Shown here one piece after another: positions 1-64,000 of a DNA stretch of 64,000 nucleotides (its first letter is position 1; each line of letters begins with the position of its first letter). The notes beneath the pieces are model-generated. The model saw nothing but the letters and a program-made list of their open reading frames with translations, was not told the origin of the DNA and did no database searches. Source of the DNA: Rhodococcus sp. W8901 (GTDB taxonomy: Bacteria > Actinomycetota > Actinomycetes > Mycobacteriales > Mycobacteriaceae). The stretch covers positions 1,674,001-1,738,000 of the forward strand of contig NZ_CP054690.1 in the NCBI RefSeq assembly GCF_013348805.1, in the 5' to 3' direction. The position numbers were made by a program, and so were the translations under genes.

Positions 1-2
1 AT

Positions 3-443
3 ACGGCGGACGCGCTGCTCGACAGTCTGCGCGATCTCGTGCGTCGTGGTCGTGAGGTCTCCGCCTCGCTGGCCCGCGAATCCGACGGCGACATGCTCAC
101 CGAGCCGATGGGGGCGGTGCTGTCGCACGTCGCCACCGGTCAGGGGAGACGCTGCAACGTGCTCGCCGAGCGGATGCGGATCACTCCCTCGACGTTGAGT
201 CGGCACATCGCCCATGCGGAGGATCTCGGCTACCTGATGCGAGTTCCCGATCCCGCCGATCGCCGGGCCACCCTGCCCGCGTTGACCGACGAGGGGGAAG
301 CGGTTCTACGTCGGCACCGCGAACGGCAGAGGGAATGGTTGCTGGCCTCGATCTCGGACTGGACCGACGGCGAGGCGCAACAGCTCGTGGACGGGCTCAC
401 GCGTTTGCGTATGTCGGTCCCGGACGCGATCTCGACACTTTGA
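3..443 (+). CDS. MarR-family transcriptional regulator (5' end outside window)
   Basis: A winged-helix DNA-binding regulator of the MarR family. The visible 146 residues contain the recognition-helix region (LAERMRITPSTLSRHIAHAEDLGYL) and the wing motif with DPADRRATLPALTDEGEAVL, both diagnostic of MarR proteins. The frame is open to the left edge before the first in-window GTG at 39, so the true start probably lies outside. It ends 71 bp before a drug-efflux MFS gene on the same strand, the usual MarR/efflux arrangement, so it probably represses that transporter and responds to a phenolic or drug-like ligand (inference). Confidence 0.85.
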   Translation, partial: TADALLDSLRDLVRRGREVSASLARESDGDMLTEPMGAVLSHVATGQGRRCNVLAERMRITPSTLSRHIAHAEDLGYLMRVPDPADRRATLPALTDEGEAVLRRHRERQREWLLASISDWTDGEAQQLVDGLTRLRMSVPDAISTL

Positions 444-514
444 CGTCGAGTTATTCAATTCACTTTTTACGCAACTGTTTTCGGGGTCACTCGAACAACT
501 CGTGAGGTTTCTGC

Positions 515-2191
515 ATGAGCACATCTGCCACCCGGGACACCGGGACATTCGATCCGTCATCCGATTCGCCGATGACCCACAAGCAGCGCATCCAGGCGCT
601 CGTGGGCCTGCTGCTCGGCATGTTCGTCGCCTTCCTGTCGTCGACGATCGTCTCGAACGCGCTGCCGACGATCATCACCGATCTGCACGGCACGCAGGAC
701 CAGTACACCTGGGTCGTCACCGCGACGCTGCTGGCCTCCACGGCCACCACCCCGATCTGGGGCAAGTTCTCCGACCTGGTCAGCAAGAAGCTCCTGGTCC
801 AGCTTGCGATCGCGATCTTCACGATCGGGTCGATGCTGGCCGGTCTGTCGCAGTCCGTCGGCATGCTCATCGGATTCCGTGTGATCCAGGGCATCGGACT
901 CGGCGGTCTCCAGGCGCTGGTCGTCATCGTGATCGCGAGCATGTTCAGCCCGCGTGAGCGTGGCCGCTACCAGGGCCCGATCGCTGCCGTGATGTCCGTC
1001 GCGACGGTCGCCGGGCCGCTGATCGGTGGCGTCATCGTCGACACCAGTTGGCTGGGCTGGCGCTGGACGTTCTTCGTCGGCGTCCCGCTCGCGGTGATCG
1101 CGTTGGTCTTCGTCCAGCGCACCCTCAACCTGCCCGTGGTCCGCAAGGACGTCAGCATCGACTACCTCGGTGCGGTGCTGATCGCGTCGGGCGTGAGCAC
1201 CCTGCTGATCTGGGTGACGCTGGCAGGCAAGAACTTCGACTGGGCGTCGGGAGTGTCGTACGGCCTCGTCGCGCTCGGTGTGGTGCTGCTCGGGCTCGCG
1301 GTCTTCGCCGAGTCCAAGGCGAAGGATCCGATCATCCCGCTGCGGCTGTTCCGTGACCGCACCACCGCCCTCGCAACCCTCGCGAGCGTCGCGGTCGGCA
1401 TCGCCCTCTTCGGTGGCGCGGTGTTCCTGGGCCAGTACTTCCAGATCGCGCGCGGTTACTCGCCGACGGCGGCCGGTCTGCTGACGCTGCCGATGGTCAT
1501 CGGTTCGATGGTCTCGTCCGCGGTGTCGGGTTCGCTCATCACCAAGTTCGGCCGTTGGAAGGGCTTCATCGTCGGCGGCTCGATCATGATGACGGTCGGC
1601 TTCTTCCTGCTCTCGACGATCGACCACCAGACCAACATGGTGCTGCTGGGCAGCTTCCTGTTCGTGTTGGGCGTCGGCATGGGCATGACGATGCAGAACC
1701 TGGTGCTGGCGGTGCAGAACACCGTGAGCCCGGAGGATCTCGGTTCGGCCAGTTCGACCGTCGGGTTCTTCCGCTCGCTCGGCGGCGCGGCCGGCGTCTC
1801 CGTCCTCGGCGCGGTGCTGTCGAGCCATGTCGCCGACCTCACCACCAAGGGCCTGGCGGCGGTCGGCATCGACGTCGGTGCGGGCGGCGGCTCCGGAGCG
1901 GGACTGTCGAACCTCAACGAGCTGCCCGGTCCCGTCGCGGACATCGTCCGCGGCTCCTACGGTGATGCAACCGCGCGGATCTTCCTGATCTCCGGCATCG
2001 TCTCGCTGCTCAGCCTCGCCGCGGTCCTGTTCATCAAGGAGGTCGCGCTGCGCACCTTCAGCGCCGACGACCAGCGCCGGGCCGAGGCGGACGGCGACGA
2101 CATCGACGCCGAGCTCGCCGAGATCGTCCAGGGCGACCCCGTCCTGGTGGACCCGCTCCCTGTGAAGCCCGGCGACCCCGGAAAGCAGTAG
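515..2191 (+). CDS. MFS drug-efflux transporter, EmrB/QacA (DHA2) family
   Basis: A 558-residue proton-driven multidrug exporter of the inner membrane. The length and the many hydrophobic segments fit the 14-helix DHA2 family. Motif A-like residues (GKFSDLVSKKLLV) follow TM2, and motif C-like glycine/proline residues (AGPLIGGVIVD) lie in TM5. A soluble acidic C-terminal tail of about 45 residues follows the last helix. The ATG at 515 is the first good start after the MarR stop, and the MarR gene just upstream is the likely regulator. The substrate cannot be deduced from sequence. Confidence 0.9.
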   Translation: MSTSATRDTGTFDPSSDSPMTHKQRIQALVGLLLGMFVAFLSSTIVSNALPTIITDLHGTQDQYTWVVTATLLASTATTPIWGKFSDLVSKKLLVQLAIAIFTIGSMLAGLSQSVGMLIGFRVIQGIGLGGLQALVVIVIASMFSPRERGRYQGPIAAVMSVATVAGPLIGGVIVDTSWLGWRWTFFVGVPLAVIALVFVQRTLNLPVVRKDVSIDYLGAVLIASGVSTLLIWVTLAGKNFDWASGVSYGLVALGVVLLGLAVFAESKAKDPIIPLRLFRDRTTALATLASVAVGIALFGGAVFLGQYFQIARGYSPTAAGLLTLPMVIGSMVSSAVSGSLITKFGRWKGFIVGGSIMMTVGFFLLSTIDHQTNMVLLGSFLFVLGVGMGMTMQNLVLAVQNTVSPEDLGSASSTVGFFRSLGGAAGVSVLGAVLSSHVADLTTKGLAAVGIDVGAGGGSGAGLSNLNELPGPVADIVRGSYGDATARIFLISGIVSLLSLAAVLFIKEVALRTFSADDQRRAEADGDDIDAELAEIVQGDPVLVDPLPVKPGDPGKQ

Positions 2192-2204
2192 GAGCAGGTC
2201 CGAC

Positions 2205-2955
2205 TCACCCAGAGGGTGGCGTGGGCAGCGGATTCACCGAATCGCTGTCCCACGTCACCCTTTGTGTGTCGAGGACCGGCAGCGCCTCGACGTCGGGGCA
2301 CTCCAGGACCGCACGGATGCACGCGGCGCTGCCGCCGACGTAGGTGCTCATGAGGTCCACGTCGGTCGCGACGCACCACGCCCGGTCATCGGGCCACCAC
2401 AGGCTCGCGCCGTGGCCGAAGGACGAGAACCGTGCGTCGGCCGCGGCGAGCGGTCCCCGGAACACGATCATCGGTCGTGCCGGCATCACGAGCCGTTCGA
2501 TTCCGGGCGGGACGTCCAGCACGTTGAGGATCTCGCACAGCGCGAACCGGCACGCGTCCGGCGAGTTGGTGAAGCCGGCGAGCACCGCTGCCAGCGCGTG
2601 GGCCTGCGGCGCCGGAAACGATCCGATATCGGGGTCGTCGTCCCACAGGCCGGGCTGGCCCGTCCAGATCCCAGGACCCGACGATCGACCCCCACTCCAT
2701 CACCGGATGCGCGACGGTGCCGTTCGCCGCCGCGACGTCGTGCCACCGCACCGGGATTTGGTCGTCGTACCCCGGTCCGGTGTGGAGGGTGGCGGGGTGG
2801 AAGATTCGCCCGTACGCCTCGAACACCGGTGGCACCAGTGAGCCGACGTCGTACTCGAAGTTCCGGACGGCGTCCGTGATCCAACGACCCGAGTCGGCGT
2901 CGGTGCACATCGTCAGCCCGCGGACTCGCCAGTCGCCGTCGTCGAGGTCGGTCAT
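2205..2955 (-). pseudogene. Conserved hypothetical protein, disrupted by one frameshift
   Basis: Two reading frames join to give one protein of about 249 residues. The first begins MTDLDDGDWRVRG at 2955 and runs to about ...EWGSIVGSWDLDG. The second resumes as LWDDDPDIGSFPAPQAHALA and runs to the stop at 2205. The switch lies in a G/C-rich stretch at about 2650-2665, where removing one base would restore a single frame. The protein has no motif I can name; WWPDDRAWCVATDVD looks like a conserved core. It converges on the MFS gene and is divergent from the methyltransferase. Real mutation and sequencing error cannot be separated here. Confidence 0.65.
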
Positions 2956-2988
2956 CGGGCCAGGATCACACGGAATAGGCTCGTCGGC

Positions 2989-3576
2989 ATGGCCGACACC
3001 CGCTGGCAGCGTGAACGATCCGCGTCCGACTCCCGTCAGTACATCGAGCGCTTCGCGCAGCTCGAGGCCGAGGGCACGGACCTGCACGGGGAAGCCCGTG
3101 CCGTCGATGCGATGCTGCCACGTGGCGCGCGTGTGCTCGACGCCGGTTGCGGCACAGGGCGACTCGGTGCCGAACTGGCGAGGCGAGGACACCGCGTGAC
3201 GGCCGTCGACTTGGATCCGATCCTCGTGGCGGAGGCCCGGAAGCATTCGGAACTCACCGTGCACGAGGCCGATCTGGCGACGCTCGACCTGCCGGGGGAG
3301 CGGTTCGACGCCGTCGTCGCGGCCGGCAACGTGCTGATCTTCGTCGCCCGCGGTACCGAGCGCCGGGTGGTCCAGCGGCTCGCCGACCACCTCGTGCCCG
3401 GCGGCATCCTGGTGACGGGCTTCGCGACCGACTACGAGTACACGGTGGACGAGTTCGACGCCGACCTCGCCGCCGCGGGCCTGGTCCGGGAGCACCGCTT
3501 CGCGACGTGGGATCTGCGGCCGTGGCGCGACGGCGCCGGTTGGGCCGTAACCGTCGCCCGCAAACCTGGGGACTGA
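2989..3576 (+). CDS. Class I SAM-dependent methyltransferase
   Basis: A 195-residue Rossmann-fold methyltransferase. The SAM-binding motif I (ARVLDAGCGTGRLGAELA, about residues 47-64) is followed by the acidic ribose-binding residue in motif II (VTAVDLD) and by FDAVVAAGNVL in the motif IV position. It fits the short Methyltransf_25/11 type. The ATG at 2989 follows the divergent start of the broken gene at 2955, so they share a 33-bp promoter region. The substrate is unknown. Confidence 0.85.
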   Translation: MADTRWQRERSASDSRQYIERFAQLEAEGTDLHGEARAVDAMLPRGARVLDAGCGTGRLGAELARRGHRVTAVDLDPILVAEARKHSELTVHEADLATLDLPGERFDAVVAAGNVLIFVARGTERRVVQRLADHLVPGGILVTGFATDYEYTVDEFDADLAAAGLVREHRFATWDLRPWRDGAGWAVTVARKPGD

Positions 3577-3639
3577 CCGACTCGTCGGTTTCGGTTACGG
3601 TCTCTGCCGACACACCGTCGTCAGACCCAGGGGGATCCC

Positions 3640-4047
3640 ATGGCCGAGCCGACCTACAACCCGGGCCCGAGCTCGCAGTTCGGGGGCGCGCCGGGCTACC
3701 CGCAGCAGCCGTACCCGTCCGCGCCGCAGTATCCGGTGCCGCCGGTCCCCGGCCAGTACGGCGGGCAGCCGCCGCTGCCGCCGTCGAACGCCGGTTGGGC
3801 CGTCGCGGCGCTCATCTTCTTCTGGCCGGTCGCGTTCTCGGCGTTCGGACACCTGCACGACATCTTCCCGAAGTGGTCGATGGGCGACTACCAGGGAGCG
3901 CAGTACGCGTCGGACCGCGTCAAGGCGCTCGGCAAGATCGCGCTGTGCATCGCCGCCGGCCTCATCGTGCTGTACGTGATCTTCATCATCATCCTGATCG
4001 CGGTCACCGCGAACGACGTCAGCTCCGGCTACTCGTACAACTACTGA
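3640..4047 (+). CDS. CD225/dispanin-type small membrane protein
   Basis: A 135-residue protein with a proline/glycine/tyrosine-rich N-terminus (about residues 1-50) followed by two membrane segments (about 52-70 and 102-125). The linker GDYQGAQYASDRVKALGKIAL is typical of the CD225/dispanin domain shared by bacterial proteins and animal IFITMs. Bacterial members have no established function; the family sits in membranes and may affect curvature or fusion. GGGGGATCCC precedes the ATG at 3640. A strong hairpin follows the stop. Confidence 0.75.
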   Translation: MAEPTYNPGPSSQFGGAPGYPQQPYPSAPQYPVPPVPGQYGGQPPLPPSNAGWAVAALIFFWPVAFSAFGHLHDIFPKWSMGDYQGAQYASDRVKALGKIALCIAAGLIVLYVIFIIILIAVTANDVSSGYSYNY

Positions 4048-4053
4048 CCCACC

Positions 4054-4084
4054 CGGTGGTCGGCCGAAGCGTGGCCGACCACCG
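4054..4084. terminator. Hairpin terminator after the CD225-type gene
   Basis: Perfect 11-bp arms GGTGGTCGGCC and GGCCGACCACC surround a 7-nt loop directly after the stop at 4047. There is no T-tract, as is common in actinobacteria. Confidence 0.6.
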
Positions 4085-4118
4085 CCGCGGTGCCGGGACG
4101 CCGTAGAATCCCTATACC

Positions 4119-5198
4119 GTGAGCCTTACCCTCGGAATCGTCGGCCTCCCCAACGTCGGCAAGTCGACCCTTTTCAACGCGCTGACCAACAACGATGTGC
4201 TGGCCGCGAACTACCCGTTCGCCACCATCGAGCCCAACGTCGGGCTGGTCGAGCTGCCGGACGAGCGGCTGAAGAAGCTGGCCGAGATCTTCGGTTCCGA
4301 GCGCATCCTGCCCGCCACAGTGTCGTTCGTCGACATCGCCGGCATCGTCAAGGGCGCCTCCGAGGGCGCGGGCCTGGGCAACAAGTTCCTCGCCAACATC
4401 CGCGAGGCCGACGCCATCTGCCAGGTGGTCCGCGTCTTCGCCGACGACGACGTGGTCCATGTCGACGGTCGCGTCGATCCGGCGTCGGACATCGAGGTGA
4501 TCGAGACCGAGCTCGTCATCGCCGACATGCAGACCTTGGAGAAGGCGCTCCCGCGTCTGGACAAGGAAGCGCGCAAGAACAAGGAACTCAAGGCGCAGCA
4601 CGACGAGGCGCTCAAGGCTCAAGCGTTCCTCGACGAGGGCAAGACGCTGTTCAGCGTCAAGGACAAGCTCGACTTCTCGCTGCTGCGTGAGCTGAGCCTG
4701 CTCACCACCAAGCCTTTCCTGTACGTCTTCAACGCCGACGAGGCCGTCCTCACCGACGAGGCCAGGGTCGCCGAGCTGCGCGCCTCCGTCGCGCCCGCCG
4801 ACGCCGTATTCCTCGACGCCAAGGTGGAGCAGGAACTGCTCGAGCTGGACGAGGAAGATCGCCAGGAGATGCTCGACTCCATCGGTCAGTCCGAGCCCGG
4901 CCTGCACGCCCTCGCCCGCACCGGATTCCACACCCTCGGCCTGCAGACCTACCTCACCGCCGGTCCCAAGGAAGCGCGCGCCTGGACCATCCACAAGGGC
5001 GACACCGCCCCGCAGGCCGCCGGCGTCATCCACACAGACTTCGAGCGCGGCTTCATCAAGGCCGAGATCGTGTCGTTCGACGACCTCGTCGAGACCGGAT
5101 CCATGAACGCCGCCAAGGCCGCCGGCAAGGTGCGCATGGAAGGCAAGGACTACGTCATGCAGGACGGCGACGTCGTGGAGTTCCGCTTCAACGTCTAG
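4119..5198 (+). CDS. ychF: YchF/Obg-like ATPase
   Basis: A 359-residue cytoplasmic P-loop NTPase of the YchF/OLA1 family, which binds ATP rather than GTP and associates with ribosomes. The P-loop GLPNVGKST is at residues 8-16, the G3-like DIAGIVKGASEGAGLGNKFL around residues 68-87, and NADE takes the place of the NKxD specificity motif. A coiled-coil insertion (about 130-200) and a C-terminal TGS domain complete the family layout. The start is GTG at 4119; a TAGAAT hexamer 9 bp upstream suggests a leaderless transcript. Length matches the family. Confidence 0.95.
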   Translation: MSLTLGIVGLPNVGKSTLFNALTNNDVLAANYPFATIEPNVGLVELPDERLKKLAEIFGSERILPATVSFVDIAGIVKGASEGAGLGNKFLANIREADAICQVVRVFADDDVVHVDGRVDPASDIEVIETELVIADMQTLEKALPRLDKEARKNKELKAQHDEALKAQAFLDEGKTLFSVKDKLDFSLLRELSLLTTKPFLYVFNADEAVLTDEARVAELRASVAPADAVFLDAKVEQELLELDEEDRQEMLDSIGQSEPGLHALARTGFHTLGLQTYLTAGPKEARAWTIHKGDTAPQAAGVIHTDFERGFIKAEIVSFDDLVETGSMNAAKAAGKVRMEGKDYVMQDGDVVEFRFNV

Positions 5199-5241
5199 AT
5201 CCACTGGTCAGAGGCTTGATTTCACTCCTCGGTACGCACTG

Positions 5242-5287
5242 GAACCCGCAGGGCTCGGAACATTTCGTTCCGCGGCCCTGCGGGTTC
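5242..5287. terminator. Strong hairpin terminator after ychF
   Basis: Arms GAACCCGCAGGGC and GCCCTGCGGGTTC are perfectly complementary, and a second inner stem CGGAAC/GTTCCG continues the helix. It lies 43 bp after the ychF stop and is the longest hairpin in this part of the window. Confidence 0.8.
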
Positions 5288-5473
5288 TGTCGTCTGCATG
5301 TGTGTGAGCCGGGTTACGCTCGGCCGGCGGGTGTCGACGGTGAAGAGCCGTCGGTGTTCGAAGGACCGCTCCGCCGCGACAGCGCGCCGAACGTGTGGTT
5401 CCATGCCCGTACGCGAGGAAGCCCGGGAACCCCCGTGTCCACACCGGCACGGTGATCGGAGGAGTCGGACACG

Positions 5474-6361
5474 ATGGCAGGTTCCGAAAGCGACGCGATA
5501 TTCGAGACCCTGTTGGAATCTGCCAAGCGACTGTCGTTCGATTCGAGGAGTCCGTTCGTGTACCGGCCCGAACCCGGCGACGACGAACGCCACGGCATGA
5601 CGCCGCAGTGGTCACCGCTCTACGGAACCCCGCTGTGGGACGGCATGTCCGAGGAGGAGCGCGTCCGGCTGACCAGGAGCGAGGTCGCGCAGTTCCTGGG
5701 CATCGGCATCTGGCTCGAAGTGGGTTTGCAGGTGGCTTTGCTGAGGGCGAGCCACAGCGCGGATCCGGGACGCCCGGACATCAAGTTCCTCTTCAACGAA
5801 TGCGCGGACGAGAACCTACATTCGTTGATGTTCGCCAACGCCATCGAGAGCATCGGATCCCACTTCTATCCGCGCGACCGGATGCTGGACTTCTTCGGTT
5901 GGCTGTTCCGCCACGTCGTGTGGGACGAAGTCGCGTACGGAATCGTCCTCGCCGGCGAGGAGATCTTCGACGTCATGCAACGTGACTGGATGAACAGTGA
6001 CGACGTCGCGGCACCCATCCGCCGGTCCGCCTACATTCACGTCGTCGAAGAGTCCCGGCACATGGCGTTCGCGCGTCGGAAGATCCGCGATCGATTGGTC
6101 GGACGCTCCCGCTTCCGGCGATTTGTCAGCACCATGATCATCGCGGCAGGAATGCACCTCGTCGCGAGAAGCCTGATCAATCGCCGGGTGTACGACGAGC
6201 TCGGCCTCGACTGGGATGTCGTGAAGGCGAACATCGACGGCAACGAACACCATCGGATGATGTTCCGGAGGGCAGCGGAACCGTTCGTGGAGTTCCTGAG
6301 CAGAGAAGGGCTGCTGAATTCCGGCGCTCGATGGATCTATCGAAAGTCGAACCTTCTCTGA
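5474..6361 (+). CDS. Diiron oxygenase, AurF (p-aminobenzoate N-oxygenase) family
   Basis: A 295-residue ferritin-like diiron enzyme. Likely metal ligands are spread over four helices: E82, E109/E113 with H116 (ECADENLHS), E152 (WDEVAYG), and E192/E193 with H196 (HVVEESRHMAF). AurF itself oxidises aryl-amines to nitro groups using O2 and external electrons. The start has a good ribosome site (GGAGGAG). The next gene, 12 bp away, encodes a ferredoxin/flavin reductase suited to supplying electrons; the same pairing (Rv0885-Rv0886 fprB) exists in M. tuberculosis. The substrate of this homologue is unknown. Confidence 0.8.
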   Translation: MAGSESDAIFETLLESAKRLSFDSRSPFVYRPEPGDDERHGMTPQWSPLYGTPLWDGMSEEERVRLTRSEVAQFLGIGIWLEVGLQVALLRASHSADPGRPDIKFLFNECADENLHSLMFANAIESIGSHFYPRDRMLDFFGWLFRHVVWDEVAYGIVLAGEEIFDVMQRDWMNSDDVAAPIRRSAYIHVVEESRHMAFARRKIRDRLVGRSRFRRFVSTMIIAAGMHLVARSLINRRVYDELGLDWDVVKANIDGNEHHRMMFRRAAEPFVEFLSREGLLNSGARWIYRKSNLL

Positions 6362-6373
6362 CTAGGAGTTGTC

Positions 6374-7762
6374 GTGGCCCACGTCATCCTGGGACATTGC
6401 TGTAAGGACGCCTCGTGTGTGCGGGTGTGCCCGCAGAACTGCATCCATCCCGCCCCCGGCGAGGACGGCTACGCGTTCACCGAGACGCTCTACATCGACC
6501 CCGACTCGTGCATCGACTGCACCGCATGCGTCGAGGCATGTCCGGCCTCGGCCATCAAATCCGAGCACGCGCTGACCTCGACCGAACTCCCGTACGCCGC
6601 CCGCAACAGGGAGTACTTCGTGCAGACCCCCGCCGCACCGCGCTCCCGCCCGCACGCGGTCTTCGAGCTGCCACTGGCCGGCCCGCGCGACCGACTCGAG
6701 GTTGCCATCGTGGGATCGGGTGCTGCCGCGATGTACACCGTCCGCGAACTCCTGCAGCGATCGTCGTCGATCCGTGTCACCGTCTACGAGCAGTACGACA
6801 CGGTCGGGGGCCTGTTGCGTCGGGGTGTGTCCCCGGACCATGTCGGCGTGCGCGAGATGATCCGACTGTTCGACGTGCCCTTCGGCGACGACCGCGTCAC
6901 GATCGTTCCCGGAACCGAAGTCGGCGTGGATATCTCGATCGAAGAGCTTCGGCGGGGATTCGATGCCGTGATCCTCGCCTGCGGGGCCTCGCAGCCGCGT
7001 CAGATCGGCTCCTCCGGTGCCGGTGCCGAGATCCACCAGGCCATCGACATTCTGGTTGCCGAGAACTGCGGCACATCCCCGCCGCCCGCACCTGCCGGAC
7101 CCCGATGCGTCGTGATCGGCGCGGGCAACGTCGCCTTCGACGTCGTCCGCTGGGTCGCGAAGACCCGCGACCGGGTGGCCGCGAGCGAACAGCTCCGCGA
7201 ACTGGTGATCCTGTCGCGGTCGGCCCCGGACGGCGCCGCCTTCACTCCGTCGGCGTTCTACGAGCTTCTCGACCTCGAGCCCACCGAGGTCCTGATCGAC
7301 CGCGCCGGCAGCGCACCCCGCGCCGCCGCGGACAGCCCGCTGCTGCACGCGTTGTCGCACCTGCCCTCAACCGATGTCCGCGCCGTGCCCGCCGCGGCGA
7401 CCGGCGCTGCGGGGCCCCTGCGCATCGTCCTGTCGTTCGGACAGGAAGTGGCCGACCTGGCGAAGACCGAGCACGGCGCCGTCGCGGTCACTACGAACGC
7501 CGGCCGGACCTTCCACACCAACTCGGCGATCTGCGCCACCGGATTCACCACCAAACCGATCGACGGCGTCCCGCTCGGCACCCGCGGTGTCGTGCCCAAC
7601 CGTCGCGGACAGGTGATCTCCCACGAGAGCGGCGATCCCCTCGAGGGGCTGTACGTCGTCGGCTGGGCGAAGCGAGGCGCGTCCGGCGGCGTCGGCGACA
7701 ACCGCACCTGCGCGGCCGAAACCGTCACACAACTCGCCGCGGACCTCCGCTCACGGGTGTGA
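6374..7762 (+). CDS. fprB: Ferredoxin/ferredoxin-NADP reductase fusion, FprB type
   Basis: A 462-residue electron-transfer protein. Residues 1-65 form a bacterial ferredoxin domain with clusters at C9/C10/C15/C19/C23 and C46/C49/C52/C56. The rest is an adrenodoxin-reductase-like flavoprotein with an FAD site (VAIVGSGAAAM) and an NADP site (CVVIGAGNVAFDVVRW). It should pass electrons from NADPH through FAD to its own Fe-S clusters and then to a partner oxygenase, most simply the AurF-family enzyme just upstream. GTG start preceded by AGGAG. The two genes look cotranscribed. Confidence 0.88.
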   Translation: MAHVILGHCCKDASCVRVCPQNCIHPAPGEDGYAFTETLYIDPDSCIDCTACVEACPASAIKSEHALTSTELPYAARNREYFVQTPAAPRSRPHAVFELPLAGPRDRLEVAIVGSGAAAMYTVRELLQRSSSIRVTVYEQYDTVGGLLRRGVSPDHVGVREMIRLFDVPFGDDRVTIVPGTEVGVDISIEELRRGFDAVILACGASQPRQIGSSGAGAEIHQAIDILVAENCGTSPPPAPAGPRCVVIGAGNVAFDVVRWVAKTRDRVAASEQLRELVILSRSAPDGAAFTPSAFYELLDLEPTEVLIDRAGSAPRAAADSPLLHALSHLPSTDVRAVPAAATGAAGPLRIVLSFGQEVADLAKTEHGAVAVTTNAGRTFHTNSAICATGFTTKPIDGVPLGTRGVVPNRRGQVISHESGDPLEGLYVVGWAKRGASGGVGDNRTCAAETVTQLAADLRSRV

Positions 7763-7790
7763 CGTAACGGCGACGTCAATCTCCGAACTC

Positions 7791-8046
7791 GACGAGCGCC
7801 TCACTCAACGTCCGTCAGGTGACGAACCACCGCGGCACCAACTGTCGCCGAGGATTCCGACGCCGGACGCTGCCAGGTACACGCGAAGCTGGTGCATTCG
7901 TCCGGCGTGCGGGCGCAGGATCGTGTGCAGCACAGCACGTCCCGAGGCGCTCACGCCGGTGCCACACACCTCGATCAGCGTCTCGGAGCTGGGTTCGCGG
8001 GAGTCGACGTGCGGGATGTCCTCGTGGAATGGCGCCGGTTTCCTCC
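7791..8046 (-). pseudogene. Degenerate second copy of the RluA-type pseudouridine synthase gene (part 1)
   Basis: This stretch matches, base by base with scattered changes, the 3' half of the intact pseudouridine synthase gene at 10971-11930. For example GGTGCATTCGTCCGGCGTGC here corresponds to a near-identical stretch near 11177. Two internal pieces are missing: about 95 bp (junction CGCGGCA/CCAACTG near 7838) and about 360 bp (junction GGGAGTCGACGTGC near 8004, where both parental ends carry a GTCGACG microhomology). No long frame survives. The match stops at about 8046 and resumes at 9161. Confidence 0.8.
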
Positions 8047-8149
8047 TATGTGGGCCACTCGCTCGTGTTCGGCAGAGCGGCGTCGCCGCGTCGTCGGTAA
8101 CGATCTGCTAAGGCCTGTGGCCGAAGCTGGGCGTGGTGCGCCTGCTGTC

Positions 8150-9136
8150 ATGGATGCTGCAGAGGTGACATTCGCCAAGCGAAGCTGTTCCGCCCTATGG
8201 GTGGTGATGCTGTGTGTCGCAGGCTTGTTGGTCGCGGCGTCGGGGAGCAGCGGGGCCGCACCGCCGCCGGGTTGGCGATACACGATGGTGGCGTTCAGTA
8301 ACACCAGTGACCACGACATGGATGTGTTCGAGTCGGGGGACGGCTCCCAGTTCCAGCTCGTCCAACCGTCGGCGTATCGGCCCCCGTCAGGACTTGTGCG
8401 TGACCCGAGCATCTTCCGGAACGCGGACGGGCTGTACTACGTCACGTACACGACGGGCGGCGGGGCGAGTATCGGCTTCGCGCGCAGCAGTGACCGCGTC
8501 AACTGGACGCACATGGGCAACCTTCCGGTCCCGTTCTGCTGCGCCCTCATGCCGGGGACGGGAGACGGCACGGGTTCGGCGAGCCCGCCCGGCTCCTCCG
8601 GGTCGGCGGGGTCGGCCGACGGGCCGTCGCTGTCGCCGTTCGTCAGCAAGGCGTGGGCGCCTGAATGGTTCGTGGACGGCGACCGCGTCAACGTCATCCT
8701 GTCGATGTCGACCGGTGGGGGATTCGTGCCGTATCTGATGTCGGCGCTGGAACCCTCGCTCCGGCAGTGGAGCCTGCCCGTTCCTCTCGCCGGGATCGGA
8801 GCCGACCACATCGACACCACCGTGGTCAAGGTTGGATCGACATATCATGCGTTCACCAAGAACGAGACGACCAAGGTCATCGAGCACGCGGTCGCCTCGT
8901 CGGTGACCGGTCCCTACTCCTTCGTCCCACCCGGAAACTGGGGCACGCTGGTGGAGGGCCCAGCCGTCGTCCAGCTGCCGAACGGTGCCTGGAGGATCTA
9001 CCTCGACGCCTACACCGAAGGAAAGTATCTTTATTCCGACAGCACGGATGGTCTGAGTACCTGGTCGCCCGTGCAAGAGCTTCCAGGTTCTTCCGGGAAG
9101 GTGCGCCACATCAGTGTGATGCGAGAGCCGGTATGA
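8150..9136 (+). CDS. Secreted glycoside hydrolase, GH43-like five-bladed propeller
   Basis: A 328-residue protein with an N-terminal signal peptide (hydrophobic WVVMLCVAGLLVAASGSSGA, cleavage near residues 30-37). Blades carry motifs seen in clan GH-F enzymes: LVRDPSIFRNADGLYYVTYT (likely catalytic-base Asp), WAPEWFVDGDRVNVI (likely acid Glu or stabiliser), HIDTTVVKVG and VEGPAVVQLPNGAWRIYLD. GH43 enzymes usually cleave arabinose or xylose side chains outside the cell. The ATG at 8150 is preferred; GTG at 8165 is an alternative. The gene sits inside an insertion that splits the decayed pseudouridine synthase copy. Confidence 0.75.
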   Translation: MDAAEVTFAKRSCSALWVVMLCVAGLLVAASGSSGAAPPPGWRYTMVAFSNTSDHDMDVFESGDGSQFQLVQPSAYRPPSGLVRDPSIFRNADGLYYVTYTTGGGASIGFARSSDRVNWTHMGNLPVPFCCALMPGTGDGTGSASPPGSSGSAGSADGPSLSPFVSKAWAPEWFVDGDRVNVILSMSTGGGFVPYLMSALEPSLRQWSLPVPLAGIGADHIDTTVVKVGSTYHAFTKNETTKVIEHAVASSVTGPYSFVPPGNWGTLVEGPAVVQLPNGAWRIYLDAYTEGKYLYSDSTDGLSTWSPVQELPGSSGKVRHISVMREPV

Positions 9137-9380
9137 CACCGACCCGATGACAGGCGCTCCGGGTCCTCCACCGGCAGATCGCGGTAGTACCAGGTGAACT
9201 GGTGCGCACCCGATGCCGTGCCGCGGCGGGGGGCGCTCCGACCGACGATCCCGGCATCGCGGCGGTGGCAGCGTCAATCGGACCGGACGGGTCGATACCC
9301 GAGATCCGATCGGCCTCGCCCGTCAACGATGTAGCGAGTGAACGCAATGCGTCGGTATCGACACCCAGCTGATCTCCCAA
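9111..9380 (-). pseudogene. Truncated EspC/ESX-1 secretion-associated-like gene
   Basis: From a TTG at 9380 with a GGGGAG ribosome site, about 49 residues read like the N-terminus of EspC-family type VII secretion substrates (GVDTDALRSLATSLTGEADR, then IDPSGPIDAATAAMPGSS). After about 9233 the frame runs into the decayed pseudouridine synthase sequence and becomes arginine-rich, unlike a real protein. It is most likely a 3'-truncated gene joined to foreign sequence by a deletion. Family members are about 100 residues. Confidence 0.55.
9161..9232 (-). pseudogene. Degenerate pseudouridine synthase copy (part 2, beyond the insertion)
   Basis: TCCTCCACCGGCAGATCGCG and the next ~50 bases match the intact gene from about 11687 onward (TCCTCCACCGGCAGGTCGCG). 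The match continues directly where part 1 stops at about 8046, so parts 1 and 2 were one sequence before roughly 1.1 kb carrying the GH43-like gene was inserted. Similarity fades at about 9230, where a truncated EspC-like gene begins on the same strand. Confidence 0.7.
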
Positions 9381-9478
9381 GGAAATTCTCCCCGTCCTTC
9401 TGCCCCGAGCGGCGGTACCGGCCGCGGCCCGGTCCGGGGCTCACAGCGGAGCCCTGTGTGGTTTGACGCACGCAGGCG

Positions 9479-9508
9479 GTGAACGGTTCTCTCACGATTG
9501 CTGCGGGT
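9479..9508 (-). repeat. Upstream repeat, copy 1 (pairs with 10920-10949)
   Basis: A 30-bp stretch nearly identical to 10920-10949, about 27 of 30 bases by eye, sharing CACGATTGCTGCGGGT. It lies about 100 bp upstream of the truncated EspC-like gene on the minus strand. Within it, GTGA and TCAC face each other 9 bp apart. Confidence 0.6.
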
Positions 9509-9580
9509 TGGTGCCCCCTGTTCGGTCGTGGTCCGACGGAAAGGCGACAGTCGGTTTGCGCGGGGGATGACCACGCAACT

Positions 9581-10101
9581 CTAGGGAACACTGATGGTTC
9601 CGAATCCTGGGTTGACCTGAACCTGGAAGCCTCCCGGGGCGACGACCGAGTCGGTGTCGGCTGTTGCGGTCAGGGTGCCGCTGCCGGTGACCGCAGTGGC
9701 CGGGGTGTATCGGCACCATTCGTCCGCGGCGACGGGGCGGCTGTAGTCGACGGGCGTTCGGCGAAGCGCCGTGGTTCCGGTAGCGCCCGTGGTCAGATTC
9801 AGCCACCTCACCGACACGTCGGGGCAGGCGTAGGCCGTGCCGAAACTCTCGCGGAGAAGGTTGCCTCGCCGAGTCCACTGGTGGTTGCCGACGGCGTGAC
9901 GGTCGTCAGCGTTGGTAGGCAAACCCAGGCAGTGAGTGTGCATGCTGTGCCGAACCTGGCCGGAACCTGGAACTCCGTTGTCGTCGCTGGGGGCGGCTGC
10001 GGTTCGGCCGACGCCATGGCCGGGGTGCCGAGCGCACCGAGGACGGCCATCGATGCGACGGCACCGGCGACGACCGGTCTAGGAAGCTGGACACAGCGCA
10101 A
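9581..10101 (-). pseudogene. Exported hypothetical protein, disrupted by one frameshift
   Basis: The first frame starts at 10101 with a clear signal peptide (RPVVAGAVASMAVLGALGTP, then AMASAEP) and continues to ...TTSGLGEATFSARVS. The second frame picks up as FGTAYACPDVSVRWLNLTT and ends VQVNPGFGTISVP at 9581. The join is near 9838-9855; one missing base would restore a protein of about 173 residues. The mature part has paired cysteines and Thr/Val-rich beta-type sequence, consistent with a secreted fold. The family is not recognised. It could be a true lesion or a sequencing error. Confidence 0.6.
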
Positions 10102-10222
10102 GGCGTGAACCTCCGAAGCGGAACCTGTCCCGACCTGCCGCGGTGTCAGAGTAGCTCGGGAACAGCCTGTGGCGGAACGGATGCCGTGGATTCCCGGTAC
10201 GTCCGTTGCCTGGTGTCCTCAC

Positions 10223-10247
10223 GGCGGCCGGCTGCGAGCCGGCCGCC
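10223..10247. terminator. Hairpin after the secreted-protein gene at 10282
   Basis: Perfect arms GGCGGCCGGCT and AGCCGGCCGCC with a 3-nt loop, 35 bp past the stop of the minus-strand gene. Confidence 0.65.
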
Positions 10248-10281
10248 TGAGCTGTTCGCGTTTCTGCGATCAGGAGCCGGT

Positions 10282-10773
10282 CTATTCGTTCGCGAGTGAT
10301 CCGTTGATGATGGAACCGGTGGCGAGGGAACCGCCGAGCGACCCTGCCGCAGAACCGACCTCGAGAGACCCGACCAGAGGGTCGACCAGGGAGCCGACGT
10401 CGAGCGAGCCGAACAGGGAATGGAGAAAGCCGCCGTCCAGCTGGGTATCTTGCGTCCACTCGCCGCACCCGGAGGTGATGAACACGTCGTCGGTTTCTTC
10501 GATCTTCACCGTGGTCGGGCCCTTGGTCTTACCGGACGCGATCGGTTCCATGCGGAGCGTTTTCATGGTTCCGCGTACCCAGGTGCAGGTCTGGCCCCCG
10601 TCGACGAGTGCGCCTTCGGTGGAGTAGATGCCGGGTCGGATGTCCTTGTTCACGTAATACATCCCAGTCCCTTCGGGGATGGTCTTGGATGCTGCGGAGG
10701 CGATTCCCGTGCCTCCGAGGATGATTCCGACCGATGCTGCTGCGACGACGCCGGCAGCGATGGACTTGCGCAT
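10282..10773 (-). CDS. Secreted protein with GSL-repeat C-terminus
   Basis: A 163-residue exported protein. Residues 1-28 are a signal peptide (GVVAAASVGIILGGTGIASA). The central part (GTGMYYVNKDIRPGIYSTEG, then QTCTWVRG and ITSGCGEW) resembles the small secreted domain found widely in actinobacteria in which an (x)YxVG/NxDIxPGxY motif precedes two cysteines likely to form a disulfide. The last 50 residues are a degenerate Gly-Ser-Leu repeat (GSLDVGS, GSLEVGS, GSLGGS, GSLATGS), possibly a flexible or wall-interacting tail. The function is unknown. Confidence 0.7.
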   Translation of the reverse strand: MRKSIAAGVVAAASVGIILGGTGIASAASKTIPEGTGMYYVNKDIRPGIYSTEGALVDGGQTCTWVRGTMKTLRMEPIASGKTKGPTTVKIEETDDVFITSGCGEWTQDTQLDGGFLHSLFGSLDVGSLVDPLVGSLEVGSAAGSLGGSLATGSIINGSLANE

Positions 10774-10919
10774 TCCGTCTTCTTCCTGAGGTTCCGTGGT
10801 GGGTCCCGGCGACTGTAGTGGGCAGTGCCGACCTGTCGGGCGGGTTTGAACACATGTCCTGACGACGCGCTCGCCGAGCGGTGCGCCGCTCGCTCTGCTC
10901 GGTCCGACGCAGGTCGGAC

Positions 10920-10949
10920 GTGAATGGTTCCATCACGATTGCTGCGGGT
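10920..10949 (-). repeat. Upstream repeat, copy 2 (pairs with 9479-9508)
   Basis: Second copy of the 30-bp repeat, about 150 bp upstream of the secreted-protein gene (start 10773) and just past the 3' end of the pseudouridine synthase gene. It contains CGTGA and TCACG facing each other with 9 bp between. Confidence 0.6.
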
Positions 10950-10970
10950 GGTGACAGACGGTGCCGCGTG

Positions 10971-11930
10971 TCAACGCCCCGACGCGGGCGCCTCATCCAA
11001 CGTCCGGCGGGTGACGAACCGCCGCGGCAGCCCCGACAGCGGATCGGTGAATTCCAGTTCCCGGGCGAGCAGTTGGAGTGGGAGGGCATGATCGTCCGGC
11101 GCCTCGGGCAGCAGTTCGGGATACCAACTGTCGCCCAGGATCCCTATGCCGAGCGCTGCCAGATGCACCCGCAATTGGTGCATCCTTCCGGTGTGCGGGC
11201 GCAGGATCGTGTGCAGCACAGCGCGTCCGGAGGCGCTCGAGCCGGCGCCACGTACCTCGATCAGCGTCTCGGAGTTGGGCTCGCGGGAGTCGTCGACGAC
11301 GACCCGTAGCTCGCCGCGCCGCGCCTCGATGTGGCTGCGGTAGACGACGGGAACGGCGCGCCCGGCGAGCGCCGGTGCGTCCGGGTCCCACCCGGGCGGT
11401 AGCGCCGACACCGCCTCGTAGACCTTCACGACCCGCCGCTTCTCGAACAGTGACTGGTAGGCGCCGCGCGTCGCGGGGCGCGCCGAGAACATCACCAGGC
11501 CGGCGGTCGCGCGGTCGAGTCGATGGATCGGCGTCAGGTCCGGGTTGTCGAGGCGGGTCCGCAACCGGACGAGCGCGGACTCGCGCAGGTAGCGCCCGCC
11601 CGGGGTGGTCGGGAGGAAGTGCGGCTTGTCGATCACGACGAGGTCGTCGTCGACGTGCAGGATCTCCTCGTGGAACGGCACCGGTTCCTCCACCGGCAGG
11701 TCGCGGTAGTACCAGACGAACCGATGCGCGCTCAGCGTCGTTCCGCGACCGATCGGACGGCCGTCGGCGCCCACGATCTCGCCGGCGTCGAACCTCCGGT
11801 ACAGGTCGTCGGCGTCCAGGTGGTCGAACCTCGCGACGACGTAGTCCGCGATCGTCACCCACGGCCCGGACGTCGGGACGCGCAGCCGCGTCGGTCCGAC
11901 CCCGTTCTTGACGGGTAGCGGGGAGGGCAT
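10971..11930 (-). CDS. RluA-family RNA pseudouridine synthase
   Basis: A 319-residue enzyme that isomerises uridine to pseudouridine in RNA. The catalytic motif HRLDRATAGLVMFS (catalytic Asp) and the downstream GRMHQLRVHLAALGIGILGD motif are classic RluA features. An S4-like N-terminal part is weak. The ATG at 11930 is used; GTG at 11936 is possible. A decayed second copy of the gene lies at 7791-9232. The target RNA site cannot be told from sequence. Confidence 0.9.
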   Translation of the reverse strand: MPSPLPVKNGVGPTRLRVPTSGPWVTIADYVVARFDHLDADDLYRRFDAGEIVGADGRPIGRGTTLSAHRFVWYYRDLPVEEPVPFHEEILHVDDDLVVIDKPHFLPTTPGGRYLRESALVRLRTRLDNPDLTPIHRLDRATAGLVMFSARPATRGAYQSLFEKRRVVKVYEAVSALPPGWDPDAPALAGRAVPVVYRSHIEARRGELRVVVDDSREPNSETLIEVRGAGSSASGRAVLHTILRPHTGRMHQLRVHLAALGIGILGDSWYPELLPEAPDDHALPLQLLARELEFTDPLSGLPRRFVTRRTLDEAPASGR

Positions 11931-12000
11931 CGGCACCCGCTCATCATCCCACCGGCTGATCGCTCGGCCGCGCCGCGGGTCGCGACGAGGCACCCCACGA

Positions 12001-12049
12001 CGGGCGGTTGCTGCGACAACGGCCGAGAGACGACCGCAGTAACCGCCCG
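12001..12049. repeat. 49-nt palindromic hairpin element A
   Basis: Arms CGGGCGGTTGCTGCG and CGCAGTAACCGCCCG (one G-T) around a 19-nt loop containing CAACGGCCGAGAG. It is the first of three elements of identical length and layout. It lies 18 bp past the stop of the minus-strand gene at 12068, so it could end that transcript. Confidence 0.75.
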
Positions 12050-12067
12050 TCGTCGTTGCCGCGTGTC

Positions 12068-12538
12068 TCAGTGCGCCGGGCGGGGGGATGCAGGAGGGCC
12101 CTGGTGTCCTCCTCCGAACGGGTGTTTCCAGCTGCGCTCGCCATCGGTGTGGGCGCTGTCGGGGGCGGCGGGGGCTTCCGCGGTGGTGTCCGCCGCGGCG
12201 TGACGGGCGGTGGTTGTCTGCGTCCCGGTGGCGGCGAGTTGGTCGCGTTCCTGGGTGAGTGCCGCCTCGTTGCGGCGCGATTGCTCCAACTCGTTGCGTG
12301 CGGCCCGTCCTCGTCTGGAGGCGCGCCGGGCACCCGTGAGTACGAGGCCGAGCCCCAGGAAGCCGACCGCCCCGACGACGATTCCACAGAGGAACAGGGC
12401 GCCGGTGGATCCGGTCACGTGGTAGCCGAGCACCGAGAAGTCGTCGGTCAAGGCGTGCTCGACGCCCCCGTTGGAGAGGACGCCGGCAACACCGACGACC
12501 ACTGCCGCGATGAGAATGATCAGGCCGATGACGATCAT
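12068..12538 (-). CDS. Small membrane protein with coiled-coil tail
   Basis: A 156-residue protein. Two membrane helices (about residues 1-24 and 46-68) with a short glycine-rich external loop (GVEHALTDDFSVLGYHVTGS) are followed by a charged helix (RASRRGRAARNELEQSRRNE, continuing to about residue 100) likely to be a cytoplasmic coiled coil. The tail is Ala/Thr/Pro-rich and disordered. It resembles actinobacterial DUF6458-type proteins. Function unknown. A 49-nt hairpin element follows the stop. Confidence 0.65.
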   Translation of the reverse strand: MIVIGLIILIAAVVVGVAGVLSNGGVEHALTDDFSVLGYHVTGSTGALFLCGIVVGAVGFLGLGLVLTGARRASRRGRAARNELEQSRRNEAALTQERDQLAATGTQTTTARHAAADTTAEAPAAPDSAHTDGERSWKHPFGGGHQGPPASPRPAH

Positions 12539-12627
12539 GGCAACTCCAGGTGGGCGAGAAGGGTCCGTCCGGGTGGGAGTACCCGTTCCGGGCTCGCCTC
12601 ACACCTGGACTGCTCAGTTCGGTTGCG

Positions 12628-14060
12628 TCAGCCGACGTGCTGCCGCACGACGTCCGCGATGGCCGTAGCGACCCTGTCCGCCTGGGTTTCCGGAAGGCAC
12701 GCGTAACCGCAGACCAGGCCACGGGGACCGTCCGGGTCGGCGCGCAACGACGAGAGCGGCGGCAGGGTGATGCCGCGACCGCGGAGGGCCGACGCGATCG
12801 CGGTGTCGTCGGTGTCGTCGGGGAGCCTGAGCACCAGGTGCAGTCCCGCCTCGACGCCGACCAGTCGGGCATCGGTGCAGTGGCGCTTCAGCGCGCCGAC
12901 CAGCGCGCCCCGGCGGGCGGCGTAGGTGCGGGACGCCCTGGCAAGGTGTCGGGTCAGGGCGCCCGACTCGATGAACCGGGCGAACGCGAGTCCGGTTACG
13001 GTACAGACGCTCTCGCCGCTTAACGCGAGCGCCTCGGCGACCGGCTAGCGAAGCCCCCGCGGCGGCAGCAGCCAGGTCAGGCGCAGCGAGGGCGTGAGCA
13101 CCTTCGAGGCCGTACCGATGTAGGCGACGCAGTCGCGTCCACCGTCCAGGCTGCGCAGTGCGGGCAGGGCGGACACGTCGTAGCGGAACTCGCCGTCGTA
13201 GTCGTCCTCGATGAGCAGCCTGCCGGCCTCGGTTGCCCACGCGACGAGTCGGGCGCGCCGAGGAGCGGGGAGACGCGCACCGATCGGATACTGATGCGCA
13301 GGAGTGCAGTACACGGCCGCGTCGGAGTCACGCAGTGATCCGGGATCGAGGCCGTCGGCGTCGACATCGACGGAACGCGTTCGGGCGCCGGACATCTGGA
13401 GCACCCGGCGTGCCTCGACATAGCCGGGTTCCTCGAAGGCGACGTCACGTCCGGCGCGCCCGGCCGCCGCGGTGACGGCGCGCAGTGCGGAAGTCACGCC
13501 CGGCACGATGATCAAATCATCTGGCTCCGAGACGATTCCGCGGGTGCGGCGCAGGTGCCCGGACAGGGCGAGCCGGAGCTCGGCGTGCCCGTCGGGGCCC
13601 GCCGGCGCGGACGCGACGGGTGCCGCGGCGGCCGCCCGCCACGCGCGGCGCCAGTCGGTGGTCGAGATCAGGGCGGTGTCGGGGTGGCCCGGGGTGAGAT
13701 TCCATATCGGCGGGGTCTGCCGTGGCGCGCGAGGCGGCGCGGTCGCCGGCGTAGCCGTGGGGACGTGCGGCGCGGCGCCCGCGGAGGCCGCGGTGTCGGC
13801 GCCGTCGGCAATCCGGGTGCCGGAACCCGGCCGCGCTACGACGTAGCCGGCCGCCGCGAGTTCGTCGTACGCGTCGACGACGGAAGCCCTGGCCACGGCG
13901 AGTTCCGCGGCGAGTGTGCGGGTCGACGGGAGCGCGTCCCCGGGCTGAGCCTGCCGAGCCGGATCTGCTCGACGATCGCCTCCGCAATGCGATGTCGCAG
14001 TGGGGAGGTGCTGACGGGCAGTCGCAACGCAAGGTGCATGTCGGGGGAGATGCGGGACAC
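12628..14060 (-). pseudogene. MocR-type (GntR/aminotransferase) regulator, broken twice
   Basis: The N-terminal GntR winged helix starts at 14060 (LRHRIAEAIVEQIRLGRLSPG) and then loses frame at about 13945 in a GGGG run. The next frame restores the recognition region (ALPSTRTLAAELAVARASVV) and an aminotransferase-like domain (TPAHQYPIGARLPAPRRARL, IEDDYDGEFRYD). That frame meets a TAG at 13045-13047; the same frame then continues with FARFIESGALTRHLARASRT and ends at 12628. Two independent lesions argue for a real pseudogene. MocR regulators bind PLP and often control vitamin B6 or PNPOx-like genes, as in the divergent neighbour. Confidence 0.85.
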
Positions 14061-14099
14061 GACGGTCAGGATAGTGGTCTGCCTGTTCGATGCAGTTCT

Positions 14100-14117
14100 G
14101 GACCTACTGGGTAGTCC
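14100..14117. promoter_or_regulatory. Imperfect palindrome in the MocR/PNPOx divergent promoter
   Basis: GGACCTACTGGGTAGTCC is a near-palindrome (one indel between arms) in the 80-bp gap between the MocR pseudogene and the PNPOx-like gene, where a MocR operator would be expected. Confidence 0.3.
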
Positions 14118-14140
14118 GGAAATCGTGGACGATTCGTTGC

Positions 14141-14776
14141 ATGGATCGGATCAGGAGATACCCAGAACTCGCCGGCGACCACCGGCGCGATCTCGACGCG
14201 GTGCTCGACGCGGCAGCGGTCGGCACCCTCGCGACGGCCGTGGACGGACTGCCGTGGGTTGTGCCCATGCTCTACGCACGCGACAGTGACCGCATCGTGT
14301 TGCACGGATCGACGGGTGCCGGGGCGCTGCGGCAGGTCGCGGCGGGTGCGCCTGCCGCGTTCTCCGTCACGATGCTCGACGGGATCGTGGTGGCGGACAC
14401 CCTGTTCGACTCCACGGCCAACTACCGGTCGGTCGTGGTCCGCGGGTGCCTCACCGACTTCAGTGGAGACGATGCGGTGCACGCCCTGGACCTGATGTCC
14501 GACTCGCTGATCCCCGGTCGCAGTTCGGAGGTGCGGACTCACACGAAGAAGGAACTCGCGGCGACCCTGGCGATGGCCCTGCCCATCGAACCCGGATGCT
14601 GGACGGTGAGGGTGCGGGACGCGCCACCGCCCGAACCGTCCATGGATTCCGTCGGATGGGCGGGCGTGGTTCCGCTGCGGACGTCGGCGTGCGAACCGAT
14701 CCCGGCACCGTGGGTGGGCGCGGACATGCCGGCACCCGAGTCGGTCCGGCGTCTGGTCGCGAACGGGAGCCCCTAG
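14141..14776 (+). CDS. Pyridoxamine 5'-phosphate oxidase family flavoprotein
   Basis: A 211-residue split-barrel FMN-binding protein of the PNPOx-like (Pyridox_ox_2/NimA-like) group. VGTLATAVDGLPWVVPMLYA and RIVLHGSTGAGALRQVAAGA are the conserved strands, and NYRSVVVRG matches the mid-domain signature. Members reduce or bind diverse cofactors, so B6 oxidation is not assured. The ATG at 14141 is preferred over an upstream ATG at 14090 because the alignment begins there. It is divergent from a MocR-type regulator that is now broken, so it may have lost its control. Confidence 0.75.
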   Translation: MDRIRRYPELAGDHRRDLDAVLDAAAVGTLATAVDGLPWVVPMLYARDSDRIVLHGSTGAGALRQVAAGAPAAFSVTMLDGIVVADTLFDSTANYRSVVVRGCLTDFSGDDAVHALDLMSDSLIPGRSSEVRTHTKKELAATLAMALPIEPGCWTVRVRDAPPPEPSMDSVGWAGVVPLRTSACEPIPAPWVGADMPAPESVRRLVANGSP

Positions 14777-14785
14777 GCGCTCGAT

Positions 14786-14834
14786 CGGGCGGTTGTCGGA
14801 ACAGACGTCGAGTGACGATCCCGACAATCGCCCG
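14786..14834. repeat. 49-nt palindromic hairpin element B
   Basis: Arms CGGGCGGTTGTCGG and CCGACAATCGCCCG (one G-T pair). Same 49-nt length as elements A and C, but the inner stem is changed on both sides (GTCGG/CCGAC instead of CTGCG/CGCAG). It sits 10 bp after the PNPOx-like stop and could act as its terminator. Confidence 0.7.
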
Positions 14835-14954
14835 TTCGGCGTCGAATCCGGGCGGTGGTCGCGCCCGCACGGCGTATGCTCGCGCAGCACAGGACGGGTC
14901 GGCGGCGCAGGCTCCATCGCGTGGCTGGCCCGATGTGCGATGTGAGGGGACTCG

Positions 14955-15353
14955 ATGGAAAACGTCACGAATCCTTCTGTGGTTGAAGACGGCCCGGGCC
15001 GGGTCCTGGTGCGCAGCGAGTTCGCCCCGTTGCACACGGTGGCGGTGTCCCGATCGCAGTTCGGTGCCCCGGACGCGATGATCGAAGGCTGTCTGCGCTT
15101 GCCGCACCGCCGGCTCGAGGTGCTGGCCAGCCGAGAGATCCTCGCGGACAGGGCGCTCGGAGGCCGCTGCATCTATGTGGGCGCTACCGCAGCCGGCCGT
15201 GCCGGACGGTGCGGCCGACGACCTCGGAGCAGGGCCGTTCCTTGGGGGGCGATCGCGGGATATGGCGTCACCGTCGAGTACGTCGACTTCGCGGTTACCC
15301 GCAGCTTCGGCGGGGCGTTCCGGTGCACGACGCAGGTGCTTCACCGGGAATGA
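14955..15353 (+). pseudogene. Amidinotransferase/guanidino-modifying enzyme remnant with internal deletion
   Basis: The first ~75 residues (VLVRSEFAPLHTVAVSRSQF...) match the start of the amidinotransferase/dimethylarginine hydrolase superfamily. The last ~28 (VTVEYVDFAVTRSFGGAFRC, then TTQVLHRE) match its C-terminus with the active-site Cys. Family members are about 300-370 residues, so over half is missing, and the joining stretch (residues ~85-108) is arginine-rich out-of-frame sequence. The frame happens to stay open, but a working enzyme is unlikely. Element C follows. Confidence 0.65.
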
Positions 15354-15413
15354 ACTACCGACCCGAGGCGTCTCCCCGATAACCCAGAGCTCGAGCCGCT
15401 TCCAGACGCTCAA

Positions 15414-15462
15414 CGGGTGGTTACTGCGACAACGGCCGAGAGCCGATCGCAGTAACCACCCG
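15414..15462. repeat. 49-nt palindromic hairpin element C
   Basis: Arms are perfect and extend one or two bases outward (AACGGGTGGTTACTGCGA with TCGCAGTAACCACCCGTT). The loop CAACGGCCGAGAG is the same as in element A. It lies between the convergent amidinotransferase remnant and the GlsB-like gene. Confidence 0.8.
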
Positions 15463-15476
15463 TTCTCCGCTGTGAG

Positions 15477-15746
15477 TCAGTTGGCCGACGACGCGGCCCG
15501 GGTCTTCCACCACGACCAGGCGGCCGTGACGATGATGGCGCCGGCGAGGGAGCCGATGATGCCGCTGGGGCGCAGTGCGAGTCCGTCACCGGCGAGGAGG
15601 CTGATGACCAGGCCGCCTACCAACGAACCGCCGAGGCCGGCGGCGCAGGCCAGAGCCCAGTCGATTCCGTTCCTGGATCTGCCCATGATGAGCTGGGCGA
15701 CGACGCCGACAAGCAACCCGAACAGGATGATCCCGATGATCAGCAT
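15477..15746 (-). CDS. GlsB/YeaQ/YmgE-family stress membrane protein
   Basis: An 89-residue protein with three hydrophobic helices and the family signatures GLLVGVVAQLIMGR near the start and GLGGSLVGG in the second helix. Members are often called transglycosylase-associated proteins, but their activity is unproven; they are usually stress-induced. The ATG at 15746 is chosen because the family motif begins there; the longer frame upstream has no conserved sequence. Element C sits 15 bp past the stop. Confidence 0.85.
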   Translation of the reverse strand: MLIIGIILFGLLVGVVAQLIMGRSRNGIDWALACAAGLGGSLVGGLVISLLAGDGLALRPSGIIGSLAGAIIVTAAWSWWKTRAASSAN

Positions 15747-15907
15747 GGCGGGAGTATAGGCAGCCATATCCGGCGGATTCTCTGTTTTGTCGCAAAGACA
15801 CGGTCTCCCGATGGCAACAATCGCGGCGGGTATCGAACTGGAGTGATTCAAACTCTTGAACCGCCTGCACAGGCGGGGGCCGGCCGTCGGTGACCGCCCG
15901 GGAGCCG

Positions 15908-15936
15908 TTGACGACCGCAGCGGTGGGGCACAGGAT
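15908..15936 (+). promoter_or_regulatory. Predicted promoter of the cysteine-leader/ssu transcript
   Basis: TTGACG at 15908-15913, a 17-bp spacer and CAGGAT at 15931-15936. Transcription would start about 7 bp later, at or beside the leader ATG at 15944, giving a leaderless mRNA. Confidence 0.5.
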
Positions 15937-15943
15937 TCGCGGC

Positions 15944-16027
15944 ATGACATTCAGCGTCGACACCCGGGCACACCGGCACGCCGTTCCGGCCTGCTGCGTG
16001 GCCGCCCCCTGTCCGCGCTCCTGTTGA
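15944..16027 (+). CDS. Cysteine-rich leader peptide upstream of the sulfonate operon
   Basis: A 27-codon reading frame beginning MTFSVDTRAHRHAV and ending PACCVAAPCPRSC before TGA, with four cysteines, including an adjacent pair and one as the last codon. A promoter is placed so that transcription starts at the ATG. The sulfonate-import gene begins 109 bp after the stop. Leaderless short frames rich in cysteine codons upstream of sulfur genes act as cysteine-responsive attenuators in mycobacteria; this has the same position and composition. Translation stalling at Cys codons when cysteine is scarce would raise ssu expression (inference). Confidence 0.6.
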   Translation: MTFSVDTRAHRHAVPACCVAAPCPRSC

Positions 16028-16135
16028 TGTCGCCGGCCCTCGGGAACTAGGGGCCGTCACTCTGCTCGCCCGCCGGTCGTCCACGACCGCTCGGGATCGT
16101 CTGTGCACTCCCCACGTACGTATCGGAGGTTTTCC

Positions 16136-17146
16136 ATGCGTCGTTCGACGCGTCTACGCTTCTCCCTGACCGCCGCCGCGGTCATCGCATCCCTCGCTCT
16201 GACCGCCTGCAGCAGTTCCAGTGCCTCGGAACCGTCTGCCACGGCCGGAAACCCGCGGTCCGATGTCACCCTCCGGATCGGTGACCAGGTCAAGAGCACG
16301 CAGTCGCTCCTCGAGGCGGCCGGCGAGCTGGACGGCCTCGACTACGGCATCGAGTGGTCCACGTTCGAGGCGGGACCGCCGCTACTGGAAGCGCTGGGCG
16401 CCAACAAGATCGACGCCGGTGGCACGGGCGACGTGCCGCCGGTGTTCGCCCAGGCCACCGGGAATTCCGGCCGTATCGTCGCGGTGCAAGCGCGGACCGG
16501 CGCCAACGACTTCCTGCTGGTGCCCGCGAACTCGACCGCGTCGTCCATCGCCGACCTGAAGGGCAAGAAGATCGCGGTCACGCAGGGCTCGAGCTCGCAC
16601 GGCCTCGTCCTCGGCCTGCTCGATCAGGCGAACCTGCCGGTATCGGACTTTCAGTTCCAGTTCCTCAGCCCTGCAGATGCATTGAGCGCGTTCACCTCCG
16701 GCCAGGTCGACGCATGGGCGGTGTGGAACCCCTACGCGACCATCGGCACGAACACCGCCGGCGCCGAGGTGATCGCCGACGGCAGTGAGGTCACAACCGG
16801 CCAGTCCTACTTCTCGGCCGCGTCGGAGGCCTTGGCGGACCCGGCGAAGTCGGCGGCGCTGGCCGACTTCTTCCAGCGGTTGTCCCGCGCCCAGGTGTGG
16901 GCCGACGCGCACCCGGAGGCGTGGGTGCCGATCTTCGCGAAGCTGACCAAGCTCCCGCAGGACGTTGCCGCGGCGTCGTTCGACACGTCGAAGGGCTCCT
17001 ACGTTCCGATCGACGACCAGCGCATCGCGAAGCAGCAGAAGCTGATCGACCTGTTCGCCTCGGCGGGACTGCTGAAGCAGGCTCCCGTCGCCGGTGAGTA
17101 CTTCGACGCCCGGTTCAACCCGCAGATCGAGGAGGGCAGGAAATGA
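16136..17146 (+). CDS. ssuA: Aliphatic sulfonate ABC transporter, substrate-binding lipoprotein
   Basis: A 336-residue periplasmic-type binding protein with a lipobox (LALTAC at the end of the signal peptide). IDAGGTGDVPPVFAQATG, GKKIAVTQGSSSHGLVLGLL and VDAWAVWNPYA are the conserved ligand-cleft segments of SsuA/TauA/NrtA proteins. The ATG at 16136 has GGAGG 6 bp upstream and places the lipobox correctly. It is first of four overlapping genes that together import alkanesulfonates and release sulfite. Confidence 0.9.
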   Translation: MRRSTRLRFSLTAAAVIASLALTACSSSSASEPSATAGNPRSDVTLRIGDQVKSTQSLLEAAGELDGLDYGIEWSTFEAGPPLLEALGANKIDAGGTGDVPPVFAQATGNSGRIVAVQARTGANDFLLVPANSTASSIADLKGKKIAVTQGSSSHGLVLGLLDQANLPVSDFQFQFLSPADALSAFTSGQVDAWAVWNPYATIGTNTAGAEVIADGSEVTTGQSYFSAASEALADPAKSAALADFFQRLSRAQVWADAHPEAWVPIFAKLTKLPQDVAAASFDTSKGSYVPIDDQRIAKQQKLIDLFASAGLLKQAPVAGEYFDARFNPQIEEGRK

Positions 17147-17976
17147 CCGCGGTCCTGACGAAGAATGTCGTGACCGTCGCCGCAGCGGATACGGCCGCGC
17201 CGACGCGCCGACGCCGTTCGTGGACGCCGCTGCTGCGACTGATCTCCCCGCTGGTACTGCTGGTGCTGTGGCAGGTGCTCAGCAGCGCCGGAGTGGTGTC
17301 GGACAAGACGATTGCCTCGCCGGCGCAGGTGATCTCGGCGGCCGCGGAACTGTGGTCGGACGGCAGCCTGGAGGACGCACTCGCCGTGTCGGTGCAGCGG
17401 GTGCTCCTCGGTGTCGTGCTCGGGGTTGCGCTCGCCGTCGTGCTCGGCGTGCTCGCCGGGTTCTCCCGGATCGTCGAACTCGCCATCGATCCGCCCATCC
17501 AGATGCTGCGGACGGTGCCGTTCCTCGGGCTGATCCCGCTGTTCATCATCTGGTTCGGGATCGGCGAGGAGCCCAAGGTGCTCCTGGTGGCGCTCGGGGT
17601 GATGTTCCCGCTGTATCTCAACCTGTTCGCCGGCATCCGGAGCATCGACGGCAAGCTGATCGAGGCCGCGGAGACGCTGGGGCTCAGCAGGTTCCAGCTC
17701 GCGGTCCATGTGGTTCTGCCCGGGTCACTGCCGCAGGCGCTCACCGGGCTGCGGCTGTCCCTCGGCGTCGCGTGGCTGGCGCTGATCGTCGCCGAACAGA
17801 TCAACGCGGACGCCGGGCTCGGGTATCTCGTCAACAACGCCCGCATCTACTTCCGCATCGACATCGTCATCTTCGGCCTGCTCGTGTACGCGTTCCTCGG
17901 TCTCGCAACCGACGCGATCGTGCGGGCCCTCGAAGGGAGGCTCCTGACATGGCGCAAGACGTACCAGGGGGCGTGA
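17143..17976 (+). CDS. ssuC: Aliphatic sulfonate ABC transporter permease
   Basis: A 277-residue membrane permease with about six helices and the EAA loop (EAAETLGLSRFQLAVHVVLP) that docks the ATPase. QMLRTVPFLGLIPLFIIWFG is typical of the SsuC/TauC/NrtB group. It overlaps the ssuA stop by ATGA and is overlapped at its end by ssuB, so translation is probably coupled. Confidence 0.92.
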   Translation: MTAVLTKNVVTVAAADTAAPTRRRRSWTPLLRLISPLVLLVLWQVLSSAGVVSDKTIASPAQVISAAAELWSDGSLEDALAVSVQRVLLGVVLGVALAVVLGVLAGFSRIVELAIDPPIQMLRTVPFLGLIPLFIIWFGIGEEPKVLLVALGVMFPLYLNLFAGIRSIDGKLIEAAETLGLSRFQLAVHVVLPGSLPQALTGLRLSLGVAWLALIVAEQINADAGLGYLVNNARIYFRIDIVIFGLLVYAFLGLATDAIVRALEGRLLTWRKTYQGA

Positions 17977-18683
17977 GCGACGCCGTCGTCACCGCCCGCG
18001 GCGTGCGACGCATTTTCGGCTCCGACGTCGTCCTCGACGGCATCGACCTGACCCTGCGCCGCGGCGAGATCGTCGCGCTCGTAGGACGCAGCGGCTCGGG
18101 CAAGTCGACGCTGCTGAGGACCGTCGCCGGGCTCGACCTCGGACACGACGGCAGCATCGACGTCGACGGTTCGGTGGCCGTCGCGTTCCAGGAGCCGCGG
18201 TTGCTTCCGTGGAAACGGGTGCACCGCAACGTCTCGCTCGGACTGCCGGGTGCCGACGGCAGGCAGCGCGCGGTCGATGCCCTCGCGGAGGTGAACCTCG
18301 CGCACCGTGTCGACGCGTGGCCGCTGACGCTCTCCGGCGGCGAGGCCCAGCGGGTGTCGTTGGCTCGGGCCCTCGTCCGCGAGCCCGAGCTGCTGCTCCT
18401 CGACGAACCGTTCGGTGCGCTGGACGCGCTGACCCGAATCACCGCCTACGAGTTACTGATCCGGTTGTGGAAGCGGCGCGGCTTCGCGGTCCTGCTCGTC
18501 ACCCACGACGTGGAGGAGGCGGTGCTGCTCGCGGACCGGGTGCTCGTCCTCGACGGCGGCCGGATCGCCCACGACGTCGCGGTCTCGGCGCCCCGCCCTC
18601 GGCTGCGTGCCGACCCCGACGTGGTCGGCCTGCGCAGCACAGTTCTCACTCATCTCGGCGTTCTCGAAGGGATTCCCGCATGA
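17949..18683 (+). CDS. ssuB: Aliphatic sulfonate ABC transporter ATPase
   Basis: A 244-residue ABC ATPase: Walker A GRSGSGKST, Q-loop FQEPRLLPWK (the SsuB/TauB-type signature), LSGGEAQRVSLARAL, Walker B LLLLDEPFGALD and the switch His in VTHDVEEAVLLADR. The start lies 28 bp inside ssuC, and its stop overlaps the ssuD start (ATGA). Confidence 0.93.
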   Translation: MAQDVPGGVSDAVVTARGVRRIFGSDVVLDGIDLTLRRGEIVALVGRSGSGKSTLLRTVAGLDLGHDGSIDVDGSVAVAFQEPRLLPWKRVHRNVSLGLPGADGRQRAVDALAEVNLAHRVDAWPLTLSGGEAQRVSLARALVREPELLLLDEPFGALDALTRITAYELLIRLWKRRGFAVLLVTHDVEEAVLLADRVLVLDGGRIAHDVAVSAPRPRLRADPDVVGLRSTVLTHLGVLEGIPA

Positions 18684-19777
18684 CTCTGCATTTCCATTGG
18701 TACCTGCCCACCTCCGGGGACGGGCGGGAGGTGATCGGCGCGCTCGACCCGCAGGAGGCCGCGGGGCGCGCGTCTGCGTTTCGTCCGCCGTCGCTCGACT
18801 ACCTGTCCCTGGTCGCCAGGACTGCGGAGCAGTTGGGTTTCGAAGCGGTGCTCACGCCGACCGGCACGTGGTGCTCTGATGCGTGGATCACGACCGCGGC
18901 GCTCATCCGGGAGACCCGCACGCTCAAGTTCCTCGTCGCGTTCCGGCCCGGGTTGATCACCCCGACGCTGGCCGCGCAGCAGGCCGCGGCGTTCCAGCAG
19001 TTGTCCGGCGGTCGGTTGCTGCTCAACATCGTCACGGGCGGTGACGCGGAGGAGCAGCGCCGGTTCGGCGACTTCCTCACCAAGGCGGAGCGCTACCAGC
19101 GGACGGGGGAGTTCCTCGAGATCGTCCGCGGTGCGTGGAGTGGGACGCCGTTCGACTTCGCGGGTACCCACTACACAGTCGAGGGTGCGGCGGCACTCCC
19201 CACGCCGTCGCCGGCGCCGGGGATCTTCTTCGGTGGGGCCAGCGAGCCTGCCCTGGACGTCGCCGCCCGGCACGTCGACACCTACCTCACCTGGACCGAG
19301 CCGCCTGCGAGGGTGGGCGCCCTGATCGACGACGTCCGCCGCCGCGCCGCGCTGCACGGACGGACCCTGAGCTTCGGGATCCGCGCGCACGTGATCGCCC
19401 GCGACACCTCGGAGGAGGCGTGGGCCGAAGCACACAAGCTGGTCGAGCGAATGAATCCCGCGCAGATCGAGCTGGCACGGAACCGCCTGGCGCAGAGCGA
19501 GTCCGAAGGCCAACGACGTCAGCTCGGCCTGAGTGCCGATCTGCGCAACCTCGAGGTGTACCCGGGGCTGTGGGCCGGGTACGGGCTGGTCCGCGGCGGC
19601 GCCGGAACCGCTCTCGTCGGCAGCCACGCGGAGGTGGCGTCGCTGATCCAGGAGTACGCGGCGGTGGGCGTCGAGCACTTCGTGCTGTCCGGTCAGCCGC
19701 ACATCGAGGAGGCGTACTGGTTCGGTGAGGGGGTGCGTCCGATCCTGTCGCGGCAGGGGGTGCTGCAGGTCGCGTGA
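18680..19777 (+). CDS. ssuD: FMNH2-dependent alkanesulfonate monooxygenase
   Basis: A 365-residue bacterial-luciferase-like TIM-barrel enzyme that cleaves alkanesulfonates to aldehyde and sulfite using FMNH2 and O2. Recognised by FHWYLPTSGDGR at the start, LVAFRPGLITPTLAAQQAAAFQQ, RLLLNIVTGGDAEEQRRFGD, and YPGLWAGYGLVRGGAGTALVG. No flavin reductase (ssuE) is seen in the operon, so reduced flavin must come from elsewhere. Last gene of the operon; a hairpin follows. Confidence 0.93.
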   Translation: MTLHFHWYLPTSGDGREVIGALDPQEAAGRASAFRPPSLDYLSLVARTAEQLGFEAVLTPTGTWCSDAWITTAALIRETRTLKFLVAFRPGLITPTLAAQQAAAFQQLSGGRLLLNIVTGGDAEEQRRFGDFLTKAERYQRTGEFLEIVRGAWSGTPFDFAGTHYTVEGAAALPTPSPAPGIFFGGASEPALDVAARHVDTYLTWTEPPARVGALIDDVRRRAALHGRTLSFGIRAHVIARDTSEEAWAEAHKLVERMNPAQIELARNRLAQSESEGQRRQLGLSADLRNLEVYPGLWAGYGLVRGGAGTALVGSHAEVASLIQEYAAVGVEHFVLSGQPHIEEAYWFGEGVRPILSRQGVLQVA

Positions 19778-19799
19778 TCGGTGCACGGCCGAGGACCGG

Positions 19800-19818
19800 G
19801 CGCCACTTCACGTGGCGC
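19800..19818. terminator. Hairpin between ssuD and the convergent ABM gene
   Basis: GCGCCAC and GTGGCGC flank a 5-nt loop in the 62-bp gap between convergent genes, so it may serve both. Confidence 0.5.
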
Positions 19819-19839
19819 GCGGATCCGCGGACTCGGTGA

Positions 19840-20460
19840 TCACACCATCTCGGGCACGTGCAGGTGGGCGATCGCGAGCTCGAACTCGCACACCTCCAGC
19901 ACCTCGGCTCGGGCCTCACTCAGGGTTGCGTTCCGGATGGTCTCGCCCTGCTCGCGGCTGGCCGCCATCTGCTCGACGCTGTCGAAGGTCACCGAGGACA
20001 CCGCGCGTCCGGCCGCATGGTCGGCCATCAGACTCGCGCTGCAGAACCCGTCGACCTCGCCCAGCGCGGGCAATGCCGCCAGCTTGTAGACGTCGACAGC
20101 GCGCGCCATCGTGCCCGGCTCCACCTTGAACCAGGCCGCGCGGACGCACGCGCCGTGGTGGGACGGATGATCGCGGTGCAGGACCTCGATGTCCCACCGC
20201 TCGACGTGCCAGGTGCCGTGGAAGACCTCGGCGGCCCGATCGCGAAGCTGCATGACGGGCCCCTCGCTCTGGCGGAGAGCGTCCTCGTCCATCCACGAAC
20301 TGGTGGCGATGCAGCGCCCGGAGTCCCGGTCGACCAGCAGCGACAGTCCGGCGCAGCCTTCGATGTCGGCGAGTTCCGGCATCACGGTGTCGCGGACGTG
20401 CTTGATGCCGGCGTCGATGAACGAGGGATGCGCCTGGATAGTTGTAGAACGTGCGTACAC
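19840..20460 (-). CDS. Antibiotic-biosynthesis-monooxygenase-like (ABM/dimeric alpha-beta barrel) protein
   Basis: A 206-residue protein that looks like two ABM-type half domains: ARSTTIQAHPSFIDAGIKHV...GRCIATSSWMDEDALRQSEG and WFKVEPGTMARAVDVYKLAA...GRAVSSVTFDSVEQM. The fold is used by small heme- or substrate-binding monooxygenases, but no catalytic residue is certain here. The GTG at 20460 is chosen because AGAGGTGG lies just before it. Convergent with ssuD. Confidence 0.6.
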   Translation of the reverse strand: MYARSTTIQAHPSFIDAGIKHVRDTVMPELADIEGCAGLSLLVDRDSGRCIATSSWMDEDALRQSEGPVMQLRDRAAEVFHGTWHVERWDIEVLHRDHPSHHGACVRAAWFKVEPGTMARAVDVYKLAALPALGEVDGFCSASLMADHAAGRAVSSVTFDSVEQMAASREQGETIRNATLSEARAEVLEVCEFELAIAHLHVPEMV

Positions 20461-20582
20461 GATCCACCTCTTTCTGCTCGAGGTGGCGCCCGGGGGCGCC
20501 ACCGGCCCCATTCCTTACCCCACCTTCCTCCCGCGCGCGGGGCATGGCAATGGCCGGTCAGCGCCGTGCGGTAACCGGTCTC

Positions 20583-21500
20583 TCAGCCGGGCAGCGCCAG
20601 GCCGAAGTCCACCGAGCCGTCGGGGTTGACGTCGTAGATCTCGACACCGTCGGTGATGTTGGCCTGATCGGTCCCCGTCGACACCGCGATCTTGTTGCAC
20701 GAGTTGCGCATCGTGTCGAGCACCAACTCCACCGCCTCGGCGGGTGAGAAGTGTTCGCGCACAGCCGCGATCGCCTGCGGATCGAGATGGCCGGGCTGCC
20801 AGGTCAGCCCCTCGGCGAGGCCCAGCCCCGCCTTGTGGCGCGGGGACAGCCCGCCGCTGCGGTAGTCGTCGATCTCGGCGTAGACGGCTTCGTCGCCGCC
20901 CGCCAGCAGTGCGGTGCGGTTGCGCAGGGACTTGCACAGCCGGCAGTTGTGCTGGCGGGCCTGGTACAGGCGCACGACCTCGGTGGTCACCGGGTCGAGT
21001 TCGCGGAGCCGGGCGACGTCGACCAGCGTGCGCTGGATCAGCGGCCACGGTTCACCCTCGGTGGCCCACTCGATCGGGATGCCCCAGTCGGCGTCGGCGC
21101 CCTCGAACAGCGCGTCGAGTCCGGCGCGGACGCGCGGCACCCAGTCGGCGACGTAGAGCGACTGCACGAAGGTGCCGGTCCGGTCGCCGAGCGCCGACGC
21201 GAGCGCGCCCCGCATGGCGTCGTCGATCATGGACACGTCGGCGCTGAACTGCTCGGCGAACTCGAGCGGCACCTGGGTGGTCCCGTCGGCGTTCGCGGGT
21301 GCGGAGGTCACGGGCGGCGCGGGCAGCGGCGGGAGTGACAGCGTCCGCCCGCACACCTCGCGGGCCCGCGCGACGACGGAGCCGTCGCCGATGGGTGGGA
21401 CGAGGGCGACCAGACGGTCGAGCGTGGACGCAACCTCGGGAGCGTGGCGTCGCAGGGCGGCGGCTCCGTGATCGCGAGACCAGTCGTCGTGTCCTGTCAT
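20583..21500 (-). CDS. AhpD/carboxymuconolactone-decarboxylase-like protein
   Basis: A 305-residue all-alpha protein. A CxxC (HNCRLCKSLRN) sits in the AhpD-like core, with a second helix pair (HFSPAEAVELVLDTMRNSCN) downstream, as in alkylhydroperoxidase-like proteins that use the two cysteines for peroxide or disulfide chemistry. The N-terminal 150 residues are a divergent half without the CxxC. ATG at 21500; divergent from rtcB across 165 bp. Confidence 0.65.
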   Translation of the reverse strand: MTGHDDWSRDHGAAALRRHAPEVASTLDRLVALVPPIGDGSVVARAREVCGRTLSLPPLPAPPVTSAPANADGTTQVPLEFAEQFSADVSMIDDAMRGALASALGDRTGTFVQSLYVADWVPRVRAGLDALFEGADADWGIPIEWATEGEPWPLIQRTLVDVARLRELDPVTTEVVRLYQARQHNCRLCKSLRNRTALLAGGDEAVYAEIDDYRSGGLSPRHKAGLGLAEGLTWQPGHLDPQAIAAVREHFSPAEAVELVLDTMRNSCNKIAVSTGTDQANITDGVEIYDVNPDGSVDFGLALPG

Positions 21501-21665
21501 GCCTACCACCGTCCTGTGGATGCGCTCGCCGGTCCCGATCCATTGAACGCCGTCGCGCGGATATTCGCTTGCCCGGTCCCGAAATCGCTCTACGGTGGGA
21601 CTACCAATCATTCGGACGACGCCGCGGGCGATCCCCGCGCGATCGTCCACGACCGGAGTAGGACA

Positions 21666-22862
21666 GTGACCCCCACCGAGCACGGCCACAACCTGTTGAA
21701 CTTTGCCAGCCACGTCGACGACACCGCCCTTGCACAGGCGCGGGAAACCGCGTCCATGCCGTTCGTGTACCCGCACGTGGCGCTGATGCCGGACGCGCAC
21801 AGCGGCAAGGGATCCGCGGTCGGAACGGTGATCCCGACCCGCGGCGCGGTGATCCCGGCGGCGGTCGGCGTCGATATCGGCTGCGGAATGATCGCTGCCC
21901 GAACCCAGTTCGACGCCGGTGACATCGAACGAGCCGGCGCCCGCGGCCGGACGCTCCATGCACTCCGCCTGCGGCTCGAGGATGCAATTCCGTTGTCCCC
22001 GGGCAACTACAACCTCACGGCATCCCTCGGGGAATGGTTCGCGGAGCCGAAGATCGCGGAACTCGAGGAGCGCGCGGCGAAGGACGGCGTGGACCTGTCG
22101 CACTCCCCGAAGTGGCGTGAGCAGTTGGGGTCCCTCGGTGGCGGCAACCACTTCATCGAGCTGTGCCTCGACGAACAGGATCGGGTGTGGATGTTCCTGC
22201 ATTCCGGGAGCCGAGGAGTGGGCAACAAGATCGCACAGAAGCACATCGCGATCGCCCAGAAGCTGTGCCGGACATGGCACATCGAGCTGCCCAACCGGGA
22301 CCTCGCCTACCTCGCGGAGGGTGCGCCCGAGTTCTGGGCGTACATCCGGGAACTGCGGTGGGCGCAGCGGTTCGCGCTCCTGAACCGGGCCGAGATGATG
22401 GACCGCTACAGCGCGGTACTGGGGGAGTGGATCGGTGAGGGGGTGGTCGAGGCTGAGCGGATAAACAGTCACCACAACTACACCGAGCAGGAGGAGCACT
22501 ACGGCGAGAAGGTGTGGCTCACTCGCAAGGGCGCGGTCAACGCCCACGAAGGAGTGGACGCCGTCATCCCGGGTTCCATGGGCACCCGCTCCTACGTGGT
22601 CCGGGGGAAGGGCAGCAAGCCCGGACTGTGCTCCGCCCCGCACGGCGCCGGCCGCAGGTTCTCCCGCACACAGGCCCGGAAGCGGTTCACCGTGGCGGAC
22701 CTGGCCGAGCGCATGCAGGGGATCGAGTACCGGCACGGCGCCGAATGGATCGACGAGATCCCCGACGCCTACAAGGACATCGACGTCGTCATGGACGACG
22801 CCCGTGATCTCGTCGAGATCCGCCACGAGTTGCGGCAGATCCTCAACCTGAAGGGCACCTAG
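21666..22862 (+). CDS. rtcB: RtcB RNA ligase
   Basis: A 398-residue RtcB ligase, which joins 2',3'-cyclic-phosphate or 3'-phosphate RNA ends to 5'-OH ends using GTP and Mn2+. Metal and catalytic residues are visible in GVDIGCGMIAAR (Cys), GGGNHFIE (His), LHSGSRGVGNK (His) and APHGAGRRFSR (the guanylylated His). GSMGTRSYVVRGKG precedes the last. The GTG at 21666 fits the family N-terminus; a longer frame upstream is not conserved. No archease or RtcA partner is next to it. Confidence 0.93.
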   Translation: MTPTEHGHNLLNFASHVDDTALAQARETASMPFVYPHVALMPDAHSGKGSAVGTVIPTRGAVIPAAVGVDIGCGMIAARTQFDAGDIERAGARGRTLHALRLRLEDAIPLSPGNYNLTASLGEWFAEPKIAELEERAAKDGVDLSHSPKWREQLGSLGGGNHFIELCLDEQDRVWMFLHSGSRGVGNKIAQKHIAIAQKLCRTWHIELPNRDLAYLAEGAPEFWAYIRELRWAQRFALLNRAEMMDRYSAVLGEWIGEGVVEAERINSHHNYTEQEEHYGEKVWLTRKGAVNAHEGVDAVIPGSMGTRSYVVRGKGSKPGLCSAPHGAGRRFSRTQARKRFTVADLAERMQGIEYRHGAEWIDEIPDAYKDIDVVMDDARDLVEIRHELRQILNLKGT

Positions 22863-22884
22863 AAGGTTCGTCGACCAGGGGCCC

Positions 22885-22920
22885 GGGATCGTTCCCGGGA
22901 ACGATCCCGGGAACGTTCCC
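22885..22920. promoter_or_regulatory. Three contiguous 12-bp palindromes, candidate LacI operator array
   Basis: GGGATCGTTCCC, GGGAACGATCCC and GGGAACGTTCCC follow one another without spacing. Each has GGGA/TCCC ends and a central CG, as in many LacI-family operators. They lie 98 bp upstream of the ABC operon, whose last gene is a LacI-type regulator. An alternative role as an rtcB terminator hairpin is possible. Confidence 0.55.
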
Positions 22921-23017
22921 GTCTGTTCACTCAGCGGTGCCGATCGCGCCACCGCCGTGTCGGTTCGACCATTGACGATCACTTTCGGAACGAGGTCCCC
23001 GAGAGTGAGGTCGTGTG

Positions 23018-24070
23018 ATGGTGAAGCGGTCGGTGTTGGCAGTGGGTGCAGCTGCCTTGGCGGGTGTGCTCGCACTTGCTGGGTGTTCGTCGGGTGGTGG
23101 AGGGGAATCGAGCGCGGATTCGATCCTGGTCTATTCGCCGCAGGGCGAGGGGCCGCGAGGTGAGTACATTGCGTCTCACGCCAAAGATGCTCTCGGTCTC
23201 GATGTTTCGTTCGTCTCCGGTGGCGGCGGCGAGCTGACCGAGCGGCTGCTCGCGGAGAAGAACAATGCCCAGGCCGACGTCGTTCTCGGGCTCGGCGAGG
23301 CACAGCTGAACCAGATCGGGGCTGCCGGTGTGCTGGCCGACTACTCGCCCGTCTGGCGAGATCTGGTGCCCGGCGAGTTCGACTCGGGCACCGGGGCCTT
23401 CACCCTGTTCTCTCAGACTCCGATCGTGATGGCGTACAATCCGGCAGCTCTCGACGCGGCGCAGGCGCCACGCAAGTGGGAGGATCTGGCGGACGAGCGG
23501 TTCGCGAACAAGTTCGTGTTCCCGAGCGTGACGAGTCAGACCGGGCAGGCTGCGGTCGCGGGGATCTTGTGGCCCCACACCGACCGCGAATCGGGTGAGG
23601 TCACGGATGCGGGCTGGGACCTGCTGACTCGGATTCTGCGGAATGCGGTACCGGTCGCATCGGGCCAGAAATTCGACTGGAACCGGGTCACCTCCGGAGA
23701 ACAGCCGGTGGTCGTGAACTGGCTCGGCGGCATCGAGACCGGCGCGAAGGACAACGGGCTGGATCTGCGTGTGGTCGATGCCGAGGGTGGTTCGCCCTTC
23801 GTGTCGACCGGCATCGGTCTGGTGGCCGGCAGCGATCGCGCAGATGCGGCGAAGCGCTTCATCGATTGGTTCGGGTCGGCCGAGGTCCAGGCGGACTTCG
23901 TGAAGACGACCGGCAGCGACACCCCGGTGAATCCGCAGGCGCTGGCGCAGCTACCGGAGGCCGAGGCGGCACTGGCGGAGATCGGCAAGCAGGACATCGA
24001 CTGGGGCGTCGTGGCGCCGCGAATGTCGTCGTGGCTCGAGCGGATCCAGCTCGACATTCTCGGCGGCTGA
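23018..24070 (+). CDS. ABC transporter substrate-binding lipoprotein (iron/phosphonate-ester type)
   Basis: A 350-residue type II binding protein with a lipobox (LALAGC) and a short serine/glycine linker. NNAQADVVLGLGEAQLNQIG, QTPIVMAYNP and the C-terminal RFIDWFGSAEVQADFVK are typical of the family that binds ferric iron, thiamine, or 2-aminoethylphosphonate/glycerophosphate-type ligands. The ATG at 23018 has GAGTGAGG upstream. It heads a six-gene unit with phosphatase-like enzymes, which points to an organophosphate ligand (inference). Confidence 0.85.
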   Translation: MVKRSVLAVGAAALAGVLALAGCSSGGGGESSADSILVYSPQGEGPRGEYIASHAKDALGLDVSFVSGGGGELTERLLAEKNNAQADVVLGLGEAQLNQIGAAGVLADYSPVWRDLVPGEFDSGTGAFTLFSQTPIVMAYNPAALDAAQAPRKWEDLADERFANKFVFPSVTSQTGQAAVAGILWPHTDRESGEVTDAGWDLLTRILRNAVPVASGQKFDWNRVTSGEQPVVVNWLGGIETGAKDNGLDLRVVDAEGGSPFVSTGIGLVAGSDRADAAKRFIDWFGSAEVQADFVKTTGSDTPVNPQALAQLPEAEAALAEIGKQDIDWGVVAPRMSSWLERIQLDILGG

Positions 24071-24105
24071 GCGGTGCCGGTGCAACGGGGAGTGAGTGTC
24101 CGACG

Positions 24106-25098
24106 ATGATCGGTATCAAGGGTGTACAGGTCCGGTACGGCGACAAGACAGTGATCCCCCCGCTCGACCTCGAGGTCGGCAGTGGCGAGTTCGTGGCGCT
24201 TCTGGGGCCGTCCGGGTGCGGTAAATCGACGCTGCTCCGGGCCCTCGGGGGATTCGTCCCGATCTCGTCGGGCTCCATCGTCGTCGACGGTCGCGACGTC
24301 ACCGCGGTCGAACCGGAGCGGCGCGGAATCGGCTTCGTGTTCCAGAGCTACGCGCTGTTTCCGCACCTGACGGTGGTGCAGAACGTGCAGTTCGGGTTGA
24401 AGGTGCACAGGCTGCCCAGATCCGAGGTCGTCTCGCGCACCTCGGAAGTCCTTGAACTGACGGGACTGGACGCGTTCGCGAACGCGACGCCGAGTGAACT
24501 GTCGGGGGGTCAGCAGCAGCGGGTCGCGATCGCCAGGGTCCTGGCAACGAAGCCGTCGGTGATGCTGATGGACGAGCCCCTGTCGAATCTCGATGCACGG
24601 CTGCGGGTCACGTTGCGCGATGAGATCAAGCGCCTGCACCGCGAGCTGGGTGTGACGACCGTGTACGTCACCCACGACCAGGAAGAGGCGTTGGCGCTGG
24701 CAGACCGGGTGGCGGTGATGAACTCCGGCCGCATCGAGCAGGTAGACAGCCCGCACGCGGTCTACCACTCGCCGGTCAACCGCTACGTCGGCGAGTTCGT
24801 GGGCTCGATCGACGTGCTCGAATCCGGGACCAGGGCATTGTTCGGCGTGGCCCGGGGAGGTCAGCTGGCGCTACGTCCCGAGCGGCTGCGGCTTGCCGAC
24901 GGAGCCGGGCTCGACTGCGTGGCCGGCGGCACCGTCACCGACGCCGCGTTCCTCGGCTCGACGACGCGCTACCGCGTCGAGATCGGCGGGCAGGGACTGA
25001 CGATGCTCGCCGGCTCGGACCGCAACGCGGTTCTCCACGTCGGTGACGAAGTGCGGTGCGGTTTCGACCTGCCCGATCTGATCGAGCTGTCGGCATGA
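24106..25098 (+). CDS. ABC transporter ATPase, PotA/FbpC-like
   Basis: A 330-residue ABC ATPase: Walker A GPSGCGKST, FQSYALFPHLTVVQNV Q-loop, LSGGQQQRVAIARVL, Walker B MLMDEPLSNLD and VTHDQEEALALADR. The C-terminal TOBE domain (LALRPERLRLADG) is usual for importers of polyamines, iron and phosphonates. Cotranscribed with the binding protein and overlaps the permease start by ATGA. Confidence 0.92.
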   Translation: MIGIKGVQVRYGDKTVIPPLDLEVGSGEFVALLGPSGCGKSTLLRALGGFVPISSGSIVVDGRDVTAVEPERRGIGFVFQSYALFPHLTVVQNVQFGLKVHRLPRSEVVSRTSEVLELTGLDAFANATPSELSGGQQQRVAIARVLATKPSVMLMDEPLSNLDARLRVTLRDEIKRLHRELGVTTVYVTHDQEEALALADRVAVMNSGRIEQVDSPHAVYHSPVNRYVGEFVGSIDVLESGTRALFGVARGGQLALRPERLRLADGAGLDCVAGGTVTDAAFLGSTTRYRVEIGGQGLTMLAGSDRNAVLHVGDEVRCGFDLPDLIELSA

Positions 25099-26855
25099 CC
25101 GGGACGACGGCGACGCCGACCGCGACGACGACCTCGCGGTCCGGTGGCCTCACCCGCCGTGTGAAGCGACTGTTGTTCGCCGCTGCGGTCGCCGCGTTCG
25201 GGTGGTTCGTCGTGACGTTCCTGTTCTTTCCGAATCTCAGCGTGATCGATGCGGTACTGCGCTCGGACCACGGATCCGTCGGACAGGTCGCGTCGAGGTT
25301 GATCGACTCGGGCCGGGTCGTGGGTGCCGTGCGCGACACTCTGGTGATCGCGGTGATCTCGACGGTCACGGCGAACGTGGTCGGGATTGCTCAGGTGTTC
25401 TTCCTCGAAGCCTTCGCGATCCGTGGAAGGGGTTTTCTCACAGTCGCCTACGCGGTGCCGCTGGTGTTCGGATCCATCGCGGCAGTGACCGGATACGCGA
25501 TGGTGTACGGCGAGAACGGGCTCATTACCCGAACTCTGCAAGCAGTGATCCCGGGCCTGCCCGATGACTGGTTCTCCGGGATGGGCGCGGTGATCTTCGT
25601 GCATACCTTCACCATGACCGGGTACCACTTCCTGTTCCTGCGGCCGGCGATCCGGCGTGTCGACTTCTCGATGGTCGAGGCGGCCCGGTCGCTGGGAATG
25701 CGGCCGCTTCCGGCTCTGTTCCGGGTGGTGCTTCCGGTGCTGAAGCCGACGATCCTGGCGTCGGTGCTGATGGCCTTCATCTCGACTCTCACATCGTTCG
25801 CGGCGCCGACCATCCTCGGTGGGGCCGAGTTGACCATGATCGCCCCGATGATCCAGTCCCTGTCGGGGCTGGGGCGCATGGACATGGCCGCGCTGCTCGG
25901 ACTGCTCCTCGGCGCGGCGACGACGGTGCTGCTGGTGTGGGCGCTGCGTCAGGAGCGCCGCAGCGGTGCCGTGATGTCGAGCAAGACGCCGCGGCCGTTC
26001 GAGCCGATTCGGCTACGCGGTCGGGGTACGAAGTTCCTCGCCTATGGGGCCGCGTACCTGCTGGCGATCGTCAATCTGGCCCCGCTGGTGGTGACGGCGC
26101 TGCTGTCGCTGGCTCCGGTGGAGGCGATCCGTCGCGGCGAGATCAGTCCCGAGCTCACGGTCGAGCACTACGTCCGGATGCTCACGAACCCGACCGCCTA
26201 TGAGCCACTGGTCAATTCACTCACACTCGCCGTACTCGCCATCCCGCTGGCGCTCGTCATCGGAACAGTCGCTGCGCACCTCTCGTATCGGTCGCGACGA
26301 AGGTTCGTCGGTGACGTCATCCAGCTCACGATGTTCCTGCCGTACTTTCTCCCCGGAATCCTCGTCGCGTTGGGGTTCCTCATCGCCTTCGGTGCGGGGA
26401 GTGCGCTCGTCGGCGGTCAGGTCCTGGTCGGCACGTACTGGATCCTGCCGCTGGCGTATACCGTCCTGCTCCTACCGGTGGTGTCGCGCTTCGTCACCGC
26501 CACCTACGCCGGTCTCGATCCATCGCTCGACGACGCGGCCCGGTCGCTCGGCGCAAGCCCGACGAGAAGGTTCCTGACGGTGATCCTGCCGGCGTTGACG
26601 CCAGTGCTCCTGCAGGTCGCAGCGTTGGGGTTCAACGACACCCTCTCCGAGTACACCGTCTCGGTGATGCTCTACAACATCAACAACAAGCCGCTCGGTG
26701 TCACGCTCGGAACGCTGGCTGCCGAACAGGATCCGAACCTGGTGGGCCTGACCACCGCCTACGTCGTCACCATCACGGCGCTCTCGATCGTGGTCGTGCT
26801 GTTCGCCGATCGCATGGCGCTGCGGGCATCCAGACGTGGGGTCGGCCGACGATGA
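25095..26855 (+). CDS. ABC transporter permease, fused two-domain type
   Basis: A 586-residue permease in which two six-helix halves are fused, as in FbpB and PhnU/V-like proteins. Each half carries an EAA loop: EAARSLGMRPLPALFRVVLP and DAARSLGASPTRRFLTVILP. About 12 membrane helices are visible. The start overlaps the ATPase stop. With the two genes upstream it makes a complete importer. Confidence 0.9.
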   Translation: MTGTTATPTATTTSRSGGLTRRVKRLLFAAAVAAFGWFVVTFLFFPNLSVIDAVLRSDHGSVGQVASRLIDSGRVVGAVRDTLVIAVISTVTANVVGIAQVFFLEAFAIRGRGFLTVAYAVPLVFGSIAAVTGYAMVYGENGLITRTLQAVIPGLPDDWFSGMGAVIFVHTFTMTGYHFLFLRPAIRRVDFSMVEAARSLGMRPLPALFRVVLPVLKPTILASVLMAFISTLTSFAAPTILGGAELTMIAPMIQSLSGLGRMDMAALLGLLLGAATTVLLVWALRQERRSGAVMSSKTPRPFEPIRLRGRGTKFLAYGAAYLLAIVNLAPLVVTALLSLAPVEAIRRGEISPELTVEHYVRMLTNPTAYEPLVNSLTLAVLAIPLALVIGTVAAHLSYRSRRRFVGDVIQLTMFLPYFLPGILVALGFLIAFGAGSALVGGQVLVGTYWILPLAYTVLLLPVVSRFVTATYAGLDPSLDDAARSLGASPTRRFLTVILPALTPVLLQVAALGFNDTLSEYTVSVMLYNINNKPLGVTLGTLAAEQDPNLVGLTTAYVVTITALSIVVVLFADRMALRASRRGVGRR

Positions 26856-26892
26856 TCCACCAACTATCCAGACGAACAGGAGCTGTCCTCCC

Positions 26893-27804
26893 GTGCCCGT
26901 GAGTCCCGCACCCACCCCCTGCGTCGGAGGGGTTCAGAGTGCCGAACCCTGCGCCCTCGTGGAGCTTTCCGGGGAGAACGCCTACGCGCAGGAATGGTTC
27001 ATCGCGCCGAAGAGTGCCGTGTCGGCGTGCGAGGACGCTCTCGTCGTCACCGAACACTTCGCCGCCGTCGTCGACGGAATGTCGAGCCCGCTGCGCGACA
27101 GGGGACAGGCCCCGAGCGGTCGGCTCTACGCCGAGACCGTCGCCAGGGAGATCGCCCGGCTGGAGCCGAACGTGTCGGCCCGCCGTGCCGTCGACACGAT
27201 CAGTCAGGCGCTCACACACATCCGGCCCGATCACGCCGGCCCGTCCGGTGCCGTCGCCGCGGTCTACTCGCGGGCGCGCCGCGAGATATGGAGGATCGGC
27301 GATATCCACCTGCGCATCGGCGACCGGGTAGTCCCGGGCGAGAAACGCGTGGATCAGGCTATGACCTTGTTCAGAGCGGCAGTCGTTGCGGCCCATGCGG
27401 CGGCCGGCGAGTCTCTCGACGCGCTGCGCGATCAGGACCCGGGGTTGGCGGCGAGCCGGCCGTTACTCGAACTGCAACACCACCTCGCCAACCGGGACGC
27501 CGCCTTCGGCTACGGAGTGCTCGACGGCAGTGCCGTCCCCGACTGCCATATCGAGGTGTTCCCGGTCGCCGGCGCCGCAACCGTGGTCTTCGCGAGCGAC
27601 GGGTATCCGGGGCCGGCGGCCACGCTCGCGTGCGCCGAACGCGAACTGTTCGCCGCCATTGCACACGACCCGGCCTGCATCGGCGAGCTGGCAGCCATGG
27701 GCAAGCCGCTCCGACCGGGCGCCGAGACCCCCGACGACCGTACCTACCTCCGGTTCGACCCATCGAGTTCGTACGCCGGTTTCGACACAGAGAGAGAGTC
27801 CTGA
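26893..27804 (+). CDS. PP2C-like phosphatase-domain protein
   Basis: A 303-residue soluble protein resembling PP2C metallophosphatases: DALVVTEHFAAVVDGMSSPL near the first metal-binding strand, a helix with YAETVAREIARL, GPSGAVAAVYS, and IWRIGDIHLRIG in the position of the usual GDSR strand. The canonical DGxGG is absent, so metal binding and target are uncertain. It follows the permease in the same unit and may dephosphorylate an imported compound rather than a protein (inference). GTG at 26893 has AGGAG upstream. Confidence 0.5.
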   Translation: MPVSPAPTPCVGGVQSAEPCALVELSGENAYAQEWFIAPKSAVSACEDALVVTEHFAAVVDGMSSPLRDRGQAPSGRLYAETVAREIARLEPNVSARRAVDTISQALTHIRPDHAGPSGAVAAVYSRARREIWRIGDIHLRIGDRVVPGEKRVDQAMTLFRAAVVAAHAAAGESLDALRDQDPGLAASRPLLELQHHLANRDAAFGYGVLDGSAVPDCHIEVFPVAGAATVVFASDGYPGPAATLACAERELFAAIAHDPACIGELAAMGKPLRPGAETPDDRTYLRFDPSSSYAGFDTERES

Positions 27805-27806
27805 CG

Positions 27807-28675
27807 ATGAGCACACTGCGCGTGGTGACCTGGAACGTCCTGCACACGAACCGCCATCAGCGGGTCGGGCTGCTGGCGGCAGCCGTGGCGACCCGCCGCC
27901 CGGATGTCGTCCTCCTGCAGGAATCGAACCCACGGCACGCCGAGGACCTCGCGGCGGAGCTGGGCATGCACGTCGCCGCCGTCCCGGACGACGCCGCCGA
28001 CCTCGTCAGCGTCCCCGCCGTGCTGTCCACACGGGAGCCGTCGGAGGTCCGCGTCGATTGTCTTGCCGGGGACGACGGCCGCAACTACTACCTCACCACC
28101 GCGGTGCTCGAGGTGGACTCGACGCGGATCAGAGTCGGCTCGACCCATCTGCGCCACACCCCGTCGGCATGGCAGATGACCGAGACCGGCAGGCGGTTCG
28201 CCCGAGATTCGGGGATTCGAATCGACTTCGGCGCAATCGAAGCCACCACTGCGGTGCGGCTGCGGCAGCTGGCCGAGATCGGTGATCTCCTGCATCGGAA
28301 GATGGAACCGGTGGATCACGAGATCCTGGGAGGGGACTTCAACCTCGTCCCCCCGACAGCCCCGAGTACGCCGCGATCATCGAGGACCGGCTTCGGGACA
28401 GCTGGAACGGCGCCACCGCGGCCGCCCGGGCGACGGTGCTCGCCAGGAACCCACTGGTCGGCGACACGCCCGCGCACCTCCGTTCGGACGGCCCGGCGGC
28501 GCGGGCGCTCGACTACACCCTCGACTACCAGTTCCATTCGTCCGGAATGGAAGTGGTTTGCGCCGAGGTGATCGGCGAACCGGACGGTGAGGGCGCCTGG
28601 CCGAGTGATCATCTCGGACTGAGCGTCGACTACACGCCGGCGGACCGGGGCGCATCGGGCACCGGACATGGCTGA
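27807..28675 (+). pseudogene. Endonuclease/exonuclease/phosphatase (EEP) family phosphodiesterase, frameshifted
   Basis: The first frame carries LRVVTWNVLHTNRHQRVGLL, VVLLQESNP and VGSTHLRHTP, and reaches ILGGDFNLVP, all EEP hallmarks (metal-binding Asn/Glu and Asp/Asn). At a run of six C at 28349-28354 the frame is lost; the other frame continues DSPEYAAIIEDRLRDSWNG and ends with the EEP motif DHLGLSVDY at 28675. A seventh C would restore a protein of about 289 residues. EEP enzymes cut phosphodiesters in nucleic acids, lipids or inositol phosphates. It could be an error, a mutation, or a variable tract. Confidence 0.7.
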
Positions 28676-29663
28676 CCGCATCACCATTGCGGATGTCGCG
28701 GCCGCAGCGGGGGTGTCGAAGTCGGCGGCCAGCCGTGCGCTGCTGGCGCAGCCCGGCGTCTCCGACGATGCCAGGCAGCATGTCGAGGCGGTCGCGGCCC
28801 GGCTCGGCTATATCAAAGATGTACGCGCCCAAGCATTGAAAGCGAAGAACACCAAGATCATCGGAGTGTTCGTCCGATCCGTGCGGCTGTCGTTCTACGG
28901 GGAGATGATCGCTCACCTCCAGGAACATCTCGAGGAGGCGGGATTCTCCCTCGCGGTCGGTACGGCATCGGCCGGTACCACGCCCGGCGATGTGCTGGCC
29001 GGACTGCTCGGACTGCGGCCCGAAGCCCTCGTCATCGCCTCCGGACGGATGCCCGAGGCGCAGATCGTTCCGGTGGCTCAGCGCCTCCCGACCGTCCTGA
29101 TGGGGCGCGCGAGCACCTCGCCGTCGATCGGGTCGGTCTGCGACGACGGTCGTGGAGCGGAGGTCCTGGCGGGGCTGATCGCACATGCCGGCCACCGCGC
29201 TGTCGGGGTGCTGCATGTGGCCGCGGAGCATTCGACGACACTGCACCAACGATCGACCCGGATGCAGCGGGCCCTGACCGAGGCGGGCATCGACACCGTC
29301 GCGATCCCTCGGGCGGCCGCGGGTGACCATCCCGAGCCGGATATTCTTGCCCGCTGCCTCGACGACGTCTCGGTCATCATGTGTCCCAACGACCCCACCC
29401 TGCTGAGTACGTGGGAACAACTCACTGCGCTCGGCGTCCGGGTGCCGGACGACATTGCTCTCACCGGATACGACGGGATCGGACAACTCGCCAGCCCCGT
29501 TCTGGGGCTGACCACCTGGAGGCAGCCGATCGAGCAGATAACCGCAGCCACGGCCCGGCAGGTTCTACGCCGATTGACCGGTGACAGTCCACCCGAACGC
29601 ATCGAGCTCCCCGGCGATCTGATCCGTGGACGAACGCTGCCCACGTACCTGCCGCTGGGATGA
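28668..29663 (+). CDS. LacI-family transcriptional regulator
   Basis: A 331-residue repressor. The N-terminal helix-turn-helix and hinge (ITIADVAAAAGVSKSAASRA ... ARLGYIKDVRAQALKA) are followed by a periplasmic-binding-protein-like ligand domain ending DDIALTGYDGIGQLASPVLG. It overlaps the EEP gene end by 8 bp and is last in the ABC unit, so it probably controls the unit by sensing the imported ligand, with the tandem palindromes at 22885-22920 as candidate operators (inference). Confidence 0.92.
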   Translation: MADRITIADVAAAAGVSKSAASRALLAQPGVSDDARQHVEAVAARLGYIKDVRAQALKAKNTKIIGVFVRSVRLSFYGEMIAHLQEHLEEAGFSLAVGTASAGTTPGDVLAGLLGLRPEALVIASGRMPEAQIVPVAQRLPTVLMGRASTSPSIGSVCDDGRGAEVLAGLIAHAGHRAVGVLHVAAEHSTTLHQRSTRMQRALTEAGIDTVAIPRAAAGDHPEPDILARCLDDVSVIMCPNDPTLLSTWEQLTALGVRVPDDIALTGYDGIGQLASPVLGLTTWRQPIEQITAATARQVLRRLTGDSPPERIELPGDLIRGRTLPTYLPLG

Positions 29664-29704
29664 CCCGGCGGATGGCGGTCAGGCCGCCGGGAGCCCGCTC
29701 GAAA

Positions 29705-29741
29705 CGACGAACACCCCGGGATCGTCCCGGGGTGTTCGTCG
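29705..29741. terminator. Bidirectional hairpin terminator after lacI-type gene
   Basis: Perfect 17-bp arms CGACGAACACCCCGGGA and TCCCGGGGTGTTCGTCG with a 3-nt loop. It ends the ABC unit from one side and the 28-codon peptide gene (29751) from the other. Confidence 0.85.
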
Positions 29742-29750
29742 ACTATCGGA

Positions 29751-29837
29751 TCAGCTGAACTCGATGGTGCTGCCGAAGTTCAGCAGGTTCCCGATCGTTC
29801 CGATCAGCGGGAACAGTGAGATGAGATTGAGGTTCAT
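29751..29837 (-). CDS. 28-residue hydrophobic small protein, family unknown
   Basis: A short frame starting MNLNLIS and containing LFPLIGTIGNLLNFG, ending TIEFS. The ATG at 29837 has a strong ribosome site (AGGGGAGAG, 7 bp spacing). TATATT about 50 bp upstream could be a -10 box. A strong hairpin terminator starts 10 bp after the stop. The peptide is hydrophobic/amphipathic with almost no charge and could insert in membranes. This set of signals argues for a real gene. It resembles phenol-soluble-modulin or leaderless-bacteriocin-like peptides only in general character. Confidence 0.55.
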   Translation of the reverse strand: MNLNLISLFPLIGTIGNLLNFGSTIEFS

Positions 29838-29926
29838 GGCGGACTCTCCCCTGACCAAGGTTTCGTCGAGCGATTGTGATCGAAACGAAATATAGGCCAC
29901 GGGTCGCCTCGGATACGGCGTTTTCC

Positions 29927-29962
29927 CGAAATTCATTTGGACGATCGTCCAAATGAATTTCG
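29927..29962. promoter_or_regulatory. Perfect 36-bp palindrome between SRPBCC gene and small peptide gene
   Basis: Half site CGAAATTCATTTGGACGA repeats exactly in inverse with no spacer. It touches the SRPBCC stop codon at 29963 and lies 89 bp upstream of the peptide ATG. The TTGGACGA/TCGTCCAA core resembles TetR- or GntR-type operators. As RNA it would be a loopless hairpin, so an SRPBCC terminator is the main alternative. Confidence 0.6.
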
Positions 29963-30442
29963 TTACGCGGTGCGGGCGAGCATCGCGTCGAGGGCCGCGA
30001 AGCTCTCGTTGAGGCCCTGTTCCATGCCGGACTCGATCATTCCGTCCCGGTCCTCCGCCGTGAGGAAGATCGAGTCCAGCACCAACTTCGTGCGGCCGTC
30101 GCCGAGGTCGACGAAATCGATGGTCTCGACGGATACGTGAGTAGGCATCCCGTCCCATTCGAACGACCACACGATGCGGTCCTTCGGAGTGACCTCGCGG
30201 AAGCGCCCCTCGAAGCCGGAGCTCCCGCCCTCGTGGTGCTCGACGAAGCGCCAGTGCCCGCCCCGCTCGAGTTCCCACTTCTCGATGTCGAGCCTGTTGC
30301 CGCGGCCCCACCACTGCGCGAGCAGCTCGGGTTCGGTGTACGCGGCCCACACGCGATCCCGGGGCGCATTCAGCGTGCGTTCGATGTGCAGGCCACGGTC
30401 GCCCGGGCTGGTGACAGTCGTGGCGGATGTCTGGCTGGTCAT
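29963..30442 (-). CDS. SRPBCC (AHSA1/START-like) domain protein
   Basis: A 159-residue helix-grip protein. The family signature ERTLNAPRDRVWAAYTEPEL and LAQWWGR near the start, GFEGRFREVTPKDRIVWSFE in the middle and GLNESFAALDAMLAR at the end are typical of AHSA1-like proteins, which bind hydrophobic ligands. These genes usually pair with an ArsR regulator. Here the ATG overlaps the stop of an ArsR fragment (ATGA), but that regulator is truncated. Confidence 0.85.
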   Translation of the reverse strand: MTSQTSATTVTSPGDRGLHIERTLNAPRDRVWAAYTEPELLAQWWGRGNRLDIEKWELERGGHWRFVEHHEGGSSGFEGRFREVTPKDRIVWSFEWDGMPTHVSVETIDFVDLGDGRTKLVLDSIFLTAEDRDGMIESGMEQGLNESFAALDAMLARTA

Positions 30443-30672
30443 CGATCCTTCTCCGTTCGGTTGGGGTCGTCGTTCTCCAGGAATGCCTCGAGACGGTCCA
30501 GTCGCGCCTCGACCTCGCGGTGGTATCCGAGCATCCAATCGAGTTCCTGCCGAAGTGGATTGGTGCCCAGTCGGCAGAACCGGACCCGACCGCGCTTCTC
30601 GCTCACCACCATGCTGGCTGCCTCGAGGAGTGCCAGGTGCTTCCTGATCTTGATGCCCCCGGTCGATTGTCC
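30439..30672 (-). pseudogene. ArsR-family regulator, 5'-truncated
   Basis: An open stretch with no start reads TGGIKIRKHLALLEAASMVV, KRGRVRFCRLG and ELDWMLGYHREVEARLDRLE, the recognition helix, wing and C-terminal helix of an ArsR protein. The first ~35 residues are gone and the sequence abuts the stop of the SDR gene at 30673, so a deletion joined the two. The tail still overlaps the SRPBCC start by ATGA, so the pair was once an ArsR-SRPBCC operon. Confidence 0.75.
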
Positions 30673-31593
30673 CTAGTACGGAAGGGTTGTGTCGGTGAGC
30701 TTTTCGGCCACCGCCCACAGTGACGGTGCGAGGTCGACGCCACGCGAGCTGCGGGGCTGGTCGAGTCGGCGGGTCGGGCCGATCAGTCCCATTCGTCCGC
30801 CGGGCCCGTAGTACCCGCCCTGGGCGGCATCGGGACTGGTCGCGGCGAACAGGAGGGGTTCGGCGCCCTGCTGGACATCCTGGGACGGCAGGATCGTGCG
30901 GTCGCTGCCCGAGAACACACCGTGCCGCGCCCGGTCCCGGCCCAGGCTCGCGCCCGCGGTCTGCAGGTTGGTGCGGGTGTAGCCGGGATGCGCATACGTG
31001 CTGAGCAGATTCCATCCGCGCTCGACCGCGACGCCGGCGAGGTACTGCGCCATCAGCATGTCGGCAAGCTTGGACTGCGCGTAACTCAACGCCGGGCTGT
31101 ACCGGTGTGCGGAGTGCAGGTCCCGGAAGTTGATTCGTCCGTAGTGCGCCGTGCCGCTGGTCATCGTGGCCACCCGGGGGGCCGGCGCGTCGAGCAGCAG
31201 TGGCAGCAGGAGATTGGTCAGGGCGAACGGGCCCAGGAAGTTGGTGCCGAACTGCAGCTCGAATCCGTCGACGGTCTCGAACCGCTCGGGCGGCGACATG
31301 ACCCCGGCGTTGTTGACCAGGAGGTCGAGGGGGCGTCCGTCGTCGAGGAAACCGGCGGCAAATTCGCGGACGGATCCGAGATCGGCCAGGTCGATCCGGC
31401 GGATCTCCAGTTGCGCGTGCGGAAGGTCGTGCATGATCTCCGCGCACGCGGCCTCGCCCTTGCGCGGAGTGCGGCAGGCCATTACGACATGGGCGCCCGC
31501 CGCGGCCAGCCGTCGGGTGGCCTCCTTACCGGTGCCGCTGTTGGCGCCGGTGACGATGACGTACCGGCCCTGCATGTCGGGAACGTGGTACAT
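30673..31593 (-). CDS. Short-chain dehydrogenase/reductase (retinol-dehydrogenase-like)
   Basis: A 306-residue NAD(P)-dependent oxidoreductase. [20 protein letters not shown] binds the cofactor, LLVNNAGVM is the structural motif, and YAQSK carries the catalytic Tyr/Lys. The long form with KLTDTTLPY tail resembles WWOX/RDH-type members. ATG at 31593. Its 3' end marks the deletion junction that truncated the ArsR gene. Confidence 0.85.
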
Positions 31594-31671
31594 GCGAACT
31601 CCCTGGCGATCGATGATTCGCGGGTGGCGTTCGCGTTCCAATCTACCGGTGTGCGCTGACGAGCGAGTGCG

Positions 31672-32490
31672 TCATCGGGGAGAGAAGCTGCTCGGTGGTG
31701 TGCCGAGCAGCTTGGTGAACATTGCCGTGAACGACGCCGGGCTGGCGTAACCGAGGCGGGCCGCGACAGCTGCGACGGGGCGTCCCGTTACCAGTTCGGG
31801 GAGTGCGGCGAGGACGCAGGCGCGTCGACGCCAACTCGCCGAACTCATCCCGGTCTCGGAGGAGAACATCCGATCGAGGGTTCGGGTGCTGACGTGCAAT
31901 GTGTGGGCCCACGCCTGGTTCCGGTCGTGGATGTCGGGGGCGTCGAGGAACGCCTGGCACAGTGCGCGAAGTTCGGGGTGTCCGGGTAACGGTAGTTCCA
32001 GCGGCAGCGGCGCGGTGTCGGCGATCTCGTGCAAGAGCAAGGTCATCAGTGCGCCGTCACGGCCGAAGTGGTCGTACCGGAGGGGGACGTCGACCGCGGC
32101 GAGGAGCAGTTCCCGCAGGAGTGGACGTACGTCGACGACTCGGCACGCCCGGGGAAACCAGGGCGCCGCCCCAGGCTCGATGTAGAGGCTGCGCGTACTG
32201 ACGTCGAGCATCGTGACGCGATGCCGGGTGCGGGGAGGAATCAATACCGCTCGGTCCGGCGGTACGGTCCATGTGCCGCAATCGGTTTCGACCTGCATGA
32301 CGCCGGAGGCGCCGAAGAGGAACTGGGCGCGGCGGTGCCGGTGCCAATCCAGCAGGTGGCGCGGCGGGTAGTCGGTGCCGATGGCGAGGACGGCGCGATC
32401 GGTGGTGTCGAGATCGTCGACCGGAACGTTGCGCACCAGAAGACGGTACGCCGGAAGGTGGCGGATTCGCGATAGAGGATGACGGGTCAT
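31672..32490 (-). CDS. AraC-family transcriptional regulator
   Basis: A 272-residue regulator with an N-terminal cupin-like sensor (LLDWHRHRRAQFLFGASGVM ... RAVLIPPRTRHRV) and a C-terminal double helix-turn-helix (TLHVSTRTLDRMFSSETGMS; VAAVAARLGYASPASFTAMF). The ATG at 32490 is 39 bp from the divergent TauE-like gene, so it probably controls that gene and itself. Confidence 0.88.
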   Translation of the reverse strand: MTRHPLSRIRHLPAYRLLVRNVPVDDLDTTDRAVLAIGTDYPPRHLLDWHRHRRAQFLFGASGVMQVETDCGTWTVPPDRAVLIPPRTRHRVTMLDVSTRSLYIEPGAAPWFPRACRVVDVRPLLRELLLAAVDVPLRYDHFGRDGALMTLLLHEIADTAPLPLELPLPGHPELRALCQAFLDAPDIHDRNQAWAHTLHVSTRTLDRMFSSETGMSSASWRRRACVLAALPELVTGRPVAAVAARLGYASPASFTAMFTKLLGTPPSSFSPR

Positions 32491-32529
32491 CGATTGTGCG
32501 CCACTCGTGGGGTTCGTAGCGTCGGAGCC

Positions 32530-33336
32530 GTGAGTATTGCGGTTCTTCTTCTCTTCGGGTGCATCACCGGAATCACCACCGTCGCCTTCGGTTTCGGGGT
32601 CGGATTCGTCACGGTTCCGGTCGTGTACTGGTTCGTCGGACGGTCGGCGACGGCGCCCGCGGATACGGCGATGCATGTTGCCGTCGCGACCTCGGCGGCG
32701 GTGATGGTGGTCAACGCGACGATCGCGACCTACACATATCGCCGGAACGGCGGACGCCGACTGGCGGGAACGGCGACGCTGCTTCCCGCCCTGGCGATCG
32801 GTGGACTGCTCGGCGCACTTCTGGCGACGCGCGTCGACGGGGCGGTCGTTCACGCGTTCTTCGTGGTCTACCTCGTCGCCACCGTCGTCGACGTGTCTGT
32901 CAGGCGCGGCTTCCTCGCCGCGCCGGCGACATACCGGCGGTCGCCGGGCGGCGCCGCGACCACGATCGGCGGAGTCGTGGTCGGATCCGTCGCGAGCTTT
33001 CTGGGAGTCGGTGGCAGCGTGATGACCGTGCCGATCCTGCGCCGACGAGGGATGTCGATGATCGACGCGACAGGCCTGGCCAACCTGCTGACGCTGCCGG
33101 TCGCACTGGCCGCGTCGGTGATCTACGCAACCACCGGCCCCGCAGCCGTCGCGTCGGCGACGGGGCTGCGAGTGGGGCTCGTGGATGTGGCCGCAGCAGG
33201 GGCGCTGCTGGCGGGTGCCCTACCGGCCATCGCGATCGTCCGACGGTCGATCGGGCGGATTCCGGACCGGGTCCACGCGGTCGGATACATCGGGCTCCTC
33301 GTCCTGGTCGCGGCGCTGATGACGGCTCTCCGATGA
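32530..33336 (+). CDS. TauE/SafE-family membrane exporter
   Basis: A 268-residue protein with about eight membrane helices in two related halves. AFGFGVGFVTVPVVYWF and SFLGVGGSVMTVPILRR are the paired glycine/valine-rich motifs of the TauE/SafE family, which exports sulfite, sulfoacetate or other organic anions. GTG start at 32530, divergent from the AraC-type regulator. The substrate is unknown. Confidence 0.85.
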   Translation: MSIAVLLLFGCITGITTVAFGFGVGFVTVPVVYWFVGRSATAPADTAMHVAVATSAAVMVVNATIATYTYRRNGGRRLAGTATLLPALAIGGLLGALLATRVDGAVVHAFFVVYLVATVVDVSVRRGFLAAPATYRRSPGGAATTIGGVVVGSVASFLGVGGSVMTVPILRRRGMSMIDATGLANLLTLPVALAASVIYATTGPAAVASATGLRVGLVDVAAAGALLAGALPAIAIVRRSIGRIPDRVHAVGYIGLLVLVAALMTALR

Positions 33337-33414
33337 GTTTGCCCTGCACAAGCGGTCTGAATATATGAGTATTGGGTGGCCCGTATTCGTCAGGCTGTCG
33401 AAAGGGACCATGTC

Positions 33415-33891
33415 ATGCAGAAGATCACTCCGTGCCTGTGGTTCGACACCGAAGGGGAGGCGGCCGCGCAGTTCTACACCTCGGTGTTCAAGAACTCGAA
33501 GATCCGGAACATCTCCCGTTACGGCCCCGACATGCACCGACCGGAGGGCCTCGCGCTCACGATCGAGTTCGAATTGGACGGGCAGAACTTCACGATCCTC
33601 AACGGGGGGCCCGAGTTCACCTTCGACGAGGCGATCTCGTTCCAGGTGAGCTGCGCCGACCAGTCCGAGGTCGACGCATACTGGACCCAGCTCACGGCCG
33701 CTGGTGGGCAGGAGAGCCAGTGCGGTTGGCTCAAGGATCGGTTCGGGGTGTCGTGGCAGATCATTCCTGCCGCCCTGGGTTCGTACATCGGGGGCCCGGA
33801 CTCCGAGGGGGCGCAGCGGGCCACGCAGGCGATGCTGGGGATGCGCAAACTCGACATCGGTGTCATCCGCGCGGCCTACGAGGGATCCTGA
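33415..33891 (+). CDS. VOC-family (PhnB-type) protein
   Basis: A 158-residue vicinal-oxygen-chelate protein. ITPCLWFDTEGEAAAQFYTS at the start and CGWLKDRFGVSWQIIPAALG near the end identify the PhnB / 3-demethylubiquinone-like subgroup. The fold supports diverse metal-dependent reactions. The start at 33415 is chosen because the conserved N-terminus begins there. The function is not known. Confidence 0.85.
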   Translation: MQKITPCLWFDTEGEAAAQFYTSVFKNSKIRNISRYGPDMHRPEGLALTIEFELDGQNFTILNGGPEFTFDEAISFQVSCADQSEVDAYWTQLTAAGGQESQCGWLKDRFGVSWQIIPAALGSYIGGPDSEGAQRATQAMLGMRKLDIGVIRAAYEGS

Positions 33892-33931
33892 CGGTTTGGC
33901 CCACACCTGACCGGTGCGGTTCGCTGTCCCC

Positions 33932-34501
33932 ATGGGATTCAGCCGCGCCGAACTCGAGTCGTTCCGGGACAAGGAGGTCCCGGACCTGATCGGTCCGGGG
34001 TGTCGCCTGCTGTTCGTGGGCATCAACCCGGGGCTGTGGACGGCCGCCACCGGGGCGCATTTCGCGCGCCCGGGCAACCGCTTCTATCCGGCGCTGCTGC
34101 GGGGCGGGCTCGTCGACCGGCCGATCGATCCCACCGCCGGCATGTCCGACGCCGACCGCGACCTGCTCGTCCGGCGCGGCGTCGGCATCACGAATCTTGT
34201 TGCGCGCGCGACGGCCCGGGCCGACGAGCTCACCGCGGCGGAGTTGCGGGCGGGCGGACAGCGGCTACGCGACGTGGTGGCGACGGTGCGCCCGCGGGTG
34301 GTCGCGGTCGCCGGGATCACCGCCTACCGAGCCGCGTTCGGCGCGCGGGCGGCGCAGAAGGGCCGGCAGCCCGACGGCTTCGAGGGTGCCGAGTTGTGGG
34401 TGGTGCCGAACCCGAGCGGGCTCAACGCGCACGACACCGTCGACTCCCTTGCACACGCGTATCGCGCCGCGGCCGTCGAGGCAGGGGTGATCGTGGACTG
34501 A
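33932..34501 (+). CDS. mug: Mismatch-specific (G/U, G/T) DNA glycosylase, Mug type
   Basis: A 189-residue uracil-DNA-glycosylase-superfamily enzyme that removes U or T opposite G. The active-site motif FVGINPGLWTAATG (Asn) and the NPSGLNAH motif that inserts into DNA are both present. The ATG at 33932 is preferred; GTG at 33914 would add six residues. Neighbours are unrelated. Confidence 0.9.
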   Translation: MGFSRAELESFRDKEVPDLIGPGCRLLFVGINPGLWTAATGAHFARPGNRFYPALLRGGLVDRPIDPTAGMSDADRDLLVRRGVGITNLVARATARADELTAAELRAGGQRLRDVVATVRPRVVAVAGITAYRAAFGARAAQKGRQPDGFEGAELWVVPNPSGLNAHDTVDSLAHAYRAAAVEAGVIVD

Positions 34502-34581
34502 CGTTTTCCGGTGGAGACCGGTCTCGTGCCGTCCTCGCGAATCGGGACACAGTGGGGGCGCCGTCGAGGCACACTCGGAGG

Positions 34582-35280
34582 ATGGCGGAGATCCGGCGCG
34601 GACGGTGGCATCGGCTGTGGACCAACGGTCTGATGGTGCTGATCGCGTTGGCGTTCGGGCTGGTGGGAGCCCCCCGCGCGGGCGCGGCGGTCGATTCGGT
34701 GATCTTCGCCGGCACCTCGAACCAGGTCATCACGGTCTTCGCCCCGACACCGGAGGCAACAGTCGCGGAACTCACGGCATGGGAGCGGGGCGCCGACGGC
34801 GTCTGGCACGCGGTTGCCGGGCCGGTGGTCGCGCAGGTCGGCGCGGAAGGGATCGGGGCGGCGAGCGAATTCTCGGTCCGCACCCCGGCCGGGGTGTTCC
34901 CGCTGACCGGGGCCTTCGGCCGGCTTCCCGATCCGGGCACCGCGATGCCGTACTTCCGCACCGATGTGCAGGACTGGTGGGATTCGAACCCCGCCTCACC
35001 CGGTTACAACACACACGTGCGGCAGTCGGTCAGCCCGGGCGCCGCCAGCGAGAACCTGTACGCCGCCGGTGCGGCGTACGACTACGCTGCGGTGATCGGA
35101 TACAACTCCGCGCGCACGCCCGGCGCAGGATCGGCAATCTTCCTGCACGTCACCGACGGCGCTCCGACGGCTGGTTGCGTTGCGATCGACCGTGATTCGC
35201 TGGCGTCGATTCTCGGCCGACTCGACCCCGCACGGCACCCGTTGATCGCCATCGGCGTGGGGGAGGCGCCGCGGCCGTGA
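34582..35280 (+). CDS. L,D-transpeptidase (YkuD)-family secreted protein
   Basis: A 232-residue exported protein with a signal peptide (GLMVLIALAFGLVGAPRAGA). The catalytic stretch SAIFLHVTDGAPTAGCVAID matches YkuD-type HxxxxxxSxGC/VxM with the Cys nucleophile. A FSVRTPAGVFPLTGAFG strand precedes it, as in LpxTG-free stand-alone members. Such enzymes make or remodel 3-3 peptidoglycan links. RBS GGAGG. It overlaps the next gene by 4 bp. Confidence 0.85.
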   Translation: MAEIRRGRWHRLWTNGLMVLIALAFGLVGAPRAGAAVDSVIFAGTSNQVITVFAPTPEATVAELTAWERGADGVWHAVAGPVVAQVGAEGIGAASEFSVRTPAGVFPLTGAFGRLPDPGTAMPYFRTDVQDWWDSNPASPGYNTHVRQSVSPGAASENLYAAGAAYDYAAVIGYNSARTPGAGSAIFLHVTDGAPTAGCVAIDRDSLASILGRLDPARHPLIAIGVGEAPRP

Positions 35281-35879
35281 CCGGCGAGGGTTCGGCCCTG
35301 CCACTGTTCGCCACCGAACCGACCGCGGCGGTGATCCTCGCATTCGCGTTCGTCGCGTTGCTGTACTCCGAGTACCGGATCGGGCGAACTCATGCCGGCG
35401 GTGGCTCACACCGTGACGGATGGACCGGTCCCGCTGTCGGGCTCGGCCTGATGGTCTCGTATGTCGGTGGGGCGGCGGTGAGCGTGCTGGTGTCGACGAC
35501 GGTGATCACGACGGGCGCGTGGTGGTACTTCTGGATCGGCCTGCTGGTGGCCGCGGCCGGGCAGGGACTGCGGCTGCGGGCGGTCCACGAACTCGGGGCG
35601 TCGTTCACATTCCAGGTGCAGACCGCACCGGGGCAGTCGGTGATCGACACCGGTCTCTACCGGCGGATCCGGCATCCGTCGTACACCGGTGCACTGGTGT
35701 GCGCGTTGGGATTCACGGTCGCCTATACGAACTGGCTCGCACCGCTGACGGTGCTCGCCCTGGCCGCCGCGTACGTGGTCCGGATTCCACACGAGGAGCG
35801 GGTGCTCGTCGACGGGCTGGGGGAGCCGTACCGCCAGTACATGCGCCGGACCAAGCGGCTGGTTCCGTACGTGCTGTAG
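35277..35879 (+). CDS. Isoprenylcysteine carboxyl-methyltransferase (ICMT)-family protein
   Basis: A 200-residue membrane protein with about five helices. The C-terminal block TGLYRRIRHPSYTGALVCAL ... HEERVLVDGLGEPYRQYMRR is the ICMT/phospholipid-methyltransferase SAM-binding signature (RHPxY and ExE...Y). Bacterial members methylate unknown acceptors. GTG start overlapping the transpeptidase stop; a hairpin follows the gene. Confidence 0.85.
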   Translation: MTGEGSALPLFATEPTAAVILAFAFVALLYSEYRIGRTHAGGGSHRDGWTGPAVGLGLMVSYVGGAAVSVLVSTTVITTGAWWYFWIGLLVAAAGQGLRLRAVHELGASFTFQVQTAPGQSVIDTGLYRRIRHPSYTGALVCALGFTVAYTNWLAPLTVLALAAAYVVRIPHEERVLVDGLGEPYRQYMRRTKRLVPYVL

Positions 35880-35889
35880 CCGCGGGACG

Positions 35890-35929
35890 CCGAAGGCCCG
35901 GCGGAGCGAATGCTCCACCGGGCCTTCGG
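35890..35929. terminator. Bidirectional hairpin between ICMT-like gene and fumarase
   Basis: CCGAAGGCCCGG with GGAGC pairs with GCTCC and CCGGGCCTTCGG around a 4-nt loop; it serves both convergent genes. Confidence 0.85.
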
Positions 35930-35945
35930 TGTTCGACGCGCAGGC

Positions 35946-37643
<1,698 letters not shown>

Positions 37644-37879
37644 CATCTCTCCTGAACACGGGGGTGCGAAGTTCGACGTTCAGGCTAGCCGCGTGGCGCG
37701 AGCGGCCCGAATCGGGGCGTCCGGTGCGCGCATATCATCGAGGTGTGCCGAACATCGTGTGTTCGAGGTCACCGCAGTGGACCCGCAGATTTCCGTAGGC
37801 TTGTATAAATAACAACCGGATAACGATCTGCAGCGCGTCGTCTCGTGACGAGCCGCAGGGGTTGGGGGCAGCACCGCAT

Positions 37880-38659
37880 ATGACTGTCGAAACTGTGGGC
37901 GTGGGCCATTCCGTGAATTCCGGCCTCGGCCACACGTCGGGACTGCATCGGATCCGAGCAGCGCACGCCTGGCTCGACGTGGCCGTCGTCGTCGCGGTGC
38001 TCGTATCGACCAATCTCATCGCGCACTTCACCACGCCGTGGGCGAGTATCGCGACCGTGCCGATCTCCGCGGTGATCCTGGTTGCCCTCACTCGCCGCCG
38101 TGGCCTGGGCTGGGCCGAACTGGGGCTCTCGCCCCGGCACTGGCGCAAGGGTTCGCTGTACGCGCTCGCGTCCGTCGGGCTGGTGCTCGCGGTGGTCGGG
38201 ATCGGGATCGCGCTGCCCCTCACCCGCCAGTTCTTCATGGCCGACCGCTACGCCACCATTTCCGGTGCCCTGATCGCGTCGATGATCGTGATCCCGCTGC
38301 AGACGGTCATCCCGGAGGAACTCGCGTTCCGCGGTGTGTTGCAGGGGACGCTGTCCCGGGTCTCCGGCGCCCGCGGCGTCTTCGCGGCCGGTTCGCTCAT
38401 GTTCGGCCTGTGGCACATTGCGTCGTCGCTGGGGCTGACCACCAGCAATCGTGGTCTCACCGGGATCCTGGGTGGCGGGTTCGTCGGCCAGGTCCTCGGT
38501 ATCGCGGGTGCGGTCGCCGTGACCGCCGCGGCCGGCTTCGTCTTCACGTGGTTGCGCCGCCGCAGCGGCAGCCTGCTGGCCCCGATCGCGCTGCACTGGT
38601 CGCTCAACGGCATCGGTGCCCTCGCCGCGGCCCTGGTCTGGCACGCCTCCCTGGGCTAG
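37880..38659 (+). CDS. CPBP-family intramembrane metalloprotease
   Basis: A 259-residue protein with about eight membrane helices. The Abi/CPBP motifs are present: EELAFRG (EExxxR), LMFGLWHIA (FxxxH) and LHWSLNG (HxxxN/B). In other bacteria the family includes CAAX-type proteases and bacteriocin self-immunity proteins. ATG at 37880; TATAAAT about 80 bp upstream may be a -10 element. It overlaps the next gene's stop. Confidence 0.85.
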   Translation: MTVETVGVGHSVNSGLGHTSGLHRIRAAHAWLDVAVVVAVLVSTNLIAHFTTPWASIATVPISAVILVALTRRRGLGWAELGLSPRHWRKGSLYALASVGLVLAVVGIGIALPLTRQFFMADRYATISGALIASMIVIPLQTVIPEELAFRGVLQGTLSRVSGARGVFAAGSLMFGLWHIASSLGLTTSNRGLTGILGGGFVGQVLGIAGAVAVTAAAGFVFTWLRRRSGSLLAPIALHWSLNGIGALAAALVWHASLG

Positions 38660-39780
38660 GCCTTCTCGGTGACGCCCGCGAGCGTGACGCCTCGGAACTC
38701 CGCGAGCGCCGCCGCCTGCTCGTCCAGCGAGCGGCGATCGGATTTCGACAGCTTCTCCCACGGCGTCACCTCGATCGAGAGCTTCTTGCCCGATGTCCGC
38801 GGCCGCCACAGTCCGACGATCTCGCCGCCGATCGCGATCGCGCCGGGACGCCCGAGCGTGGGCCACAGCGCCTTGCGGCGCGCCTCGTCGGAGACGAGGA
38901 GTTCGCGATCCTTCAGCTGCAGATAGGGGTCGAACGGGCCGAGCAGGCGCGCGGATCGATCCGGTGGCGCGGCACCCAGCCCGTCGCGGTCGGAGGCGAG
39001 CATCGAGCGCGGCGCGCCCCCGACGACCACGTTCACCGTGTCGTCGGGCCAGTGCGCCTTGACGTCCTTGACCGGGGCGTCGATGTAGGCGGCGACGGCC
39101 TTCGGGTCGGCGGGGCCGAAGAAACGCAGGTAGCCGCGGATCACGTCGAACCGCGGATCCGCGTCGGCACCGGTGCGGGTGTACGGCTTCGATCCCCATC
39201 CGGGGATGCGTTCGAGAACCGGCGGCGAGGTGTTCGGGCGTAACTCGAGCCCGGCCTGCAGGGCCGCGAGCCGGAACGGCATCTCGTACATGTGGGTGGC
39301 GTTGCACGGCCGGCAGAACCGCAGGTACGGCTCGCTCATCCGGGCGGTCAGTGCCGCCGACATCTCGCCCTTGACGGTGGGGGCGTCGACGATCTCCCGC
39401 ATCGCACCCGCGACCTCCCGCAGCGCGTCGAGCGTCCCGATCCCGGCCGCCTTCAGCGGACGGTTGGCGTCGAAGATGCGTTTGGCGGCGTCGGCGTCCG
39501 ACAGGGGCGCGGTGGCGACGGCGACCTGCGGCAGGTCCGCCCGCCGGTAGCTGTGCGGGGCGCCGCGCAGCGTCCAGGCGAGCGCCAGGTCGCCGGGGGA
39601 GGCCTGCGGTGTGCCGCGCACGAACAGGGCCCACGCGGCGCCGTCGGGTCCGGTGTTCTGGATCCCGAGATCGAGGATGTCGCAGTCGGTGGGTCCGGTG
39701 GCGATCCCGCTGCCACGATCGAGTTGCTGGACGTGCCAGCGATACGAGAGCACCTGAGCGCGTGTGACTTCGACAGTCAT
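38656..39780 (-). CDS. Winged-helix AlkZ-like DNA-binding protein
   Basis: A 374-residue protein of the winged-helix DNA-binding domain family (HTH_42), which includes the DNA glycosylases AlkZ and YcaQ. TRAQVLSYRWHVQQLDRG at the start, GAPHSYRRADLPQVAVATAP and RSARLLGPFDPYLQLKDREL, as well as RPRTSGKKLSIEVTPWEKLS, are in the expected order. AlkZ uses a QxQ/QxD pair for crosslink repair; the equivalent pair here is not clear, so enzymatic activity is unproven. Confidence 0.75.
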   Translation of the reverse strand: MTVEVTRAQVLSYRWHVQQLDRGSGIATGPTDCDILDLGIQNTGPDGAAWALFVRGTPQASPGDLALAWTLRGAPHSYRRADLPQVAVATAPLSDADAAKRIFDANRPLKAAGIGTLDALREVAGAMREIVDAPTVKGEMSAALTARMSEPYLRFCRPCNATHMYEMPFRLAALQAGLELRPNTSPPVLERIPGWGSKPYTRTGADADPRFDVIRGYLRFFGPADPKAVAAYIDAPVKDVKAHWPDDTVNVVVGGAPRSMLASDRDGLGAAPPDRSARLLGPFDPYLQLKDRELLVSDEARRKALWPTLGRPGAIAIGGEIVGLWRPRTSGKKLSIEVTPWEKLSKSDRRSLDEQAAALAEFRGVTLAGVTEKA

Positions 39781-39804
39781 GGCGCGAGTGTAAGGCCGGT
39801 CACT

Positions 39805-39821
39805 GACAGCTATCGGCTGTC
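39805..39821. promoter_or_regulatory. Candidate TetR operator
   Basis: GACAGC-TATCG-GCTGTC, 15 bp before the TetR start and within the divergent promoter region shared with the AlkZ-like gene. Confidence 0.45.
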
Positions 39822-39835
39822 TTTAGACTCCCGGT

Positions 39836-40432
39836 ATGGGAACTGAACCCGCCGAGCAGTTGTCGTTGCGTGAACTGCAGAAGCGTCAGAGTCGAGCGCA
39901 TCTGCTGGAAGCGGCGGCACGGCTGATCGGTGAGCGTGGGTTCCGGGAAACCACGATCGACGACATCGCCAAGGCCGCCGGGGCGAGTCGGGCCACCCTC
40001 TACGCCTACTTCCCGAGCAAGGACGCGATCGTCCAGGCCGTCGTGGAGGAGATGTGGGATCGGGCCGAATCGCTGTACCGGGACTTCGGACGGCTGCCGG
40101 ATTGGTCGCGGGCCACGATCCGTGCCTGGGTGCAGAGCGTGGTCGACGCGTGGGAAGTGAGCCGCGACAAGCTGCGGGTGCAGGCCGCCGGACTGGTGCG
40201 GTTCGACGAGTTCTATCTGGACTACCACCGCCGGTTCGTCGACGCCCTCACCGCGAACGCCGAGCTGTGGAGTCGATTCGATGCCGCCGACGCGGAGCGC
40301 CGGGCGCTGCTGCTGATCAGCGGACTGGAGCTGTTCCTCAACACGTGGCTCGTCCGCGGCTGGGACGCCGACCGTGACGGTGCCATCGACACCGTCACGG
40401 ACGTGTGGTGCGCCGCCCTCACCCGAACATGA
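39836..40432 (+). CDS. TetR-family transcriptional regulator
   Basis: A 198-residue repressor. The helix-turn-helix TIDDIAKAAGASRATLYAYF followed by PSKDAIVQAV is canonical. The C-terminal ligand domain is alpha-helical (TetR_C type). ATG at 39836 lies just after an inverted repeat that may be its own operator. It converges on the esterase gene with a 14-bp overlap and may control the esterase/SDR/BVMO cluster (inference). Confidence 0.9.
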   Translation: MGTEPAEQLSLRELQKRQSRAHLLEAAARLIGERGFRETTIDDIAKAAGASRATLYAYFPSKDAIVQAVVEEMWDRAESLYRDFGRLPDWSRATIRAWVQSVVDAWEVSRDKLRVQAAGLVRFDEFYLDYHRRFVDALTANAELWSRFDAADAERRALLLISGLELFLNTWLVRGWDADRDGAIDTVTDVWCAALTRT

Positions 40433-41348
40433 ACTTGGCCCGCATCAGGCCGCCGATCTCGGCGAGCGCCAGACGGGCACGGACGTGACGGTCGGCGTGC
40501 ATCAGGAATCCGTGTGCGACACCGGGATAACGTAGAACGGCAGTCTGCACACCGGCGTCGCGCAGCCGGTGTCCGTACTCCTCGGCGCCATCTCGGCTGG
40601 GGTCGTGCGACGCGGTGACGATGATGGCCGCGGGCAATCCGGACAGGTCCTCGGCGAGACTGGGCACACCGTACGGATGGTCCGCGCCCGGATCGTCGCC
40701 GAGATACAGGTTCTTGGTCCACGCGAAGTCGCCCGCGGTGATGATCGGGCCGTCCGCGAACTCCAGAACCGACGGCCGGGTGTCGTCCCGGTCGATGCCG
40801 GCGTAGATGTGCAGCTGGAACACCAGTGGCACCCCGCCCTCCTCGCGGATCTGCAGCGCGGCGCCGGCCGCGAGCGTCGCGCCCGCGCTGTCCCCGGCCA
40901 CGGCGATCCGCGCCGGATCGGCCCCGAGGTCGGCGGCGTTCGCGCCGAGCCACTGCACCGAGAAGTAGGCCTCGTCGGTGGCGACCGGATACCGGTGCTC
41001 GGGGGCGAGCCGGTAGTCCACGCTGACTACGACCGCCTCGGCGGCCTGCGCGAGCATCCGGGCGAGGATGTCGAACGTGTCGACGCTCCCGATGACCAGT
41101 CCGCCGCCGTGGAAGTACACGATCGCCGGGAGATCCGGCGCGTCCACCGGACGGTAGATCCGGAGCGGCAGGGGCCCGTGCGGTCCGTCGAGGACGCGGT
41201 CCTCGACGCTGTGCATGTCGGGTCCGGGGCGTCGAGGTAGGGCGTCCAGTGCCGCGCGTGCGGCCTCGACGCCGGCCTCGTGCATGGGTACCCAGTTGTC
41301 CTGGCGGGTGCCCAGATAGGAAGCCACATCGGGATCGAGCTCGAGCAT
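40419..41348 (-). CDS. Alpha/beta hydrolase, HSL/acetyl-esterase family
   Basis: A 309-residue carboxylesterase. The oxyanion motif VYFHGGGLVIG and the nucleophile elbow VAGDSAGATLA are the hormone-sensitive-lipase family marks; catalytic Asp (ASHDPSRDGAEEYG) and His (GVAHGFLMH) complete the triad. RBS AGGAG before the ATG at 41348. Next to a Baeyer-Villiger monooxygenase, it is well placed to cleave the ester that enzyme makes. Confidence 0.9.
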   Translation of the reverse strand: MLELDPDVASYLGTRQDNWVPMHEAGVEAARAALDALPRRPGPDMHSVEDRVLDGPHGPLPLRIYRPVDAPDLPAIVYFHGGGLVIGSVDTFDILARMLAQAAEAVVVSVDYRLAPEHRYPVATDEAYFSVQWLGANAADLGADPARIAVAGDSAGATLAAGAALQIREEGGVPLVFQLHIYAGIDRDDTRPSVLEFADGPIITAGDFAWTKNLYLGDDPGADHPYGVPSLAEDLSGLPAAIIVTASHDPSRDGAEEYGHRLRDAGVQTAVLRYPGVAHGFLMHADRHVRARLALAEIGGLMRAKFMFG

Positions 41349-41374
41349 GATGGGATTCTCCTGGTGATCGGGGG

Positions 41375-42310
41375 TCAGGCCTGGACCTTGCCGGTGACGT
41401 CGGGCGCGATCTTCACCGCGGCCCAGTCCGCGCGCGCCTGGGGGCTCATGCGGCCGACGAACGCGTCGAGGTGCGACCACATGGACGGCGGGATGATCAT
41501 GTCGTCGGGTTGCATCACCTGATCGATCAGCGCGGGCCAGCTCTCGGGGGAGTGGTCGGAGGCCAGTGCACCGGCCGTCTCGGCCTGAACGACGCGGGCG
41601 ACGAGACCGCCGCCCACGGCGAACGCCTCGCCGGTGATCGCCGTGTCGGCGTGGAGCAGGTAGGTCGCGAATGCAGCAACGGCTTCGGGCGGGAAGTGCG
41701 ACTGCAGGAACTCGCCGAATCCGGGCTGCTCGATCCCGGCGGTGGAGCGCGTCCACGCCGACGGGAGGATCGCGTTGGACCGGACACCGTCCCGCGTCCC
41801 GAGGATCGCCTGGGTGCGGGTGAGCGAGAGGATTCCGCCCTTCGCGGCGGCGTAGCCCGGCATGGCCGGAGCGCCGAAGCTGCCGCTCGACGAGATGTTG
41901 AGGATGCGTCCGTTTCCGTTGGCGGACAGGTGCGTCCAGGCCGACTCGCTGATCCGGTTGGCGCCACGGAGGTGCACGTCGATCAACGTATCGAAGTTGC
42001 CACCGGCTCCCGCGTTGTTGATGACGATGTCCAGGCGCCCGAACGCGTCGACGGCGGCCTGGACGATCGCGTCCGCCTCGGTCACGACGTCGCCGGTGAC
42101 CCCGATCGCGGAACCGCCGTCCTCGGTGATCAGCCGCACGGCCTCCTCGGTGCCGGGGGTGCTGGCCGACCCGCTCCAGTCCCGGCCGAGGTCGTTGACG
42201 ACCACCGCACAACCCCGGGCGGCGAGGAGGCGGGCGTATGCGAGCCCGAGTCCGAACGTGGACACGCCGGTGATGAGGGCGACTTGTCCGTCGAATCGCA
42301 GAGGGTCCAT
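41375..42310 (-). CDS. SDR oxidoreductase (17-beta-HSD4-like)
   Basis: A 311-residue dehydrogenase with cofactor motif ALITGVSTFGLGLAYARLLA, NNAGAGG and catalytic YAAAK. The VVVNDLGRDWSGS segment is like the MFE-2/HSD17B4 subgroup that oxidises 3-hydroxyacyl-CoA or hydroxysteroid substrates. ATG at 42310 with AAAGGTG upstream. Same strand and operon as the esterase, divergent from the BVMO. Confidence 0.85.
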   Translation of the reverse strand: MDPLRFDGQVALITGVSTFGLGLAYARLLAARGCAVVVNDLGRDWSGSASTPGTEEAVRLITEDGGSAIGVTGDVVTEADAIVQAAVDAFGRLDIVINNAGAGGNFDTLIDVHLRGANRISESAWTHLSANGNGRILNISSSGSFGAPAMPGYAAAKGGILSLTRTQAILGTRDGVRSNAILPSAWTRSTAGIEQPGFGEFLQSHFPPEAVAAFATYLLHADTAITGEAFAVGGGLVARVVQAETAGALASDHSPESWPALIDQVMQPDDMIIPPSMWSHLDAFVGRMSPQARADWAAVKIAPDVTGKVQA

Positions 42311-42422
42311 GACAGGCAACACCTTTCGTGTGGTGAATCCGCGGATGCGGGCTCCGCGCGGGTGGCGATGGTGGGACGGTAGCCCACCCGGGACGTCTTC
42401 GGTAGACCTTTGGGCAAAAAGT

Positions 42423-42437
42423 CAGACTGACAGTCTG
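42423..42437. promoter_or_regulatory. 15-bp palindrome in SDR/BVMO divergent promoter
   Basis: CAGACTG-A-CAGTCTG, perfect arms of 7 bp, midway between the divergent SDR and BVMO genes; a typical TetR-type operator layout. Confidence 0.5.
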
Positions 42438-42585
42438 CTAAACGGGATATTGGTATGGACACGGGCTGTCGGGTGGCCTAATGTCCCGATTCACGCCGCC
42501 GCCGGTCCCGGTCATGCGGTAGGTACTCCTGCTCCACGACGAACGCCACCAGGCCTCGGACATTCAGGCCTGCAAGGAGATTCCC

Positions 42586-44520
42586 ATGACATCAAGTACC
42601 ACTGCACCACGGTTCGCGGCAGACGACTCGGTCGATCCCGGGCTGCTGCGGGCCCACCTTCGCCTCGCTGACCCGGCCGTCCTGTTGGCGGTGCTCGCGC
42701 AGCTCACGGGTGATCATGCGGTGCTCGATCACCACGTCGACGCCATCTCGCACATCTCGGACCCGCCCGAGATGGCGGCCGTGGCGGACAGCGACACGGT
42801 CGCCGAGATCATCGAACGTTTGGTGGACGTGCTCGGGTCGGAGGAGCGGCCCGCGCCGGACCTCGCGCCCGACGACCCGGCCTTCTTCGCCCGGCTCGCC
42901 CCGCTCGCACTTGGGGTGGCGATGGGCGAGGAGTTCTTGCCGATGCTGCTCGAGCAGGGCGGATTCCACTCCGCCCGACCTGTGCTCCCGCGCACGACGC
43001 CGCTGCCCGCCGACCTGGACGTGGCGATCATCGGTGGCGGCCTGGCGGGGATCGCGGCGGCCGTCGCCGCGACAAAGGAGGGCATCGCGTACCGGATCTA
43101 CGAGCGCAACGAGGACGTCGGCGGAACCTGGCTGATCCAGAACTATCCCGGCGTCGGGGTCGACACGCCGTCGTCGTACTACTCGCTGTCGACCGAGCTG
43201 AACCCCGACTGGACCAGCTACTACCCGAAGGGCGGCGAGTACCAGGACTACCTGCGCGGCGTCGCGGACCGGCACGGGATCCGCCGCCACACCCGCTTCG
43301 GCACCGAGGTGGAATCGCTGGTCTGGGACGACGCGTCCTACCGGTGGAACATCCACGTGCGCAGCGCGGACGGCACTCGATCGACCGAGCACGCCGCGGC
43401 GGTGATCACCGCCGCGGGCTACCTCAACCGCCCGCAGTTCCCTCCGGTGGAGGGTCGGAAGACGTTCGCGGGCATCAGCATCCACTCGGGGGAGTGGGAT
43501 CCGGCCCTGGACCTGACCGGCAAGAGGGTCGCGGTGATCGGAGCCGGCTGCACGTCGGCCCAGATCGTCGATTCGATCGTCGACGACGTGCGACACCTGA
43601 CGCTCTTCCAGCGGCAGCCGCACTGGGTCGCGCCCCGCAAGCGGGACAGCGACGACGTACCCGAGCATCATCGATGGCTCTCTCGGCACGTGCCGTACTA
43701 CGCGAACTGGCTGCGACTCAAGGCGTTCTGGGGATCGGCGGACAGCGCCTACCCGGTGGTGATCGTCGACCCCGAATGGGCCGCGTCGCACCTGTCGATC
43801 TCCCGCGCCAACGACATGCTGCTGCAGGACTGCCTCGCTTACATCGACCGGACCTTCGGGGCCGGGTCGGAGCTGGCGACCAAGGTGACGCCCGACTTCG
43901 CGCCGTTCGGCAAGCGCATCATCCGGGATCCGGGCGGCTACTACCCGGCGCTCACCCGCGAGCACGTCGAGGTGGTCGCGGCCGAGCCGGCCCGCGTCAC
44001 ACCGGAGGGGATCGTGACCCCCGACGGGGATCTGATCGAACTCGACGCCATCGTCTATGCCACCGGCTTCCACCTGGACTTCCTGTCCACCATGGAGATC
44101 CGGGGACGGGACGGCAAGTTGCTCACCGAGGAATGGGCCGGTAACGATCCGCGCGCCTACCGCGGTGGGACCGTGCCCGGGTTCCCGAATCTGTTCATCA
44201 CCTCGGCGCCCAATGCCAACCCGAGCCATGGCGCCGGCAACAACTTCGGTATCGAGGTGGCGGTCCACTACATCGTCGAGTGCCTGCACCTGCTGGCCGA
44301 GCGCGGGGCACGATCCCTCGAGCCGACCTGCGCGGCGTACGACGCGTACGTCGAGGAGATCGATCGCGCCATGGAGAAGACGGTCTGGACGCACACCCCC
44401 GGCGCCCACACCTACTACCGCAACGACAGCGGCCGCGTGATCGTGGCCAGCCCGTGGCGCCTGGTCGACGTCTGGCAGCAGCACCGGACTCCGATCGAGG
44501 AGCACTTCGTCATTCGCTAG
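42586..44520 (+). CDS. Baeyer-Villiger monooxygenase, HAPMO-like type
   Basis: A 644-residue FAD/NADPH monooxygenase turning ketones into esters or lactones with O2. Two Rossmann motifs (VAIIGGGLAGIAAAVAA; VAVIGAGCTSAQIVDSI) flank the BVMO fingerprint FAGISIHSGEWD (FxGxxxHxxxW-type). A long N-terminal helical extension of about 140 residues matches 4-hydroxyacetophenone-monooxygenase-like members. Followed by an MFS gene 26 bp on, and divergent from an SDR/esterase pair. Confidence 0.92.
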   Translation: MTSSTTAPRFAADDSVDPGLLRAHLRLADPAVLLAVLAQLTGDHAVLDHHVDAISHISDPPEMAAVADSDTVAEIIERLVDVLGSEERPAPDLAPDDPAFFARLAPLALGVAMGEEFLPMLLEQGGFHSARPVLPRTTPLPADLDVAIIGGGLAGIAAAVAATKEGIAYRIYERNEDVGGTWLIQNYPGVGVDTPSSYYSLSTELNPDWTSYYPKGGEYQDYLRGVADRHGIRRHTRFGTEVESLVWDDASYRWNIHVRSADGTRSTEHAAAVITAAGYLNRPQFPPVEGRKTFAGISIHSGEWDPALDLTGKRVAVIGAGCTSAQIVDSIVDDVRHLTLFQRQPHWVAPRKRDSDDVPEHHRWLSRHVPYYANWLRLKAFWGSADSAYPVVIVDPEWAASHLSISRANDMLLQDCLAYIDRTFGAGSELATKVTPDFAPFGKRIIRDPGGYYPALTREHVEVVAAEPARVTPEGIVTPDGDLIELDAIVYATGFHLDFLSTMEIRGRDGKLLTEEWAGNDPRAYRGGTVPGFPNLFITSAPNANPSHGAGNNFGIEVAVHYIVECLHLLAERGARSLEPTCAAYDAYVEEIDRAMEKTVWTHTPGAHTYYRNDSGRVIVASPWRLVDVWQQHRTPIEEHFVIR

Positions 44521-44545
44521 CCCACGAGTGAAAGGGAGTCATGTC

Positions 44546-46006
44546 ATGTCTGTTTCGACCTCTGCCGGCGGATCCGACGAACCGCAGGTGTCCACGCGCA
44601 CTGCCGCGACCGAACGGCCGACCCGATACTGGGTTCGCACGCTTCTGATCCTGCTCCTGCTCACGGAGCAGTCGGCGCTGGGCTTCTCGCTCTTCGCGCC
44701 GACCCTGCCGAAGGTTGCCGCCGAGTTCCAGACCACCCAGGTGGTGTGGGTGATGACGGCCTTCACGCTCTCGGGCGCGGTGGCCTCACCCATCATCGGC
44801 AAACTCGCCGACCTGTACGGCAAGAAGAGGATGCTCGTCGTCACCGCCGCGATCGGTGCGCTGGGCGCGTTGATCTCGGCGATCGCGCCGACATTCCCGA
44901 TCCTGGTTGCCGGACGCTTCCTCTCCGGTGCCGGCTTTGCTTGTCTCGCGCTGGGGTACACCCTCATTCGGGACACGTTCCCGACCCGGTTGCAGCCCAT
45001 CTCGATCAGTATCGCCAATACGGGTGTCGGTGCCGTCGGTGTCGGTGCGCTGCTGCTCAGCGGTGTGCTCATCGACCACCTGGGTATGCGGTCTGTGTTC
45101 TGGTTCGCGTTCGGATTCTGCGCGGTCGGCGCCCTGCTGACGTTCTTCTTCGTGCCCGAGACCCCGATTCGTGCACACGCACGCATCGACTGGTTCGGCG
45201 CGGTTCTGCTCGCGGCGAGCATGTTCGTCGTCCTGGTCGGACTGTCCCGCGGCAAGGAGTGGGGCCTCACCGACGGTCGCACACTCACGTGCGTCGGTAT
45301 CGCCCTCGTCGGATTCGCGGTGTGGGTGTGGTGGGAGCGACGCACCGAGGAACCACTGATCCGTCTCGACCTGATCACGAAGCCCGCCCTGCGGTACACC
45401 CTCATCGGCGGTGGCATCGCGTACGGTGCCACGACCCTGCTGGCCAGCCTCACCCCGATGCTGCTGCAGGCCCCGGAGAGCACCCCGTACGGCTTCGGGC
45501 TGTCCGCCACCGAGATGGCGGGGTGGTTGCTGCCCGGCCAATTGATGATCGTGGCAAGTGGATTCATCGTCGGGGCCACCGCGCGCTCGATCGGCTTCCG
45601 CAACCACCTCATCTTCGGCGCGGTGTTCATCGCGATCGCGGCCGCCGTCCTGTCCGCCGTTCCGACGGTTCCTGCGGTCATCGTCGTCGCGTGGATGCTG
45701 TTCGGCCTCGGCTGCATGATCTACGCCGCCGTCCCCAATCTCGCTCTGCTGGCGCTCCCGGAGACCGAGCGCGCCGTCGGATCGAACTTCGTCGGTGTCG
45801 CGCAGACCCTGGCCGGCACGCTGATCTCCACGATCGGCTTCACCGTCCTCGCCCACTACGTGCTCGCGACCGACGGACAGGGTGTTGCCTACGAATCCGC
45901 CGGATTCCGAGGTGCGTTCCTCGTCGCGGCGGGCGCTGCGGCACTCGGCGCGCTGGTGTCCATCGCCGTGCCGAAGATCAAGCAGTCCGTCTCGTCCCTC
46001 AATTAG
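44546..46006 (+). CDS. MFS transporter (14-TM or 12-TM drug/metabolite type)
   Basis: A 486-residue major-facilitator protein. SPIIGKLADLYGKKRMLVVT is motif A after TM2, and SIANTGVGAVGVGALLLSGV a motif C-like segment. About 13-14 hydrophobic segments are visible. The ATG at 44546 follows AAAGGGAG; an in-frame GTG at 44528 is less likely. Cotranscribed with the BVMO gene, it may import the ketone substrate or export a product. Confidence 0.88.
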   Translation: MSVSTSAGGSDEPQVSTRTAATERPTRYWVRTLLILLLLTEQSALGFSLFAPTLPKVAAEFQTTQVVWVMTAFTLSGAVASPIIGKLADLYGKKRMLVVTAAIGALGALISAIAPTFPILVAGRFLSGAGFACLALGYTLIRDTFPTRLQPISISIANTGVGAVGVGALLLSGVLIDHLGMRSVFWFAFGFCAVGALLTFFFVPETPIRAHARIDWFGAVLLAASMFVVLVGLSRGKEWGLTDGRTLTCVGIALVGFAVWVWWERRTEEPLIRLDLITKPALRYTLIGGGIAYGATTLLASLTPMLLQAPESTPYGFGLSATEMAGWLLPGQLMIVASGFIVGATARSIGFRNHLIFGAVFIAIAAAVLSAVPTVPAVIVVAWMLFGLGCMIYAAVPNLALLALPETERAVGSNFVGVAQTLAGTLISTIGFTVLAHYVLATDGQGVAYESAGFRGAFLVAAGAAALGALVSIAVPKIKQSVSSLN

Positions 46007-46023
46007 TCTCCCGGAGACATCGA

Positions 46024-46398
46024 ATGCTTCCCGAACCGAGATTCGTCGACACCAACGGCGTCCGCCTCGCCGTCTTCGAGGTGGTGCCCGAACAGGTCAC
46101 CCGCGACCTGTGAGCACTGGTGGACCAGGATGCCGAGCGCTTCTTCCGGCTCTTCATGCGCCGCGACACCGGTGCGGGTACGAACCTGTCCCGCACTGGC
46201 CGGCACGATCCGGAGTCGACGAGCTACATCCACTGGCTCGCCGACGACGAATCCACCTGGCCCGGTGAGGTGGTGCTCGACGCCGAGGAACTGCGGTACT
46301 ACGAGGACACATACTCGTGGACTCGCTCATCCGGTACTTCTGATGGGGACTGGCGCCCAGGTTTCGGTGCGCCACATTACGCTCAGAGATTGACCTGA
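46024..46398 (+). pseudogene. Epoxide-hydrolase-like remnant
   Basis: The start (PEPRFVDTNGVRLAVFE) resembles the N-terminus of alpha/beta-hydrolase epoxide hydrolases, and EVVLDAEELRYYEDTYSWTR the segment near their C-terminal cap (usually followed by GxxGxLNWYR). The 200-odd residues between, with the nucleophile elbow, are missing. An in-frame TGA at 46111-46113 breaks the frame, after which the same frame stays open to 46398 but degenerates. It follows the MFS gene by 17 bp and may once have been part of the BVMO operon. Confidence 0.55.
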
Positions 46399-46495
46399 CA
46401 TCCGATGGCAGTTCGAGTGTGGACGAAACAAGGAGCCAGCCTTCACTCGATACTCTCGCCCGAAGGCTGCCTCACACCCGTTCGGTGTGGTCGGA

Positions 46496-46544
46496 CCCGA
46501 TCGTGATGGTGAAACCTGACGTCAGGATCCACCATCACGACGGG
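46496..46544. terminator. Hairpin between hydrolase remnant and NTF2-like gene
   Basis: TCGTGATGGTG and CACCATCACGA are perfect arms, with outer CCCG/CGGG. It lies 14 bp past the stop of the minus-strand gene at 46558. Confidence 0.7.
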
Positions 46545-46557
46545 CTTCTTGCGTTCG

Positions 46558-47223
46558 CTACTCCGGGAGTTCGTACTTGTCGATCACGGACTCGAGCAAC
46601 TCTGTGGCTCGGGAACCGCTGATGACGTCCTCAGGCGCAACCTTGTTGACAGTCTTGGAACTTGCATCCTCGTAAACGTGCTCTCCGATCAATCGGACGT
46701 CGTTGTCGTAGTGCCAGACGAATGCGAGCGTGCGACGGACCAGGTAGTACGCGTCAGCGTCGTACTCCGAAGCACTGCTGGACGTGCTCTCATCGAGACT
46801 GCCGAAGACGTTGTCACCAAGCATCTTTCCCGGAACAAACTGACTGAATTCCGCCTCGCCGGCGAATCCCCAGTCCGCGACCGCCATCTTCTGCTTGCCC
46901 GTCCACATCACCAGCATGTCCATGCCGGCCAGTGTCTGGTAGAAGCCGCGAACCTCGGTCATTCCGTCGAGGATCACACCTTGGCCGCCTTCGAAGACCC
47001 GGTAGTGAGGCGAGTCGACGGTCATATTGGGAGCGAGCAGTTCGTCGTAGCGTCCCGACACCTCCAACAGGCCGTGGCGGCGGTAGTTGACAAGAATCTT
47101 GCGGTGGATGGGATTGGTGGTGCTGTCGATGAGGGTGTCGATGTCGTCCATCATGTGGACGAACTCCTCCTCGTACGAGGTTCGGGGGGCTGCTGCCGGC
47201 AGGTCGGAAAATGCTGTGCTCAT
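46558..47223 (-). CDS. SnoaL-like/NTF2-fold protein
   Basis: A 221-residue cone-fold protein. NYRRHGLLEVSGRYDELLAP, YRVFEGGQGVILDGMTEVRG and FVWHYDNDVRLIGEHVYEDA follow the SnoaL/NTF2 pattern of small polyketide-cyclase-like or steroid-isomerase-like enzymes. Local GC is near 59% over 120 bases counted by hand, clearly below flanks near 70%. It is cotranscribed with the SDR upstream. The reaction is unknown. Confidence 0.7.
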   Translation of the reverse strand: MSTAFSDLPAAAPRTSYEEEFVHMMDDIDTLIDSTTNPIHRKILVNYRRHGLLEVSGRYDELLAPNMTVDSPHYRVFEGGQGVILDGMTEVRGFYQTLAGMDMLVMWTGKQKMAVADWGFAGEAEFSQFVPGKMLGDNVFGSLDESTSSSASEYDADAYYLVRRTLAFVWHYDNDVRLIGEHVYEDASSKTVNKVAPEDVISGSRATELLESVIDKYELPE

Positions 47224-47236
47224 TGTTGTTCTCTCC

Positions 47237-48016
47237 CTAAAGGTACTTGCTGAGGTCGGGGTAGCTGCCGACTTCGTAGCCGCCGTCGACAACAAGGCTG
47301 GTGCCGGTGATGTAACTGGCGCCCGCTCCCGCCAGGAAGATTGCGGGAGCGGCGAGCTCTGCGGGCTGTGCAGGACGCTTGAGAACGGCATTCGCATAGA
47401 ACTCGTCCATGATGCCTTCGTTCTCGAGGATGAAACCCGCCATCGGAGTCTCGACGAGTCCGGGAAGCACAGTGTTGACGCGGATTCCGTGCCGGGCCAG
47501 CTCCAGTGCGGCGTTCTTGCCGAACATCTCCGCGCCGGCTTTGCCCGCGGCGTAAGCGCTTCCGCCGTACAGGGGTAGGTGTGCGTTGACCGAGGAGATG
47601 TTGACGATCGCGCCACCGACTCCCGTCCGGATCATGGACTGCGCGACGTATTTGGTACAGAGGTAGACGCCAGTGAGCACCACGTCCATGGTGAAGTGCC
47701 AGTCGGCTTCGGCGAGATCAGTGATGGGGGCGGGGCGCAGTCCGCCCGCGACGTTGAACAGGCTGTCGATTCCCCCGAGGGAAAGTTCGGCCTTCTCCAC
47801 CGCGGCTTTGACGTCGTCTGGTTCAGCGACGCTGCCGGAAAACGTTGTGTAGGAACTTCCGAGCTTCTCGGCCGCCGCGGCCAGACCGTCCTTGTCCAGA
47901 TCGAAGGCAAGGACGGAGGCTCCGGAGGCGATGAGTTGCTCGGCAATCGCATAGCCGATTCCGGATGCGGCGCCGGTGATGAGTGCTCGTTGAGGAGACT
48001 TCGCAGTTGCTGACAT
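47237..48016 (-). CDS. SDR oxidoreductase
   Basis: A 259-residue classical short-chain dehydrogenase. ALITGAASGIGYAIAEQLIA binds NAD(P), NISSVNAHLPLYGGSAYAAG carries the catalytic Ser, with YAAGK as the Tyr/Lys pair, and SYITGTSLVVDGGYEVG is the C-terminal signature. Operon with the NTF2-like gene and divergent from a LysR-type regulator that probably controls both. Confidence 0.9.
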   Translation of the reverse strand: MSATAKSPQRALITGAASGIGYAIAEQLIASGASVLAFDLDKDGLAAAAEKLGSSYTTFSGSVAEPDDVKAAVEKAELSLGGIDSLFNVAGGLRPAPITDLAEADWHFTMDVVLTGVYLCTKYVAQSMIRTGVGGAIVNISSVNAHLPLYGGSAYAAGKAGAEMFGKNAALELARHGIRVNTVLPGLVETPMAGFILENEGIMDEFYANAVLKRPAQPAELAAPAIFLAGAGASYITGTSLVVDGGYEVGSYPDLSKYL

Positions 48017-48098
48017 GGGTTCCCGTCTTGGATGGCTTTCGGGTGGTTGAAGGCCCGATCATGTTCCGGCTCTTGGATTTCTTCCGGTCTCAAACACC

Positions 48099-48126
48099 TT
48101 GACACCGTGCGGCTGACCAGTAAATT
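48099..48126 (+). promoter_or_regulatory. Predicted promoter of LysR-type gene
   Basis: TTGACA at 48099-48104 and TAAATT at 48121-48126, 16 bp apart, upstream of the GTG at 48176 with its GGAGGAG site. Confidence 0.5.
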
Positions 48127-48175
48127 GAGATCCACGACACAGGGTTAAGTAGTTGCTTCATCGGAGGAGTCGGTT

Positions 48176-49069
48176 GTGTCCTCGTTCTTGAATCTGGCTT
48201 TGGTCAATTCGTTGGAGGTGCTGATCGAAGAGGGAAGCTTCGCGCGTGCGGCGGCGCGATTGTTCGTCACACCGCCGGCGATGACCCAGCAGATCCAACG
48301 CCTGGAGGGCGCCGTGGGTTACAAGTTGGTCGAGCGTGGCACCACCCCGATCCGGCTCACCGACCGTGGCAGGAAGTTCATGGTGCATGCGGGCGCCGCG
48401 CTGGCGTCTTCGCGCATCGCGCTGGGAGAAAGGACCGACCAGGAGGTCCTGCGAATCGGGTTCATCAATGGCTTTCCCGGCCGGAGAGACGAGGGTTTTC
48501 TGGCGGACTTCGCGGCGAAGAACCCCGGTGCTCGGCTGCAGTTCATCCAACTCGAGTGGGGTGATCAGCTTTCGCGACTGGCTCGTGGTGACGTCGATGC
48601 GTCTCTCGCCCGTCCACCCTATCGAGAGATGGCGGACAAGTTGGACCGCATTGTTGTGCATCGAGAGAAGCGGGTGGCGGCGGTGCCAGTCGACTCGCCA
48701 CTCGCGACGTATGGGGTATTGACCCTCGGGGACCTCGACGGCTACGCGGTCGTCGGCGCAAAAGGCATCGCCCGTGAGTGGACGAAGGAGTGGGTGGTAG
48801 ACCCTCGTCCCAGCGGGCGGATCGTTCAGTATGGTTGCTGGGCAGCAACAATGGAGGAGGCGATCAACGGCGTTGCGCTCGGCGGCAATGTCATGATCAC
48901 CGCGCAATCGGTGGCCAATCGCTATCAACACGACGGCGTCACCTACCGAGACATTGCTGACGTGGACCTTTGCCAGGTTGATCTGATTACTCGATCCGCA
49001 GACCGTAGACCACTCACCAAAGAGTTGCGCCGCGCAGCTCTTGCTCGACTTGACGACTTGACGACTTGA
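48176..49069 (+). CDS. LysR-family transcriptional regulator
   Basis: A 297-residue regulator. The winged helix-turn-helix lies at the N-terminus (GSFARAAARLFVTPPAMTQQ ... LEGAVGYKLVERG), followed by a periplasmic-binding-like effector domain. GTG start. It faces the SDR/NTF2-like operon across 159 bp, the classic LysR layout. Confidence 0.9.
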   Translation: MSSFLNLALVNSLEVLIEEGSFARAAARLFVTPPAMTQQIQRLEGAVGYKLVERGTTPIRLTDRGRKFMVHAGAALASSRIALGERTDQEVLRIGFINGFPGRRDEGFLADFAAKNPGARLQFIQLEWGDQLSRLARGDVDASLARPPYREMADKLDRIVVHREKRVAAVPVDSPLATYGVLTLGDLDGYAVVGAKGIAREWTKEWVVDPRPSGRIVQYGCWAATMEEAINGVALGGNVMITAQSVANRYQHDGVTYRDIADVDLCQVDLITRSADRRPLTKELRRAALARLDDLTT

Positions 49070-49306
49070 CGCCCATCCCCGCCCAGTGTGCGTTACTCGA
49101 GCCCCTCTGGGGTGTCGATTAGGATGCCAGCCCCAGTCGGTCGGAGTGCTGAGTGTCAGAGCGATGAGTATTGATTGGTTACAACCACTTTGGCGGCCTT
49201 TCCATACCCGATATCGAGTGGTTGTCGGATGGAATCGAAGGGCGCTGCGCTTGTCGCATCGGCGCAGCTCGTCCGTGTCACCGCGCCCGAGGTGTGACGC
49301 TACGGA

Positions 49307-49552
49307 TCAGCGTGCCGCGGCCTTCGCGGGTCGGCGCGTCCGCGTCCGCCGGGCGACGGTCGGTTCGGCCGTTTGGCGGATTCGTGCATCGAGGGCTTGA
49401 ACTCCGCCGACGATCAGACCGACGACGGCGCCCCAGATCGCCGACACGACGAGACCGAGCAGTAGCGCGAGCGCGTAGGTGCCGATCCCCTGATGGGTTT
49501 CGAAGCTGAGGAACACGATCCGCACCAGATTCCCGACGGCGACGCCGACCAC
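49307..49552 (-). CDS. Small two-helix membrane protein
   Basis: An 81-residue protein with two hydrophobic segments (GVAVGNLVRIVFLS; GTYALALLLGLVVSAIWGAV) and a basic tail of Arg/Ala/Lys. The GTG at 49552 is the only clear start; the frame extends upstream to a stop with more hydrophobic sequence (FLAGLLATVV), so the true N-terminus is uncertain. No family recognised. The 237 bp between it and the LysR gene show no clear feature. Confidence 0.45.
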   Translation of the reverse strand: MVGVAVGNLVRIVFLSFETHQGIGTYALALLLGLVVSAIWGAVVGLIVGGVQALDARIRQTAEPTVARRTRTRRPAKAAAR

Positions 49553-49656
49553 GGTGGCGAGAAGGCCGGCGAGAAACGGGCGGCGGACCTCGCACTGCAG
49601 TCGCGCCCAGACCGCGGCAGGAGGCCACGGTCACGCTCACGCCCCGCGGCTGATCC

Positions 49657-50841
49657 TCACGCCCCGGGACGCGGCGCGAACTCCCGGCGCAGGGCGTCGC
49701 CGCAGTCGTCGAGCGTCGGCGACGGAATGGTCGATCCCAGCGAGTCCCAGGTCCCGAACTTGAGCGGCGTGCCGGGGACGTCGAAGCCGCCGACGTTCTT
49801 GATCATCCCGCGTACCGCGATCTGGTCCAGCTTGCGGGTGTCGTCGACGTTGAGCACGATCCCCACCGGCACGCCCGCCTCGATCAGCCGTCCTCGCCAT
49901 GCCTCGCCGGTGTCGGACTTGAGCACGTCCTCCATCGCGGTCTTGAGTTCCGCGTGATTGGTGCAGCGGTCGACATTGGTGGCGAACCGGTGGTCCGACG
50001 GAAGATCGGTCAGTCCCATTGCCTCACACATGAGTTCGAAGAGGTGGTCGTTGCCGACGGCGATCGCGATGGGGCGGTCGCGGCACTCGAACGTGTCGAA
50101 CGGGTACATGAAGGGGTGCCGGTTGCCGAGCCGTGTCGGCCGCACGCGTGGGCCGAGGGCGTCCATCAGTCCGTGCTCCATAATCGCGAACGTGCTGTCG
50201 AGTATCGCGACGTCGATGGTGGTGCCGCGGCCGGTGCGTTCGCGGGCGACGAGGGCGGTGACGATGCCGCAGTAGCCCATGACCCCCGCGATGATGTCCG
50301 AGATCGACGTGCCGACCCGGGTCGCCGGACCGTCCGGCCAACCCGTGGCGTCCATGATTCCCGACAACGCCTGGATCACGGTGTCGTAGGCCGACTCCTG
50401 GTGCATCGGGCCGTACTGGCCGAACCCCGACACCGAACACACGATCAGCCGCGGATGCTCGGCGACGAGATCGTCGGGAGCCAGGCCGAGGCCCGCCATC
50501 ACCCCGGGCCGGAAGTTCTCGACCACCACGTCGGCGTGCGCGATCATCGTCCGGACCACCGCTATGTCGTCGGGATCCTTGAGATTCAGTGCGATGCTCT
50601 CCTTTCCGACGTTCGCGAGGCGGTAGTACTCGGAACTGCCGTCGTCGGCGAACGGGCCCATCTGCCTGGTGTCGTCACCGATGCCGGGCCGCTCGATCTT
50701 GATCACTCGTGCGCCGGCGTCGGCGAGCATGCGCGTGCAGGTCGGTCCCGACAGCACGTGCGTGAAGTCGACGACGGTGATGCCCTCGAGGGCTTGTGGT
50801 TTGGTGGGATCGAGATGGCCGCCGGGATCGTGTTCGGTCAT
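49657..50841 (-). CDS. CaiB/BaiF CoA transferase, formyl-CoA:oxalate-like
   Basis: A 394-residue class III CoA transferase. VVDFTHVLSGPTCTRMLADA is the family start, GARVIKIERPG and VENFRPGVM (catalytic Asp region follows) and NRHPFMYPFDTFECRDRPIA are conserved. With oxalyl-CoA decarboxylase immediately upstream (ATGA overlap), the natural role is activating oxalate with CoA from formyl-CoA. Other acids are possible. Confidence 0.82.
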   Translation of the reverse strand: MTEHDPGGHLDPTKPQALEGITVVDFTHVLSGPTCTRMLADAGARVIKIERPGIGDDTRQMGPFADDGSSEYYRLANVGKESIALNLKDPDDIAVVRTMIAHADVVVENFRPGVMAGLGLAPDDLVAEHPRLIVCSVSGFGQYGPMHQESAYDTVIQALSGIMDATGWPDGPATRVGTSISDIIAGVMGYCGIVTALVARERTGRGTTIDVAILDSTFAIMEHGLMDALGPRVRPTRLGNRHPFMYPFDTFECRDRPIAIAVGNDHLFELMCEAMGLTDLPSDHRFATNVDRCTNHAELKTAMEDVLKSDTGEAWRGRLIEAGVPVGIVLNVDDTRKLDQIAVRGMIKNVGGFDVPGTPLKFGTWDSLGSTIPSPTLDDCGDALRREFAPRPGA

Positions 50842-52520
50842 GTTTCCTCCTCGTGCACCGGACGATTGAGCTTCTGTAGATGCCCGCTCTCGGTGCCGGC
50901 CGCGGGATCGATGACACAGTGGATGAGGGCCGGATCGGTCGTGGTGAGGGCGGAACGGAGCGCGGACGCCACCTCGTCGGGGGTCTCGGCGTGGTAGCCG
51001 ACGCCGCCGAAGGCCTCGATCAGCGTGTCGTAGCGGCTCGAGTGCAGCAGCACCGTCGGGGCCGGATCCGCTGAGCGCGTATTGATCTCGTCACCGCGGT
51101 AGACGCCGCCGTTGTCGAACACGATGACGATCACGCGAAGTCGGTAACGGCAGATCGTCTCGATCTCCATGCCGCTGAAGCCGAAGGCGCTGTCGCCCTC
51201 GATCGCGACCACCGCCGCGCCGGTCTCCACGGCCGCGGCGATCGCATAGCCGAGGCCGACGCCCATCACGCCCCACGTTCCGGTGTCGAGTCGATACCGG
51301 GGACGGTGGATCGGAATGATGTTGCGCGCGTTGTCGAGAGTGTTGGCGCCCTCGCTGACGACGATCACGTCGCGGTGTGTGTCCAGCACGTCCCGGATCG
51401 CGCGGAGCGCTACCGCGAAGTTCATCGGATGCGCGTCGGCGTACAGTCGGGCCTCCATCTTCTCGGTGTTGACGCGCTTGCGTTCGTCGATCTCGCGCAG
51501 CCAGTCCGGTGCCGGGGTGATCCGTCCCGGGCGCAACGCCGCCAGCAGCGACGCCGTCGACGACGCGATGTCGCCGAGGACCGGGGCCGCGATCGGACGG
51601 TTGCTGTCGAACTCGGTGGCGCTGATGTCGAGTTGTACGAACCGGGCGTCGGGCGACCATTGCGGTGGCTCGCCGTGCTCGAGCAGCCAGTTGAGGCGCG
51701 CGCCGACGAGCACCACGACGTCGGCGCTGCGCAGGACCAGGGAGCGGGCCGCGGCCGCGGACTGCGGGTGATCGTCGGGCAGCAGACCCTTCGCCATCGA
51801 CATCGGCAGGAACGGTGCGCCCGTGGCCTCCACGAACGCGCGGATGTCGGCGTCGGCGCGGGCATATGCCGCACCCTTGCCGAGGACGATCAGCGGGCGC
51901 TGCGCCTGCTCGAGCAGGTCGATCGCGCGCGTGACCGCGTCGGGTGCCGGTATCTGACGCGGCGCCGGATCGACGATGGGGGGTCGGGGCGTGCGCGGTG
52001 CCGACGCCGTCAGGACCCGCGCCGGCAGATCCAGGTACACCCCGCCGGGGCGGCCCGAGACCGCCGCGCGGATCGCACGTCCGACGCCGACGCCGATCAT
52101 GGCGGGGGAGTCGACCCGGTAGGCGGCTTTGGCGAACGGTCGCGCCGCCGCCAGCTGGTCGAGTTCCTCGTAGTCGCCCTGCTGCAGGTCGACGATCGAA
52201 CGGTCACTGGACCCGCTGATCTGGATCATCGGGAAGCAGTCGGTGGTGGCGTTCGCGAGCGCGACGAGGCCGTTGAGGAAGCCGGGCGCGGACACGGTGA
52301 GGCAGATGCCGGGACGCGCCGTGAGGTAGCCGGCGGCCGCCGCGGCGTGCCCGGCGGCCTGCTCGTTGCGGAACCCGAGATACCGGATGCCGCGGGCCTG
52401 CGCCGTGCGGGCGAGGTCGGTGATCGGGATGCCGACGACGCCGTAGATCGTAGTGACGCCGGCGGCTTCGAGCGCGTCGACGACGAGGTCGTTCCCGTCG
52501 GCAGTCTGGGAGTCGGCCAT
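50838..52520 (-). CDS. oxc: Oxalyl-CoA decarboxylase
   Basis: A 560-residue thiamine-diphosphate enzyme splitting oxalyl-CoA to formyl-CoA and CO2. The N-terminal GVVGIPITDLARTAQARGIR with the catalytic Glu in GFRNEQAAGHAAAAAGYL is characteristic of Oxc, and the C-terminal ThDP motif is EGDSAFGFSGMEIETICRY ... NNGGVYRGDE-like (here DNGGVYRGDE). Paired with a CoA transferase in one operon for oxalate catabolism. Confidence 0.92.
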   Translation of the reverse strand: MADSQTADGNDLVVDALEAAGVTTIYGVVGIPITDLARTAQARGIRYLGFRNEQAAGHAAAAAGYLTARPGICLTVSAPGFLNGLVALANATTDCFPMIQISGSSDRSIVDLQQGDYEELDQLAAARPFAKAAYRVDSPAMIGVGVGRAIRAAVSGRPGGVYLDLPARVLTASAPRTPRPPIVDPAPRQIPAPDAVTRAIDLLEQAQRPLIVLGKGAAYARADADIRAFVEATGAPFLPMSMAKGLLPDDHPQSAAAARSLVLRSADVVVLVGARLNWLLEHGEPPQWSPDARFVQLDISATEFDSNRPIAAPVLGDIASSTASLLAALRPGRITPAPDWLREIDERKRVNTEKMEARLYADAHPMNFAVALRAIRDVLDTHRDVIVVSEGANTLDNARNIIPIHRPRYRLDTGTWGVMGVGLGYAIAAAVETGAAVVAIEGDSAFGFSGMEIETICRYRLRVIVIVFDNGGVYRGDEINTRSADPAPTVLLHSSRYDTLIEAFGGVGYHAETPDEVASALRSALTTTDPALIHCVIDPAAGTESGHLQKLNRPVHEEET

Positions 52521-52690
52521 GTGAACATCCCCGAACGGTCGGACTCCGCCTCGATGGGCGGCGGTCTTCTCCGAGTATCCCCCCGCGGGGTCCGCAGGTC
52601 AGCCCGCGCCGACATGCCGGACCGAAACGTCCGTCATGTCCACCACGCGAGCACCCCGACCGGACGAAGTCTGCGCACCTCGACAGAATT

Positions 52691-52702
52691 GGTCATATGA
52701 CC
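52691..52702. promoter_or_regulatory. Candidate TetR operator upstream of saccharopine-DH-like gene
   Basis: GGTCATATGACC is a perfect 12-bp palindrome 13 bp before the ATG, overlapping the probable promoter; the TetR gene at the end of this operon could bind it. Confidence 0.5.
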
Positions 52703-52715
52703 TATTTTTGATCTC

Positions 52716-53768
52716 ATGAACGACGAACTCGCGCACGACCCCGCCGGACCGGTCCTGATCGTCGGCGGATACGGCACCGTGGGAGCGGCCCTGGCCGACC
52801 TCGCCGGACCCGAGTGGCCGTTGCTCCTCACCGGTCGCAACCCGGACAGGGGTGCCCTCCTGGCCGAGCGGCACGGGGCGTCCGTGCGGCGCTGGGACCT
52901 GTCCGACCCGGAACCCTTCGCAGCGGGTGTCCGCGCCGTGGTCGGTGCGGTCAACGACCCGGGCGATCGGGTGCTCCGGGCTGCGGTGAGGGGCGGCGTG
53001 CCCTACGTCGACATCACGCGGTGGACCTCTCGCCTCACGCGCGCGGTCACGGTCGCAGCCCTCGCCGAACCGACTGCACCGGTGTTGCTTTCGTCGTCCT
53101 GGATGGGCGGCGTCACGAGTATCGTGGCGGCCGCCCTCGTCGCCGAACGAGGCGGTGACGCGACGTCGGTCGACATCGCGATCCGATATGACGTGAAGGA
53201 TTCTGCCGGGATCGACTCTGTGGACTTCATCGATCGGCTCGGCTACGACTACGAGGTGCGGCGCTCCGGCGTTCCGGTGACCGTGGCGCCGCTCTCCGAC
53301 ACCCGATGGGTGGACATCGGCGGTTCGCGGACCAAGGTCGCGCGCCTCGACACCCCCGAGCAGTTCACACTGCCGTTGACGCTGGGGGTGGACACCGCGA
53401 CGACGCGGATCGGTTTCAGCTCGAACTCGGCCACGACCGCCCTCCTTGCGGCGAAGAAGGTCGGGTTGTTTCGGTGGGGCCGCGGCGAACGATGGACCTC
53501 GGTGCGCCGATCCCTGCTGTACTCACCGGGCGACGGGGGTAGCGCACAGATCCGCATCGACGTGGCCGGTGATGCCACCGCCACGTCCGCGACCATCGTC
53601 GATCCCCGCGGACAGGCGCATCTCACCGCGGTCGGTGGATTTCTGGGGCTCCGCCGGGTGCTCGCTGCCGACGCGGTCGCCGGAGTCACCTTCCCAGAAC
53701 TGCATCCGCGTCTCGACTCCGCGCTGCGGGAGCTCGAGGAGCAGGGGGTGGAAGTATTGACGTCATGA
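52716..53768 (+). CDS. Saccharopine-dehydrogenase-like NAD(P)-binding protein
   Basis: A 350-residue oxidoreductase-like protein. The Rossmann motif VLIVGGYGTVGAALADLA opens the chain, and WVDIGGSRTKVARLDTPE and the long C-terminal domain match the saccharopine dehydrogenase-like group (trans-acting enoyl reductase-like). Its substrate is unknown. It overlaps the TetR gene by 4 bp, so the two form a self-regulated operon. Confidence 0.75.
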   Translation: MNDELAHDPAGPVLIVGGYGTVGAALADLAGPEWPLLLTGRNPDRGALLAERHGASVRRWDLSDPEPFAAGVRAVVGAVNDPGDRVLRAAVRGGVPYVDITRWTSRLTRAVTVAALAEPTAPVLLSSSWMGGVTSIVAAALVAERGGDATSVDIAIRYDVKDSAGIDSVDFIDRLGYDYEVRRSGVPVTVAPLSDTRWVDIGGSRTKVARLDTPEQFTLPLTLGVDTATTRIGFSSNSATTALLAAKKVGLFRWGRGERWTSVRRSLLYSPGDGGSAQIRIDVAGDATATSATIVDPRGQAHLTAVGGFLGLRRVLAADAVAGVTFPELHPRLDSALRELEEQGVEVLTS

Positions 53769-54382
53769 CCATGTCCAAGGGCGCGCAGCGGCAGGCCGAG
53801 CTGCTCGACGCCGCCGAACGTGTGCTCACCACGCGGGGCAATGCGAACGCCGCGCTGCGGGACTTCGCCGCGGAGGCCGGGGTGCGGATCGGCCACCTGC
53901 AGCACTACTTTCCCACCCGCGCCGACCTGATCAGGGCGGTGCTCGACCGTGCACTCGATCGTTCGCTGGCGCGCCTGTCCGCCGCCACGGGGCAGCCGGT
54001 CGGCGGCGGTGACGCGAGAACCGTGACACGCGAGGACACCACGCGGATGCTCCGGGTGCTCCTGTCCGAGCAGGACGACCCGGCCTGTCTACGGCTGTTT
54101 CGGGAAATCTGGGCGATCGCCGGGGGGGACGAGCAGACCGCGGCGGTGGTGCGCGCCTTCTATCGCACGTACGTCGGACACGTCGCCGACCTGATTGCAT
54201 GTGCCCGGCCGGCGTTGCCCGCGAATCGGCGAACAGCGTTGGCGGAGAACGTTGTCAGCCTCCTCGAAGGATCCGCCGTCGTGCGTTCGGAGATCGGGGT
54301 GCGGCGGACGAAAGCGGGAGACGTCGAGATGGTTCGAGCCGCGGTGATGCTGATCCACGGCGACGGAGGCCGCCCGGCGTGA
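53765..54382 (+). CDS. TetR-family transcriptional regulator
   Basis: A 205-residue repressor. ALRDFAAEAGVRIGHLQHYF followed by PTRADLIRAV is the helix-turn-helix; the C-terminal domain (about residues 70-200) is TetR_C-like (BetI-like). Overlaps the gene upstream and ends inside a hairpin terminator. Its operator may be the palindrome at 52691. Confidence 0.88.
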   Translation: MTMSKGAQRQAELLDAAERVLTTRGNANAALRDFAAEAGVRIGHLQHYFPTRADLIRAVLDRALDRSLARLSAATGQPVGGGDARTVTREDTTRMLRVLLSEQDDPACLRLFREIWAIAGGDEQTAAVVRAFYRTYVGHVADLIACARPALPANRRTALAENVVSLLEGSAVVRSEIGVRRTKAGDVEMVRAAVMLIHGDGGRPA

Positions 54383-54397
54383 CCGCCGGGCGGCCTC
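54366..54397. terminator. Bidirectional hairpin between TetR and FAD enzyme
   Basis: GAGGCCGCCCGGCG and CGCCGGGCGGCCTC around a 4-nt loop; it overlaps the last codons of the TetR gene. Confidence 0.8.
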
Positions 54398-54412
54398 CCC
54401 GTCGTCCGACTG

Positions 54413-55882
54413 TCAGCCCTTGGCCGCGCTGATCCCGGCCCGACGGCCGAAGAAGCTGCCGTCGCCCAGAGACGTGCCGCTCGCGTAGCCCCACGCACAG
54501 ACACCGGCGGTGCAGCGTCCGGCCGCGAAGAGCCCCGGGATGGGATCGCCCGACACGTGCAGCACCTCCGAGTTGGTGTTCGTGCGCAGGCCGCCGAGCG
54601 TGAAACCCGCGGTGAAGTTGCGCAGGTCCAGTGCAGCGATCGGCGAACCGATGGGCTTGACCCACTCGGGCTTCTTACCGAGGACCGGGTCCTGACCGTT
54701 CTCGGCGTGCTTGTTGTAGACCTCGACCGTCGACTGCAGGGTGCCCTCCGGCAAGCCCATCTCGGACTCGAGTTCCTCCACCGTCTCGGCCACCCACTTG
54801 GGCTGGAAGCGGAAGAACGGTGTGGACGACGGCGTCGTCTTCGCCTCCTCGTACGCGTCCTCGTCGATGATCAGGTACGCCTGATTGTCGTTCTGCAGCA
54901 ACGTGAGCTGACCGATGCGGCCCGGGTAGGTGTCCTCGTTGACGTAACGCTGGCCGCGGCCGTTGACGAGGATGCCCCGCACCATCATCTGCGGGTCGCC
55001 GAAGAACGCGACCTCCGTGGCGTCCATGTGCGCCAGGTCGGCGCCGAGGGCCTGCGCCATGCGGATCGAGCGGCCGTCGTGCTCCTCGATCGCGGCGCCG
55101 GGACGCCCGATCAGCCGCGGTGCGAACGCCTCGACCATGTCCTTGTTGTACGCGAAGCTGCCGGTCGCGAGGACGACACCCTTGCGCGCGCGGACCACGA
55201 CATCCTTGCCGTACTGCTTGGCCTGCACACCCACGACGCGGCCGGAGGCGTCGGTGATCAGCGTCTGTACCCGCATGTCGTACTGGGCGCGGACGCCGAG
55301 CTTCTCCGCGGTCTCCACGAGCGGCTTCATCAGCATGTAGCCGCCGCCCTTCTCGCCCACCTTCTTGTCGGCCATCTGCGGGACGTGCCCGCGCGGGGCC
55401 GGGGTGGCGATCGCGTTGAACGGCGCCGCGTTCTCGCCGCCGGAGTACATGAGTCCGTCGTCGAACGGCGTCTCCCAACCCGGCTGGCCGTAGAAGCTCT
55501 CCTTGAACGGGACGCCGCACTCGACCAGCCAGTTGTAGTGGTCGACGCTGCCCTCGCAGTAGTCGGTGATCTTGGCTTCGTCGGCGCCGGGCCCGAGGGC
55601 CGCCATCATGAACGTCTTCATGTTCTCGGGGGTGTCGTCGAACCCGAGTGCCTTCTGCAGCGGGGTGCCGCCGCCCATGTAGATGAACCCGCCGGCCAGC
55701 GACGCCGCGCCGCCCCAGCCGCCGGCCCGCTCCAGGACCAGGACTTCCGCACCGGCGCGGGCGGCCTCGACGGCGGCGCTGACGCCGGCGATGCCGTAGC
55801 CGGCGATCACGACGTCGGCCTCGTAGTCCCAGGTCTCGATGCTTTCGGCGGACAAGGGACGAACGGGGGTTGCCTCGGACAT
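54413..55882 (-). CDS. FAD-dependent dehydrogenase, ketosteroid-dehydrogenase/fumarate-reductase-like
   Basis: A 489-residue flavoprotein. VVIAGYGIAGVSAAVEAARA is the FAD motif and GWGGAASLAGGFIYMGGG a second cofactor region; GVVLATGSFAYNKDMVEAFA and TAGFTLGGLRTNTNSEVLHV are typical of the KstD/fumarate-reductase flavoprotein superfamily. The clear KstR-type box 29 bp upstream suggests control by the steroid-catabolism repressor, so a steroid-ring oxidation role is plausible (inference). KstD proper is about 510-560 residues, so this may be a distant relative. Confidence 0.8.
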   Translation of the reverse strand: MSEATPVRPLSAESIETWDYEADVVIAGYGIAGVSAAVEAARAGAEVLVLERAGGWGGAASLAGGFIYMGGGTPLQKALGFDDTPENMKTFMMAALGPGADEAKITDYCEGSVDHYNWLVECGVPFKESFYGQPGWETPFDDGLMYSGGENAAPFNAIATPAPRGHVPQMADKKVGEKGGGYMLMKPLVETAEKLGVRAQYDMRVQTLITDASGRVVGVQAKQYGKDVVVRARKGVVLATGSFAYNKDMVEAFAPRLIGRPGAAIEEHDGRSIRMAQALGADLAHMDATEVAFFGDPQMMVRGILVNGRGQRYVNEDTYPGRIGQLTLLQNDNQAYLIIDEDAYEEAKTTPSSTPFFRFQPKWVAETVEELESEMGLPEGTLQSTVEVYNKHAENGQDPVLGKKPEWVKPIGSPIAALDLRNFTAGFTLGGLRTNTNSEVLHVSGDPIPGLFAAGRCTAGVCAWGYASGTSLGDGSFFGRRAGISAAKG

Positions 55883-55910
55883 TGGGGTAGATCCTTTCGA
55901 CGCGCAACGG

Positions 55911-55924
55911 GTAGAACGTGTTCT
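55911..55924. promoter_or_regulatory. KstR-type operator
   Basis: TAGAACGTGTTCTA matches the KstR consensus TnnAACnnGTTnnA at every fixed position and is palindromic apart from its central GT. It sits 29 bp upstream of the flavoprotein start, overlapping the likely promoter on the minus strand. Confidence 0.65.
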
Positions 55925-55973
55925 ATAAATTAGTATCCGCGCCGAGGACGGTCGCCGTGCCCGAATCGCCGGA

Positions 55974-56390
55974 CTATCCGTCTCGCTGCTTCTCCGCCGC
56001 GCGTGCCGCCTTCCTCCGGTCGGCCTTGACCGAGATCAACGCGTTGTTCAGCCCGGTGCCGAGGGGCCAGCCCACGTAGTGACAGAGGAAGATCGCGGCC
56101 TCCTCCACCTGCTGCTCGGTCAGCTCCTCGTTGTGGAGGGCGGCGTTGATCTGGATCTTCGCGACGTCGCTCTGGCCCTGCGCCGCGATCGCGCCGAGGA
56201 GGAGCAGGCGCCGGTCGCGGATGCTCAGCCCGGGCCGGGTCCAGATGTCGGCGAACAGGTGGTCCGCGGTGACGGCGAAGAAGTCGCCGGGCACGTCCGA
56301 CGGCATCTCCCAGCCGTACACCTGGTTCATCATCGCGACTCCCCGCGCGCGAGTCTCCGCCGCGGCCGCGTCGCCGTTCGGGTGGGTCAT
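55974..56390 (-). CDS. Carboxymuconolactone-decarboxylase family protein
   Basis: A 138-residue all-alpha protein. WTRPGLSIRDRRLLLLGAIA and ALHNEELTEQQVEEAAIFLC, then HYVGWP, match the CMD family. The position equals that of Rv0771 in M. tuberculosis, at the end of the aldehyde dehydrogenase arm. It lacks the CxxC of AhpD enzymes. ATG at 56390; its start overlaps the neighbour's stop by 4 bp. Confidence 0.85.
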   Translation of the reverse strand: MTHPNGDAAAAETRARGVAMMNQVYGWEMPSDVPGDFFAVTADHLFADIWTRPGLSIRDRRLLLLGAIAAQGQSDVAKIQINAALHNEELTEQQVEEAAIFLCHYVGWPLGTGLNNALISVKADRRKAARAAEKQRDG

Positions 56391-57289
56391 GCGTGCTCCT
56401 TCTGATCGGGGGTGGAATGGTCCGCGGCGGCCCCGGTGCCGACGCCCAGTCCCGGGCCGAGTCCGGTCAGGGCGCGCCGGGCGAGGGGCAGGTCCACGTC
56501 GAAGCGGTCGCCGAGGCCGAGCGCGAGCGCCAGGTCCTTCTCGCCGAGGTTGCGGACGTGGGAGAGGATCGAGAACCACGGGTCGTCGTCGGAGACGGGG
56601 GCCGTGGTGTCGCGCAGCATGATCGCGCCGGCGCCGCCGGTGATGGCGTCGGTGTGGCGCACCACCTTGCCCAGTGCCCGGATGTCCAGCCCGGCGGCCT
56701 CGGCCAGACGCTGGGCCTCGGATGCGGCGGTGAACGAGACGAAGTGCAACAGGTTGCGTGCCAGCTTCATCCGGGTGCCGGCACCCACCGGTCCCGCATG
56801 GATCACCAGTTCGGCGAAGTGGCCGAACGGCTCCCGCACCGACTCGAACGCGTCGTCGCTGCCGCCGACCATGACCGCCAGTCGTCCCTGCCGGGCCCCG
56901 GGAGCGCCCCCGCTGACGGGAGCGTCGACGAGGTCGACGCCACGTGCCCGGCAGGCGTCGGCGAGTTCGACAGCGGTCACGTCGCTGATGGTCGAGTGCA
57001 CGGCGATCACCGTGCCTGGGCGGGCGGTGGCCAGGATGCCGTCCGGCCCAGTGACGACGTCGCGGACCTGGGTGTCGTCGAGGACGGTCACCGAGATGAC
57101 CGTCGTCCGGTCGGCGACCTCGGCCGGCGTGGCCGCGGCGATCGCGCCGGCCGTGGTGAACGGTTCGAGTGCCTCGGCACGGGCATCGCACACGACGAGT
57201 GTGCCCGGCCGTTCGAGCAGGCGGGTCGCCATCGGCGCGCCCATATTGCCCAGGCCGATGTAACCGACGGTGGGAAGTGCGGTGCTCAC
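56387..57289 (-). CDS. 3-hydroxyisobutyrate-dehydrogenase-like NAD(P) oxidoreductase
   Basis: A 300-residue beta-hydroxyacid dehydrogenase. VGYIGLGNMGAPMATRLLER binds the cofactor, VDLVDAPVSGGAPGARQGRL the substrate, and GPVGAGTRMKLARNLL carries the catalytic Lys. Corresponds in position to Rv0770. GTG start at 57289 overlaps the SDR stop. Confidence 0.88.
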   Translation of the reverse strand: MSTALPTVGYIGLGNMGAPMATRLLERPGTLVVCDARAEALEPFTTAGAIAAATPAEVADRTTVISVTVLDDTQVRDVVTGPDGILATARPGTVIAVHSTISDVTAVELADACRARGVDLVDAPVSGGAPGARQGRLAVMVGGSDDAFESVREPFGHFAELVIHAGPVGAGTRMKLARNLLHFVSFTAASEAQRLAEAAGLDIRALGKVVRHTDAITGGAGAIMLRDTTAPVSDDDPWFSILSHVRNLGEKDLALALGLGDRFDVDLPLARRALTGLGPGLGVGTGAAADHSTPDQKEHA

Positions 57290-58035
57290 GACCGGATCAC
57301 CTGCCCGCCGTCGACGTTGAAGATCTGGCCGGTGATCCAGCTCGCCTCGTCGGAGAGCAGGAACAGGCACATGCCCACCAGGTCGTCGGGGGTGCCCATG
57401 CGCTGCAAAGGAATCCGCTTGACCATGTCCGCGACGATGTTGCCGGGCGTGACGGTGCGGGTGGCCTCGGTATCGATCGGACCGGGTGCGATGGCGTTGA
57501 TCCGGATGTTGGACCAGCCCAGCTCGAACGCGAGCTGCTGCGTGAGACCGTTGATGCCGACCTTCGCCAGCCCGTAGAAGTTGGAGTACACCCAGGCGGC
57601 GGAGGACGACTGGTTGACGATGGAGCCGCCGCTCGCCCGCATGTGTGGCACGACGGCCCGGCACACGTTCAGTGCGCCGTCCATGTTCACGCTCATGAAC
57701 TTCTTGTAGTAGTCCCACGGCACCGTCAGCAGCGAATCGAGCTTCATGCCGCCGTAGATCGCGGCGTTGTTGACGAGATGGTCGATGCGGCCGAACTTCT
57801 CGATCGTGAACGAGGCCAGCTCGAGCGCCGAATCCGGCTCGGCCACATCCACTTCCTTGAACACCGCCGATCCGCCGTCCGAGGAAATCTGTTTGGCGAC
57901 GGTCTCGCCGAGCTCGCGGTTGAGGTCGGCGACGACCACGTCGGCACCCTCGGAGGCCAGTGCGCGGGCGTAGCTTTCGCCGATGCCCTGCGCGGCGCCG
58001 GTGACGATGGCGGTGCGTCCGTCGAAACGTCCCAT
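57286..58035 (-). CDS. SDR oxidoreductase
   Basis: A 249-residue classical SDR: AIVTGAAQGIGESYARALAS, NNAAIYGG, a serine/tyrosine/lysine triad (NQSSSAAWVYSNFYGLAK), and WITGQIFNVDGGQVIRS. Corresponds in position to Rv0769. Operon partner of the aldehyde dehydrogenase, 26 bp upstream. Confidence 0.9.
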   Translation of the reverse strand: MGRFDGRTAIVTGAAQGIGESYARALASEGADVVVADLNRELGETVAKQISSDGGSAVFKEVDVAEPDSALELASFTIEKFGRIDHLVNNAAIYGGMKLDSLLTVPWDYYKKFMSVNMDGALNVCRAVVPHMRASGGSIVNQSSSAAWVYSNFYGLAKVGINGLTQQLAFELGWSNIRINAIAPGPIDTEATRTVTPGNIVADMVKRIPLQRMGTPDDLVGMCLFLLSDEASWITGQIFNVDGGQVIRS

Positions 58036-58061
58036 GTCCGTTCTCCTTACGTCGACTCGCT

Positions 58062-59534
58062 CTATGCCGTTGCGGGTTCCGCGACGAGCTTGGTCTCCAG
58101 GTACTCCTCGAATCCGGCCACACCCATCTCGCGGCCGATACCGGACTGCTTGTACCCGCCGAACGGTGCGTCGGCGGCGTACCAGACGCCGCCGTTGACA
58201 GCGAGGGTGCCGGTGCGCACGCCCGCAACAACTCGGTCGACACGTCCTCTGTCGGTGCCCCACACCGAGCCGGACAGCCCGTAGGGGGAGTCGTTCGCGA
58301 TGCGCACGGCGTCGTCGTCGCCGTCGTGGGGGAGGATCACCAGGACCGGCCCGAAGATCTCCTCCTGAGCCACCCGCGAGGAGTTGTCCAGCCCGGAGAT
58401 CAGGGTGGGTTCGACGAAGAATCCGCGCTCGTGCTCGGCGGGCCGGCCGCCACCGACGACGATCGTCCCGCCCTCCTCGACGGCCAGCTCGAGGTAGCTC
58501 TCCACACGGGCGCGCTGGCGCGCGGAGATCAGTGGTCCGCAGACGGTTCCCTGCGCGGCCGGGTTGCCGGGACGGATCCTCGACATCGTCTTGGCGGTGG
58601 CGGCGACGGCCTCGTCGTAGCGTTCGCGCGGCACCAGCAGCCGGGTGGTGATCGCACAGCCCTGGCCGGCATGGGTACAGACGGTGAACGCGGCGACCGC
58701 GCACGCCGCGGCCAGGTCGGCGTCGTCGAGGACGACGAACGCGGACTTGCCGCCGAGCTCGAGGAAGACCTTCTTGAGGGTCTCCGCCGCCGCGGCCATG
58801 ACCGCCTTGCCCGTCGCCGTGGAGCCGGTGAACGAGATCAGGTCCACCCGCGGGTCCCGAGAGAGCTGGGCGCCGAGCCGGTGGTCGGTGGAGGTGACGA
58901 TGTTGACCACGCCGGCCGGGATGTCGGTCTCCTCGGCGATCACCGTGCCGACCAGCGCCGCACACCACGGGGTGTCGGGCGCGGGCTTGAGCACCAAGGT
59001 GTTGCCCGCGGCCAGGGCGGGGCCGATCTTCGCGAAGTTGATCTGGTGCGGGAAGTTCCACGGGGTGATCGCGCCGACGACGCCGATCGCCTCCTTGAGG
59101 AGCCGACGATGGGTCCGGATGCCCATCGGCGACGCCACCCCGAGATCGGTTTCCCAGCAATAGGACTCGGCCAGGTCCGCGAAGTACCCCAGGTCGGCGA
59201 TCGGACCTTCCAACTGGGGGCCCGCGGTGAGCATCGTGGGTGCACCGACCTCGGCGACGGTGATCTCGCGGAGTTCCTCGACGTGCGACTGCAGGGCGTC
59301 GCGCAGTTGCCGCAGACACCGCGCGCGAAAGGCGTGATCGCGGGACCACGTGGTGTCGTCGAACGCGTGTCGCGCCGCCGCGATGGCCGCGTCCATATCG
59401 GATTCGGTGCCCTCGGCCGCGTGTCCCAGGACCTCTTCGGTCGCGGGATCGATCACGTCGAACACGCCGCCCGCGCCGGGGACGAGCTTGCCGTCGGTAA
59501 GAAGCGCGGAACTGTCGGTAGGTCGAAGTGTCAT
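58062..59534 (-). CDS. NAD(P)-dependent aldehyde dehydrogenase
   Basis: A 490-residue aldehyde dehydrogenase. PWNFPHQINFAKIGPALAAG and FTGSTATGKAVM bind the cofactor, LELGGKSAFVVLDD carries the catalytic Glu and GQGCAITTRLLVP the nucleophilic Cys. Corresponds to Rv0768 (aldA) in gene order. It is the first gene of a four-gene operon, divergent from a TetR gene across a promoter with repeated operator motifs. Confidence 0.93.
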   Translation of the reverse strand: MTLRPTDSSALLTDGKLVPGAGGVFDVIDPATEEVLGHAAEGTESDMDAAIAAARHAFDDTTWSRDHAFRARCLRQLRDALQSHVEELREITVAEVGAPTMLTAGPQLEGPIADLGYFADLAESYCWETDLGVASPMGIRTHRRLLKEAIGVVGAITPWNFPHQINFAKIGPALAAGNTLVLKPAPDTPWCAALVGTVIAEETDIPAGVVNIVTSTDHRLGAQLSRDPRVDLISFTGSTATGKAVMAAAAETLKKVFLELGGKSAFVVLDDADLAAACAVAAFTVCTHAGQGCAITTRLLVPRERYDEAVAATAKTMSRIRPGNPAAQGTVCGPLISARQRARVESYLELAVEEGGTIVVGGGRPAEHERGFFVEPTLISGLDNSSRVAQEEIFGPVLVILPHDGDDDAVRIANDSPYGLSGSVWGTDRGRVDRVVAGVRTGTLAVNGGVWYAADAPFGGYKQSGIGREMGVAGFEEYLETKLVAEPATA

Positions 59535-59564
59535 GAGGGTGCCACTCCTGCTGTCGTCGCGAGC

Positions 59565-59625
59565 TGTCTGGACATGTGTCTGGACGCTAGTACGGGAAGG
59601 TAGTAATGTCCAGACATGTGTCCAG
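59565..59625. promoter_or_regulatory. Paired operator in the ALDH/TetR divergent promoter
   Basis: TGTCTGGACATGTGTCTGGAC (in two overlapping halves, 59565-59585) and GTCCAGACATGTGTCCAG (59608-59625) share CTGGAC/GTCCAG ends and an ACATG core in opposite orientation. The second covers the annotated TetR start codon. Confidence 0.6.
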
Positions 59626-60190
59626 TTATGTGCACTTCGAATCGACACGCCGTCGCCTCAGTGAACGGCAGGCCGACACGGTCGACCGCCTCACCGCGTC
59701 GGCGGTCGCGGTGCTGCACGAGGAGGGGTTCGCGGGACTCACGGTCCGCGCGGTGGCGTCGAGGGCCGGGGTGGCGCCGGCCACGGCCTACACGTACTTC
59801 TCCTCCAAGGAACATCTTGTCGCAGAGGTGTTCTGGCGGCGTTTGGCGCAGGCGCCGGAGCCCGACCCGGTCGACGGCGGTCGCATCGATCGGGTCGTCG
59901 CGGTGCTGCGCGGGATCGCACTGCTGATGGTCGACGAACCCGCACTGGCCGGCGCCGTGACCAGCGCGCTGCTCGGCCGGGACCCGGACGTGGAACATCT
60001 GCGGACCCGTATCGGAATCGAGATCCGTCGGCGCCTCGGCGACGCCCTCGGTCCGGGTCCCGATCCCGATCTGGTGGAGACGCTCGAACTTCTCTACTCG
60101 GGGGCGCTCGTGCACGCCGGCATGGGATACGGCTCCTACCAACGACTTGCCGATCGACTCGAAACTTCCGTCAAGCTGATCCTGGAGTGA
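59606..60190 (+). CDS. TetR-family transcriptional regulator (Rv0767c-type)
   Basis: A 194-residue repressor: TVRAVASRAGVAPATAYTYF followed by SSKEHLVAEV is the recognition unit. It is in the position of Rv0767c. The ATG at 59606 lies inside the second operator, so the true start may be GTG at 59630 (186 residues). It probably represses itself with the P450 operon and the divergent aldehyde dehydrogenase operon. Confidence 0.88.
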   Translation: MSRHVSSYVHFESTRRRLSERQADTVDRLTASAVAVLHEEGFAGLTVRAVASRAGVAPATAYTYFSSKEHLVAEVFWRRLAQAPEPDPVDGGRIDRVVAVLRGIALLMVDEPALAGAVTSALLGRDPDVEHLRTRIGIEIRRRLGDALGPGPDPDLVETLELLYSGALVHAGMGYGSYQRLADRLETSVKLILE

Positions 60191-60194
60191 CTCG

Positions 60195-61421
60195 ATGACC
60201 ACAGCGTCCACATCCGGGGCGTCACTCGACCCCGTGACGTTCAACCCGTACGACTACGACTTCCACAACGACCCGTATCGGGTCTACGCGCGACTGCGGG
60301 ACGAGCACCCGCTGTACCGCAACGTCGACATGTCCTTCTGGGCGCTGTCGCGCCACGCGGATGTGATGGCCGGTTTCCGTGACAGCAAACGTCTTTCGAG
60401 CGCGAACGGTGTCTCGCTGGACCCGGCCGCGTACGGGCCGCACGCGCACCGGACGATGTCGTTCCTCGCCATGGACGATCCGCGGCACATGCGGATGCGT
60501 CAGCTGGTCTCGCGTGGGTTCACACCGCGGCGTGTCGCCGAACTCGAGGGCCGGATAACGGAACTCACGCGCCAGTACCTCGAGCCCGCGCTCGATGCGG
60601 GGGAGTTCGACTGGATCTCCGAGTTCGCCGGCAAGCTACCGATGGACGTGATCTCGGAACTGATGGGCGTGCCGGAATCGGACCGCGCGGAACTGCGCCG
60701 GCTCGCCGACCTGGTCGTCCATCGCGAGGACGGCGTCCTCGACATCCCGCCCGCCGCGTTCGAGTCGTCGATCAAGCTGATCACCTACTACGTCGAGATG
60801 CTCGGGCAGCGGCGGCGGAACCGGGCCGACGACCTCACGTCGGCGCTCATCGACGCGGAGATCGACGGCGACAAGCTCACCGACGAGGAGATCATCGGGT
60901 TCATGTTCCTCATGGTGGTCGCCGGCAACGAGACCACCACCAAGCTCCTCGGCAACGCGCTGTACTGGGGTGCACGTCATCCGGACCAGGCGGCGGCGGT
61001 GCTGCGCGACCGCGCCCTCGCCCCGCAGTGGGTCGAGGAGACGCTGCGTTACGACACGTCGAGCCAGATCCTCGCGCGCACTGCGGCCGTCGACCTCGAG
61101 TTCCACGGGCAGACCATCCCGGCGGGCGACCGTGTTCTGCTGCTCGTCGGATCCGCCAATCGGGACTCCCGGGCGTTCGAGGACGCCGACGAGTTCCGCA
61201 TCTCCCGGGACAGCAGCAACAAGCTCGCCAGCTTCGGCAGCGGCACCCATTTCTGCCTGGGCGCGCATCTCGCGCGGCTCGAGGCCAACATCGCCCTGGC
61301 GAAGTTCGCCGACCGTGTCGAGGAGTTCGAGATCGACGAGTCCCGTTCGGTACGAGTCCATTCCACCAATGTTCGAGGATTTGCCTCTCTCCCCACGAAA
61401 GTGAAGGTGCGCAGTGCCTAG
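60195..61421 (+). CDS. Cytochrome P450, CYP123-like
   Basis: A 408-residue soluble P450. I-helix AGNETTT, K-helix ETLR, and heme loop FGSGTHFCLGAHLAR with the Cys ligand are all present. The position before an SDR and CYP51 equals cyp123 (Rv0766c) in M. tuberculosis. Electrons likely come via the ferredoxin at 63563. Substrate unknown. Confidence 0.9.
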   Translation: MTTASTSGASLDPVTFNPYDYDFHNDPYRVYARLRDEHPLYRNVDMSFWALSRHADVMAGFRDSKRLSSANGVSLDPAAYGPHAHRTMSFLAMDDPRHMRMRQLVSRGFTPRRVAELEGRITELTRQYLEPALDAGEFDWISEFAGKLPMDVISELMGVPESDRAELRRLADLVVHREDGVLDIPPAAFESSIKLITYYVEMLGQRRRNRADDLTSALIDAEIDGDKLTDEEIIGFMFLMVVAGNETTTKLLGNALYWGARHPDQAAAVLRDRALAPQWVEETLRYDTSSQILARTAAVDLEFHGQTIPAGDRVLLLVGSANRDSRAFEDADEFRISRDSSNKLASFGSGTHFCLGAHLARLEANIALAKFADRVEEFEIDESRSVRVHSTNVRGFASLPTKVKVRSA

Positions 61422-62195
61422 ATTCGAACCCCATCCGGAACGGCGACCGGCGTTGATAGCCGGCGCATCGTCGGGCATCGGGACCGCAACCGCCTACGCC
61501 CTCGCCGAACTCGGCCATCCGGTGGCGCTCGGTGCCCGCCGAACCGAACAGTGCGAGGAGATCGCGGACAAGATCCGAAGCAACGGTGACGAGGCGGTCG
61601 CGCTGCACCTCGACGTCACCGACACCGCCTCGGTGGACCGATTCGTCACCGGCGCCGAGGAGCGACTGGGCCCCGCCGAGATCGTGCTCTCCGGCGCCGG
61701 CGACCTGGTGTTCTCGGAGGCCCACGAGATGGATCCCGACAGCTTCCTCGCGCAGGTGAACGTCCACCTCGTCGGCGCCCAGCGGCTGGTCAACCGTGTG
61801 CTGCCGGGGATGATCGAGCGCCGTCGCGGCGACTTCGTCCTCATCGGATCCGACTGCGCCGACATGCCGCGGCCGGGGATGGGCGCCTACAACGCCGCCA
61901 AGACCGGGCTCGAAGCGATGGGGCGGCAGATGCGAATGGAACTCGAGGGCACCGGGGTTCGCGCCTCGATCGTGCGACCCGGACCGACCCTGACCGGGAT
62001 GGGCATGGACTCCACCCCCGAGGTCGTCGGGCCGATGCTCGAGGCCTGGTCCAAGTGGGGCTTCGCCCGCCACCCCTACTTCCTGCGGGCGTCGGACATC
62101 GCGGCGGCCGTCGTCGCCGTCGTGTCGACCCCGCGCGGTGCCCACATGGTGCTCGTCGAGGTCCAGCCCGAGGCGCCCCTGCGGAAGGACGACCA

Positions 62196-62199
<4 letters not shown>
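61414..62199 (+). CDS. SDR oxidoreductase (Rv0765c-type)
   Basis: A 261-residue SDR: ALIAGASSGIGTATAYALAE cofactor motif, YNAAK catalytic pair. The NNAG motif is replaced by LSGAGD. It overlaps the P450 stop by 8 bp and the CYP51 start by 4 bp, so the three are translationally coupled. Confidence 0.88.
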
Positions 62200-63784
<1,585 letters not shown>

Positions 63785-63787
63785 GAA

Positions 63788-64000
63788 ATGACCCAGTTCG
63801 ATCGCGCCGAACTCGACGAGATGGTCCAGCGATGGATCGAGGAGAACAAGCGCTGCGAGGCCAACGGCGATTGGAAGCCGTTGGCGCAGATGTACACCGA
63901 GGATGCCACCTACGGCTGGAACTACGGCCCGCAACAGGATTTCATGGCCGTCGGCCGTGACGAGATAAAGGAACTGGCGCTGGGGCAGGAGATGCTCGGA
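63788..64000 (+). CDS. SnoaL/NTF2-like protein (3' end outside window)
   Basis: The first 71 residues (EMVQRWIEENKRCEANGDWK, then AQMYTEDATYGWNYGP) match NTF2-fold small proteins. In the M. tuberculosis order this is Rv0762c, followed by the alcohol dehydrogenase adhB. The open frame runs past the right edge. Confidence 0.75.
   Translation, partial: MTQFDRAELDEMVQRWIEENKRCEANGDWKPLAQMYTEDATYGWNYGPQQDFMAVGRDEIKELALGQEMLG

Follow-up and report, generated by a model that had tools for sequence, protein, structure and literature searches.

Polycysteine leaderless short ORFs of mycobacteria were reportedly described by Canestrari et al. 2020 (Mol Microbiol 114:93). Cysteine-rich leaders and the attenuation of mycobacterial cysteine genes are treated in the available excerpts of four further papers (PMC4633059, PMC9094748, PMC9031893, PMC13236596). 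According to these excerpts, Cys-rich leaderless leaders are already known (PMC4633059), and translation attenuation is the mode reported for mycobacterial cysteine genes (PMC13236596, PMC9031893). For Rhodococcus, the excerpted part of a proteome study (PMC8557817) describes ABC transporters for sulfonates and similar compounds as strongly enriched, or as unique to the culture, with dibenzothiophene in place of sulfate. It presents the genome as having no homologues of the known global sulfur regulators, CysB, Cbl, CmbR and McbR among them. Among the matches listed by our literature searches, and as far as the excerpts of these texts go, there was no such leader at a Rhodococcus-type ssu operon.

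Here we describe a short Cys-rich frame that stands directly before the ssuACBD operon in a genome belonging to Prescottella (the Rhodococcus equi group). The window, that is, the whole 64-kb stretch of DNA that was analysed, corresponds to G000:C1:1674001-1738000 of a 5.71-Mb one-contig genome (G000), and the coordinates used are those of the window. Its relevant features are as follows.

15843-15861, + strand: upstream block GTGATTCAAAC-N-CTTGAAC, with GTGAT, AA and CTTGAAC invariant in nine of nine genus loci
15908-15913, + strand: -35-like hexamer TTGACG, with CGTTGAC invariant in nine of nine genus loci
15931-15936, + strand: -10-like hexamer CAGGAT, separated from the -35 by a 17-nt spacer and followed by the ATG 7 nt downstream
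15944-16027, + strand: leader frame MTFSVDTRAHRHAVPACCVAAPCPRSC, ATG at 15944, 27 codons plus TGA at 16025-16027, from direct reading and comparison
15992-15997, + strand: tandem Cys codons 17-18 (TGC TGC), Cys in nine and eight of nine genus loci
16010-16012, + strand: Cys codon 23 (TGT), Cys in nine of nine genus loci
16022-16024, + strand: Cys codon 27 (TGT), the last sense codon, Cys in eight of nine genus loci
16125-16129, + strand: Shine-Dalgarno GGAGG of ssuA, invariant in nine of nine genus loci
16136-17146, + strand: ssuA, aliphatic sulfonate ABC transporter substrate-binding lipoprotein (TIGR01728, 206.4 bits, cut-off 163.5)
17143-17976, + strand: ssuC, permease (best NCBIfam model SsuC, 222.7 bits, below cut-off 347; PF00528)
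17973-18683, + strand: ssuB, ATPase (best model aliphatic sulfonates ATPase, 240 bits, below cut-off 395)
18680-19777, + strand: ssuD, FMNH2-dependent alkanesulfonate monooxygenase (best model 400 bits, below cut-off 510)

Direct reading confirmed what the initial annotation had seen here, namely a 27-codon frame with four Cys codons whose ATG lies 7 nt beyond TTGACG-N17-CAGGAT. The frame was also rightly placed upstream of ssuA, but the gap given as 109 bp counts 108 nt from the leader stop to the ssuA start. All four Cys codons (17, 18, 23 and 27) fall among the last eleven codons. The stops and starts of ssuA, ssuC, ssuB and ssuD overlap between neighbours; ssuA passes its family cut-off, and the other three genes are named by best models that score below theirs. 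The leader stands first in an operon of sulfur metabolism, an arrangement kept in all nine genus loci. Rfam at gathering thresholds gave no match in the whole 64-kb window, and a tRNA scan found a single tRNA-Arg, far from the leader. Upstream of the leader lies a divergent 96-aa frame (15477-15767, - strand) with no Pfam model above cut-off.

An ssuA orthologue (E up to 1e-60, 78-100% identity) was found in nine of the 14 genomes of the genus, and these are the nine loci compared. In each, a frame that is 27 or 28 codons long opens with ATG 177-199 nt before ssuA. Conservation of the Cys codons in relatives, on which the initial annotation had staked its reading, was indeed observed: the frame is present in all nine orthologous loci, and a search of the ssu upstream regions found the Cys-rich frame, the promoter spacing and the position before ssuA kept in every one. 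The peptides contain four or five Cys residues each, clustered near the end, and share the C-terminal consensus ACCxCAPCPRSC. Across five columns Cys occupies 42 of 45 cells (nine, eight, eight, nine and eight of nine genomes); at the third column the window has GCC and the other eight genomes have TGT. The only length change inside the frame is a one-codon indel and the stop codon is conserved, while the spacer between the stop and ssuA ranges from 93 to 112 nt. A one-base indel between the -10 and the ATG in three genomes makes that distance 6 or 7 nt, so that the nine do not have in common any longer frame that would open at the -10 or upstream of it. A peptide profile of the nine leaders, applied to 401 genomes of the family, where no more than 20 candidates were scored in each, gave full-length matches (51-67 bits) in exactly these nine; the best match beyond them scored 21.2 bits.

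Another genome of the genus, G008, has an ssu operon that lacks its 5' part (L301 3991-6863), the promoter, the leader and most of ssuA being gone together. There a match to window positions 15826-15861 runs almost directly into the last 118 residues of ssuA, and ssuB matches in three pieces.

We think it probable that the frame is a leaderless Cys-sensing leader of ssuACBD that attenuates the operon through its Cys codons. We infer the transcription start, the translation of the frame and its response to cysteine as follows. Judged from the promoter spacing, RNA polymerase would begin on the A of the ATG or no more than one base away, and ribosomes would translate the frame, their speed through Cys codons 17, 18, 23 and 27 reporting the level of charged Cys-tRNA. 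With ample cysteine, ribosomes would reach the UGA and leave, allowing the 108-nt spacer to fold and leaving ssuA poorly expressed. With cysteine in short supply, ribosomes would stall in the Cys tract, ssu expression would rise and sulfur would be scavenged from sulfonates.

Leaders of recognised type occur elsewhere in the same genome. A search of G000 with NF042934 gave two leaders over the cut-off (31.1 and 30.8 bits) and a third below it (25.0 bits), which passes the NF042936 cut-off instead (50.8 bits). The leader MESTNTGGQWSRRHVDLCRTSSGMCTR (L173 2546-2629) precedes a gene for a 211-aa product weakly similar to luciferase-like/NtaA-type flavin-dependent monooxygenases; VYANHELMLTRRRAVDLCRLGGCCCPCC, which scores 43.0 bits with NF042933 (cut-off 45), precedes a DUF4395 gene and a rhodanese-type sulfurtransferase; and MTDTGVRLVARRHVDLKRVCSCCCLPCGV precedes a NirA/sulfite-reductase-like gene, which is followed by genes resembling cysH, cysD and cysN, as judged by reading of the frames. 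Each of the three recognised-type leaders has a -10-like hexamer (TAGCGT, TACGCT, CAGAAT) followed, at the same 7-nt distance as at ssu, by a possible start; these starts were picked by eye from several that are in frame. In the search of G000, five weaker NF042934 matches scored 13-17 bits, and one of them is the leader of a second ssuD. This second alkanesulfonate monooxygenase (L258, G000:C1:1002234; L259, L260) has a leader that ends ...WHSWRLYVDLCRVGALRCRS or ...VCTLRCRR, is Shine-Dalgarno-led, scores below the NF042934 cut-off (18.1 bits) and is kept in three of three genomes with that orthologue at 79% identity or more.

The leaderless reading offered by the initial annotation is supported by the invariant TTGAC, by the -10-like hexamer, whose A2, A5 and T6 are invariant in nine of nine loci at a constant, ungapped 17-nt spacing from the -35, and by the equal spacing at the three leaders of the same genome; the start itself is predicted from these elements. 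The reading of CAGGAT as a -10 rests on a looser pattern (A at position 2, T at position 6), which is in use in actinobacteria, together with conservation. CAGGAT agrees with TATAAT at only three of six positions, and a generic scan of 15760-16260 for sigma-70 and terminator consensus found no site at its thresholds. A poor -10 and an empty promoter scan would suit an alternative in which the frame senses cysteine on a leadered transcript, CAGGAT serving as a Shine-Dalgarno sequence (AGGA about 8 nt before the ATG) and the promoter lying further upstream, for instance near the block at 15843-15861. AGGA stands inside the hexamer in seven of the nine genomes, the invariant TTGAAC-containing block lies about 85-100 nt upstream, and in G000 the leader before the second ssuD has a Shine-Dalgarno. 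Yet the other two genomes have CACGAT and CAGTAT, which lack AGGA, while A2, A5, T6 and the TTGAC 17 nt upstream are invariant, and at the three recognised-type leaders exactly 7 nt separate the -10-like hexamer from a possible start. We regard a leadered transcript as unlikely.

A second alternative, which we hold to be slightly less likely still, takes the frame to be incidental: a promoter and an RNA or DNA element would be what is conserved, and a transcription factor acting at 15843-15861 would control ssu. It draws on the absence of overall protein-level constraint on the leader. The ratio pN/pS was 0.92 over the whole frame and 0.955 without the start, the stop and the gapped codon, and 530 of 1000 column shuffles gave a value at or below that observed for the core; by these measures no overall protein-level selection on the peptide was seen in the nine sequences. 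Pairwise differences at codon positions 1, 2 and 3 numbered 171, 247 and 192, which is no coding pattern. A weak codon-position signal has also been reported, in the excerpt at hand, for mycobacterial Cys-rich regulatory frames (eLife 2022, PMC9094748). Without overall constraint on the peptide, the Cys columns, the stop and the frame are what is left to argue for selection on translation. Here the evidence turns against an incidental frame: indels are in-frame only, the stop is conserved and the Cys codons have diverged less than the others (nucleotide divergence 0.104 vs 0.236), a modest result in that 2858 of 100000 random codon sets were as low. Because the conserved Cys codons are identical to the nucleotide, constraint on the RNA and constraint on the codons are inseparable there. 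The substitution pattern as read in the aligned loci is compatible with the Cys codons being the one part of the frame that counts.

Chance frames with four terminal Cys codons at such a spacing are, moreover, rare. A strict rule, which asked for a frame of 15-45 codons with an ATG or GTG start, the end of NANNNT 6-8 nt ahead of it and four or more Cys in the last 14 codons, was applied to both strands of the window and matched once, at the ssu leader itself, and three times if at least three Cys were allowed; 60 loci from relatives outside the genus (1.31 Mb, both strands counted) gave one match.

The upstream block speaks in favour of control by a factor. It lies about 85-100 nt 5' of the leader and is among the best-conserved stretches in all nine loci, and another leader of the genome (G000:C1:735545, the L173 leader) has, 49 nt ahead of its start, a copy of the first 11 bases of the block with one base changed (GTGATTCGAAC). 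The degenerate form of these 11 bases occurs 21 times in the genome, compared with about 22 estimated from equal base frequencies, although the backwards control occurs once; we treat the recurrence as no more than a lead. A CymR/Rrf2-type protein is proposed, in the excerpted text of PMC8557817, as the probable sulfur regulator in Rhodococcus. Judged by its conservation, the block could be a regulator site or some other element; control by a factor would also be compatible with a leader at work beside it.

That the peptide acts not in cis but as a small protein, for instance one that binds thiols or metals, is highly improbable: the spacing CC-x-C-x-x-C-x-x-x-C is kept in six of nine peptides, but the remainder of the peptide drifts freely, its position directly before ssuA is kept in all nine loci, and the scanned peptides have no Pfam or NCBIfam match.

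How, then, would a Cys-sensing leader act on ssuA? Three hairpins were considered between the leader and the gene.

16034-16056, + strand: GC-rich hairpin just 3' of the leader stop, from the MFE fold of the window, with pairing that differs among relatives
16069-16095, + strand: second hairpin, terminator-like with a poor U-tract, -16.2 kcal/mol
16110-16129, + strand: possible anti-Shine-Dalgarno hairpin (CCUCaCG/CGGAGG), from the RNAalifold consensus

Release of the ssuA Shine-Dalgarno is slightly preferred over terminator read-through as the output, since the pairing arm is conserved and translation attenuation is reported for mycobacterial cysteine genes. In the nine loci, 96.3% of cells in the anti-Shine-Dalgarno hairpin are paired, with no two-sided change; in the window one pair (C16112-A16127) is broken. 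The second hairpin was matched in stability by a fraction of 0.016 of 500 shuffles. Its motif CCCGCCGGUC and the CGGG partner are present in seven of the nine genomes and absent in two, and the bases downstream of it are UUUCUC or UUCCUC in six genomes and AUCGUC in the window. Covariation, measured as pair changes, was no better than in shuffles, the second hairpin included; of the 10 pairs in the RNAalifold consensus, one, in another version of that hairpin, had two-sided changes. Nor did the whole leader fold better than its shuffles, of which 72 of 200 did as well (z -0.33).

Modelled ribosome positions on the nine sequences changed the exposure of the Shine-Dalgarno in no consistent direction, the mean unpaired value being 0.096 with no ribosome, 0.074 with a ribosome at the first Cys codon and 0.108 with one at the stop. 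For the window alone, exposure climbed from 0.08 to about 0.3 whichever Cys codon the ribosome occupied, and a ribosome placed on the stop raised it just as much. Similar folding of seven sequences showed no consistent effect of ribosome position on formation of the terminator-like hairpin. A leader-internal partner for the anti-Shine-Dalgarno arm was clearly better than shuffles in one of nine sequences, and was set aside.

Outside the genus, an RRHVDLCR-type leader was found at two of the seven nearest ssuA orthologues (L092-L098, equivalent to L217-L223; 49-62% identity), both in genus g17. The g17 leaders (L097 and L098) score 36.9 bits with NF042934 (cut-off 27) and 25.4 bits, just below; the other five of the seven loci had no recognisable leader. 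At L092 an ATG frame beginning MSCCRVPPSGSAAHPVCTIC (MSCC), read by eye, runs in frame into ssuA without a stop. When 61 of the 92 non-genus genomes with an ssuA match were examined, with one short flank and some flanks ended by contig ends, RRHVDL-type leaders were seen close upstream of the gene in two, both g17, along with one unrelated pattern match. Among 33 more distant ssuA loci, 11 had frames with at least three late Cys codons. Ten of these were, by eye, out-of-frame readings of an upstream ATPase gene; the eleventh (L110) is a TTG-started frame with four Cys codons that overlaps the start of the ssuA orthologue. Conversely, the best 30 class-wide NF042934 loci, a biased sample as the top of a longer list, included none with SsuA, SsuC or SsuD in flanks of about 1.5 kb, one with a weak SsuB-like ATPase and five with NirA.

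The origin of the Prescottella leader is harder to place. At E up to 10, NF042934, NF042933 and NF042936 matched neither the window peptide nor the three ssu peptides scanned from among the other eight, and Pfam and NCBIfam gave none to the scanned ssu leader peptides. Three of the nine genus peptides have the motif ARRH in the position where the NirA-type leader of the window genome also has it, and a common origin of the two leaders is possible. That the ssu leader arose independently or was completely remodelled, rather than descending from the RRHVDLCR family, is a tentative view that we lean against. Were it true, a sulfur-starvation sensor would have arisen again on the sulfonate operon and joined the existing ribosome-read leaders of one genome, and charged Cys-tRNA would tune sulfate reduction, a sulfurtransferase and sulfonate scavenging with no shared transcription factor needed.

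The initial annotation knew of no described case on such an operon. That claim of novelty narrows, since the kind of switch is already known and two ssuA orthologues in another genus of the family, g17, carry a different Cys leader of recognised type. What differs is the ssu operon and a peptide outside the models searched. If our reading holds, sulfonate scavenging would join the processes under Cys-read leaders of the mycobacterial kind. By reading cysteine directly, the ssu leader would give bacteria related to that of the dibenzothiophene study a further layer of control that needs no factor. Nine natural variants with four or five Cys codons each make it an easy test case.

Finally, we compare the ssu leader with known systems. 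Like the mycobacterial polycysteine leaderless ORFs, the ssu frame is short, has late clustered Cys codons, begins 7 nt from a -10-like hexamer, stands directly before a sulfur-acquisition operon and is conserved in relatives, and it would be first in its transcript; unlike them, it is found on ssuACBD and in Prescottella, and instead of forming one run its Cys codons are in part spread out (CC, C, C). With the families NF042934 (cis_reg_atten), NF042933 (leader_Ms5788A) and NF042936 (leader_Ms4527A) it shares late Cys codons, but its peptide has no VDLCR core. The RRHVDLCR-type leader of g17 is likewise a short Cys-containing leader, about 90-115 nt before an orthologous ssuA, but it has only two Cys codons and no confident alignment to the window peptide. 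In the attenuation of M. tuberculosis ilvB1NC, as set out in the excerpt of PMC13236596, an amino-acid-sensing upstream frame is followed by hairpins, as here; that leader is BCAA-rich and its terminated transcript has been mapped, whereas the terminator-like hairpin at ssu has a weak U-tract and a motif missing in two of nine genomes.
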